Positions 1 to 64,000 of a DNA stretch of 64,000 nt are shown in pieces; the stretch's first letter is position 1, and every line of letters begins with the position of its first letter. The notes below the pieces were generated by a model. The model did no database searches. It was given only the letters and a program-made list of their open reading frames with translations, and was not told the origin of the DNA. Source of the DNA: Straminergon stramineum (taxonomy: Eukaryota > Streptophyta > Bryopsida > Hypnales > Calliergonaceae); the NCBI GenBank assembly GCA_963920665.1, contig OY987267.1, forward strand, positions 2,480,001-2,544,000, read 5' to 3'. A program made the position numbers and the translations under genes.

Positions 1-561
1 GTATATTCTCCTCCACTACTGGTTAATTCTCCTCCACCACCGGTACACGCTCCTCCACTAGCGGTACAATCTCCTCCACTACTGGTTAATTCTCCTCCAC
101 CACCGGTACATTCTCCTCCGCCACCGGTACATTCTCCTCCACCACCGGTACATGCTCCTCCACAGCCCGTTCATGCTCCTCCACCACCGAAGCCCGTGGA
201 CACATTCTCCCTCAAGTGCGTCATCCACAACATTGCCGATCAGAGCGTGATATTTACTCTGGAAGTTGGTGGTCAAAGCTCGAAGAAGGTTGTGGCGGAG
301 AAAGGATGCTGGACCACCATTGCGCCTGTCACTGTGAGCTGCAAGGCTCCTGTGGTGCACTTGAGCGTGACTGTGAAGACGAACAAGGGCGTGTCGGTGA
401 CGAAGTCGTTTCCGATCCCCTTGTTGAATCAGTTCAAGTTGATCCAGCCGAAGAGCCTTAAGGTCTTGCCGCTGCTCGCTTACGATACACTGCGACCTAT
501 AGTTGGCAAGTTTCTGGAGATCGAGATCGCTCACACGAAGATCCTCTCATTCAAGCTCTAG
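1..561 (+). CDS. Extensin-like proline-rich protein, 3' end (5' truncated)
   Basis: The frame is open from base 1 to a TAG at 559-561, so the start lies outside the window. Residues 1-65 are about nine copies of a 7-residue (21-bp) unit of the form SPPPPVH, with variants such as SPPLLVN, APPLAVQ and APPQPVH; a two-unit block (SPPLLVN plus SPPPPVH) occurs twice. The remaining ~120 residues form a non-repetitive domain with many valines and three cysteines (in LKC, KGC and VSC contexts) that I do not recognise. Ser-Pro(4) motifs are the classical substrate for hydroxyproline arabinosylation in cell-wall extensins, so a secreted wall glycoprotein is the likely role, but the signal peptide would be off-window. 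It could also be a chimeric proline-rich protein with an enzymatic or binding C-terminus. Confidence 0.7.
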   Translation, partial: VYSPPLLVNSPPPPVHAPPLAVQSPPLLVNSPPPPVHSPPPPVHSPPPPVHAPPQPVHAPPPPKPVDTFSLKCVIHNIADQSVIFTLEVGGQSSKKVVAEKGCWTTIAPVTVSCKAPVVHLSVTVKTNKGVSVTKSFPIPLLNQFKLIQPKSLKVLPLLAYDTLRPIVGKFLEIEIAHTKILSFKL

Positions 562-1050
562 AAAGGTAATCTCACCAAAGCTATTCCGATCATCATGCTA
601 TAATTTTGCCGTGCTTGCTACCAAATCTCGCATTCATGAAGGTGGTCTTTTTCGTTTTAGTGAGAGAGCTTTCCGATCCTGTTTGTAGTTTTCATGAGAA
701 ATGTCACTTCTGCAGTTTCCACGAGATCGAACTTTTCTTTTGAAGTTCTCACGAAAGCTCCCTGCGTGTGCTGTTGACGGGAGCTTTCCTGTTTGTATTT
801 TTCGTATCGCTTTTCTGTTTGTAGCTTTCAAGAGAGCTTTCCTGTTCGACAGTGTATTTTTTGAGAGATTTCCTGTTTCTAGCTAGTTTTCATCTGCGAT
901 CTTTTCTGTGTAATATTTTTCGATGACAATGCAGACGAGTGTGCTGATCTATTTTAACCTTCTTTTTGATTTGCAGGAGACAAGCAATGGGGACGGTGGT
1001 TGATTCCGTTCGGTGTGACGTAGAATCAGCTCTAGCTATGAACTCATGAC
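562..1050 (+). other. 3' UTR region with probable intron and degenerate short repeats
   Basis: Five bases after the stop codon there is a donor-like GGTAATC (GT at 566-567), and a pyrimidine-rich tract ending in TTTGCAG stops at 977, so a 3'-UTR intron of about 412 bp is possible. Inside it, a motif like GAGAGCTTTCCTGTTTGTAG recurs five or six times in decayed form between about 660 and 910. No coding potential is seen. Confidence 0.35.
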
Positions 1051-1399
1051 AATGTGTTTTGGGGGCTGGGGTGGGGAATTTGGCTTGAAGTTAGAAATAA
1101 TCACATGCTCGTCAGTTGGGTCATGTCGATTTCAGATCAGTTGATCGCATTCTTGCTCCACGATTTTTAGTGGAGTCCCTTTATTATATGTGAAGGATTC
1201 TTGAGCTCAGACTCTGCGTATTTCACATTCAATTGTATGGATGGTTGTTATTGGAGCATTCGATTGGAGCATTCTATTTGACATGTTTTGAATCACGCTG
1301 TTCGACATGAATCCGATCGTTTGGAATGGACCCAACATGAATTTCTTCTATTATTTGGTGATGTGTAAATCTGTTTTATTTTTCTACGTGGGTTGTTCT

Positions 1400-1535
1400 T
1401 AAAGTTAGAGTAATAAAGCGGTGTACATTTTTTGGCATTCATTTCTGACATTAGATGAGAAATGTGCTTTGTAGTGTCCACCAAGGCATTCTCATTCACA
1501 AGCAAGGAGACTGTTCTCATACACTTGCAATCAAA
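1400..1535 (+). repeat. Dispersed repeat, copy 1 (partner 21370-21505)
   Basis: This block, which includes TGTACATTTTTTGGCATT and then a run matching GAGATGATAAATGT / GAGAAATGTG, aligns by eye with 21370-21505 in the same orientation. Both copies lie about 0.5-1 kb downstream of a plus-strand gene end. No ORF. Confidence 0.5.
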
Positions 1536-2064
1536 TTTTCTTCTAATCAACTGCATATATGGTCAATTTCATTAAAATGGTAGTATTCCATATGTCATTT
1601 TTCAGAAGAGACATGTAGGAAAGGTATATATTCCTGATATCTAGGACTATTATAGATGTAGAAATCTAGAAAAGGTATACATTTCAAACCACGCAATCTA
1701 AACAATCTCGATGACTTGTCTAGATTTCCAACATCTATGACTAATGTAGATTTCTAACATCTAGGACTAGTCTAGATTTCAAACCACGCAGTCTAAACCT
1801 TAAAAGTGCCAAAGTAGCATAATGGCCTACCAATTTGATGGAATCCCACCATTTTAATGTAATTGACTATATATGCAATAAAATTGTTTGTTTAAGCAAA
1901 TATTGTTTTTTTAGCGTTAGAAGCTAATAGATATGAGCCTCAACTACATTAGATTTTGAAGGAAAATTTACTCTAGAAATTTATTTAAAAAAATTGTAGA
2001 GTAGATTTTGAGAAGGTGAAATTGATTATGGTTATGAGGTTATACACTTTAGTCTCATATTTTT

Positions 2065-2340
2065 TTTCATGACCTCAATTTTAGATTTGGCATGTAAAAA
2101 GCGGATTGAAAGACTTCAAATCATTTTTACAATTTTAACACCTTCTTGATCCAACACTATAGTCTTTCAATCCACAAGTGATAATATTGTTGTGCTTTTT
2201 GTTTCCTATGTGATCTATAGTATGTCTAGTTTGATTTCATATGATTACAATTTTTGAAAAATTGATAAAATTATTCAACATTTGGACTTTTTGTTTAGCT
2301 TAGAGCAAACACCACGAAGTTCAAAAAAGACCTTAGACAT
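2065..2340 (-). repeat. Dispersed repeat, uninterrupted copy (partner 63485-63955)
   Basis: Read against the reverse complement of 63485-63955, this segment matches over most of its length, including shared blocks around GACTTCAAATCA, CTTTCAATCCA and TATGTCTAGTTTGA. The 63-kb copy contains an extra 150-bp hairpin element that is absent here, so this copy acts as an empty site. No coding content. Confidence 0.6.
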
Positions 2341-3431
2341 TTAGGAGTTACTAATAAGTGCATGTGAAATTTGCATCTAGTGGAGTATTGAATATCATAA
2401 ATGTAAGGTCATATAATGATGAAATCAAGCTTCTTTTGACATGTGAACAACATGACTATTACTCACAATTATTATTCTAGTAATTATATCATTGTCAATT
2501 TCAAGAGTGATAACATGGGTACCATGATGGCAAAAATTTGATGTTTGCCACTTTGCCTTACCATCTATTTCACAACTCTATTCATAATTGTATGGCTTTG
2601 ATTGCCACAACTCCATCTAGTGACCCTAATTTTTTCTCAAATTTTTATTTTTGACTATTTTTCTGAACTCTTATATTTGTGAGGATAATAGGACTTGACA
2701 TTCAACATCATGAAGTTTTAGTGCAATAAACATTAGAAGAAAATTTGGAGTTAAAGAAGTCCGTGAATTCCCTAGAGTTCCCGAACTATAGGAACTCACC
2801 ACATCACCACTCTAATATGGTCAAAAGACAGCCACGTCAAATAATTTTAATTATTTAATATTATAAAATATTTTTTCAAATGAGTTTTCAGTTTCTTAAT
2901 AATTTTTGAAATTTTTGGGAAAAAAAATTTCATTTTTTTTTCAAATTAAAAAATTTTGACAACAATGGTTGGTTTAGAGTTCCTAGACAATAAGGGGAAC
3001 AGCCCTAACATGGCCCTCCCTTGCCCCGAAATATCTTCTAATGGGGTAAGTGATTGCAAGAAAGGCTTCAACTATTTTCCACCATATCATGTGTACCTTT
3101 GAAAACTGAAAAATTCAATGTAAATTGTTTGACATAGATGTAACTATGGCCATTTTAAATTAATGTTAACTTTTTTCTAAAATTTATTTGGTAGGGAATA
3201 TGATTTTTGATAATGTGTCACAATGCAAGTTTAGGAGGGTTTAGAGTAATATTGAATACCCATTTATAGAATTAGGAGTAACTTTCAAACACAAGTTTTT
3301 AACTTCTAAAGTCCCAAGGTGTTCTATTCATCAATTTCCACTCAAAACTACCATTCTATTCTAAATTAATGGCAAAAACTTTTGAACCTATTTTCTTGTT
3401 TGTCTAACTGTAGGATCTTACACTAAACTAG

Positions 3432-5175
3432 TTAACCTCTAAAAGCCCAAGGTTTTTGGGGGTCTAAAGACATCATTGCTTTTGAAGTGTTATAGATCAA
3501 AATGCCACTTAGGTATAGAAATCTCAACCGTACAATCTTGTAGTGTACATCTTGTATATGACATGAATCAAATTTGGAGTCATTTGGCCACGTAGATTGC
3601 AAGATTATAATGTTTTAGTGTTGAAAAAGGATTCTGAAATTTTCCTAGTAACACATTTGGAGGTGAAATTTGATTTCTAAACCTACTCAAATGAAAAAAC
3701 TTTAAACTATAAAGTGATTTTAAACCATTGTACAAACACATTGGTGAAAAAAAAAATCAATCAATTGACTCATTGTGTTTGCAAAATGGCTTTGAGATGT
3801 CAAAAAATAGCAAGAAAAGTTGCAAAAATCACATCAAAACCTGAACCTCCTTCTACTAAAATGCTTCTCAGTTCCTCATAACTTCTTGGATTGAAATGAA
3901 ATTTCAGACACACAAACTAGACTAGTATGCACAACTTCCCCCCCCCCCCCAACATTATTGGGAACGGACACTGTATGAAGAAGAAACAAGCCGCCAAAGC
4001 TCATTGTAATCTAAAAATGTCGGGATTTTGAACTTCGAATTGCTCCCAAACATTCAAAACATCTTGGATTGACATGAAAATTCTACCACAATAACTAGAA
4101 TTCAAGGGGAACAAAACACAACAAATTTTATTGAAAACAAATATTAGATGAAGGAGATACAAGCCCCCGAAGTTGCAATCATCAAATGCAGTTTGGTGAA
4201 CTCAAATAGAACCTGTGAACTTCGATTGGCTTCCAAAAAATCATTTCATATTGGATTGATCTGAAAATTTTACCACACAAACTAGAAAAGAGAGCGTAAA
4301 TTTTCCAACAAATTTTATTGAATTCGGACATCGGATGCAAAAGTTACAATACTTTGAATTGGACTTGAAACTATGTGAGGACACTTTTCGTCCCTTGGGG
4401 TGTTTAGGGGTTAAGGTATTTGCATTTGAAGTGAAGAAATCCAATTTTTTGGCACCATGAATGACTAGATTTTAAGGCTTTAATTCTTCTTAGCTTAATA
4501 TTTTTGCAATACTAGTATTGAATTAAAAAAAATTGAGTTGAAGAATTTAGTTGAAACTTTCTAAATAAAATTTAATGAATTCACTACACTTCATTTTTTA
4601 TTCTTAGAAAATTATTATGTAGAAGTATAATTTACAAGATAGTACAAAAAACAAAATCAATAATAGGTCTAAGATAGAATTGAATCACAATAATCTCAAT
4701 GGTGAGACTATGAGACTATTCTAGCGCGTGATCTAAGCCTTGTCAAACTATTGGTTTGGAAACTTGTAAAACTTGCATTAAAAAATGAATCCTATAAGAT
4801 ATTTTTTCAAGAAGACACTCAGATTACCTAAAGAACAAGATTATCTTTAACTCTCTCATCACTAGTCAAATTTTAAAAAATCAAATCTTTCTATGTAGAC
4901 AAAAACACTTTCTATGAGAAGCAAAATTTTAAAATTTTATTTTGACTTCTTGTGAAATTTTTTGTCCTACCTAACAACCCTTTAGTTTTGGGTTTTAGGT
5001 AGCATAACGTTTGCTCTTGTGCACTACTTCAAAAAAAATACTATACTACTAAAAAGCTAATTTGCTTTTCTATCTTGTAAAAAAACTTCAAAAATCATGG
5101 TAAAAATTGATATCTTAGAAGCCTACACAAATTCTATTTTCTCCCTCGAAGGAATATTCGGACTTTAGGGGTTAA
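3432..5175 (+). mobile_element. TTAA-bounded non-coding element, interrupted copy
   Basis: Left end TTAACCTCTAAAAG at 3432; right end CTTTAGGGGTTAA ending at 5175. The first ~210 bp and the last ~740 bp match, by eye, the corresponding parts of the 935-bp element at 28321-29255 (for example the GTAGATTGCAAGAT block near 3590). The middle is occupied by a tandem repeat (3840-4350), and a second right-end-like TTTAGGGGTTAA ends at 4414, so this is either one element with an insertion or two overlapping copies. No transposase ORF. Confidence 0.5.
3840..4350 (+). repeat. Degenerate tandem repeat, about three units of 165-185 bp
   Basis: Three successive blocks each contain, in order, a GAACTTCGA-like start, TTGGATTGA-ATGAAA, a run like ACCACA-AACTAGA, ACAAATTTTATTGAA and a segment with GGATGAAAAG/TACAA. 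Units run roughly 3840-4024, 4024-4190 and 4190-4350. A poly-C run sits in unit 1 at about 3942-3952. Confidence 0.55.
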
Positions 5176-5468
5176 ACTATGATTCATCACAACTATACAA
5201 GTGTGTGAGCATAGCAAGCGCATGAGCCTAGAACTTAGGTGTAAGTAGATACTCTACAACCATTGAAGATGCTTATAACATGAATACCTATAATATAGGT
5301 ATCTATAACATAGTTATACTATAATCATGGAAGATGTCTATAATATAGATGCCTATTGTATAGATGTCTAGACTTCTAAGTTCATACTTAAGCTTATAAT
5401 CGTAGACTCATATAATAACAAACCTCCTCTCCCCCTTCCAATTGGAAATTGTATAACTAAAGATTCTC

Positions 5469-6232
5469 TTAACCCCAAGAATTTCAAAGTATTGGAATGC
5501 ATTTTTTAGAATTTAGACTCCTTTAGTTTCAAATTTTTAGTGTAATTTTTTGAAACCTTTTTGAAACCTTTTCAAAAGTTTTATATAAGTTTTATTTCAT
5601 TTGGTGTAGGGGGAAAATTTATGACTTGTTAAGCATAAAATGCTTATGCATAGGCAACAAGAAGAAATTGCAAAAAAAATCAAAATTATTATTTTTTCAT
5701 ATTTTTTCTATTAAAATATATCTGTAAATAAATCAAATTTCTTATTTGTTCCATTTGGTTATGGATGTGAAAGTTCAGAACAATTGTTTATTACACAAAT
5801 AGGTAATTTTTTTGAAAAAATATCATATAAAATCTATTTTAGAATTCAATTTTTACAAATTTTCTAAATAAATGCATCTATATAGTCTAGGTTACTACCT
5901 AAACCAATTTTCAATTTGATTTCCCATGATGAAAATTTGAGCAAGAAAACTTTGTAGTGGAAAAACTTTAAGTTAAAGGGATTCCATCTAAAAAACTAGT
6001 AAAGTAAGTGCTAGAACATCTTTTCTTTTCCTAGTTCGAACACTAATATCTTGCAATCAACATGTTTAGTGATTGAAATTTTTTTTTCCACATTTTCATA
6101 CAAATCTAATGCAAGATCCTAAGGTTGAATTTGAAAAAAAATTAAATTTTTTTTCATTGTAGCTCATTATACTAGAAATGGTAGTTTAAAGCAATTTTAG
6201 TTGAAAAATAGACATGAACCTTCAGAAATTAA
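5469..6232 (-). mobile_element. TTAA-bounded non-coding element, inverted deleted copy
   Basis: Relative to the 28321-29255 element this copy is inverted. Its left end is TTAACCCC at 5469. It contains the ACTAATATCTTGCAATC block near 6045 (complement of the 28-kb GATTGCAAGATATTAG) and a CTAGAAATGG block near 6173 (complement of CCATTTCTAG), and it ends in a decayed CCTTCAGAAATTAA at about 6219-6232. Length is about 764 bp, so it is internally deleted. Confidence 0.5.
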
Positions 6233-6320
6233 TGTGTTACCATTGTAACATAAGTCCATCCTCACAAAATATCTTCACCTACTCACATGGCCCAACATGG
6301 TTGTAAAATAGTCATAATTA

Positions 6321-6573
6321 GGGGAGATTTGAGGCCTCTACATGCCTACGAGTTCCCATGTTGTAGGGAACGTAGGAACTACGCCACTGCTACAGTCTGA
6401 CATGGCCAAGACCGTACTACATCAAATTTTTTTTTTTCAACTTCTTTTTGCATTTTAGAACTAATTTTTTTTTTATATTTATATGTTGACGGCAACTAGC
6501 TGTTTTGGGATAGCATAGGGAACAAATAGGGGAACAACCCTTAAACGGGCATGTCGAGGCCTCAAATCTCCTC
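6321..6573. mobile_element. MITE-like element with 18-bp inverted termini
   Basis: GGGGAGATTTGAGGCCTC (6321-6338) faces GAGGCCTCAAATCTCCTC (6556-6573), one mismatch in 18, bounding 253 bp without an ORF. No unambiguous target duplication: the left flank ends in AATTA and the right begins TAATG. A decayed relative is visible at about 2757-3048 (shared GTTCCC, GGAACT, GGGGAACA-CCCT blocks). Confidence 0.6.
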
Positions 6574-7814
6574 TAATGCGGAATGCTTTTGCAACTTTTT
6601 AAAGATAATTAAGAAATGCACCTAATATAAAATATTTTTCAATTAAGTTTTTCTAGTTTTGACTTTGGAAATTTGAAAATATTAGAACTATTCTCCAAAT
6701 CACATATATTCTTTTCTTCAAAATTTATGATTCTCATTTATCACAAGTTATAATTAACATAGAGTTCTACAGACCACTAACCTATAACTATAATTGAAGA
6801 ATAGGACAACTAAGAATACTAATTGATGCACAACAGCTTCAATCGGCGGTTCTAGATTGATTACCGTGGCTCTAAGTTATCAGAAGTTAGGATTACGAAA
6901 TGTGAGAATGACCATTAAGTTATAGCGCGAACTGACTGGGGCCGAGACTTCAAGCATTGATTTGAGTGTTTAGAATTGGGGTGGCCATTTGCACATGAGC
7001 TTATGTTGCTGTGAGAAATTGGAATCCGTGTGTTGCTGAGTTCAAGAAGCTGAGTGTTCGGCCGTGGCATCTCCGCCTCCCAAGAGTGCTTTGGTAATCC
7101 CTTGCCTGTTGTCCAATGCATGATATCGTACAGTAGACTGGCCCCTGCAGAACGCCGCTAAAAAGATTTGTCGAAGAAGCTGTGTTGAGAGTACTTTCTC
7201 ACTTCGTACAACAGCTGAATGTAGTTGTTACTGGATCGTCGCTTGTGGCTTCGACTGTTACCGCGGTATTCAGTTGGCTATGGCTGCACCGACCTATTAA
7301 TTTGAAGAGGCATCCAGGGCAACCACAAATGTGGACTATGATACGCAACCACGGCTATGGCAGTCTTGGTGTCGGAGGCAAGCGTTTTGCTTGGCCAGCT
7401 GTTCTTTATGCATTCACTGTTCGTGATACCGACGGAGATTAGAATTTCTTCATGCACATTCAAAACCTTCCAACGACACGTACCTGTGGAAAAACTGCCA
7501 AAGGAAATCAAGGTAGAGTGATCTAGAGGGAGGTCAATACTACAAGGATATTCTAGCTCATACCAATTTGAAGTACCCAGGCCAGAGACTGATGCTGAAT
7601 TTGTCAATCGGGAGAGGGCTGCCTGCAAGATGCCGTAGAGAAACAGGATTTTAGGTATGGCACTGTCATTTAACCTCATGCAAGATCTTCATGCTCTAGG
7701 ACCCTATCTTCTGGATCCCATCAGGAAAATGTAATGGTGCCAATGAATCGAATAGGAGTCAGCACATCTTTGAAGGCCATTGGCAACAAGAATGCTCGAA
7801 GGCATATTGGCAAT
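6574..7814. other. Gene-poor stretch with possible decayed coding segments at 7180-7790
   Basis: Base composition becomes more balanced from about 6830. On the plus strand, 7183-7441 is open (no ATG until about 7331) and encodes a run with WPAVLYAFTVRD; at about 7560-7637 another frame encodes SYQFEVPRPETDAEFVNRE before a stop. On the minus strand 7278-7679 is open for 133 codons from an ATG. Neither strand yields a continuous multi-exon gene that I recognise, so this may be a pseudogene or chance openness. Confidence 0.25.
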
Positions 7815-7993
7815 GACCGATGAAAAAAACCTAATTTTTTAATATTTTGAATAAAGAATAGAGAAAACAAACACATTCCTTGAAAACCGGTTCAATTTGG
7901 GTAGTTGGCAAATCTCAAGAAATCCCTGACGCTGGAATGATTTAGTTAAGGGGACTTTGAGGATATGGTAAACTTGGCCCACTTGTGCTTATG

Positions 7994-8190
7994 TCAGGGC
8001 ACCACTTGCACCGCTTCTCTGATCAAGACATTCAATTCATTGTTCATTTCTGAATCGGTAGACTTTGCAGTCTGAGCTTGAAGTTCTTTGAAAGTCTGTG
8101 CTTTAAGTTCTAACGTACCATTTCTGAAACAAAGTCTGTGCTTCGTGGTAGAACCACCCATTCCGGACCAGGACCCCATGGGCAATCAAT
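7994..8190 (-). pseudogene. Decayed C-terminal coding fragment, copy 1
   Basis: The minus strand reads QTAKSTDSEMNNELNVLIR followed by EAVQVVP and a stop, and the same residue string (with a few substitutions) occurs in the duplicate at 11960-12150. Upstream of this the two copies are in different frames: copy 1 reads through an alternative frame where copy 2 reads FYHKAQTL, indicating an indel. The protein family is not recognised. Conservation of frame at the C-terminal end suggests a once-coding segment, possibly from a transposable element. Confidence 0.4.
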
Positions 8191-8266
8191 ACGTAATTGG
8201 AAATTCAACACAGACTGACTGATTTCTATCCATAAGTGTCCTCGGTTTTGAGAGCCAAAATAGTTT

Positions 8267-8496
8267 TTAACCCTGTAAGGACAAGCTGGTCTCCGTGGAA
8301 ATCATCCTTTTTGATACAGTGTGAATCATCTACTCTAAGAAAACCGAAGTAGTCATTTGAGGTTAAACTATTGTGCAAGGCCCTCTCCTTACTTAAGACA
8401 AAATTTCAAGGATGAACAATTTCACTTTTGTCTTACATGAAAGTATTCTGTGTCATCCATGGGACACTTCAGCTCCGGACAGCGTTATAGGGTTAA
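8267..8496 (+). mobile_element. 230-bp TTAA-bounded MITE, copy 1
   Basis: The left end TTAACCCTGTAAGG and the right end ...GTTATAGGGTTAA are inverted repeats beginning with CCCT just inside TTAA. The same 230-bp length recurs at 12298-12527 and 63125-63354. Internal shared blocks include CTGGTCTCCGTGGAAATCA and a CACTTTTGTC run. No ORF. Confidence 0.75.
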
Positions 8497-8600
8497 ATGA
8501 GCAGTTCTGGAAGACTCTATGCATAGGGGTATGTGTCTAGATCAACCTTTGGTTTCCAAAACTCATAGTAATTTCAATGCACGGCATAAAATCGTATGAA

Positions 8601-9936
8601 ACAACGTTATGTTCTGTCAGATGATAGAAGATATTAGCCTTATGAATGCAATAGTAAGTGTGGGATTGCTTACAATAGAGAGGCTGGTGCATGCCCAAGC
8701 TCTCGAAACGGACTATTTATCCAGCTTCTTGGTGCAATGTCTTGTAGAGCTATTCAAGTGCGAGAATTCCTGATACCTGACTCTACTAGCAGCAAACTTT
8801 ACTGCGCATGCTGCATCTGGCTTTAAAATCTTGTCTGTTCATATACTTTTTCTGCAATGATGTGTTAGTTGTTCTGAATAAGATTCTAGACCCAACTCTG
8901 GGTAAACCTTGATTCAAATTTTACCGGCCATTCGTTTAATTCAATTTTTGCGAATTAAGTGGGGCTTCGCGCCTGCAACTTGAGTCATATTTTTCCCTTT
9001 GAAATGCCCGGCGATCGACTGTGAGGCAGGTGTGCATTGCAAATGCCTTGCATCTGGAACTTACTGCGATGAATTGTGTGAATTGCTGCAACTGTGTGAT
9101 TTGCTGCAACAGCCATGATGAGGTCGTGAGGCAGGAGGGTGGGAAGGCGACGTGGAGTGGAACTAAACTGCGCGCCTTCGCCCAAAGGTTTCTACCAGTC
9201 CTTGCATTTCACAAGATGGAAAGGTACTGCAGTGCTTACTCACATTCCTATGTTATTATTTCTTTGAATGGTATCCGTCGTTCGCACATTATTCATTTGT
9301 TGAAAGAATAACCAATTTGAATACTTAGTTGTGAATTGCCGGCAAGATTTAACTTCTTTGCGAGCAAGTACTGTTATTAAAATTAGAAACGAACTATCTG
9401 CACTGACTATTTCACATGTTAGAAAATTAGGTTCGAATTTATTCGATTTAATATGATTAGCAATTGGATTTTCTTCATTGCAACAGTAACATACTTGTAA
9501 TCTTCGTTAACAATTTTCCAAGTGACAGGTACATTAATTAGGGGTGTTGGAGTGCCCAGAATCGAATATACTTGAAATTCTTCTTCATGTGGAGATATTT
9601 GACACACATTAAACAGTGCTGCTAACTTAAGGTTTGTTCGCACTAGATGTTAAATAGTGTTGTTACTGAGGGTAATAGGAACAAATTTAGACCTACTTCT
9701 GAACCTCTGAACCGGATTCCCATTGCAAACATCACCCGTAACACCGAATGCGAACAGCCGTAGCTTTATTCAAGTTAATTATTCGGGTCCAACTACTGTA
9801 CTGAGGCTTACGTCACGTGTATTCCTGTACGTCAGCTCTGGGACCTACTCATAAATGGTAGACCCAATGTGGGAAGCTTCAATTTTGTTCGCCTGGGTCT
9901 ACAATTCCACATTGCTCGTATGAGCAGAACCCTGAG
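8601..9936. other. No gene seen
   Basis: Frames are open for up to 96 codons (about 9021-9311) but lack an ATG start, recognisable domains or a splicing partner. Nothing further is supported. Confidence 0.5.
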
Positions 9937-9968
9937 CCCAATACTGTACTGCACAGTACAGTATTGGG
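9937..9968. repeat. Perfect 15-bp inverted repeat with 2-bp spacer
   Basis: CCCAATACTGTACTG (9937-9951), spacer CA, CAGTACAGTATTGGG (9954-9968). It could extrude as a small hairpin, and it lies 42 bp left of the TA-flanked element. Confidence 0.85.
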
Positions 9969-10010
9969 AGAATCAATGGTAAGCAGGTGTCGGTATGTTA
10001 GCGGGCCGTA

Positions 10011-10230
10011 AGGTAAGAGCACCCGAAAGCGTCCCTGCACCCGATTGCGTCAGATTCTACACAGCATGATCATTTCAGGCTGTAAATGTAAGTACTTAGA
10101 ACATAGCTTATTTTTTTTGACCTAAATTGATAAGAGATCTACAGTCCAGCTACATTTATGTTCTAGAATGAATTCCTGACGTAGAATCTAACGCAATTAG
10201 GTGCAAGGACGCTTTCGGGTGTTCTTACCT
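10011..10230. mobile_element. MITE with ~50-bp inverted termini and TA target duplication
   Basis: The left arm starting AGGTAAGAGCACCCGAAAGC (10011) is the near-perfect complement of the right arm ending GCTTTCGGGTGTTCTTACCT (10230), continuing inward for about 50 bp with few mismatches. The next bases also pair loosely (GTAAATGTA against TACATTTAT). Both ends are flanked by TA, as expected for Tc1/mariner-type insertion. No ORF. Confidence 0.75.
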
Positions 10231-10232
10231 TA

Positions 10233-11674
10233 GATATTAATTGTAATTTGCAGCGAAGATATGTTTGGATTGGATCGGATTGGATGGGCTAGGGTTGTCC
10301 GACTAAGATAAAACAACTCATAGTGGTCAAAATGAGGAGATTGCCCTCATGCCATTGCCGAATTTTAAAAAATAAATTCTCTTTCATAAAGAAAAAAGAC
10401 AAGTGTATGAAACAACTAGAGAATTTATTTATTTTTTTGACAAATCATGAATTTGCTATGAACTTTTGAAGTGTTCAGCCCATCGTGGCTCAAAAGAGTC
10501 TCTAGACTAACCTAGAACCAACAAAATCTATATCCATAATGTTCATCTTAGACATACGAAGCAGTTCCAATAATTTTTAACATGGAAGGCCTAAAAGAGT
10601 CACTTTCTACAATAAAATTACATTGAAAAGTTAGAAGTTCCTAATGAGGTCACCAATCACTTTATAATTGTCAAGTAAGACATTGATTGTGGCCCAAAGC
10701 TTCAGTATTCCCCCTCCTAATGGGGACATTCCTTAGGTGTCCATTGATTATAGGGTCTTCTAGCTGCAATGGATTGTTCCACCTTACATTTGGTATTAAT
10801 TGATCTAAGGTGCAAAAACACCAATTTTTTGGTAAATAAACATAAGAAGTTCTTGTGTTGCATTCTAGGGGGGAGAATTTCACAAGACCAAATGTGGTCT
10901 AGCCCCACTCCCCACTTGTAAGATAAGTACATGTAAAATCAACAATCACTAGAAGAAGCAATTCAATATGGTTCCATTATTATATTGAAAAAGTTGTTGT
11001 AGGATTGTGTTGGAAGTGAAAAGGAGATTCTAAATTTTCTTAGAATGCATTTTTGGACACCATATGAATAAATTGTTAAATCAATTTTCAAAGAGCAAAA
11101 AAATAATTGATTCTAAACCATTAACTAAGAGTCTCATGCCTTGAATAGTGGGAGTACATTTTGACTAGAGATGGCAAGTCTCTAGATGTCTATTTTAGAA
11201 AGGTGTTGGTTTTAAGTGTAATTACCTTAGCTTAGTATTAGTGTAACCTAATGTCATTGGTCTAATTTTTGTCATGATTTAATCATATTTCTTTCCAAAA
11301 GATCCATAATTTAGGATAATTCTAAGGTCCAAAAATCCATAACTTTCACACTAAGTGTATGTCCAAACGTTGCAAAACAAAGTTTGTGCACCCCTCCTTG
11401 TAGAAGGCTTTATGATGGTACTAAGAATGTGATTGGGGGCTTCATGATTCTAGAGATTTCACTATGACAAACAAAATAAACAAACAACCTAGTTCAATGT
11501 ATAGATCCTTTTCAATGCCATGCTACTCATTGTCTACATGATTATGTTTGGATATTTTAATCGAGCTGGTGAAAATAGTAGAAGATGATGACGAATGATT
11601 CAATTTCAATTGGGCTAGTTCAAAGTTTGTTGGTGGACGTGGGAAAAATCTAGTTGCAGTTTGAAAACATCAGC
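10233..11674. other. Gene-free AT-rich stretch with dispersed repeat
   Basis: About 10420-10680 shows eye-level similarity to 55630-55830 (both carry TTGACAAA-ATGA-TTTG-TATGAA and an AGTCTCTAGACTA block). No coding region is supported. Confidence 0.5.
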
Positions 11675-11959
11675 CAAAAATCGGAGAAAAATTTTAATTT
11701 TTTAATATTTTGGATAAAGAGTAGAGAAAATAAAAGTGTTCCTTGAAAAAATGGTTCAATGTGGGAATTGAAGGAAAATAGACGGTCCACCTATAAAAAA
11801 AACTCCTACCGCTGGAATGATTTAAAGAAAAGGGGAATTTGAGGCTGGCCGGCTTGTAACTCTCCTTCCTTGCAATGAAATTTCGTTTCATTTGTGTCAA
11901 AAAACAAAACCGGGGGGGCGGGGGGGGATTTGAGGATATGGTAAACGTGTCCCACTTGT

Positions 11960-12150
11960 GCTTATGTCAGGGCACCACTTGCACCGCTTCTCTGATCAAG
12001 ACATTGAATTTATTGTTCATTTCTGAATCGACAGACTTTGCAGTCTGTGTTTTAAGTTCTAAGTACCATTTCTGCAACAAAGTCTGTGCTTTGTGGTAGA
12101 ACCACACATTCCGGTCTAGGGCCCCACGGGCAATCAATAAGTAACTGGAA
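11960..12150 (-). pseudogene. Decayed C-terminal coding fragment, copy 2
   Basis: The minus strand reads a frame containing FYHKAQTLLQKWYLELK, then QTAKSVDSEMNN, NVLIREAVQVVP and a stop. It shares this end with copy 1 at 7994-8190, but copy 1 is frame-disrupted upstream. No start codon or upstream exon can be identified here, so I treat it as a relic. Confidence 0.4.
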
Positions 12151-12297
12151 ATTCAACAGAGACTAAGGTAGTAGGCCCATAAACCACTCACGTAAGGGTT
12201 GGTCCGCCTTTTTCATGTATTTTCTTTCATGGAAATATTTTTAGCTTATTTTTCAGGCAAAGATAAATAGATCTTATTTTGAGAGCCAAAATAATCT

Positions 12298-12527
12298 TTA
12301 ACCTTGTAAGGACAAATTGGTCTCTGTAGAAATCATCCCTTCTAATATAGTAAGAATCATCTACTTCAAGAAAACCAAAAATACTCATTTGAGGTCAAAG
12401 TATTGTGTAAGGCCCTCTCCTTTCTTCGTGAAATTTCTAGGAAGAACAATCACACTTTTGTCTTATATGAAATTATTCTTTGTCATCCATTGGACACTTT
12501 TGGTTTGGGGCATCATCACAAGGTTGA
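12298..12527 (+). mobile_element. 230-bp TTAA-bounded MITE, copy 2
   Basis: Left end TTAACCTTGTAAGG, right end decayed to ...CACAAGGTTGA. Length is identical to the copies at 8267 and 63125. It sits inside the duplicated segment, so it was probably copied with it rather than inserted separately. Confidence 0.7.
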
Positions 12528-12716
12528 ATGAATAGTTATGGATGGCTCTATGCATTGGGGTATGTGTCTAAATCAATTTTTGGTTTCCAAAAGTCACAGT
12601 AATTTCAATTCAAGACATAAAATTACCAAAAAAATTGCAATACCCATAATTTCTATCTCTCTACATGGTAGAAAATTTACATTACCTTATAGTGTCCCAA
12701 AAATGCATGGAATCAT

Positions 12717-13650
12717 TTGACCCCTAAAGTCCCATTGTCCCCTCAGGGGATAAAATAGATTTTGGGTAGGTTCCTATGTTCTAAATATTTATCCTCATTT
12801 TTTGAAACTTTTTGTGAAGATAGAAAAACTCAGTAGTTTTTTAGGAATATAATTTTTATTTCATTTGGTGCCCATGAGCAAAAGTTATGGCACAAGAAGG
12901 TCCATTATTTAGTGTGGTGGGCAGAAATCCTCTCACACACAAAAAATTGAAAAACTTAGTTTCTCATAAATTGAAATTTTATCTATATGGAAAGCTTTGA
13001 TTTATTCTATTTGTATTTGTTATGTGAAAGTTATAGGCAATTTTATTTTTCAGGCAATCAAAGTATCTTCTTGAAAAAATAATTTATAGGATTCATTTTT
13101 GCATGCAATTTTCACATTTTTTCAAAAAAATTTGTTTGACAAGGTTAAGTTTTCTTGTTCAAAAAATTTGACCATTGGGATTATAGTGTCCCAATCCCAT
13201 CTTAGAGCTATTAACAATTTAGTTTTTCTTTCAATCTTGGACCTACTTCTACTTAACAAGTTAAAAATAAAATAAATCAAGTGTATTCTTTTTCAAAAAA
13301 AATTCCTAGACTTTTACCTTCATTCATCAACACAATTTTTTTTTAATTCAAAGTTTGTTGTGCAAATTTCTTCCATAAATGGCAGTCAAAGTCATTTGAA
13401 ATTGCAAGACAATGATCAAAAATTTTTTTTTTTCCAACTTTGAATGCTAGTATCTTCCAATCCGTATGGTCAAACTTCATGAAATTTTTACCACATGATA
13501 TGAGACCAGTGAAGTATATGATCCTTTGGTTAGATTCCAAAAACAACATTTCTTCTGTTTTCTTGGGTGAACGTACCAGAACTAGCAGTTTTGAGTCGTT
13601 TTTGAAAAAAAAATAAAACAAATGGCCTTGGGACTTACTTTAGGGGTTAA
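12717..13650 (-). mobile_element. TTAA-bounded non-coding element, 934 bp, inverted copy
   Basis: Left end TTGACCCCTAAAG (12717), right end CTTTAGGGGTTAA (13638-13650). Relative to 28321-29255 (935 bp) it is inverted and nearly the same length. The sequence next to the right end, read on the minus strand, matches the beginning of the 28-kb copy (the AAAACGACTCAAAACTGC block against AAAACGCTCCCAAACTGC). No credible ORF. Confidence 0.7.
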
Positions 13651-14529
13651 GTGCTTGACTGGGGGTAATTCAACTACATATTCTACCAGTTCTTAATCGA
13701 TCCTCGCTTGGGAGGGTGGGGAGCATTTACAGCCCGGGGGCGTCAGTAGCCACAGCAGCCAGCTCTTCAATGCTGTGCGGTGCGGTTGCTGTAACGCTCT
13801 AAAATCCAGGTTCAGTGTCGGGGACTCTACCTATAGTCAACTCAGTGGCAGACTTTCCATTGTTTTTAACTGGCGGGAGTGATCGTTGCTTACAGTATAT
13901 ATGGAGGGGTTGCATTGCTGTCCTCCAGTGTCTCAAACTTTCGCCGTCATGGATGCCACTGAATGCTTCGGAGTACTCCACACAGAATTTCAGTGTGTCC
14001 AGAAGTGTGGGACACTATCAAGCTGTTAAAATTTGAAGCTGAAGTGCATAAGAGAAGGAAATTTGTGGTTGTCCAGAGAATCACAACTTGGAGATTACCA
14101 GCGATTTTCTTCAAACACTGAGGTGAGTTTCTTACCTACTTTCTTCTTACACTACTACTTTCATGGTTTGATTTTTTTCCTGTGCTTCTCTTTCCATTTT
14201 CAAGAGTTAGGACTAAGTAAATTGAACAGGAGGTACGCTTGTCTTGATTCTGTCAAGATCTACATGCAGTTTTGTAATAGGCTTGCAACATGATGTCTGA
14301 GTGTCCTGTGCTTGCCACGGAATTTGATTTTGTCTAACTCGTAGAGTCAATTTGTTACTTGTGTCAATTCTTGAAGCACTGGGTGTGAGTTATGCATTTA
14401 ATTGAAGGCACAAGAAAATTCTTTCTCTTCTCTAGTGTTTTAATTTGAGACTGCAGGTACAACACGGACAAAATTGAGCTTGGAGACCATAATCCAAGTT
14501 GTTGAAACGGATGCTTGTCAGTGAGTATC
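13651..14529 (+). promoter_or_regulatory. Promoter/5' leader of the giant GTPase gene, with a leader intron
   Basis: Balanced base composition begins right after the repeat element. A good donor (CTGAG then GTGAGT, GT at 14123) and an acceptor (GACTGCAG ending at 14456) define a likely 334-bp leader intron. A short upstream ATG at 14511 opens an eight-codon frame overlapping the main start (ATG at 14530). The transcription start cannot be placed. Confidence 0.45.
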
Positions 14530-17500
14530 ATGGAGTCTGATGCTCTTTTCGAAAGAGTGAGCTGTGGACAAGCCCTACGTGGGACCTATGTTAATGGTCT
14601 CAGTGAGCTGATTGGGAGCAAACGAGCCTCAAAGCAGTTGCTTCGGCCCCCTAAGATATGTGAGTTCCTGAAACCGGATCAACCTTATAGGGTGGAGTGT
14701 ATATCTTCTTCGAGCATTCACGCAGGCGAGAAGTTTTTTGAGCTGTTGTTCAATTCTGGATGGACAGTTGCATTAAGTGCTACTGCAGCTTTCTATGGTT
14801 GTGGCCGCGTGACGGTCTCTGGGGGAGGGGGCCGAGACAGAGCGAAGGAGATGACATCCCGTTCTGATGTGTTGACCTCGGAGGCGTTGCACATGCAATA
14901 TTGGTATATTCCAAAAGCTTCATTCAGCATACCCCGCAATCAGATGTTGTTGAGTGAAGAGGCGTTAGCCGACATGCGTCTTATACATACAATCGAAGGT
15001 GCTGAGACATTTTTGTCTCATTATAATTCACAGGTCTCATCTGGAAGATATCATGTCGGAGGAGTCCTGTTGAAAGGTGTAACAATCAAGTCAAATTCTG
15101 AGACGACCTTAGAAAGCTTGCTGGACAAGGTCTCCTCAAAGGCCAACGCTGAAGCTAGTTATGAGAAAGTTAAGAGTGGCGTGGAGGTTGTTACTGTGGA
15201 CAGCAAGAGTACTTATTCAACCAGCAAGCAATTTTCTACGAGCAAGCAGTATTTCACTGGCAGTCAACAAGCGAGTGTGAGATGTGTTAACATTGCATTA
15301 GGTCCTCAGACAGATGATGAAGTCAAATTTCAGACTGAATTGAATGACAAGTCTACATGGCACATCATCGATACGAGTGACACAGCCGAACTTATACCAG
15401 TCTGGGAGATTGCATCAATGGAGAATAGTGTCGGACTTCGTGAAGCTGGTGATCTTCTCCGTGAGGCCTGGGAGAGATCAGTAGCAAGCTCTGTTGCCGG
15501 TGGAACTGGTAGAGTCTATGAGCTATGGCGTCAATCCCAGCAGCAAGCTCGCACTCTCAAGGTCACAGCTTTGCTCACAGAGTTGCGGATGTCATCTTCT
15601 GAAATCACTCTTGGTATTCAACTTTCAAACCTATGGCATGCAGCCTCTGATAGAGTAAAGTCGGATGAGTCTATCCCGACATCTGACAAGCTACGTTTAT
15701 TTCGTGATCTTGACTTCCAACTTCTCTTGGATAGAATAGTGAAGTCAAGTGATGGTGCAGCAAAGAGCTTTTTAAGATGCATAATAGACCCGGATATGCA
15801 GAAATTGTTGGAGGAGCAAAATATTGTCTTGAGTCTATCTGTATCAACTTTCATACAAAGTAAGGCTTAAAACAAATCTATTTCGAATAGGTTGCCACCT
15901 TTGGAAGTATTACCAACTCCTGAACTGTTGGATCAAGCACCACCAAGGTTGGGTGAGAAAGATAAGGCTGGTCCTCCAGCCTTACAAGAAGGTACTACAA
16001 CTACTTGCATTTCCTGCAATTTGTGTATTGATTTTTTTGAGGGGAAATTTATAATCTATATAATGTAGATCTTCAAATATTATTGTAATTTTGGTCTAAA
16101 ATGCCATGGGCTTGTTGGATTTAGCAAGTCTCTCACTACTACTTGCTAATTTCATACTCCGCAATTGAATGTTGTAGAATCAATTTCATGCCTGATTCAC
16201 ATTCGTTATAGATTTCTAATAAAAGTGTTTTGAAATGTTTATGGCAGACATTTTTCTTGGCAACACCGATGTTGTACGATACAGCTCTTATAACAAGAAT
16301 TATGGCTTATACACATATGGAGGTGATTATTTGGTTGATCGGCGTGTTGATGTATCTTCTAAAGATCCTTACAAAGGAATGATGGATCGTCTGAAACATC
16401 GTCAGGATCCATTTGCAACTGTATTGAATACAAACGATGCTGATGAAAAATCTGACAAAGATGATGACGGCTTCTTTGGGAATGATGCTGAGAGCGTAGA
16501 CTTGAACCTTTATACCAACTGCCAATTCAAAGCTTTGATGCAACTCTTGCGGCGCTCAGATGTGCTTGTTCAAATTGCTCTATTGCAGGTACTACTTGAA
16601 GAGCGTTTTGCTGTACCGCTTGTGATCCCATGCACTGAAGATTCTCACGATTTCTGTCATCTAGCAGAGGCTCTCAAATTCACTCACGTGAAACTAGCCA
16701 ACCAAGAAATTTTGAAACCATCAATTGCTGAGAATACAAGCCTACCACGTGTAGTATTTGTTTCAAACAGAGCGGTTGTGTCTCAACGAGAAAGTGCTGA
16801 CATGGCACACGCAGTGATGAATTGTCGATATCCAAGTATGTTTGTCAAGAATGAATCTGGAGCTGATTCTGCCATTTTGGAACTTGGAGTCGGCTTTCTG
16901 GAAAATGCCAAGGAGAAATCTTTGGAATATGTACCTTGCCTTGCTTTCCATGTATGGGGCGACCACAACAAACTAGGGACGATTTTGGAGAAGGTTGCAG
17001 ATATTGTGATCATTGAAATGGATTCAAATATGCAACCAAGCATGCCTTCATGGAATAATTCAAGACAATGTGTTACGCGCTTTTGGAGTATCAGTTCAAA
17101 AGGTAAAGGTGGTGACAGAGCCTCTAGTCATGTGTGGGGAAACTTCAAAGAGATCACCAAAGGCATCAATCAATATGTATTGAATATGATCAAACAGCAA
17201 GAGTCGAAAGGTGCAGGAATGACATTGGCTAATTGCGTGAGCTCCCTTGCTCCATTGAATGAAAAGAAGGCGACTTTCAATATTGAGCAACTTGATTCAG
17301 AACAGTTTGTGAGAGCTTCTTTACGATTGCAAAACATCTACACCGAAGAAGCAAAATTCTTTTTTGAATTACTAGAGGAGAGAGGGAGAGGGAAAGAACT
17401 CGAAGGAAGAATGAATGAATGTAAAGAAAGACGTAGAGGACTAGCAAATGACATCTACAGATTGCCAATTCTGCAGTTTTTTGTTCACTGTCTTGAAGAG

Positions 17501-20500
17501 ACAGACCTCGTGAAACGGAGCCTCAGCATTTCGCAATTGCAGCTTATGATTGACCGAAATTCGCAACCAATGCCTGACAAGGTGATTAGAAAGGTGAAAT
17601 TTCCTTCTGCGAAAACTCCGTACAAGGCATCAGATTCTATAGTACGTGGTGATGAGATTGCCAAAACGGAGTATGTGGATCAGATGCTTGGTTTGGAGCA
17701 CCTCTGGCGTGAACTGAGTCACATATTTGTAGCACATCCTAAACGCCATATGCATTTACCAACGTTGGCAGCATACCATTTGTTGGACGGCTTTCCATTA
17801 GAGATTTTAGATGGCGATGCAACCTACTTTCATAAATCGTGGGTGAACGCCGTGCTTAGTAGACTTGATATTGAACTCAATGCCTTACTTGGACATAAAC
17901 CCAAGGTGTTTGTGTTGAGTGTGGTAGGACTTCAAAGCAGTGGTAAATCCACTCTTCTCAATATCATGTTTGGTACGAAATTGAAAACAAGCGCAGGCCT
18001 CTGTACCCGCGGGGTGTTTCTTCAACTTGTGAAATCAGAGTGGTCAGAGTTTGACTACGTGCTCATCCTGGATACAATGGGTATGAGGTCACCAGAGCTT
18101 TTTGGCCTCCGGGATAAGGATGCACAAGACAATCGATTGGCAACCTTTGCTATTCTTCCAGCTGATGCTTGTATTATCATGGTTACTAACGAAGACGACA
18201 ATGGACTGAAAGAGATATTACCCATGGTGATGTTGGCATTCAAAGGATCTGCTTTGGCTGAAGAAAAGAGTAGAAAAATGCAAGCAAAATTGTTCTTTGT
18301 ATACAGGAGTGTTGACATTAATGATGTGCATAAGTTTGCGAAAAACCAAAGAAAGCTTCAAGAAGAGTTGAGAAGTGCTTCCTCTGCAATTGCTAATTTC
18401 AACATTGGTGAAACTAGTGAATTAGTTTCGGAGTCAGAATGCAACAACGAGAGCCTTCTAAGCAACTTTTTGATTAATATTGAAGATGAGAAGCAGAGTG
18501 ATGTGAAATATTTTGGAAATCACAAGAAAGGAACTAATCCTCCTGGAGATGTCCCAGATTTTGACTACGGATCCAAGGTGGAAGAGTTGCGATATTACAT
18601 CCATGAGCGTGTTTTGGACAAAAGCCGCTCTTGGAGTGCTCAAGAGTTGATGGGTTGGAATTCCTTTTTGGAAACCGTTTGGGACATGATTTCTGAATCA
18701 GATTTTGAGTTGAGCTTTTTGAATCATATTGAGCACTCAAACTATCAGTATATGCAAATGAGATTGGCAACTTGCCGACAAAAGGTGGGAAAGACATGGC
18801 AGGATGAGTTTGAGCTCCTAACAAGGAGACTTGAAGCAGATGCACAATTTGATGACAAAGTGTCATCATCAACCTTACTGAACCTCTTAAAGATCCAAGT
18901 CGAAGCAAATGTGATGGATGAAGAAAAGGAGGTGGTGCACATTCTTTCTCAAAAGCATCACCAGAAATGGAAGATCCGAGAAACTGAGAGATGGGAAGCC
19001 GATCGTCTGGAGTACCAGAGACACTGGGAGCTCCAGCTTCAAGGTTTCATTGATGGTGTGTTGAAATTTGATCTTGTTGTTAAGGATTATACGAACAAGA
19101 TACAACAGGAAATTTCTCTCGTTGGCTCTAAGCATCATTCAGATATTGATTCGGATGATAGAAAGAGAAAGATGAATGAGGATTTTGAATCGATTTTTAA
19201 GCGCGTACTGCAAGATGCCGCATGCAAGCACCCAACCATGGCAATGCAGGTGAAGGAAAAAATCCACAAGATATATGAGGGGCATCCTGTGCTTAGTAGG
19301 AAAATCGACTTTAATGAAAAAAGTAAAAACAACAATCAATTCCTTACAGGAATCTTGAAGAATGTTGCGAGTGCAGCATGGAAGAATATTTCTAGTTTAC
19401 TTGGTTCTGATGCTAAGGCTCATGAGCTCGAATTTCAGACCTTGATATCCAGGGTGCACTTCTGTCTTGAAGGTGTAAAGCAGTATTCAGATCACTTTGT
19501 GATAGAGATGATCCAAGTGACAATCGCTATGTCAACAAGAAAAACAAATCATGTGAAAGGTCTGATGCACAAACTTGTGAAGGAACTACTGGAGAAAGAA
19601 TTCCAAAGAATTCAAGAGCGATGGGATTCGATTCACAATGTTTCTAAACGACTGGAGACTCAACGAGATTATCTTTGGCTTTTTTCCAAAACCTTGCAAA
19701 TAGAGTCGATGGAACCAATATGTTATCCATGGCATTCTGTTGCAATATGTTGCAGCAACAACACTTGATGGGTGCTTACGAGGAACGAATCACAAGAGTT
19801 GTCTCGGACAAAATTCGGAGTGAGAAATGGTTGTCCGATGGGAAGGTAATGAGGGCTCATCTGGACCTTCACTTGATTGATCTAATTGAAGAGGAGAACT
19901 TTAAAGATCTTCTTGCGTGTGTTTCTGATGGAGCTTGGCATTATAGAATTGTTCTGGACAGGTTCATTGAAAGTGAGATTACGGAACAGAATGCGAATTA
20001 CGATAACCAGACCCAATTGAAAGGTGCAATCTATGAAGCCGTGAAAAATGCAGTTATTGAAGCGGAGCGTCCTACAGCTGCTCCACGACCAAAACTTCTT
20101 GTCTTTCAACGAAGCATCGTCAAATCTCTTAGTCATATATCCCTGGAACTTGCTCGGCTAATCTCCATCAACGTGAGTGATAAAATGTGTGGAAAGTATG
20201 GGAATGATATTGATTTTGGCAAAATCCGGGATGATGTGGAGGAGAAGATACGCGACATTTCTATCCAAATAAGCTCTTCCAACATCCGAAAAGTGGTTCA
20301 CATGGTGCGTGAGAGATTGGTCGACTCCAAGCTAGATGCTGCCCGACCTCGCTGTGATGCAATGTGTCCTCGTTGTGGGGTTACTTGCATGAATGCAATC
20401 CATCATTCTGGCGATCATGATTCACTTCACCAACCCCAAGGTCTTTGTGGAATTGGAGTAGTAGAAAGACGGTTGTCAACACAATTAATCCAAAGCTTTT

Positions 20501-20844
20501 GGGATATTTCTAGAGGCAGGCGGGTGGAACTATCATGGCCTTCATGTGTGAAGTGCATTGAATTAAATTATTACATGGAAGAGCCTGGTTCACCTGACAA
20601 GATAGTCTCATACCGGAATTGGGCAAATCATTTTCCCACATGGAAATGTCCTTCTCATGACTTGGGTAGTTCAGTTAAATTGAGGGAGTACATCTTTGCA
20701 AAATACCAAAAGAAGCTCCGCGACAAATATAGATCCTTGGAAAATGTTCATTTGGAGGTATGTAGTGAGATCCCTCCCGAATATTTTAAGCTGAAGCTTG
20801 GTGAACTGAGACGAGAGCTTGAGCTCATCACTTTGATTGGTTAA
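14530..20844 (+). CDS. VLIG/URGCP-type very large GTPase with N-terminal MACPF-like region (frameshifted)
   Basis: Coding exons are 14530-15859 and 16248-20844 (intron GTAAGG...GGCAG, phase 1). The ATG at 14530 is the first after an in-frame TGA at 14503. Residues ~140-300 look MACPF-like: FLSHY and then GG after 11 residues (FLSHY ~161), later TWHIID...IPVWEIA. The GTPase domain follows: P-loop GLQSSGKST (~1004), G3 DTMG (~1052), and an FVYRSVDINDV stretch where animal VLIGs have FVHQNV-type sequence. A long alpha-helical region and a C-terminal zinc-binding-like CPRCGVTC (~1817) with nearby histidines also match VLIG/URGCP proteins. Full length would be about 1975 residues, but a T-run (19680-19685) lacks one base, so the frame as given stops at 19768 (about 1616 residues) while homologous sequence continues in frame 1 to 20844. 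This is an assembly error, a young null allele, or recoding. The role is unknown; VLIGs are cytosolic/nuclear GTPases linked to defence in animals. Confidence 0.8.
15860..16247 (+). other. Intron of the GTPase gene with two in-phase donors
   Basis: Donor 1 (CAAA then GTAAGG) removes an in-frame TAA at 15868 and joins in phase to the acceptor GGCAG at 16243-16247. Donor 2 (GAAG then GTACT, GT at 15992) joins to the same acceptor, also in phase, but retains the TAA. The retained 132 bp is otherwise open and proline-rich, suggesting a former exon part or an alternative isoform that would be truncated. Confidence 0.7.
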
Positions 20845-21699
20845 TTAGACTTGTCCTCTGATGGATCTAGCTAGTTGGAAGACCATCATTGCAGGACAAG
20901 AATATGTATAGGTTTATGTATAGCCGTTGGAATGATTGAGATGATGGTGGAACAATCAATCGGCTAGGTGAGAGAATAATTGTAGGAACCAAAAAACATC
21001 TTTGAGTTGAGAGATTTTCTAGAAGATGGTCCATGGACTATTTAAGAATGTTACATATGTGCGAGTTATTTCATCAAATGCATAATGCGAAGTTTTAAGA
21101 ATAGTGATGGAAGAACTTCCTACAGTTATTTGTAATGTTTCCTAATTGTCATGACTTTTCTTTGGTTTCATTATTAATATATTTTTGAAACCCTACAATC
21201 ACTCTTGAGTATGACAATCCTTTCACTGTACTTATCTGCAATACATACATAGTTGTAACCAACTGAGGCTTAGAATCTGAACATGTGTATTGAACGATAC
21301 TAACACAAAATGAATTTCTCCTAAAATTTTGAAGATGTGCAAAACTTTTTTTTTGGTAAGTGGGTAGTCTTTAAAGAGTAACGAAACAATGTACATTTTT
21401 TGGCATTTGATCAAAGACATGAGATGATAAATGTTCTTGATCTGGCATGCACTAAGACATTCTTGAGCATTCCTTTCACGAGCAGGAAGACAAACCTTGT
21501 AAACTTTTTGAACTGCAGAGAGCATTATTAGGACATGATCAAAATGCCAGTTTACTGCAAGCAGGAATGGAAATGAGGGTTCAATGTTGAATTGAAGTGT
21601 TATACTAGTTTTGGTGTTCAGAATCAATGTTATAGAGTGTCGCAACTGCACAGATGTCACAATCAAGTAACTCTACTTAATATGTGATACACAAGGTCC
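20845..21699. other. Downstream region of the GTPase gene
   Basis: Probably the 3' UTR followed by spacer. It includes the second copy of the dispersed repeat of 1400-1535 at 21370-21505. An open minus-strand frame of 144 codons (21232-21666) has low-complexity, AT-driven composition and is not supported as a gene. Confidence 0.5.
21370..21505 (+). repeat. Dispersed repeat, copy 2 (partner 1400-1535)
   Basis: Shares AATGTACATTTTTTGGCATT, GAGATGATAAATGT, and CA-GACATTCT...CAGGAAGAC-like blocks with 1400-1535, in the same orientation. Confidence 0.5.
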
Positions 21700-22683
21700 T
21701 TAAATCCAAAAGGAACTTGTATCATCGTAGTTGTAAGGTAGAGATTGAAAAGCAACATCCTAAAATTGCCTCAACATCTCTGATCAAGTGGTGGATTTAT
21801 AAAATCTGTAACTTGTGCACATGATATACAAATAAAACCCTCTTTTGATGCGTTGCAATCCACTAGACTAGTACAAGAATGTGTGAAAGAAATTTAAAAA
21901 ATTTTAACCATGTAGATTACAAGATATTTGGGTATAAAGCAAAGAAAACAAGTTTTTTTGCTCCTTGTGTGACTAGATTATATGACTTTGAATCTTCTTA
22001 ACATAAATTTTTTGTACTGAACATGCTGATTTCATAATTTTTATGTTGAAGAACTGGATCAAGAGTCTAGGAAAAAAATTAAAAAAACACTCACTTGATT
22101 TTCATACTACAAAAAATTGTTAAGTGGAATTAGCCAATTAGGTGCGTGATAGAATGAAAAACTAAATTGTTCATAGCTCTAAGGTGCAATTGAAACACAA
22201 TAATTCCAACAACAAGATTGTTCTAGTAAGCAAACAAAACCTTGTGGAACTTTTCTTTTCGAAAAATTGTGAAAATTGAGTTAAAAAAGGAACACAATAT
22301 GTTAGTTTCTCTACAATTGCCCCAAAACACAAGATGCTCCATAACTTTCACATCACTAATCCAAATGGAATAAATCAAAGCTCTCCATTTAGACAAAAAT
22401 ATAATCTATGAAAAAAAATTTAATTTTTATATATTTTTATTTCAAATTTTATGTATTTTTTGGCTACCTGGCAAACTCCATTTTCAATGCATAAGGTGGC
22501 ATAACTTTTGCTCCTAGGCATCGATTGAAATAAAAATTATATTCCCCCAAAGCTAATGAGTTTTTCTATCACAAAAACAGTTTTAAAAAAATCACTCCAA
22601 CAAATTGAGATCATAGGAACCTACCCGAACTTTCATTTGTACCCTTGGGGGACACTGATTCTTTGGGGGTCCAAGCCAAAAAG
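21700..22683 (+). mobile_element. TTAA-bounded non-coding element, decayed copy
   Basis: Left end TTAAATCCAAAAGG at 21700; right end decayed to CTTTGGGGGTCCA at about 22683. Internal blocks match the 28-kb copy in order: GTAGATTACAAGATATT (near 21912), then CTCCATAACTTTCAC, AATGGAATAAATCAAAGCT and AACTTTTGCT. About 984 bp, no ORF. Confidence 0.55.
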
Positions 22684-23399
22684 ATCGAATAAATAATAAT
22701 CTAACAATAGGAACTATGGATAGCAGCAAAAACTGTCGGTTTGGGTTGTCCCTACCTTTAAATTAAAGTGCGCAACTCCCCCGAGGCAAACAGCAACAAC
22801 TCGTAAGGGTTGTGCACAGACGAGGCTGTGTAACCACAAGTGTGAAGTTTCAACAATGCCAGCCATAATGGAAGTCTTTGGAAGTCAGTCTAATGGCTGG
22901 ACTGAAAAACAGGGTCTTACAACCCACCACCAGAAAATACCAACCCAAATGCAACAGTATAGGAGCTTGTTGGCCGAACAATTTTCAATGCAAACTAATT
23001 GAGCATGTCTATCCTGGAGAGAAATCTCGTATCATCCCAAATAATCACAACACAGAACGACCTTTGAACACGCAGTAAAGTTGCATGACTTTAATGAGTC
23101 GTAAAGAATCAATACAGATGGTGGTCGGCTTCATGTTCGTGTTATAAGCTCCCCGGGTAATAACCAATTTCTAACTCTACATATAGAGTGCTTATGTCAC
23201 AACCTACTCGCAAGTTTTGGAAAATCCATACACTGACCTGCGTTTGGTCAAGAAACCACCTTCATATTTGGAATACAGCGGGTTATGCGTCCATAAAATA
23301 CACTCCGTAATGATCCAAAAGGATCCAAGTCGAACGGCAAGAGAGGTTTTGTGAGGTGACTAGAAGTAGTTGCTCTCCACAGTAACCATCGAAATAACA
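22684..23399. other. Intergenic / 3' flank of the G-beta gene
   Basis: No gene seen. The part next to 23400 should hold the G-beta 3' UTR (minus strand). The two flanking genes converge on this interval. Confidence 0.5.
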
Positions 23400-26300
23400 C
23401 TATCTTCCAGCAGCATAAGACCACACCTGAAAGGACAAAAGCAACTAGGATTTCAGTGCCATATGTATTTATTTTCTATGGATTCTCAACTACTTGGGAT
23501 ATCAATGGAACTCACGGAACAAGCCAGAAAAATTTTCCTCTAGTGACATACAACCAGTCTTGTCAAAGCCAGGAAAAAAAAAAAAAAAATCGTATTGTAG
23601 ACCACACAAACCTTCAGAGTGGAGTCCCAACTTCCAGTGCAAAGAGCATCACCGTCAGCCGCCAATGCTAGGCAGCTTACGCGATTGGTGTGCCCCTCAG
23701 CCCGTCCTCCACCCAAGTTTGCCACCACCTGCAGACGGGACAATTATATAAGCACACGAAACCTGACTCTGTACAACTTCAAAAGCAACGAGATAGAATG
23801 AAGTCTCGCCATTTCATAACGAGAACCAGGCGTTGACTAGAACGGACTAGTTAGCATGCTTGGGACTATCATAACCGATTTCAACAGAATTTGAAGTAAA
23901 ATTAGTCTGTTTCAAGAACTTTTAGAAAGCTTATAAGAGAGAATCTTCGTCATGATTCATGGGTAGGTTCCCTTACGGTCAGAATAATCATACAAAAGCC
24001 TCTCGAAGATACACAGGGAGGTCTCCTATGGTGACAATGATCATCCAGAAGCCTCTAGAAGAGACAAAAGGGAGGCCTCTGCATGATCAGTGTGACCCGC
24101 GGGAGATCTCTCCATCAATTATGGAGAAGAATGATTCTCTTGATATTTCTGTCTAAACATTCCAAAGACGATCTACTTTTAGTGAATACTAAATTTTCAC
24201 AACTGTAGCGTCTTCCATATAGTAATTAGAAGATGCACGTGAGCATTATTCATCCGAGTGAGTTACGTCTCATACCTTGGCTAATAAAGTGTCCCAGACA
24301 TAGCAATTGCCGTTTGAGTAGCCTGCAAAGAGAAGGCGACCTGAACGTGAAAGTGCTATGGAAGTAACATTGACTGGACCCCGAGCAAGAGCCTGCTTGT
24401 CCCAATATTGCTGCAACTCATGGCCCGTGCCAATGTCAAAGAGTCGGCAGCTACCGTCGTCACTCCCGGTTCCTAAGTGGCGGTCCCCCGAAAGAATGTG
24501 CACCGTATTTACGTCACCCTCGTGCCCATGAAAGGTGCGTTGCGCTCGGCCAGGTGACCTCACGTCCCACAACTTGGCGGTTTTGTCACACGAGCCTGAG
24601 ATAAACATGTTGGGTTTGCTTGAACTCACAGATATACTGTTGCCATCATCCCATCATTTTCGTTAGTCAGTTGCAATTAGCTCGAAAGTGACTGTAAACA
24701 TAGCGCGAACATAGGAAATATGGCACCTCGTCTTGGAAGTTCAGAAATTCAACAACCTACTCGATTGAGGAGAGCTTAGATTTTGGCTTCATATCGGTGT
24801 GATCTATATATCCAAGAAGAGGTTCTGGAAAAAACTGAAATCAAATAGGTGAAAATGATTGTCAAAATTGAATTAAACTGCATGAGTCCCCAATGACGTT
24901 CGCGAAGTTAACAAAAGAAGAGGTTTCATTTTGCGTTGTGACAGATAAAAGTTTTCTATATCGCTAGTATTATAAAAATAGCAACACCCACCTCATGACG
25001 TCGCCGGTATGACCAGTGATAATGTCACCTCCAAAAATACTGATGCATTGTTGGGTGTCTGCATCCCACAGCCTACAAGTGCGGTCTTCCGAGCTCGTAA
25101 CAATGCGTTCTTCTTGAGAAGGAATATATTTACAACAAGAGAGGTAACCCGTATGGCCTGTCAGTGAACCTGACACGGGTAAGTTCCCTTCCTTGTCAGG
25201 AGATGAGTTGAGGTTAAAAATGGAGCAAACATTGTCCAGACCACCGCAGGCCACCATGTTGCCTGCCGGTGAAATGGCAGCTGCCATGACCCACGCGCAT
25301 GCCAACTTGAATGCATGTGTCTTCTGACCCGAAATGGCGTTCCACACAATGAGCCTGCCATCTTGCGATGCTGATACAATTCGTGAGGTTTCTCGGTAGG
25401 ACCAATCTAGTGAGTATATCTGTTCCAGCACAGTTTCTCAAAGGCTCAGTCTCCAATATTTCATTTTCATGAGCCCCTTCTAGTCCTTTCTATGTAATAA
25501 AACCAACAGATGTTATCTGTCTCTTAGGATGATCCACTACCAAATTGAGGTCAAACTTCATGCTTTCATACATACGATTCATTCCTCTGCGTCTAACACG
25601 AGTAAAGCTGTGGTGAAGTCCCTATAACAGAGTTCTTGAGACCAAAAAGAACGCATAATCCAACACAGTATGATACTCATGAATCAAGAGCTGCAAATCC
25701 CGGCTAAAAACAAAAATTTTGCATTAAAATCTAATAGTTATAGTTTATAGTAACTCTCAGGACTCAAAATGTTCGATATGATTTCTTTCTTCTATTGATA
25801 TGTTTTGTTACATCCTGAAGCAACACCACGGTTTTAATTCAACTCATATCGATATGAAGGCAACCACTTTTTGACGATTAGGGCACGCAGGTTTAAAGCA
25901 GAGAAAGTTGAGTTCATATCTTAACTGCAATCACAAAGTTATGAGCTAAGCAAAGAACAAGACAGAAGTGAAGCAACCGGGTATACCTTGCCTGTGTGTC
26001 CTTGCAAATTTCGACAGCATTTGAAAGAGCTGTTATTTACCTCCACCTGCTTGGATCCCTGACTTTGCGCATATGTAGCCACTGCTCAACCCATCGATCC
26101 CAACAATTCAATACATGTCAATTACTAATAAGAAAGTAATAACTCTCTCCTAAAACAACACGTAAAAAGTGAGGTAGAGGATTACGAAACCGTTGGAGAC
26201 CTGATCCCGTGACCTTAGTTCCCAGCAACTCAGCTACCGGTATTCATAAGCTTGGTTGGACAGCCAGTAAGTGGAGTACGCATGACTTCGCTAAATGTCT

Positions 26301-27611
26301 AAGGCCACTTATCTTTGAATGAAAATGGGTTTGTCTACTAGTGGTCTACAACTTCCCATTTGAAGTTGCACAAGTGATTTACATGGTATTCAATAAAATT
26401 ACATTGTTTCAAGAAATTCTTGAAAATCGTAAGGGAAACAAGATGAGCATGATGAATTTCATGGGAGGACTTCTCCGTGATTCACAGGGAGTTCTCCCTA
26501 GAATGATCTACTTTCAGCTACTTGCAAGATGTTTATATCACAATCTATCATTATTAAAGCATAACCTTCAAACAATTTCAAAGAAAAGAATGAACCGACT
26601 CAATCGCCATCTCCCCATTGTCTCCAAAATCATTGAAAAATCTAATTATAACAAAAATCCAATGCAATCGAAATTCCATGATAATTCATACAAACTCATA
26701 AACCTATGATCTAAAAACATTTGGCTTTTCTATCCAAGGTGTAAAACATTAATAAGCAAGTCAAGACATTCCTCCCAATAAATGGCTAGAGGCAGAATAT
26801 TCTGCAATTGCAAGGTTCTTAACCTCCAGCAAATCGAGACCAACAAGCTACACCTATCACAGCTACTCAGTTAACCAAAGACACCCATCCACATGGGTTA
26901 ATACTGTTATGTAATCTCTCAACAACTCTATGCATTTCCCCAAAACCACACTTCTACAAATTGGTTGACCTCTAAAGTTCCACTTTCACAAGATTCATCG
27001 CTATCCCTAGAGAACCTCACAAACGGAGCACTTGTCATTGTGCCCAATTTGACAATAAACCTGCAAGCAGGAATCGCAATCGCAAGCTCTGACAACCCCT
27101 ACATACCATTGCTTCCATGACTAACCAAACATACATTCCGAATACAGTCTCCAAACTGGTCAGCCCTAACCTGACATCCCAAATTTCAAGACTGTAAACC
27201 TATGCTGCGATCCGGGGCACGATCTAACATTGAGCAAATTCTAGCTGCCCCAAGAAATTTTCCCCACACTCATCATCTCCAGAAAACCATTCGTAAACAG
27301 ATGCCATTCTCAACACCCTTGCCAAAACGAATCTGAGTTCGATTCCAACATCATCAAAAGAAGACAAGTCACTCACTATCGATCAAGAATACTCTCTACA
27401 CCGAATGTTAGAATATGTTTCTGAGACTATTTTGGTGAATGTTGCGCAAAGCTCGATGCAATTTCGGCAAAGAAGAAAAATCGGTAAAAAAGAAGAAAAG
27501 AAAACAGAACCCACCATCGCCATCCCGGAGTACCGCCCTCTTCTTGTGCAATTGCTCCCGCAGGCTCTCCACTTCCGCTCTAGCCTGCTTAGTGACACTC
27601 TCCGCCGACAT
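23400..27611 (-). CDS. AGB1: Heterotrimeric G-protein subunit beta
   Basis: Six exons on the minus strand: 27611-27515, 26081-25987, 25419-24992, 24636-24276, 23728-23612 and 23426-23400. All have GT-AG borders and matching phases, giving 374 residues (plant G-beta is about 377). The N-terminal ~35 residues ([20 protein letters not shown]...) form the helix that pairs with G-gamma. Seven WD40 blades follow, with recognisable G-beta strings such as [59 protein letters not shown] and [12 protein letters not shown]. The start is the MSAES ATG in exon 1; the C-terminus is WSYAAGR. The protein acts at the plasma membrane as the G-beta-gamma dimer, transmitting signals from G-alpha in growth, stomatal and defence responses. 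Intron 1 is 1433 bp, much longer than the others. The symbol follows the Arabidopsis orthologue. Confidence 0.96.
26082..27514 (-). other. Long intron 1 of the G-beta gene
   Basis: 1433 bp, GTGGGT donor and GAGCAG acceptor. It contains a possible tRNA-like relic at 26184-26240. A 122-codon open frame on the opposite strand (26341-26709) has skewed AT composition and no recognisable motif, so it is not called. Confidence 0.7.
26184..26240 (-). repeat. Possible tRNA-derived (SINE-like) relic
   Basis: On the minus strand, GGTAGCTGAGTTGCTGG resembles an RNA polymerase III A box, and GGTCACGGGATCAGGTC, about 17 bases on, resembles a decayed B box. Spacing is about right for a tRNA-derived SINE head, but the B box departs from GGTTCGANNCC and no poly-A tail or target duplication was found. 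Confidence 0.25.
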
Positions 27612-28149
27612 CTCTCTCTACCTTTTAATTCTACGCCACACCCAACTTCCTAATACCATCACTATTGCTATTCACTATCCCAATCTCAATCCCAATCAAT
27701 GTTCTTGCTCTGTTTCCAATGTTGTCAATCCCTTAAAAGCTCATCTTCAGAGGGATTCTGAGCCAAAGTGTGAAGTCTGTCATCGTAAAAGAGTGATGTT
27801 TATGCTGCCATTCTAGAGCCGAGAGTGTGGAATCTGGTTTCTGGGTGAGTATTGTAAGGAAATGAATGCGAGGGACGCCATAGCTGGCCTGGGGAGAGAG
27901 AAGAGCGACTGAGCGCGAGAGATGGAGCTGGTTGGGTTCACGTGCCAGAGCCTGAAAGCAAGCAGGCCTGAGAATGCCGACAGTTAACTCTACTGGGGTT
28001 ACTCTGACTGATCAGGGGAGGGAGGATCAACCCTGGTAAAAAAGCTGAAATTTGTTATCTGTTATATTCAATGCGACATGAGACACGTTTTCATCCGTCC
28101 CGTTCTCATCTGCACAGTTTGTCATTCATTTGTTCTTGATAAAACCTAA
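27612..28149 (-). promoter_or_regulatory. Promoter/5' leader region of the G-beta gene
   Basis: About 540 bp between the G-beta start codon and the outer MITE at 28150, with more balanced composition than the surrounding repeats. No specific element can be assigned. Confidence 0.35.
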
Positions 28150-29335
28150 CTACACAAAATAGTGAAATTAGGTTGCCCCTCACTAATTTCTCAACATTTG
28201 ACATTACATAAATATTTAATGTTATTGTACAAGAATGAACTACTTTTGACTCAGTTATTGTTGTAATTGGGACTTATGAACCTCCATATGTACAAATGGA
28301 AGTATCTGTAGAAATATATGTTAACCCCTAAAGGTTTTTGACTATATTTTCACAAAAACGCTCCCAAACTGCCATTTCTAGTACAAGAATTAAATTTTAG
28401 AAAAAAAAAACATTTTTGGACACATGTAACCGTAGGATCTTGTAGTAAGCTCGTTTGAGAACATGTGAAAAAAATTTCATAAATTTCCACCTTGTAGATT
28501 GCAAGATATTAGCGTTTGAATTGACAAAAATCCTTTTTTTGTCCCTGTGAAAAACCGGGCAGCTGCTCTTCACAAGGTCATATTTGTTTGAAAAAATGTC
28601 CAAAATGGATGTGTCTCTTTTAAATCATTCTTCAAGGCAAACTAGCTACAAGCTTGAAAATTTTCAGATCATTTGGAATTGTACAACATATAGGAAAAAA
28701 ATAGTAAGTAGAAAGAAGTAGATAATGATTGAAAATACTAAATTGTTAAGAATTTTGTTATGGATTTGAAAAATGACAATCCCAATGGTTGTAATGTTGT
28801 AATAAACAATCTACATCCTATGATTTTTTTTTTTTTCAAAAAGTATTGAAAATTGAGTAAAATGAAGGACTTCAAAGTTTATTTTAGAGTAGAGAATCCA
28901 TAATTGCCTGCAAACTAAAACTCCTCATAACTTTCACCTCATTGATCAAAATGGAAAGATTCAAAGCTTTCCACATATATAGATATCTAGAAAATCAATT
29001 TCAAATTTTTAATTTTGAAAAAAGTGATTTTTTCTGATCTGCCCAAGCTGCCTGAGTTGGGAAAGAAACTACATATCATACAATAACTTTTTAACCATGT
29101 AGCCAAAAGTTATGAAAATTGTTGGGCCTTAAAGCTACTCCTTGACCACATGTTGTATCAAAATTTCAAAGTAAAAAATGGAAAATTCCGCTTGTAGTGA
29201 GCTGCCCAAAATATCTATAATGCCAAAAAACCATGTTTGGGACTTTAGGGGTTAACTTTGATGGCTTGTAGAGTAACTTTCTCCAAGTAAGGCAACCTAA
29301 TTGTTAAGGCAATCTAATTTCACTATTTTGTGTAG
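28150..29335. mobile_element. MITE with 28-bp inverted termini and TAA duplication, split by a later insertion
   Basis: Left terminus CTACACAAAATAGTGAAATT... (28150-28177) and right terminus ...AATTTCACTATTTTGTGTAG (29308-29335) match at 27 of 28 bases and are flanked by TAA on both sides (28147-28149, 29336-29338). A 3-bp TAA duplication is typical of PIF/Harbinger-type elements. The 935-bp TTAA element (28321-29255) lies inside; without it the outer element is about 251 bp. Confidence 0.75.
28321..29255 (+). mobile_element. TTAA-bounded non-coding element, 935 bp, best-preserved copy
   Basis: Perfect 13-bp inverted termini including the TTAA: TTAACCCCTAAAG (28321-28333) and CTTTAGGGGTTAA (29243-29255). 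The TTAA at each end is consistent with a 4-bp target duplication and a terminus starting CCCC, as in piggyBac-type elements. No transposase ORF; AT-rich. Related copies lie at 3432-5175, 5469-6232, 12717-13650 and 21700-22683. Confidence 0.75.
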
Positions 29336-30494
29336 TAATATTGAAGCATCTTCAAGATGAATCCTTAGAGCTTGATGAAACCTTTTTAGTGTTGTTGCAT
29401 CACAACAAATTTGGGCTTTGTTCTAGATTCACGTAAGTGCATCCATATTTTGTTATATTAAATGCAAATTGTGTCACACTCTCTTTTGCACAATGTTTGC
29501 TCAATGATTTTCACTAAACTCAAATGATATCCAAACAAAATTTCAATGAACCCCTACAACTTAGTGAAGTCTTTTTTATTATATACTTATTATTGATAAA
29601 CTCAAATCTATTTTTATTGGATCTTATCGGCAAGTGAAAGAGAATTCACCAATGCACTTTTGTGTGCATTATTTTATATATAAATTATGAAATTTCAAAC
29701 TATTGGTTATAAGTGGACCAAAAATTGACACTAAGATCTCTAAGCCTCTTATGTTTTGCTTGTATACATCTTGTAGCATCAATATTTAGGTAATAGTGTT
29801 CTTCTTTGGTCCAAATGTAGGGTTGCATTTTAGGTAGTGGTGATAATGCTTGGGTGTACATATTTTATTGTGAATGGAAATTTTGAGTTAATATTTGGCA
29901 TTTGAGGTCTCCAATTAGATAAAGAAAGTTATAAAATTCTAAATTAGCAATTTATTAAATAGTGGGCACATACTTTTTTTGGACACTATGTAGATCCTCT
30001 ACTTGTAATTTGATGAAGCATGATATTTTTACATTCATTGATCTTTTGGATCAAAAATATATTTTTATTTATATTCATAGAATTTTCATTCAAAAGTGGT
30101 GGCTTCATCCATATTTTTAGATAGAAGTGGAGAAGAATTGGCAAAAAAAGACTATCACTTTTCTTAGAAAGTAGATGCCTTGTAAATGAAGATCTTAATC
30201 TGACAACATATCCAAAAGCATAAATCCACATCAAATATGAAAGCAAGAAATAAATAAGAATGTATAACAAAGAGACACTAAAAGAATAGATACAAGATTT
30301 GAGTTACAGAAGTCGAGCTACCTCTCACCCCAAGAAGGGAAAATCCAATAGTGTAAGCATTGGAAAAAAAACACTTTACTAATCATGGCAAAGTTGCCAT
30401 AGTCAAGCCTACAAATTCTACAACTAATTCAATTTAGCAAAGAATGCCAAGTCAAGTAAACCCTCCCACCTAATACCTCAAACTCTAGTTAGCT

Positions 30495-30728
30495 TTAACC
30501 CTTGAAGGGCTTGAAAGCCCTCTGCGGTCACATAGTATATTATGAATTTGGTGGTATTTGATTAAAAAAACATTGACCAAACACTTTTCAGTACAAAGTA
30601 AATTAATGATCAAGATAGTACATAAATAAAAATGTATCACAATTCATATATTAAACCACAATTAAATAATTATAAGGCTAAATACACCGGGTTGTATAGA
30701 GGGACCCCAGGGGCCTTTCAAGGGTTAA
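30495..30728. mobile_element. 234-bp TTAA-bounded MITE
   Basis: TTAACCCTTGAAGGGC (30495) faces GCCTTTCAAGGGTTAA (ends 30728), one mismatch in 16. The ends match those of the 230-bp family (TTAACCCTTGAACGCC at 63125), but the interior does not clearly align, so it may be a sister family using the same transposase. Confidence 0.7.
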
Positions 30729-31641
30729 AATTAAGTGCCACCCAAAGTGAACTCCCAATGTATTTGATACATGTGACTCATTTTCAAAATTCTCATTAAA
30801 AAATAATAGGGTTTTGATTCCAAGGTAATAGGACCCTCATCAAAAAACTATTTTGTTGCTTAAAATCACTCTTGAATTTTTTGAAAATTAGTAATTACAC
30901 TTGTGAAAATCTCACCACTTTGATACTAATGTGGCTAAAAACGTTGTATATAGTATTGGACAAATAGAAAGACAATGTAGTTTCATTTCAAATAATCAAT
31001 GGCACAAGCATTATTGCATTCTAAGGTGACAAAGGTCTCCAAGTTTAAAAATGTAAAATAGTTATATGTGATAAATATAATAATGTATTACAATGTCTTC
31101 TAATAGAAGATAATGTACTATTGTGTGTAAATTATAGCATCTATAATAGAATTTGTTGGTTTTTCTTTTTGGATATTAATATAGTATGAATTTGATCAAC
31201 TATAAGAGTTACTATTGGATACATAGCAAATTTATCCCGTTATAATACTACCAAGTGTACTTCCATTTGAAATGATGGAATCAATTTTTAGACTTCCTTT
31301 TTTTAAATTATTATTTTAAATAAATAGGTAACGAAGTTAAATTTATTTTTTTGAGAAGGATTATTGGATGGAAGAGATTGAAAAATATGAAAATTGCATC
31401 TATATGATCTTAATCTAACCTTCACTTTCAATATATACAAAGGTTTTAGAGCCAAACTCTTAATCATTTGCAAGATCTAATCCTCAAAAGAGAATTTGAC
31501 ATTTATTAATTTTAATTTTTACATTTTATTACATACTCTTGGATGTTTGATGGACAATTTTAGTTCTATTAATATCCCATGAGTAGCTAAAAAATTGCCA
31601 AATAGTAGTTCCTTATAGGATCTTCAATACTTACAAAACTG

Positions 31642-31897
31642 AAGGTCATATTTGTTGTATTGAGACTTTTCGTAGATTTTGAGACAGAATGCTAGTTATT
31701 GGAAAATTCATTTAAAAAATTAGGAATTGAAACCAAAAATAAATAATGCTCAAATAGTGATCCTATAATGAAATTTTAAAAGTTGTTGTTGTTACCTATT
31801 TATAAAAAAATACCAGTAAAGAGATAAAACAGTTTAATCCTCGAGTTAAGGATAAAATCGAGACTACGAAAGGTCTCAATATAACAAATATGGCCTT
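31642..31897. mobile_element. Inverted-repeat element, about 256 bp with ~40-bp arms
   Basis: AAGGTCATATTTGTTGTATT (31642) and the following GAGACTTTTCGTAG pair with CTACGAAAGGTCTCAATATA...GGCCTT ending at 31897, with a few mismatches. Target duplication unclear. No ORF. Confidence 0.6.
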
Positions 31898-33213
31898 AAC
31901 TTAATAATTTGAAGCCAAACCACTAGAAAATTCATTGGAAATTCATATATAATATTCAATAACTACAACTCATTTTGATCCCTTTCAGAAATCGACACTT
32001 ACATATTCTTGCTTAAAATGTATTCTCACTATTCATGAGAATCTAGGGTTGATTTTAAAAACAACTGTTTTCAGCACTTTGAAAATTCATACTTTATTCA
32101 TCTCATGTCCAATAAATGCTAAGAAGGGAATCTAGAATACTCTTTTGACTTCCAACCATATCCAACCAAAAAATAGGAAATTTAAGGAAGCCAATGTAAT
32201 TTTTGGCAATTTCTTGTTTTTTGATGATATCGGTAGTCATCATTGAATTTTTTTTGAATTTTTTTTGTCAATTATATGCATCATGAACTCTAGTTTTTTT
32301 GACAAAAAATACTGAATCTAAAAATTCATTATATGGCTATAAAACATAAATTGAACACATCGCCCTTTTCAACAAATATTTCAAATGCAAGGGCAATAAG
32401 ATATAACAATGGTCCATGTTGCAACCTATACTCTCTCTATGAAGGCTAATGCAATCCCATGCTTTCAATTCCAAAAGAAATTAAAATATTGTGAGAACCA
32501 ACATCATTTGCATGTTTATCAAATTGTTGATATTTTGAATTCTATAAATGTAAATTTCCTTCAATTTTTGTGTACAACAATTTGAAATAATGTTTACCAA
32601 CATGGCAATGCACAAAGAATATTTTTAGAGTTTGAAGAAAAAATTGACAAAAGATAAGGTAATTCCAAAAATGGAACAAAACTGAACAAAACTAAGTTTT
32701 AGACAAGGCTAACTTTGAAATTAATTTTCCTTCAAATCACAACTAATTTTTTCTTCAAACTTCCATGGTAATGTGTAGTATGTCACACTACAAGTTTCAT
32801 GTATACATTTTTGGACTTTGTCCATTGATGCTTATGTTTGAATGAAAATGTTTCAAATTTGTACTCAGTTTTGTTTGTCAGTGTATATTCCCAGATTTAA
32901 AACAAAACTTTACATCCAAAAAATTAATTTGCACACATGAACAAATCTAAGCAGTTGACTGAAACCTTAAAAACCACATCTTGGTTTACTAGGAATCTTA
33001 GGCGTCAATTATCAGAAGTTTGCATGATTGACGACTGATGTGAATATAACAGTGGCTGAAATTAGCTACAGAAAATAAACAGTTTTCTATATAATCCGAT
33101 TCTCCCAACTCTGAACTTCCATGTATACATGCAGCAGCCAGTACATTAGGGCTGCATACAGTAAGTTCTCTGCTCGACATTTCTGTTCTAACCCGCAACG
33201 GCTTCTCTTCACA

Positions 33214-36200
33214 TCAAGCTGCACCTCGAATTTCGTACTCTTGATCAAGCCCAACGTAACAGTCGGATACCAAATAGAGTCTAATAGGCTGCACAAACAG
33301 AGACACAATAAATATTGTCAACGAACACCGCATCATTAGAATTCAGAAGAGAACACTAAACCTCAAAACTCAAAATCGTTAGAGCAATTAGTTGTAATAA
33401 TAATCCCAAACCTTGCAAATACACGTGAAAGGGCAGGATATCAAATTCAATCTAATGAGTTACAAAGCAGAGCCCTACTAATGCAATGGAAGTTGACTTC
33501 AACATATCGAACATCCAGAGATCTCTCTAGAAAATCAATCGGATCAAAAAACATATACATAAGTCCAGGCGAAGATTTCACCTCTGATTCAGGTTTCAAA
33601 TGCTTTGGTAGAACCAACTTGGCATTCAGGTGCTCCAAAAAGGTGACTCGTTTTAGGGCAAAGACCTCACGCGTCTTCGGATTCCCAGCTACCAGCCACC
33701 AGCCTTCGTCTTTGACCTACAGTATCAGAATACTCCTGAGTCTTTTCGTTTTGAATGCTTTGGTCATCTAATTGTAATCTGTGCTTCCTCAAGATACCAG
33801 CGTAGCAGTACAACTAAGATTGCTTTGTGCCAAGTCACAACAAAACAAAACAGCGAACTACTAGACTGGGAGTAACTTAAGGAAATATTCACGCTTGGTG
33901 TTGGGTAGTGATAGAAAAAGTGTATCCAGTCTGAAGGAGTACCTAAATTCATTTCTAAGACCCTTGCCAACACCACTCTCAACACCATTGAGAACATACC
34001 TCGAGAAAAGTAATAGAGCAATAGCTAGTACACTAAATACTCCATGTAATGTAGGTGTTCAATTTGCAGCTTCCAAGGTGGTCAATAGCGCTACGATATA
34101 TTAGAAAACATATAAATACTGCTGCCTCTCGGAATTACTGTGGTCCACAGCATATGGTGTCCTAAGTATAGCTCTCTTTCTTCCCAGACGTGCAGAGCAA
34201 GAGAACTTAAGTAAAGGGACCGAACCTTTGGAAAGTAAGGCACATAAGCCCGGAAATTTGGCATCCGTTTCAAGACGCGTCGGAAGAGCTCAACTCGCAG
34301 TACCCACTCCCGGTTCTTCTCTTCCCTGCTTGGCTCCAGCCTCCATCTTACTTCCACACGAGGCAACCTCATCCATACCTGTTACAGTCATTTATTTGTA
34401 AGTCAATCAACTACTCACATGGGTCTAAGGTCTTTACCAAAAGAGAATCTTTCAAGGCATTGTTCACAACATATTTTAATACGTTCATTAAATAAATAAC
34501 TCAATTTTACAGAATTTGAAAACTGGTAAGAACATCCTCATGCATTTAATCAAGCACAAGAATAAGGAGACACATAAATTTTACATCATCAGACTCACAT
34601 AAGTTAATCAACAGAAGTTGATGTCCTGAAGAATTCATTACGCTTCAACTCTTCAATGCTTTTCATTACCTGAATCTCTCAACCTGATTAACTATGAACT
34701 TTTTGATGATAAAGATGTGCAACTGAGCGCCCATGTAGAAAAAGCAATCCATTCTGTTCTCAAAGGAACTGATGCAGTCTAAAATCTTCCCAGACAGGCT
34801 CAGCCCTTTAGATATTTTTTACACACCTGCATAACTTCTGCAACTTGTGGGGGCCCGATAACAGTCCTTAGAGCCCCTCTCAAGTGATCAGCTGAGCTTG
34901 AGAGCAAGTCGTGTCCAGTAACTAAGCCACGTTCTTTTAGAACAGACAGTACGTCAGCGTTAACGTGTGGCAACATGTTCAGCGCCAACCGCTCATCCTT
35001 TTCCCACCAGCGGCCCTGTACAAATGAACGAAGCATCAACTCCAAAGATCAATCCAGGTTACAGTGTCTCGCACAATTATGATCTCGATAACAAACAACA
35101 TCAAGCCTTCAGGTAAGGTCGAGACATGACGGTGAGGGCGTTTGGTAATCTGTCACTAAAGACAACCCAAGAAATGACAGCATTCTCAGTTTAGTTCAAC
35201 CGATAAAAGCCCATAAACATCTGCAACCATTCTCACTCATGTCACAGGATCCGAGAGTAACCTGCATGATCATCTGAAGGAGATGCATGGTCGAGAGAAC
35301 GGTTTCGAGCCAGCCGCCATTGGCTGCGACGTCTACCATGGCTTGCAGGACACGTATGCTTTGGTCTAGCACTGACTTGGTATCAGTAATGTAGTCGCTT
35401 ACAGGTAAGTCAATCCTTGAGAAGTGAGCCTGCTCATTCCAATACCCAAAGGACCAATAAGATAGCAGATGCAGTTGGTAAAATATAGAAGACCTAAACA
35501 CTGCATGCTCACAACAAGCTTCCATTGAGCACGTTATAAAAACTACAAGAGCTAGATTGGATTTGGACTCGGCATGTACCTGCAGAAGCAGATTGGTTTT
35601 CACGTGTGGGTCGTCAAGGGCACGCATGTCGACTGGCCAGCGTACTTCTTTGGCTAAACCCTCATTGAGTTTTTCCTGAACAGTCGTGCTTCATAACGTT
35701 AGTAACTACGAGCAGAATGACAGTCTGCAACTCGAAATGACTAGCTAAGTGACATCAAAGAGCTACAGCATCATGACATGTCCAAATTCAACATGGATAA
35801 ATTAAGTGAGAACCAGGAGCAAAATCTGACCTCATTGTGCCGAACTGGTAACTCATCAAACTCCGCGGCCCCACTTAGAACACGAAGAAGAGCCTGCCAT
35901 GTCATAAACAGACATTTAGTTTTAAATGCATACTATAAACCCAAATAGCGCTTTTCAAACATGGACAGGTTTACCCCATGTGTGCAGCAACTATTGAACT
36001 CAATTAAAGTTCGAATCAGTGAGCCTTACCGGTCAGACTCAAAATGCCAGGAAACAAGTCTCTCAATAGAAGACCGATTTCACCTAGCAAAGAGACAATG
36101 AATTCAAACCATGTATGAAGTACTGGCAACCCGAGCTATCCTTCAAGACAACCCTTACCTCAAGAGAGGTTTCCGCACGTATATTGGCACTGAATAGGGA

Positions 36201-39200
36201 GACAGTTGTGTAGTGCAAGTAATACTGTGATGCAACAGCGCCCATCACCAGTGACTCAACGGTGTTATCTTCGTTCACTCTCAAACAACCTCCATCTTCA
36301 AGAGCTTGCAAAGTGTCATTCACAAGACTGTTCAACAAACAATGCATCCCCAAACTAGCATCAGTCAGAGATTAAAAGACTACTATAAGATAACATCCCC
36401 GTAACCAAAGGTAAGATGAGCTGGACTAGGATTTTTAGCGAGTTTCAAAGCTGAAATAGCATTTGATTTTCTGTCAACTATGCTTTTCTTTCCTTTCAGT
36501 TCATGTAAACAGAGACCGAGTCCAATTTCATGAAGCAGAAAATGCCCAAAAGAGAATCAGGTAAAGTACTTTGATAGGAATGCATTGATTGAAGCGCTGC
36601 TGGTGTCCTCAAGATCATAAAAACTTGGGTTCATGACCTGAAATTCATCAAAACACCAGGTACTTATACATAAATAAAAACTAATGAAATTAGAGCAAGT
36701 AAGTTGATTCTCATTCATAAGACATTCGTAACTAAGACCCAGTTTGAGCCACTCACGCGTTCAATGTGAATATGATGAATACATCAACAAAAGCCATAGA
36801 TAGCTCCAATAACTGAAGCGACAAATGCAAACAGTCAACTACGAGTTAAGCTTAATGTTCAATAGAATGGTAGATCAACTCACCAAGCGACGAAAAAGGT
36901 ATGTCCAGGTCAAATAATCGATGGCGTCTTGCTTGCTTGATATTGTGCCAGCCACCACCTCAGCATTAAAATGGTCATGAAGATGCTGCGAAAGCATGCT
37001 TTCCACCGGAAAAGGCTCATACAGAAACTGTGCAGGTATAACAACGTTAGTATAGCAATCACAGCCACTTGAACCAGCAGCTTGACTAAACGAATCTTTC
37101 AGCTATGCTCGCCACATGACCATACACATAGAGGTCGTACCTTTTTGTAGAAGCTCTTCTTGGGATCATGAACTAAAATTACCGCTTTCCCATGCTGGTC
37201 ATATTGAGGTCGACCAGCACGTCCCATCATCTGTAGAACATCTGTAATAGGGAAGTCTACATAGCGTTTGGTCTTGCCATCAAAGAACTCAGTGCCCTGT
37301 CAAAACCCATAATGCGATTCTCAATACATGGATATGAAGGATATTCATCCAAATGAGGTGCTCTAATTCGACATAGCATTTGGGTTGCTCATTGCCGGAG
37401 ATTAAAACATAAGCGGATCTTAGATGGCATTAGAAGGGAACATTCCAGGACTTATGTGCAACATGATTAATATTATTAATTAGCAGATCAATGTGTGCAA
37501 AGGTTGCACCTTTATAACAACAAGATGAGCTGGAAGATTAACGCCCCAGGCAAGTGTGCTTGTACAAACTAATATCTGCACCACCAAGGAAACAAATGAT
37601 GAGCGAGTAAAACCAGAGATCATGAACGCATTCGTGGCTATTCATGACAGGAAGGAAGTCCAGACCAAATCTACAAGTCATGATCTCAGAGTTTTGGTAA
37701 TCTTCAAAAGTTTGGTTAAAAAAAATAATGCAAGCAAGCAATGTATAGCCGGACTACATCTAATGCCCCCAAAGTAATCCATTCTTACTGCAATTTCTAG
37801 GTCCATAACAACATACAGATGGTGTTTTAACAGAACAGGAGGAAAAGCACATTGTTTGTTAAACATAGTCCTTCCAGGATCACATTCGTGAGAGTGGCAA
37901 CAAGAGGTTCAGTCCGGATAAAAGCATTTAAAGGGAAAAAAAACCTGAATTTTGGTGTTGGTAAATAACTCCTCAACAAGAGACCGATCACGGTCGTTCA
38001 AACCAGCATGATGCAATCCAATACCAAATTGCAGAGTGTGCCTCAGATTTTCATCCATTACTTGTGACACAACCATGGCCATCTCAGCCTCTGTCATATT
38101 TAAGAACTGTTGTGGTCGTTCATCAGCTGAGGCATACTGCATTTCAGATCACGTAATGAGTTAAGTTTGAGTTATATCAAGCGTTTGACACTTAATATGA
38201 CGCTTGAGAATAAAGACACGCTGAATACTCACGTTTGGATAGAATGCGCAAAGTGAACTTGCATGTTAGAAAAAAGAAAAAACTTCGAATATTAAACTAG
38301 GAGGAAGTAGACCAAACTTTGGATCGTGATATTTTCAATTTGAGGAGCCCCTTCAAGAAACTTACCTGAATCAGATCCAGTGCTGTCAAACGTGTTTGAC
38401 GTCGAGATGACACAAATACGAGAACAGGCTTGAAAGGAGAATGTGTTGTTATGGCTGCGTACGTTGGCTTGTTCATGCTGTTCATTCTTGGGCAATAGAA
38501 CTTACCAGGGTAACCCTGTCCAAGAACACCACTTAATCAACCCAAGAGCAGAATGTGGACATGTCCAAATTTTATCAAAAACCTGATAGTATATCTGTCA
38601 CAGCCACAGATACTTAGGGAAATCACAGACCGCGTTCACATGTAAGGACCCCACTAATGACTCAGCTAAGACTCTGAAGAATTCACGAGATATACGATAA
38701 ACCCATTGGAAACCCGAGCAATCAAATGAGAAAAAAAATCACTGGATAAAATAAAAAGCTCAAGAGTGGGATGTTTAAGGGGTTGAGGGAACCAGCGGTT
38801 CCATATCGTATGAATGCTTCCGATGCAAAGAACACGATACTGGTGCCATGATGAAGAAGTTGACAGTAAAAGAGAAAGAAGTTCGCATATAAGTCAATTG
38901 GATCAACCACATAAAAAAATTGAAGTAGAAAAAGACGTGGACACATCATATCAACCAACGGTTATCATCAAATACCTGAATATGCACTTCAAGTGGTACA
39001 GGACGAACGCTGGGCTTAAAATTATACAGCCCTATTTCCTCGATTCCTAGCCAGTTTGCCAAGTCTCTGTAAAACACAAAGAACACTTTATGTAAAGAAA
39101 TTTGAATAATTATTTTGGTGTTTCAACTGGGACCTTGAGCAACCTCATTGCAACAATATTATCATCTAACGGGAACAGGATTTACCGAGCATTAGCAAGA

Positions 39201-42200
39201 GCTGTAGATAATCCGATGAAGCGAACAGGAGCTCCTGTCTGAGAAGATATGTATCTCATTCGCGAAACAATAACCTACCGATAGGATATCATACCAAAGA
39301 AAAGTGAGTCTTTGAGAATCATATCTAGCCTGAAGAGAGACAACAAGAAAGAATGTATCCATATCCATATACCCATAGATATTCGTACAATTAGCATCAC
39401 TTGACTAACAAATATATTCCATCAAACTCTAATAGCAAGCTTACCTCTAGAATGGGTCCACGATCAGCTCCAAGAAGATGAATCTCGTCTATCACCATTA
39501 GTCCTACCTGATTTCATGACGATGGTAATAAACATTAGCCAAGGAAAGTGTTTCATCAGACAAAGTGCTGAAACGGAATGATGATTAAAAGTATGTAAGC
39601 CGACACTAAATCAGACGAGGTTTCTGCTTCAACATCACTCGAACATACCTTTGTAACATAACTACGATTATGCCAATTTCGACTGATGCCATCCCACTTC
39701 TCAGGTGTTGAGATGATGATATCAGCTGAGAGCAGGGCCCTCATATCAGGTGTGAAGTCTCCTGTCAACTCCACCTGTAGAGCAAAGAAGTGTTAAAAAT
39801 TCATCTAGTCCTCAGGTTGTGAGGTATAGTTCTGTCCATCAAATCATTGAACGTTTTGAGTTTTTTAAATGAATAATTCTTGAACAAATTCCGATCCATA
39901 AATCAGGGTGATCATTGATAGTTAGCAGAATTTCCAAAAATCCTCACGATTGTGAATTAGCTCCTATGTCATTAAATTTCAGGTTCTCAAAGAATGTCTC
40001 GATGTGGGCCTAACGTCAGTTTATCCTGCAATCAATATTACTAACCAACTTCTTGTTAAGCGAGCGCGCGAGGCCTTTTCCCCAGCCCTCCATCCTCTCC
40101 CTCACAAGTGCCTTAAGCGGAGCAATGTAGATAACCTGCCATAACACAGAAACACGTCTCAAAGTCTGAAAAGAAAGCATAAGAACTTAGCGACTTCACC
40201 ATTAGTTTGACGGAAGAGTTAGGGCGGGAAATCTGAGGTACATAAACATCAGCAGTTTACTCTCACGAACTGCATAAACAAAATCTTGTCAGCAATTTAG
40301 CTAAGGCACAATCCTAGGACTTTAAAAGAAGAAGGAAAATGTAAGCAGCATAGCAATTGAACTAAAGAAAACTCTGTTCATATTATGGCACCTTCATATC
40401 AGGTTGCGTATTGAAAAGTCGCATAATGGCTAACTCCGCAGAGATAGTCTTTCCACTACCCGTCGGAGCTCCCAGAAGGACATTGTTATCCGTGTGGTAG
40501 AGTGTGTGAAAAGCCTGCACAAAACTTCTCACTTTTATCTTCAACAACACATAAAAATTAAGGTTATGAAAATCAGTTGGCACAATGATAGGGCCAATGA
40601 AGATTATCGTACTCATAGATTATTATCCATCAACAAAGATTGCTGTATTTCTATGCCACTTCGTGATTTCTATGCATGAACAGTTGAAATTGAACAACCA
40701 GCAATAGCAATACTCAACATTAGTTGTGAGGACGGTATTGAAGATAATTATTTGTTTACCTAGAACTAAAAATTTCAGGTGCTTCTAAGATTATTTTTTA
40801 CAGTCAAAGCCTGTAGATGATAACAACGATCAACATTTTCTGGACGTTTGAAGTTAAGCAAGATTGAAACCTGAGTCTGAATGGGATTAAAATGGCTGAA
40901 GCTGTAAAGCTGCTCATAAGCTTTATTGCCAAGTGCCGCAAGAGGAAGAGGCCTTAAATCCAGCAACTCCGTATGTGGTGGGTGTTGCTGTTCAGTCATC
41001 CCAAACAACAAATACTGAACTTCAGAACTACAAGAAGCTTTACTATCACAAAAGTAGAAAACATAAAAGCGATGAATCAAAATCACTCCAACTCAATCAC
41101 AAGGTTGGACTCCATGCAATTGATCAACCCGCTGCTTCAGCGACGGAACACTCACAAAGACGTTACCTCGGGTAGAATGAGATGCTGAAAAGAGACTGTA
41201 AGAAGAGCCTCAGCTTGAATCCACGTATCAGAAACTGCTCGAATGTAATACTGGCTCGGCAGAGGTTCAAATATAGGAATTGTGAAAGTGAGAATCTGTC
41301 GTCCCTCACTGAGCATCTTTTTGTTCATGATGAAGAGCTCTGAATGATAAATATGCTCATTCTCAGAATCCTGTTTGATATCCACCACCTCAGCTCGTCA
41401 GGACACTCTATTGTCAACGAGATTATAAAAAGACGAAGAAGTGTAAAAAAATCTTGGATGCACAGAAGAGATTGGTTAAAGAAGAATAACTTACTGACCT
41501 CAACCCATATCCACCAACGTTGAGAGGAACCATGGATTTTTTCTTTCCACACAAAATCCGGAGTGATAGTCAACGCAACCTGCATTAAAATTTCAATAGA
41601 AGGTTCAGTCGTTAATGAGAGACAAAAGTGTATTCAACTGACCAACTCTCACATTGCTTTAACGAGCCAGAAAATCCTACTCATGCGAAAAAAATAGTAC
41701 CTGCAATACAGTGCGCGTGATAGGGCTGATGTTGGCAGAAAGATGAACGCGTGGAAAATACTCCAAGCATTGCACAACAAGCTGCAATAAACAATTAAAG
41801 TATGAAAATCTCATGAAAATGAACCTCCAACGCACAGTGAAAAGTTGTTGCATAGAGAAACTTAAAAAGACCTTCTGGTTGAATATCCTAACTGGAGCGA
41901 AATTGTATGTGAAGTCGGCAGAAAAACAAACTTGAGATTCAGAGAAATGCTATTAAATGAAAGGTCACACTATGCACCTTCCCGCCATGTGGATGCCGGA
42001 TCAAAGCTCCAATTTCCTTCTCATCCATGTCATACAATCGCTCCATCGGTACATCTCTATCTTCAAGCTTGTGCAAAATCTGCGTGCAAACAACTTTAGC
42101 CACGAGTTTCTGTTCACCAAACCAGAAAACAATTTGGGCAGAAATTACAAAGTTCAGAATCAAAGCTTGAGAAGATCTTACATCTGGCGACAACATTGTA

Positions 42201-45200
42201 TCAAATTGGCGAAGAGGGTGCTGATGAGGCCAGAGCCGTCGATCAACTGCCTTACAATATTCTAAGAGAAGTGCTGCCATAGTCACCCAGCTTCGTCGTA
42301 AACAAATCTCAAATAGGGCTCGCATTATGCGACCTAAACTCGCATTGATATAGGAGCTGTCTGCCACTAGGGAAAATCCATCCAGAAACCCTCGAGACAG
42401 AAACACCTAGTACAAATTTAGAGTTAGAAATCATGTGTGGTTCTTTCTGACACGTGCAAACCCACAAACAGGAAAAACAAGAAAGCACATAGTATTGAGC
42501 TCAGAACTTAGGAAAAACCTGAATGAGGATGTTAATTTTCCCATATTTATCTTCAGGACCTCCTCTGACCTCAAAAGGGCAATAGCGCCTAACAAGCTGT
42601 GACAATTCCTGCTGCTCCTCTTCTCTTACCATGATATTCTCAAACTCAGACGAATGAGCAATCATGTGGATTAACTGCATCCATCAGGGAATTGTACGCT
42701 AAGACTCACAGTAAAATCTGAATAAGGTTTACAGTATCATACGGAAATTGTATATTAACTGCAATGTATCTGCAAACACACTAGTAGTTCACAAAAAAAT
42801 AACCTCACATTAGCATACCAATGATATGAAAGACGAAATTCATTACCTCAGCTTCATTCATGTGACGCTTTAGCATCTCATTGTATGTCTCCACACTGGT
42901 GTACTGTATGTAGAAGTGACTGGCAACTCGTCCAAGATCAGTAACGTACAAATTGCCACTTTTCTCATCAAACCGCATCATTTTTGCTTTGTCAAGTTCA
43001 CGTGCAGCATCTGTAATGAGCGCTTTGCGTTTGGCTGTAAGGCCTGGATCGATCACAGCCTGTAATATTAACAAAATTAGAAGCACACAGAAGAATTAAA
43101 CAGACACTATCAGATCTTGTCAGCGAACGTTTCAGGTTGATTATAATAATGTGATACTTATAAAAGAAGAAAGGAAGGAAAAGACTATGACAGGGTTAAA
43201 ATTACTGCCGGTGGTAAAGATGCGTACCTCTTCCCAGCTCATGCCATACACAAGGGGATTCTTTAGAATGCGAACAAATAGGTAAGTATAACCCAGCCAA
43301 GTAATGGCTTCCTTAACATTGGTCACAGTCCCTAATACAACTTCCGCATTCAAATTATCTTTCAGGGAAGTCACAAACTGCAAAAACCGTGCACCACCAT
43401 GTACTATATCAGAAGGATCACAACAACAAACAACTGGCAGCACGATCTACATCTTTAATGCACGACTTGTTGGCACCACTTCGCGGTTTTCAAAGTGAGC
43501 TGTTCTTAATACTTGCTTGAATTTTCAATTTTGTGGTGTACAAGAGATTGGACTTTGGCACAAAAAACTCTCAATAATAGGTCGAATGAATGGAGGACAT
43601 AATACTTCACATGATGAGAGTACAGAGATGCTCTATTGGTCAAACTCTAAAGTTTATTATCTTCTTATTGCTACGCAAAAATCGTCATTGCTAACTCATT
43701 AAAAATATTTAACGCTTCACCCAAAGCTATGAAACTCCAAGAAAGTCATAAACCGAAAAATAGTATCAAGCAACGAGAGAGAAGGACGTCAATAGGTACA
43801 AAAATTCATGATAATGTATAATACGTCATCCTCTTGAAATAAATTTGTACTTCATGAGGGACAAACCTGGCTCTCAATTGGCAACTGATGAGTAAGAAGT
43901 TGAAGGTAGTGCGAGAGTTTGTTGTGGGTTGTAATAATAATGCCTTCACCACTAGTATCAAATTGTGGTCGCCCTGCTCGTCCAAAGATCTATCACACAA
44001 TTGATAATCGATTCAGATCACACTGGGACACATACAAGTCAGAAACTCTCTAAGACTGCAAGAAGAGTACTCAATCCGAAATCAAGCATTGTGAACATAA
44101 TGCATATCAAACATGCTAAAAATCACAACAAATATGCAAATACAAGCATCGCTGAAGGTTGGATCATGAAACAAATCAGACAGCCTCGCCAAACAGTATA
44201 GTTAAAGCAAACACCCCAGGCACTTCCAAACAATGCCACCTTTTCCAAACATTAGTATGGGGAGGTGATCACCTGCATAACATCTAGCATACCAAGTTCA
44301 CGCCAACCACCAGCTTTTGGATCATACAGCTGGGTTCCCTGAAACATCAACAAAATTGCCACGTATAAGGAATGTGGTTCTTGTCGTGCGATTATCAATT
44401 AGAGGATTGTAATAGGGTGACGTAAGACTGACAGCTTATTCAGTTCCCCACACTTCATCAAGTGCTTCACAAGAAAAGTGGAGGAAATACTGACCTTTAT
44501 TACTACCATGTGCGCTGGAAGATTCACTCCCCATGCAAGCGTAGCTGTGCAAACCAACACCTGCCAAAGGAAATTTTTGGAACCTCAGATAAGTCAGTCA
44601 AATTAAAAAAGTGAGTTTGCCAGCAAACCTTTCAAGCAAATCCCATCGACACAACTCAATTTCCAACAGCCATTACTCCTGTAAAGGCACAAAAATAAGG
44701 TGAAAAGCACGTGCCCCTACTAGATTAGTTTAGCAGAACTTAGCACATAGTTTCAATTCACGATCAATTTACTAATACATAAAAATGACTCCTTCCTCCA
44801 CCCTCGCAGCATGTCCTTCAGGAGCTCTTAATTTTGCAGAAGTCTCAGAAGCAGTATCGAACAAACCAAAAAAGAGAAGAGAAAGGACAGGATGAGCTTC
44901 CAGAAGATTGCAGAAAAACACCTTAATTAATCCTTCTGAAAAGAGCCGTTCAGTAAGATTTCGATCCGACCTTAGCATCCCAGCATGATGAACGCCGAAA
45001 CCCGATTGAAAAAGCTCTCCTAGCTCCCGATTTCTTGACTTTGACACCTCTTTCTGTTCGACATCTCAAACAAACAGATTTAAACTCGAATTCAAAGAGC
45101 TTCACCCTCCAACCTCAATCCCGTAATAGACAACCAAACCACATAATTATTATTTCAGTCAAATTCCTATTATAACTATCACTCGGATTCAGAATGAATA

Positions 45201-48200
45201 AATCCTTGAGAAAAGGCTAAAGAGACTAAAAAATAGCAGTATAATAATGCACACTCCAGCAAATGCCCAAAACTGCGTACCTTCATCATCCCATACAGTG
45301 GAATCTCGGTGACGTCTGTAAACTGTCCCAATTGATCATTGCGTTGTGCTATTTCCACCTACGGTAGGTTTGAAGCAGCTTTAGAAACACAAACTGCAAC
45401 GTGTAACTCATATACAAACAATCATAGATTACCCCAGGCCCCAAGTATATCCGTGAGCCCACAAGAAGAGTTGATGTCCTAACTCTTCCATTTACAATGA
45501 TACAAGCACACTGAAGTGCGGTATCAACATCGCTTAATTTGAGAGCATTTAAGAATAAAGGCGTAGAATCAAGGTAGTATTACCAGATTGCGGGCTGATT
45601 TTACAGTGTCTTTTCTCGAATGAACAAAAACCATTGCTTGTTGCCCACGCTTGACAGCATCCAGTATCTGCAATTGATGTCGCGCATCAGAGTTATTTAC
45701 TTCCTACTTGTGCTTGCACCATCGTAAAGCACTAAATAACCTGTTGGAAGGTTCAGGCTACATTATACATACAATCAAGAATAGGCTCATGTTCCATGAG
45801 ATTTTTTAGAATACGGATGGTCAACATCGACTTCGAAGATTGATCGGCAATCAGAAGCCCAATGTTCCCCACAACTCTCTCTCTCTCAGCACGAGGGTGA
45901 AAAGCGCCTCTCAATCACGCAGACAAGCAAATTAGTTCATTTGGAAAGAGTCTTACAATGGGAGGAAAAAAAAAGAAAAACCCACGACCACCACCAGATA
46001 TAATTTTCAGTGACATCCTACCTTGCCATAGCAGACTTCATTCATGAGCTGATTGCGAAGGACAAAGTTCTGCTCTGTTATACCAATATATTGTTGAGAA
46101 AGCGGTACTGGTCGGTAGCTTGCATCAAAGTAGAATAGTCCTACTTCCGCATTAACCCGCAAAAATTGTGCTACCTGCAGGATTAAAACATAGGGACAAA
46201 ATAATCAGCAGAATATCAATGCAATCTGTAACCGTTCTGATGGGTTTCTCTAACTTGAATGTCTGTTGCCTAGTCACTAAATACAAACGCTACGAAACAA
46301 ACAAAGACCTGGTTTCAGAAGAAAGGAACAAATCAAGATATTGGAATAGCTCATGAAGAGCAATAAGTTAGAAATTACAATTACAATTCAAGGGACAGAA
46401 CACAAACAAGTTACTCACAAAAACTACCGTCTGTTAAATAGCAAGACTCGTGACATTCAAGCGCCTGACATCTCGAGATGAAAGTAAACACTCGATTAGT
46501 GCGGAAGCATCACACCTCCAAGTAATTGGGGAGAGTGGCAGAAAGGCCAACAATGCGAATCATGCTTTGTGTTGATTCCACCTGCAGAGTATTCAAGGAT
46601 GTAAATTTCAGCCCAGCAGCACAACATTGTGAGAATTTATATTTAGCTATTTTCCTTGCTAATTTAAACAGATCATAGTTACACGACTCGAAAGGACCTC
46701 ACAGTACTGCTGCTATACAAGTCACCCACGGCTGTTGTACATAAAAGATTGGCCACAAGTGAATAAATATTTAGTACCAACCATTACATGGGATGCTCAT
46801 ACAACATAGTTTGGTTCACATGGCTCAAGAGACGTTATGGCTCAAAATTAACGTCTTCATCCACGGGACGTCAAAACCTCAAACAGCAATTCGGCATTTG
46901 AAAACAAGGACTCCATCATTCAAACCGTACCTGCCGAAGAGTTCGAGCCACAAGCGTTTCAATTACAGGACCACGGTCATCATTAAGCAGATGGACCTCA
47001 TCAATAATCAGAAGCTTCACTAGTGTAGCCAGCGCCATGTCGCTGCTCTTACGGGTAATTACGTCCCACTTCTCAGGTGTTGTCACAATCATCTGTTAAA
47101 TACACCCAAGATAGCGTTACAATTCTGTAGGTCCATAAAATCTCAATAACTAAGTCTTCTGCAATCTTCAGAGAAAACAAGGAGCAAATGAAGCAATTCA
47201 GTATTGTCTTCTAAACCAACAAGATCCAAAGAACCCCAGCGACGTTCAAGTTACTCGAATTGAAAAACATGATCCAAGCTTGCAGATTATCACACCAGTA
47301 CACCAAAGAGATATCCTGAAACGAAACAAAAATGAAAATGGTCACAATAGAGGCCCTTTGCTTTACCTGAGTCTCTTCAAGCTCACGTTTGGTCAATTGC
47401 ATGTCCCCGGTTAGCTCTTTCACGACAACACCTAAGGATTCAAGCCTGCGACTGAATGCTTTTGTCATCTCAGCTGCAAGTGCCTGCACTCAACACAACG
47501 CCAACCGGACACATCAGATTGAACGTCGCAAGCAAGGCCGGATACACAAATTCAGTCCCAGATCGAACTCCAGACGTGAACAAAACCAATTATCTGCATC
47601 TCCGTTGATCATTAATGTAAAATTGAAGAACAAGAAGTACATGTGCGTCTGTACAACACCATTAGAGCATTAATTACCTTCATGGGAGCTACGTATACAA
47701 TCTTGAATTCATTCTTCTGCAGCACGCCATACTTCAGATTCTGTGCAATCTGCACACCGAGTTCCACAAAAGTTAGTCAAACACAAATATATATCATCAA
47801 AATAGACACAATAAGATACAACTTGAAGTGTCCAAACTTGGAAAAAGTTCAACTTGCTGAGGACACAGCTCTGACAATTCCAGCAGGCATACCTCATGCA
47901 GTACTGCGATCATAGCAATATTTGTTTTACCAGCGCCAGTTGGAGCACAGACCTGTTCAGACGAGCACATCAGACTATTTTTAAAAGACCCATGTGCGGT
48001 AGAGTCAGTCTTTCGTGCACGTGAGAACAGAGATCCGAAAAAGCCACAGTAATGCCTATTTAAGAAAAACAACCACGTGAAGGACAATGGCAAACTTCAC
48101 TTCAATGAGTCACTTCACTCGGTTCAAACAAATAAAGAAAAGTTCCAAATTCAATTACCGTATGTGGGGGTCAAGAGTACTCACAAGTAAGTTCTCATTA

Positions 48201-51200
48201 CTGTTGTATGCTGTAGGAAAGATGCGGCTTTGTATGCGATTTAGTGTCTTGTATCCTTCAAATGCAAGTTGTGCGAAGTCTGGTAACTCTGATATTTTGA
48301 TCTGATCAATCAAAAATAGGATATTAATCTTCAGTTCCTTACACACATCTATTGTAGGAAGCAAAAAAACTTAACTACTGAGATTATGAGATAATTCTTA
48401 CCAGCTTCTCATTAGGCTTCATTACAGCAGTGGGGGTAGCTGGAACTTGAACTTCCTCATAACCCTTAAAAACCTTCCGAATTGAGCCTTGTGGTAGAGT
48501 TGCTCCAGTCAACAGCGTATCATCCCCTTTACCAACCAGTTTGTCGATCACACCACCGCCTTTTTCACTAGCCTCAACCAAAGCATAGAAACCTCCTAAC
48601 CCCGACAACCAATCGAGCTCTGCGTCACCATCTCCATTGGCAGCTCGTTTAGCTTGCTTCTTCTCTTCCTTTCTGCGGAGTTTGTCCAGTTGTTTGTCTA
48701 GACCGGAATGGACACTCACCTGTTGAACCAAAATTTCCAGATAAAGTCACTGTTATAGATTATCTTCTTTTCTAACTTTCCTTCAAAATATTTGTATATC
48801 CTTTAGGAAATTCTCGCTGTCATCAAAGAAAGAGTAAGGACAATATTTACAGTTATTAGAAGTCCATAGCTATGACCACCGTCTCCTCTGTTGATATTTC
48901 ACCCAACTATTCTCACACTGAGTGTTCATGGAATATAACAAACCTGTGTGCCGTAGCTGGGCATGCGAGACTGAGGGCCAGGGCCAGCTTTGTCTGACTT
49001 GAGGATGGAAATGGCTTTACGTACAAGGTCCACAAGCTCCTTACGATGCTGCGCAAGCAAGTTGGAGTTTGCAAACTAGTATGAAAACCTTTACATCTTG
49101 GAGACTACACGATCAAAGACTCCAAGGATTCACTCTTCGCAGTCGCAGCGCCAGAGGTAACTTCAGAGTAATGTATAATCACAAAACGAAACGTTTGCCT
49201 CATTGAGAGTCAACCAGATCAGGTTGGTGATTGTCCTAAGCAGTTCATAAATGTAACTATACAAAGTAAACAATACCTGCAAAAGTTCCTGAATTAGCTC
49301 AAATCCCCCGTCTCCAACAAGATCAAACAACTCTCCTGCAATCTTCAATTGCACAAGTGGTCACACGTAAGTTAGGTATGGAACATAATCCTCAAAACCA
49401 CAGGCAAGTTGAAAGAACTTTGATATTATACTCCAGGCTACAATTACAAGCAGTGTGATGACAATGAGAGATTAATTAGCATGTCAGTGCAGAGAAATAT
49501 AAAAAAGTCTTCTATAATATTAATCTCTCGAATTCCGCTGAATTATCTTTCTTTAAAATAATAAATCTGGACCCTTCAGTGCGTAGCAGCATAGCTTGTA
49601 GAAGCGTCATAATACTGCTGTATAGAAAGTACATCCTTCATCTCTACGAGTATAGAAAATCAACTATCCTTCTGCCATCTGTAATACCGATTCTCACCTC
49701 ATCCCCAGACCGTTCGGATTCAAGAACATGATAAACCGCCATGGCCAAATCAGACCCTGAAAATTGGCCTGCTTTCCCGCACGCTTTATAAAACCATCGT
49801 AAGGTAATTCCCCCCACTCCATCACTTGCAGGCGAATGCCACTCTTCTTTATTACTTTTGTAGTTTCGTCCGTCCGTTTGTTCGAACACGGCAGATGCAT
49901 GAGTAGTAGAGAATGGAATGATTGCCAAGCTGGAAGATGGCTCAATATCCTCCCAAGCATCATCTTCGTCATCATCACTATCATCCTCAAAATCATCAGC
50001 ACTGGCAGACGGCACTTGGAAGCTCAGATTTGAACCGAATTCATCCGATATATTTCCAGTTATCTTGCTGCCTGACTTTCCATTTTGATTCAAACCCAGC
50101 TGCCAGGCGTGAATCTGATGAGCCAGATCCGCAGCTTTAGACAATCGATCATTTGAGAATGTTCGACCAAAGATATTTGCTAACTTTTCTCTGCGGCCAA
50201 TCAATAATATGAATCAAAACGCATGACGTTTTGCCAAGTCAGAGGTGTACAGAAAACTAGTACCCTAAGCGGTAAACTAGCAAAAGAGCTGAGCATCTCA
50301 AAACCGATAAATTGTACCGTTTCTGGACAGATTCAGGCCCTCCGTTCGTAACGTCCAGATCATAAATAACGTCATATATCAGACTGGCAGATTGCTGCAA
50401 TTCGTCGGAGGAGACTTCTCCATCTAGTAACTCCGAAACAGACACCAAAAACTGCTCATAAGCGTGACGAATTTGCGCTGGAGCTGTATTGGACAAGAAG
50501 GTCATGTTATCAGCAGGTTATACAACATGGCACAAATGGAGGAGCTAAAATAAGCTCCAATCCGCTCTACAGCTGAAATGACATCATAATTACAAATAAA
50601 ATACCACAACAAAAATGCCAACACACAAGAATACAACCAGAAAGTGAAAACAGATTCTCATAAAGTTTGGGAGAAATCAATGCGAATTCAGGAACATACC
50701 CTCGTCCCAAGAGGGCACCAGTCTTCGAGCCAATTCTGAGGAGCCGACAGCAGCAACTCCGATCCTGTTTTCGAACCAGATCATTTATCATCTTAGCCAA
50801 GGGTAAACATTCCATTTGACATGACGTTGTTTGCAGCAAGTGGATATGGATCATATCCACTTAATAGTCTTAATAATATCAATTTGCAATCAACACGTGA
50901 ATCGACTAATCATAAGTACGACATGGGAAAAAAATCCCATATTGAGAAAGTAAAAAATAAACGTCGTTTCTAATGAGAACAAACGTCATGAAGCAAATCA
51001 GACAGAATCACCTTGATTGACGCCTTTGTTCAAGAACATGTTTTCTTGCGAGATACAGCTTATCGATATCAAGGTAATTTCCTGAGTTGGCGAACGATCG
51101 CACGGTGGTGCTCAATCGTGGCCTCTGCAGTACCAACCAGATACAAGCTCAAAACACGAGGCATGCTAGTGAACATGTGGGCAAGGAAATTGATTTCCGA

Positions 51201-51996
51201 AATATCTTCCAAGAAACTTGAAGCATCGAAGACAGTCCTCAAATCCTAAACCCTACAATCTAATAATGCAGCAATAACCCAGTAACTATCCACATTTTTC
51301 ACTACAAATTAGCAAAAAAATTATCCCAAGCATCTAACGTCATCAATAGCTGTCCGGGGCAACTTAGCCAACAGATTGACAATTCTCCAACTTTCCAATC
51401 AACCTTCAATCTCACAAATAACAATTTGAACGTAACGATCCAAATCTACAACAATGTTGACCATCTGAGAAGGAAACAATGCTGAAGCCTTCAGTAGCCA
51501 GCCAAAGCTCTAGCAGTCACGACCATGACTCCACACACTTTACAATTCACACATCAACATCAACTTCAAGATAGCGATCCACCCAGAACATAACTATTAC
51601 ACTCTTTCCCCAACTTCAGAGCGACAGAATTTTCATCATTTGTTGTCAAAATTCCAATCACGAATTCATCACTTCGATCACGAGAACCAAGAATAAAGAA
51701 ATACTAAATCACAGCATTCAAATTAACCCTATTAACACCAAACCTCGACGACGATCCTTACATGAGGATGAACGAAGTGAAAGCAGGCTATATCTCTAGC
51801 AATCATAATCATCAATCCACAAAACTTTACAATCCATGCATTAGTATCGAGATCACAATAGCCATCCGATAAGAATTTAACTCTGTTTTCAGTTTCAGAG
51901 CAACAAATTGACACAATTCAGTAGCGAAATCGAAACAGGGGAGCAAAGATAATTGCGCAACCATGGAAAAACGGAACAAACCTGCATGATCCCCAT
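33214..51996 (-). CDS. ASCC3: ASCC3/Slh1-type Ski2-like helicase (plant DExH14 homologue)
   Basis: Fifty exons on the minus strand join in phase to 2130 codons including stop (2129 residues; ASCC3/DExH14 proteins are about 2150-2200). The N-terminal region contains an acidic patch ([19 protein letters not shown]). Cassette 1 has APTGAGKT (47952-47893), TPEKWD and DEVHLL (47092-46931), GLSATLPNY and GRAGRPQFD, then a Sec63 unit. Cassette 2 has APTGSGKT (40514-40392), [22 protein letters not shown] and GRAGRPQYD, then a second Sec63 unit ending [13 protein letters not shown]. The KPNEKL segment before cassette 1 and the DEIH/STALANA motifs fit ASCC3/Slh1 better than spliceosomal Brr2. In yeast and human, orthologues split collided ribosomes (RQT complex) and assist alkylation repair; the plant role is less clear. 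The start ATG (51996) has a good GCCATGG context and an in-frame stop upstream. The symbol follows the human orthologue. Confidence 0.93.
33214..51996 (-). other. Exon map of the ASCC3-like gene (50 coding exons)
   Basis: 5' to 3': 51996-51982; 51124-51012; 50764-50700; 50483-50318; 50190-49698; 49342-49277; 49048-48944; 48719-48402; 48301-48185; 47952-47893; 47749-47678; 47483-47367; 47092-46931; 46581-46516; 46174-46022; 45667-45584; 45358-45281; 45053-44922; 44560-44495; 44338-44273; 43989-43867; 43377-43228; 43059-42847; 42674-42519; 42406-42182; 42079-41978; 41781-41701; 41579-41499; 41388-41167; 40987-40871; 40514-40392; 40135-40046; 39774-39649; 39507-39445; 39274-39186; 39066-38976; 38515-38366; 38136-37945; 37575-37510; 37296-37141; 37027-36884; 36637-36570; 36327-36159; 35893-35831; 35675-35580; 35429-35262; 35015-34827; 34378-34226; 33716-33582; 33288-33214. 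All introns are GT-AG; 44 of 49 are phase 0. The smallest exon is 15 bp (first). Confidence 0.85.
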
Positions 51997-52266
51997 GGCG
52001 ACCAGAGGACTCTTCCCATTCAGTCAATCGCAACCTCCGATAGTATACCTTACAATCGTGAAATCGAATGGAGGCTCTGTTGCCTTGCAGCACAATCCAG
52101 CAAAATGCCTAGCTCATTGCCGAAACACTTCTCGGAGCTGAAGGGCTTCAATCAGAACAGAGACTTGAATGCTGGGCGGAAGGATGGGACAGAAACCTAA
52201 CTTCATCCATTTATGTGAGTGTTCTCCGTCAGTCATTCGTTCAGTTGCATCAGGAAACTAACCCCC
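51997..52266 (-). promoter_or_regulatory. 5' leader/promoter of the ASCC3-like gene with upstream ATGs
   Basis: Reading towards the gene, a minimal upstream frame (ATG AGC TAG, 52117-52109) and an out-of-frame ATG at 52019 precede the main ATG at 51996. In the spliced message the second frame overlaps the main start and ends after 16 codons. Whether they are transcribed depends on the unknown start site. Confidence 0.35.
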
Positions 52267-52493
52267 CATTGCATCAGTACTGTTGCAATGGTTGAACAGT
52301 CCAATATGGATATTGGACTGTTGCAATACTGCAACAAAATTGCAATTGTACTGTAGTAGTACATTTTCAGCAAATCTACAGAAAATGTACTGAAATGTAT
52401 TGTTGCAATACTATTTGCAGTATTGCGACAGTCCAATTTCCATATTGGACTGTTCAACCATCATAACAATACTGCAACAGTATTGATGCAATG
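52267..52493. mobile_element. Hairpin (foldback) MITE directly upstream of the ASCC3-like gene
   Basis: Almost the entire 227 bp is an inverted repeat. The outer ends CATTGCATCA / TGATGCAATG pair, the AACAGTCCAATATGG blocks pair, and the centre is GTACATTTTC, a 12-base loop (52369-52380), GAAAATGTAC. It begins 271 bp upstream of the start codon, so it probably lies in the promoter or leader. No ORF. Confidence 0.8.
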
Positions 52494-55400
52494 CAGTGCT
52501 ACTCATGTGCGTAATCCTGTTATTCTCGTTCATCGGCGTCGGATGAAACTTTGCATTAGAAGTGAGTTTTGATCAGGGAACAGCACTTAAAATTGTCCGA
52601 ATAACTTTAACTTTAACTTAAGGGTTTTAGCATGGTTTCTATCAGTCATAACATTCAGTAGCAATGAAAAGGATTGTCCTCCCTTGAACATAATGATGTG
52701 GAATATTTTACATCATTTCATTTTCTGGATGATATAGTGTGGAATATTCTATACCCATTAGTAGCCAAGAGGACACATTTCAAGAATTGTCAAAAAATAC
52801 TAAATAATTGGGACTTGATGTGATTTATTCAACTAACTTGGGGAATCAATACAATTATTGTATTAGTATTCATTACTACTCTCCCCTTGAAGTTGTTGAA
52901 TAAAATATTGAAGCAATTCCTTAATATGACATGTACATTTAAAATGATCAAAATTTAGCCTTGCTTCAATGTGGACTTGCCTTGAAATCTGAATGATAAT
53001 AATGAGGTTGTCAAGTCATAAAGACTTTGAATTTGGTGCTTTAGTTCTAGATGAATATTGAGGATGGTTGTTTGAAGTGGACCAAAGGTAGCCCCACCCT
53101 AAGGCTATTAAATGTTATATTGAATCCTAAAAGCTTTCATTGTATTTTTGGAGAAGTCAAGAGGGGATTTTAGATAATGTCAAAAAATCTTTTTAAGACT
53201 CCATATGTATGAATTATGAGAAAAATTTTAAGTATTGAAAATAAGAATAACCAAAATTAATACTAGGCACTAACTCATTTTAGTATTTTAGAATATATGG
53301 AAGCTATACATTTTAGTCAAGTATCTAGATGGGATTGTTTGCAAACTAGTTATAATTAAATGCGATAATTTTACTCTTAAATTCTACTTCTTGTTTTTAT
53401 ATTAAGTCTTTTTGGCCCAATATCCTATATGTAGTGTATTCAATAATCAATATTATACAACCCAAAATTCTAAACTAATTAAATCCCTATAAATACAAAT
53501 TTCAATCCCTTCAATGTGTGGTCATGAGAAATAAACTAATTATGACTAGTTGAATTCTAAGTATAGAGAGTAAATATTGTATAGAGTGTTGAGCATGTAT
53601 ATAATTTGTCACTCTTGAGATGTCAAGTTTAAGCTTTAGTGAAGTTGTTCACAATTATGAATTTTTTCCGTCTCACATATTACAAACTCAATTACAATAC
53701 ATGTAATAATTTCATTTACATATTGTACAAATACTATGATCTTTAACATGCACCATCCAATGATCACTAAAAAATCATAGCAAACTATATCTTTAGGATA
53801 TGTGTAATTTTGTACAATTATATGATTAAAAAATTGTTATACATGAATAGTAATAATTATATTACAAACTATTGGACAAAATTATGGTCACTTTGAGCTA
53901 TAATAGTACTTAAGGAGGCTTTGCATTGACAAAAATTATTGGTATGAAGTTTGAGTAGTACCTTATTTGAAAACTCAAGAACAAAATAATGAAAAAAAAA
54001 AATAGTCATTATTTTCATGTTCTATTTTCCTAGTTCTAAGGTAGGTATTCCCCAAACTACCACTTTTTGCTAATGCACCTAATTACTATTATTAGACTAG
54101 TTAAATTTTTACATTCTCTTGTTGGCAAGTGAAAGGAGGTTCCAACATACTAAAGAACACAAATTGTAGGTACTACCTTACATGCAAAAGTCATAAAGAA
54201 ACAAAGTTTTTTTTCAGTAGATGTTTTTAAAATCATTTCTTCAACATACATACATATTGATTTGGGAGATGTACACACTCTCAAGTAGAAGTACCTAAAT
54301 GTAACACAAGTTGTTCTTTGACACCTAAATAACTACCTAAATCCAAGTGCAAGTGGATCCAAAGTAGACATGTGGGGGTTCCAAGAAGTTGTCACTCTCC
54401 CAAAAAGTGTCCAATCCCCCTCACATGATCTAAACTTACAATGACTTGTGTCGCATTTGGGTGTTTCCGTATCCACTTTGGTATTAGACCAATGTCCACA
54501 ATAGGTGCATCTACAAAGTTCTTTCCAAAAATTCTTATAATATTCATACAAGCTCAAAAAAAATACAAAACCACTTTTGTTGGTTTCCTAATCCATTTCA
54601 TAACACACGCCACATTATTTTTCTCTCTATGCATCCTCAAGATCAAGAGATCTAGGATAAGTGTCACATTTGGGTGCTTCTACCTTGGTGATGATGGTGT
54701 TTTCAAAGAAGGTGCAATTCTGGGTGTAACTTACTCACTTTACCAAGACTGATAAGCCTCTTGTAGTGTAGCTGCTTGTTTGAAATAAACTTTCCTGGTA
54801 AGATATTCTGTCTAATTTACTATTAGAAGCTATGTGCACTGTCCACGTGTCACTCACTCACAAAAATGCACTTATAAATGCTGTGTCATCATTCGGAGTG
54901 AAACATGTGATGTAAGATCAGATATCTGAAACCCATCAATAGGTATAAAAATGAAAATAAAAATACTCCGTAAAAGTTCAGGGTTCACAACTTTTACGCA
55001 ATAAGATAAAGACTATAAGAACCTAACGTAACCTAACCTACCTCCTGGGAATGATATTTTCAAATCACCTGCCACTTTGCCAGCTTTCTAATCAACGTAC
55101 TCAATTGGTTGTTCCCAATCGCAAGGTCTGCTGGCTTTGATATTTTTGCTAAATTTGTGTTTGTAAGGTACTTGGCAACAATGTTATGAACACCCACGTT
55201 GTGCCATTCAAAGAATTTTGCAGAGTTTGGAATGCATATAGCATTTTTTGTTTTGCATAATTAACATTCAATTTTTATGCAATCCCAATCGAACATACCA
55301 AATTTCAATTTCAAAAAGTCAAAATTCCATTTTTGGGGAATGGTTTCAATTAATATTCATGGGTTTACTTGATAATTGTTGGTAGGATTGGTGATAGCAA

Positions 55401-57600
55401 AGTGAAATTTGTTGAAAGGTATATTAGAAATGTATTTTTATGACCTTTATCTAAAATATCCTTGACATTAAATGCAAAAATATCTTAAGTTAATCTTGTA
55501 TGGTCTTGGTTCATATAAGGTAAACAAGTCTACGATAGGCAGAACGATTGGTTTGCCTTGTTGACATTACTAAAAAACAATTAATTTTTTTCCATACATT
55601 GACAAATGTGAGAAATGAAGGGAGCTATTGAAATTTTATTTTCTTGACAAAGTATGAGTTTGTTATGAATTTTTGAGGCATGTTGTCCAATTCACCCAAA
55701 ATAGTCTCTAGACTACCCCAAAACCACCCAAAAGTATGCCCATAGTGGTCATCTTACCACCTACAACAGTCACAATGTTTTCTATTATGTTTACAACATT
55801 TCCTAAAATGGCCACAATATGAAGGATTAAAAAAATCACTTCTTGAGAGGGATTTGCACGTACTGAAAAGGTAGAATTTCCTAAAGTAATCACTAATAAC
55901 TCCATCACCATCATCCAAAGCATTGATTTTGGCACTAACCATTCTAATGAAGTCCTAATCTCACTTATTAGAAAATATCTAACATGGATTGATGTTAGAC
56001 TATGATGGGTCATTTCTTAGATGTCTACATTAGGTAGTTTGCTTGTCATAGATTTGTTTACCTTAGTCAAACTTCAAAAACCTTCCATATGAATGCCCCA
56101 TTTTGTTACTACATATGAATGAAATTTTTATTTTTATTTTGCAAAGATGTAGTCACAAGTCTCTATTATTTTTTTTAATTTTAGATTCTTGTTTGTGAGA
56201 TTTTAACTACTATGAGTTTTTGAAAATAATTGATGATAATCCATATCACACACAAAGTAATCATTAAAAAATCTAAAAAATTCACCAATGGTATGCATAA
56301 TAGTGGAGAAAATCATAATATGGACCAAATTTCAGTGTCATTCTAGTTCAAAATGTGGTAATATTTTGAACCCTCAACTTCAAACAACAACAAAATATTT
56401 ATTTCAAGGATTTTTCAAAGTTTTCAAAGTTTCCAAGCAATGTAGATCTAGACTTGGAAAGCTTCAATTTTTATCAAAGGTTGAAAGTTTCATGAACTTA
56501 GCTCAAGAAGCAAATATTTTATCTTTATCAAGGGAAAAAAATTCAAAAAATAATTGAAGACTAAGGAAAAAATTGAACATTGCCAAGTTAATGCAATTGA
56601 AAAGGAACCAAAAAAATTAGACCATAATCTAATTTGTCTTGGAATATGGACCAACTTAAATCATCTTCTTAGCATGTATTTAAATAGTAAGCAAATACTA
56701 CTCTTGAATAATACTACATATTAAAGGAAATTGATAAATGGTCAAATTTTTAGAACAAATACTATGGTTGATTTTGTCTAAAATATATATATTTGTAATT
56801 GAAATGGATTAGAACTCATACTACTCAAACTAATAAATTTGTGCCCTTTATAGTAATAACACTAATTTTGAGTCAGTTTGGATATAATGTAAATTTATTT
56901 GGCCACCAATATGAAAGTTCATAGTATTTTAGATAAAATTAATATAATGTGGTGTTTTATATGTTATTTTTAATTATAGACACAAGAGTGACAAATTGAT
57001 TATTATTTAAGTTGCCAACCAAGTAGGATTAGAAACAATCTCCATTGTTGACATCATGCCATGGTTAGAATTAATTGTGTATAAAACTAACCTCAATCAC
57101 AACATTCTTATCCCTTAGTTTATTAGAGGTTCTATGTGACACCAAAGAAAACCCAAGTATCAAAAGAGAGAATTCAATGAAATGAAATGGTTGAAGGCAT
57201 GTGGATGACATAAAAAAGAATATCTTTTTGCAAGATTTCTTTGGGGGAGTTCTACAATGTTTTGGGACCCTAATATAGAATGTTACAATGTAGTGTATAC
57301 AACTTTTGAAGTAATCTTCTTCCACGTGTATTTTGTTCATGCTCCTAAGTTCAATTGCTATTTGCTTTTGGAAAAAGAGAGACCCTACTCAACCATAAAA
57401 TAGGGTCAACATTCATTCAATTTGCAAGTGTGGACTTGAAAATGGACACAAATAGAATGGATTTCCTTGTTGGATTGTTGCAAAAACCTATTTCCTCACA
57501 ATTATCAGATTTTAAAACAAACGTACAATTTCCATTGAATTTTCAGATAGTTTCTTACGGAGTACTATACAACGTAAAAAAGGTTAAGTGGGAAAGTTCT
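52494..57600. other. Gene-free AT-rich interval with decayed repeats
   Basis: No gene is supported over 5.1 kb. Two direct-repeat blocks of about 75 bp, ~216 bp apart, are visible (54441-54520 and 54657-54727, sharing GTGTC-CATTTGGGTG and GGTGCA blocks). About 55630-55830 is similar to 10420-10680. Composition is strongly AT-rich until about 57600, where it changes abruptly at the next gene's promoter. Confidence 0.6.
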
Positions 57601-58276
57601 AGGTAACGCAGGTACAGAGTGGAACAGGTCGGTTTCCAAAAAGAGAGGCTGATCGCCTGCCACATGGCAGACCCGAAATCACGGTCGAAAAAGTATTCTG
57701 CTCGTGCTCACTAAACTTCCAGCTATGCCGACCACTAGGTCTCTGCCACCGTCAGCCAGTGGGCCCCACAGTGGTCGGTTGCTATTCCGGTAGGTAGTAA
57801 ATTCCATCCGGTAGGTAGGTAGCTCGCTGGACCACTTCACAGATGGAGCTTCCCAAGGCTACTTTCCGAGGTCGTGTGCGCTTGCTGCGCTCCTGCTCGA
57901 CCTGGCGCATTGGGAGTCATCATCGTTGTCATTGGCACGCTAACCAATGTCGGTTGCGATCCATTTTCCCTCTCCTTTCCTGATCGATTCCATTCTCAGA
58001 CAAATTCGAAGGAACCCACATAGTTTCACTAGTCCTTGCGCACAAGTCTTTCATGAGCTAGTGTTTTATCGGTTGCTTTGGTATTTAACGAGTTTGTGTT
58101 GTGAAGAAGACGACGACGGCGAAGAAAAATCAGAAGAAGTAGAGGAAGAGGTAGAGGAGAAGACAGCCAAGAAGCTGGGCGTTACGATGTTGAGGGGCGA
58201 GCAGTGACGTGAGAATTCTTTGTTGTTGGATTTGGACGAGGATAGAGTCGAGCGTTGGTGTATATCTTCTTTGTAG
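57601..58276 (+). promoter_or_regulatory. Promoter and 5' leader of the ethanolamine-phosphate cytidylyltransferase gene
   Basis: A GC-richer block with a short CGGTAGGTAG repeat at 57789-57821 (two copies). The leader contains the 86-codon upstream frame listed separately. The transcription start is not determinable from sequence alone. Confidence 0.4.
57947..58207 (+). CDS. Possible upstream ORF (86 codons) in the leader
   Basis: ATG (57947) to TGA (58205-58207), ending 69 bp before the main ATG at 58277. It has a hydrophobic middle and a very acidic tail (EEDDDGEEKSEEVEEEVEE). It is either a translated uORF that could modulate expression of the downstream enzyme, or chance openness in a transcribed leader. 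The family is not recognised. Confidence 0.3.
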   Translation: MSVAIHFPSPFLIDSILRQIRRNPHSFTSPCAQVFHELVFYRLLWYLTSLCCEEDDDGEEKSEEVEEEVEEKTAKKLGVTMLRGEQ

Positions 58277-62307
<4,031 letters not shown>

Positions 62308-63124
62308 CGTAGATCAGCCATTTTGCTCCTGGGAAGCAGGCATGATCTAATAGCGACTTAGTTTGCACGTGGAAGTTAGTGTAATTTGGAGGGGTCTGTT
62401 GCACCAGATTCGTAGTGCGTCTCTTGACGCAGGAGTTTGTAAAATGATTACTTCATTATTGACATTAATTTTTTGCCACCCATATTTTTGATTGGGGCGC
62501 ATTTTCTAGGAATACGTGGCGGGACAGGCAGCGGGTGATTCAGGACTTGCAGCGGAATAAGCAGCGCGAGTCGGTACTCGCGCCGGGAGAGTCGGGACTC
62601 ACAGCGCGAGACGGGACTCGCAGCGGGACTCCCGTTGCCTGTCCCGAATCCTACTGTGAGTTCCGTTAGTGTAAGTGGGATAGGTATGTTGCTCTAGATG
62701 CGTAGTGCGTCTCTTGATGCAGGAGTTTGTAAAATGATTACTTCATTATTGACATCAATTTTTTTGCCACTCGTATTTTGATTGGGGTGCATTTACTAGG
62801 ATTATATGGTGAAAATGTTGAGGTGATGACTTCTCCTGAAATAGGGCATGATCACTGGTAATGCAAATTTCGTCACATTTTGCGCCAGAGCATTGGTCAG
62901 AAATTGACTCAAGCATGTGATTTGCTCCGAAGCTGGTTTGGGGGAATTAGTTGAATCCTCGAAAGTTGTGTGGTTGAAATGATTTTGACTGAAAGTTTCA
63001 ACAAATAAATTAGAAATCTTCAGATAAATGTTACGTATTAAATTGAAATATTGTGGGATATATTTCGAGGCCAACGGTGTATGCATGCACCCAATTTCTT
63101 AGCAGGATGTCGTATGTGAAGAAC
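62308..63124 (+). other. Downstream region of PECT with duplicated 3' segment
   Basis: 62380-62520 and 62665-62805 are direct copies, about 285 bp apart, sharing TTAGTGTAA, GCGTCTCTTGA-GCAGGAG and TTGTAAAATGATTACTTCAT. The GC-rich minisatellite lies between. Either copy could hold the cleavage/polyadenylation site. No coding region. Confidence 0.7.
62519..62645. repeat. GC-rich minisatellite
   Basis: Imperfect repeats of a GCGCGAGTCGGGACTCGCAG-like unit between 62519 and 62640, bounded by GGCGGGACAGGCA on the left and TGCCTGTCCCG on the right, which are inverted copies of each other. This stands out sharply from the AT-rich surroundings and could be structured. Confidence 0.7.
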
Positions 63125-63354
63125 TTAACCCTTGAACGCCGGGCTGGTGACCGTGGAAATCAGGCATTTTGGAACCGTGTGATATCATCTACTTTTAAAA
63201 AATCAAAAATATTCATTGGGAGTCAAACTACTGTAGAAAATCTTCCCTTTTCACCCCTAATTTTGAGGATGGATAGTTGCACTTTTGTCCTATACAGGAG
63301 AATTCTTTGTCATTCATTGGACGAAAAATGTCCGCCTTGGCGTTTAGGAGTTAA
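63125..63354 (+). mobile_element. 230-bp TTAA-bounded MITE, copy 3
   Basis: TTAACCCTTGAACGCC (63125) faces GGCGTTTAGGAGTTAA (ends 63354). The interior aligns with the copies at 8267-8496 and 12298-12527 (for instance GTGAATCATCTACT against GTGATATCATCTACT, and CACTTTTGTC). Similarity stops at the TTAA on both sides, which fixes the element ends independently of the segmental duplication. Confidence 0.8.
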
Positions 63355-63484
63355 CTCTGAAAGGATGTGACACGCATGACCAAGGTAGTCATTAAAATAC
63401 TTCAATTATTAGACCAATAGGTGCATTCTTTGTTTCTATAGATAGTGAAGTCATTCATCAAACTTTTTAGGTTTGCAACATTCT

Positions 63485-63955
63485 TCCATGGTTAACTTTA
63501 AATTGTCCAAGGCCTTTTTTGAGCTCCTTGGACTTGGTTCATAATTTAACAAAAAGTCAACATTTTGATAATTTTTATTAATTTTTTAAAATTTGTAACT
63601 CTACAAATTCAAACTAGACATATTAGAGATCACATGGAAAAAGAATATACAATAATATCACTCATGGATTGAAAGAATATAAGGTAAACTACCCTATTAC
63701 AAATAAAATGGGAGGAAATCCATTGTAGGCAAAATTGCTAGTCGTGTACATTCAAGTTCTAAAAAGTACACCACCATTACATTTTTGCCCACAATGGACT
63801 TGCTCTCATTTTGCATGAAATGGGGTAGTTTACTATAATGCTTGATTATGAGGGTATTAAAATTGTGAAAGTGATTTGAAGTCTTTTAATCCTTTTTTTA
63901 TATGTCAAATCTAAAATACTTCTAATTTTTAAACAACCATAAAATAGAGGGTAAG
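63485..63955 (+). repeat. Dispersed repeat interrupted by a hairpin MITE (partner 2065-2340)
   Basis: The reverse complement matches 2065-2340 on both sides of the 150-bp insertion at 63684-63833. No ORF. Confidence 0.6.
63684..63833. mobile_element. Hairpin MITE with ~50-bp arms
   Basis: GTAAACTACCC at 63684 pairs with GGGGTAGTTTAC ending at 63833, and pairing continues inward through TCCATTGT / ACAATGGA and GGCAAAA / TTTTGCC blocks. It is flanked by ATATA on the left and TATA on the right. The related sequence at 2065-2340 has a single CTATA at this point, supporting insertion with a TA or TATA duplication. Confidence 0.75.
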
Positions 63956-64000
63956 TTTGCACTATATTGTCAATGTTGACTCAAAAGCACTCAATTCTCA

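What the first reader, a model, noticed from the sequence alone, without database searches (positions are those of the whole stretch)
14530..20844. MACPF-like region fused to a VLIG-type giant GTPase in a plant genome
The GTPase half carries the VLIG/URGCP layout: GLQSSGKST, DTMG and a C-terminal CPRCGVTC zinc-like motif. The N-terminal ~450 residues carry features of the membrane-attack-complex/perforin fold: FLSHY followed by GG and later W-x-I-I-D...IPVWEIA. Animal VLIG proteins (an interferon-induced family) are not, to my knowledge, built this way. A pore-forming-like module joined to a large dynamin-like GTPase would be a plausible plant defence effector. The GTPase assignment is strong; the MACPF assignment is weaker.
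Basis: partly seen in the sequence, partly recalled or inferred. Interest (0 to 1): 0.75.

Follow-up and report, generated by a model that had tools for sequence, protein, structure and literature searches.

The report
Moss pore-former fused to giant GTPase
A moss gene family joins a perforin-like (pore-forming type) domain to a giant immune-type GTPase in one protein, and the same joined layout turns up in rotifers, oomycetes and a crustacean, which suggests an old intracellular membrane-attack machine.

The parts
14530..20844 (+). MACPF-VLIG GTPase gene, window copy (two exons; carries one in-frame stop and one frameshift)
   Evidence: frames; P0023 aligns end to end in three pieces, 75-78% identity
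14530..15991 (+). exon 1 as supported by relative P0023 (donor at 15992)
14530..15507 (+). MACPF domain, residues 1-326
14761..14874 (+). first candidate membrane-hairpin region (TMH1-like), residues 78-115; partly low-confidence in the model
15010..15063 (+). MACPF signature-like motif FLSHYNSQVSSGRYHVGG
15103..15267 (+). second candidate membrane-hairpin region (TMH2-like), residues 192-246; helix then edge strand in the model, low confidence
15860..15865 (+). possible alternative splice donor GTAAGG, same phase, would remove the in-frame stop (untested)
15868..15870 (+). in-frame TAA
15992..16247 (+). intron, GT...AG, phase 1; corresponding place and same phase as in the intact paralogue
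17462..18403 (+). URGCP/VLIG-type GTPase domain (PF25683), with G1 GLQSSGKST 17927-17953 and DTMG 18071-18082
19678..19690 (+). one-base frameshift in or beside a run of T (place approximate)
20365..20436 (+). C-terminal CPRCGVTC...HHSGDHDSLHQP motif, zinc-like

Best explanation
It is a member of a eukaryotic protein architecture that I found nowhere described: a MACPF domain, a helical and possibly GTPase-like middle region, a VLIG-type large GTPase, and a cysteine/histidine-rich tail, in one chain without a signal peptide that I can see in the letters. SHOWN (by sequence and model): the MACPF and GTPase domains, their order, their joint presence in single frames in mosses, oomycetes, rotifers and Artemia. 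INFERRED: it works inside the cell as a membrane-attack GTPase. GTP binding makes the VLIG part dimerise and coat a target membrane (a microbe, its vacuole, or a damaged organelle), as described for human GVIN1 and the related GBPs; the coat brings many MACPF domains together, so that they assemble and either pierce or scaffold that membrane. The window's copy may no longer be functional; the intact paralogue in the same genome is the better representative.
Against: No Pfam MACPF hit for the window or for the C6 and C3 N-terminal parts scanned alone, and none in full-length scans of P0057, P0029 and P0122, whose cut-out modules do match. TM-scores are modest (0.25-0.44). The model is least confident in the two hairpin regions. 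Alternating-hydrophobicity test of those regions against shuffles: mean z 0.07 +/- 0.14 (n=25) and 0.24 +/- 0.16 (n=26), no signal. The first hairpin region is only 10-22 residues in the Saprolegniales proteins and in P0071/P0088, so those at least may not make pores. No expression, localisation or induction data. The window copy has a stop and a frameshift.
Confidence: 0.62

Rival explanations
1. [not shown]
For: No amphipathic signal in the hairpin regions; short first hairpin region in several lineages; degenerate signature in the window (YNSQ where the C3 copy has YGSH); astrotactin-2 among the fold matches.
Against: Region lengths in the window (38 and 55 residues) and the helix-plus-edge-strand shape of the second region resemble pleurotolysin B (PMC4318580 passages). 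A short-window moment test is weak on such regions.
Confidence: 0.33
2. The window copy is a pseudogene: nothing useful is made from it, and only the C3 paralogue works.
For: In-frame TAA and frameshift; the C6 paralogue is broken by stops; module dN/dS is higher than in the GTPase piece.
Against: A GTAAGG donor in the same phase just before the stop would splice it out; the frameshift lies in or beside a run of T, where assembly errors are common (inference); long frames of 451, 1,177 and 389 aa survive.
Confidence: 0.45
3. The protein has nothing to do with defence and works in ordinary membrane traffic or fission, like other dynamin-type GTPases.
For: Weak similarity of the G domain to RHD3 and dynamin profiles; no induction data.
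Against: Best family match by far is the VLIG/URGCP type; partner swapping with lipase and kinase domains looks more like an effector family.
Confidence: 0.2

Closest known systems
VLIG / GVIN1 / URGCP giant GTPases (Pfam PF25683)
   Same: G domain over the curated cut-off; C-terminal CxxC...H[QRKS]P tail as in 72 of 122 fetched proteins and 0 of 2,440 shuffles
   Different: N-terminal MACPF domain; the URGCP middle domain PF25496 is not detected in the window or C3 copies; no interferon system in plants (recalled)
Pleurotolysin B and other MACPF pore formers (PF01823)
   Same: fold and signature region of the N-terminal domain
   Different: no signal peptide seen in the letters (no tool run), fused to a GTPase; pore formation untested
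Plant MACPF proteins (CAD1, NSL1; recalled)
   Same: MACPF domain in a plant protein linked to immunity (recalled)
   Different: no GTPase (recalled); the whole-genome PF01823 search here gave 0 matches and 0 candidates (exon by exon, so it says little)
Stonustoxin (solved structure 4wvm)
   Different: much weaker match than the MACPF structures, and below the Z that the tool calls telling

Membership tests
MACPF/CDC superfamily | bent multi-stranded sheet with two helical hairpin regions | tested here: met
   [not shown]
MACPF/CDC superfamily | sequence match to the MACPF family | tested here: met
   Met for the module family: profile to pleurotolysin B E 6.8e-6, Pfam MACPF 7 of 26 members. 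Not met by the window alone
MACPF/CDC superfamily | signature [YW]-G-[TS]-H-x(n)-G-G (recalled) | tested here: met
   C3 paralogue YGSHVPDREYHVGG, one residue longer than the recalled spacing; the window's YNSQVSSGRYHVGG is degenerate
MACPF/CDC superfamily | amphipathic membrane hairpins | tested here: inconclusive
   mean z 0.07 (n=25) and 0.24 (n=26) against shuffles
MACPF/CDC superfamily | oligomeric membrane pores | not testable with these tools
   needs purified protein
VLIG-type G domain family | PF25683 over curated cut-off | tested here: met
   177.9 bits window, 176.1 bits C3, cut-off 55
URGCP-type VLIG proteins as in vertebrates | URGCP middle domain PF25496 | tested here: not met
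   no Pfam hit in window or C3, nor in P0004, P0014, P0027, P0029, P0035, P0045, P0057; hit in P0071, P0088, P0122
URGCP-type VLIG proteins as in vertebrates | interferon inducibility | not testable with these tools
   no expression data

The most novel reading that the evidence does not exclude
A GTP-driven pore machine: a dynamin-like coat GTPase and a MACPF pore former in one cytosolic chain, inherited from deep in eukaryote evolution, with the VLIG GTPase acting as a general carrier whose N-terminal effector can be a MACPF domain, a class-3 lipase or a kinase. Vertebrate VLIG/GVIN1 would then be a derived form that dropped its own pore former.
Probability: 0.35. Interest if true: 0.88.

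Novelty: new variant of a known kind. Interest (0 to 1): 0.74.

Why it matters
Giant VLIG GTPases are among the least understood interferon-induced GTPases, and human GVIN1 was reported only in 2025 to coat bacteria (PMC11974893). If relatives in mosses, oomycetes and invertebrates carry their own membrane-attack domain, that gives a direct, testable idea of what the GTPase coat was for, and links cell-autonomous immunity in animals with a so far unnoticed system in early land plants.

Tried and rejected
Rejected: two separate neighbouring genes (relatives carry both parts in one frame). Rejected: an architecture restricted to plants. Rejected: the module as a feature of every VLIG protein; P0094 and P0121 (fish) and the unnamed P0084, which have 617-769 residues before the URGCP domain, show no match by hhalign with single-sequence queries, a weak test. 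Most other URGCP-type proteins in the list begin too close to that domain to hold the module.

Led nowhere: a protein search with the C3 N-terminal region found nothing at E <= 1 among 7,963 candidates; a search with a full-length alignment returned 3 proteins, of which P0122 was useful; the first structure job with 3 sequences gave pLDDT 33 and was not used; the 3-sequence profile against the PDB gave two weak hits, neither MACPF; Rfam found nothing in the window; PF01823 in the whole genome gave 0 matches and 0 candidates. The hydrophobic-alternation test gave no signal.

Literature on the fusion: search listings, several of them capped (for example 30 of 45 papers, 15 of 139). Two papers hold both 'interferon-induced very large GTPase' and 'MACPF'; the passages I saw name them as separate regulated fish genes. 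I saw passages only of PMC11974893, PMC6056728, PMC8875540 and PMC4318580 and read no paper in full. The library is open-access papers, so 'not in print' means not found there.

Full report
WHERE IT IS. It is most likely a moss (inference): the closest named match to a paralogue is a Physcomitrium patens protein, 81% identical over 850 residues (P0054), and Sphagnum proteins are among the next. Neighbouring frames match a G-protein beta propeller, a Sec63/Brl domain and a cytidylyltransferase; three of the seven frames scanned gave no hit. This looks like an ordinary nuclear gene region.

GENE MODEL. Three long + strand frames cover 14515-15870, 16235-19768 and 19675-20844. A close relative, P0023 (2,020 aa), aligns end to end in three pieces: residues 1-483 to 14527-15990, 484-1659 to 16247-19756, 1638-2020 to 19681-20841, at 75-78% identity. 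Hence exon 1 is 14530-15991, the intron 15992-16247 (GT...AG, phase 1), and the rest exon 2. Two irregularities: an in-frame TAA at 15868-15870 and a one-base frameshift near 19681 in or beside a run of T. The stop would be spliced out in frame if the donor at 15860 (AAA|GTAAGG) were used; this is untested. The same genome holds two paralogues: one on C6 (59% identical in the module, 61% in the GTPase piece), broken by stops, and one on C3 (30% in the module, 50% in the GTPase piece) that is intact, with two exons and an intron of the same phase at the corresponding place, 2,162 aa (spliced by me).

GTPASE HALF. Pfam URGCP_GTPase matches the window at 3.5e-52 (177.9 bits, cut-off 55) and C3 at 1.2e-51. 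RHD3, dynamin and GBP profiles match much more weakly. A protein search with the C3 GTPase region gave 713 proteins at E <= 0.001, of which only the best 120 are listed: mosses, a fern, oomycetes, rotifers, a choanoflagellate, Artemia, a flatworm, a soft coral, fish, a frog and others. The C-terminal CxxCxxxC...H...H...H[QRKS]P motif is present in 72 of 122 fetched proteins (some are fragments) and in 0 of 2,440 shuffled sequences.

N-TERMINAL HALF. The N-terminal parts of the window and its paralogues (alignment A1) gave a profile that matched 22 of the 120 listed proteins at domain E < 1e-3; one of these, P0006, matched only the helical stretch behind the module and was dropped. A second profile added P0088 and P0122, which were not used to build it (117.7 and 45.8 bits). 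After iteration 23 of 122 fetched proteins carry the module. Named ones, twelve: Sphagnum jensenii; Phytophthora oleae, Saprolegnia parasitica (2), S. diclina (2), Achlya hypogyna; the rotifers Didymodactylos carnosus and Rotaria sordida; Artemia franciscana (3). Of the 94 proteins with a recognisable P-loop, 21 have at least 900 residues before it: 16 of these carry the module, 1 a kinase, 1 a lipase and 3 none of these; the 73 with less room carry none. 28 of the 122 lack the P-loop pattern used and were not counted.

IS IT MACPF? The window, C6 and C3 N-terminal parts alone give no Pfam MACPF hit. But the 26-member module profile (A3) searched against all PDB sequences gives five distinct sequences with E <= 10: four are pleurotolysin B (6.8e-6 to 8.7e-6) and the fifth is 2qp2 (0.04), a solved MACPF/perforin-like protein. 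Scanning the 26 members singly, 7 match PF01823 (best 9.4e-7); the other 16 families listed match one member each, best 0.039. I identified six of the seven: P0057 29.6, P0063 27.5, P0029 25.5, P0059 23.7, P0122 22.2 bits, all over the cut-off of 21.5, and P0040 18.3, below it. Full-length scans of P0057, P0029 and P0122 did not list MACPF, so the match is at the edge of detection.

CAN IT MAKE PORES? Unknown. In the window the two regions have 38 and 55 residues. A test for alternating hydrophobicity against shuffles gave mean z 0.07 +/- 0.14 (25 sequences) and 0.24 +/- 0.16 (26 sequences): no signal. In the Saprolegniales proteins and P0071/P0088 the first region is 10 to 22 residues, short for a hairpin. 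Pore formation may thus be kept in some lineages and lost in others.

ONE PROTEIN OR TWO? P0027 is named like an assembled transcript with its frame (c25412_g1_i1 orf=330-6386) and holds module and GTPase in 2,018 aa. P0023 sits as a 2,020-aa frame on a 6,618-base contig and runs across the window's intron site, which suggests a transcript too (inference). Trees of module and GTPase for 25 proteins (P0122 dropped, its GTPase piece was not retrieved) recover the same small groups; by eye I see no starred fork of one that conflicts with a starred fork of the other, while forks that are not starred differ, such as the places of P0067, P0028/P0029 and L008. This fits one old fusion, inherited together.

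SELECTION. Between window and C6 copies: module dS 0.59, dN 0.26; GTPase piece dS 1.07, dN 0.26. Comparisons with C3 are saturated or nearly so.

HOW IT MAY WORK. Human GVIN1 is reported to form a coat around bacteria and is modelled with two large-GTPase domains (PMC11974893, passages seen; the main text holds no mention of MACPF or perforin). By analogy, the moss protein would coat a membrane on GTP binding and concentrate MACPF domains there. That related VLIG proteins carry a class-3 lipase (rotifers P0061 and P0065, unnamed P0050) or a protein kinase (Sphagnum P0019) in the N-terminal place suggests that the GTPase carries exchangeable effectors, two of three kinds acting on membranes. 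All this is inference.

NOVELTY. The domains are known; the fusion is not reported in what my searches listed (open-access papers, capped listings). I class it as a new variant of a known kind: a new architecture of the VLIG family and a divergent MACPF subfamily.

Noticed in passing
P0019, P0050, P0061, P0065; P0052, P0066 by precomputed domains: VLIG-type GTPases with other N-terminal partners: a protein kinase in Sphagnum, class-3 lipases in bdelloid rotifers and unnamed relatives.
   Followed up: partly
window 15868-15870 and L007 about 3746-3748: Window and C6 copies carry different in-frame stops within about ten codons of each other, in the linker between the MACPF/helical part and the GTPase part; chance or a sign of alternative ends is not settled.
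   Followed up: partly
P0028, P0029, P0035, P0037, P0040, P0045, residues before about 310-355: Rotifer, oomycete and unnamed members have a further N-terminal stretch of about 310-350 residues before the MACPF domain. In the three scanned whole (P0029, P0035, P0045) no Pfam match there was better than E 0.1; P0045 has no PDB sequence match at E <= 1.
   Followed up: partly
window 24270-25437 (-), 41939-42406 (-), 58277-58618 (+): Neighbouring exons match G-protein beta WD40, Sec63/Brl and cytidylyltransferase families.
   Followed up: no
P0071, P0088, P0122: Three unnamed proteins with the animal-type URGCP plus GTPase layout also carry the MACPF-like module, while no listed fish protein matched at E <= 1e-3; this may hint at loss in the vertebrate line, but most listed fish proteins start too close to the URGCP domain to tell.
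   Followed up: partly
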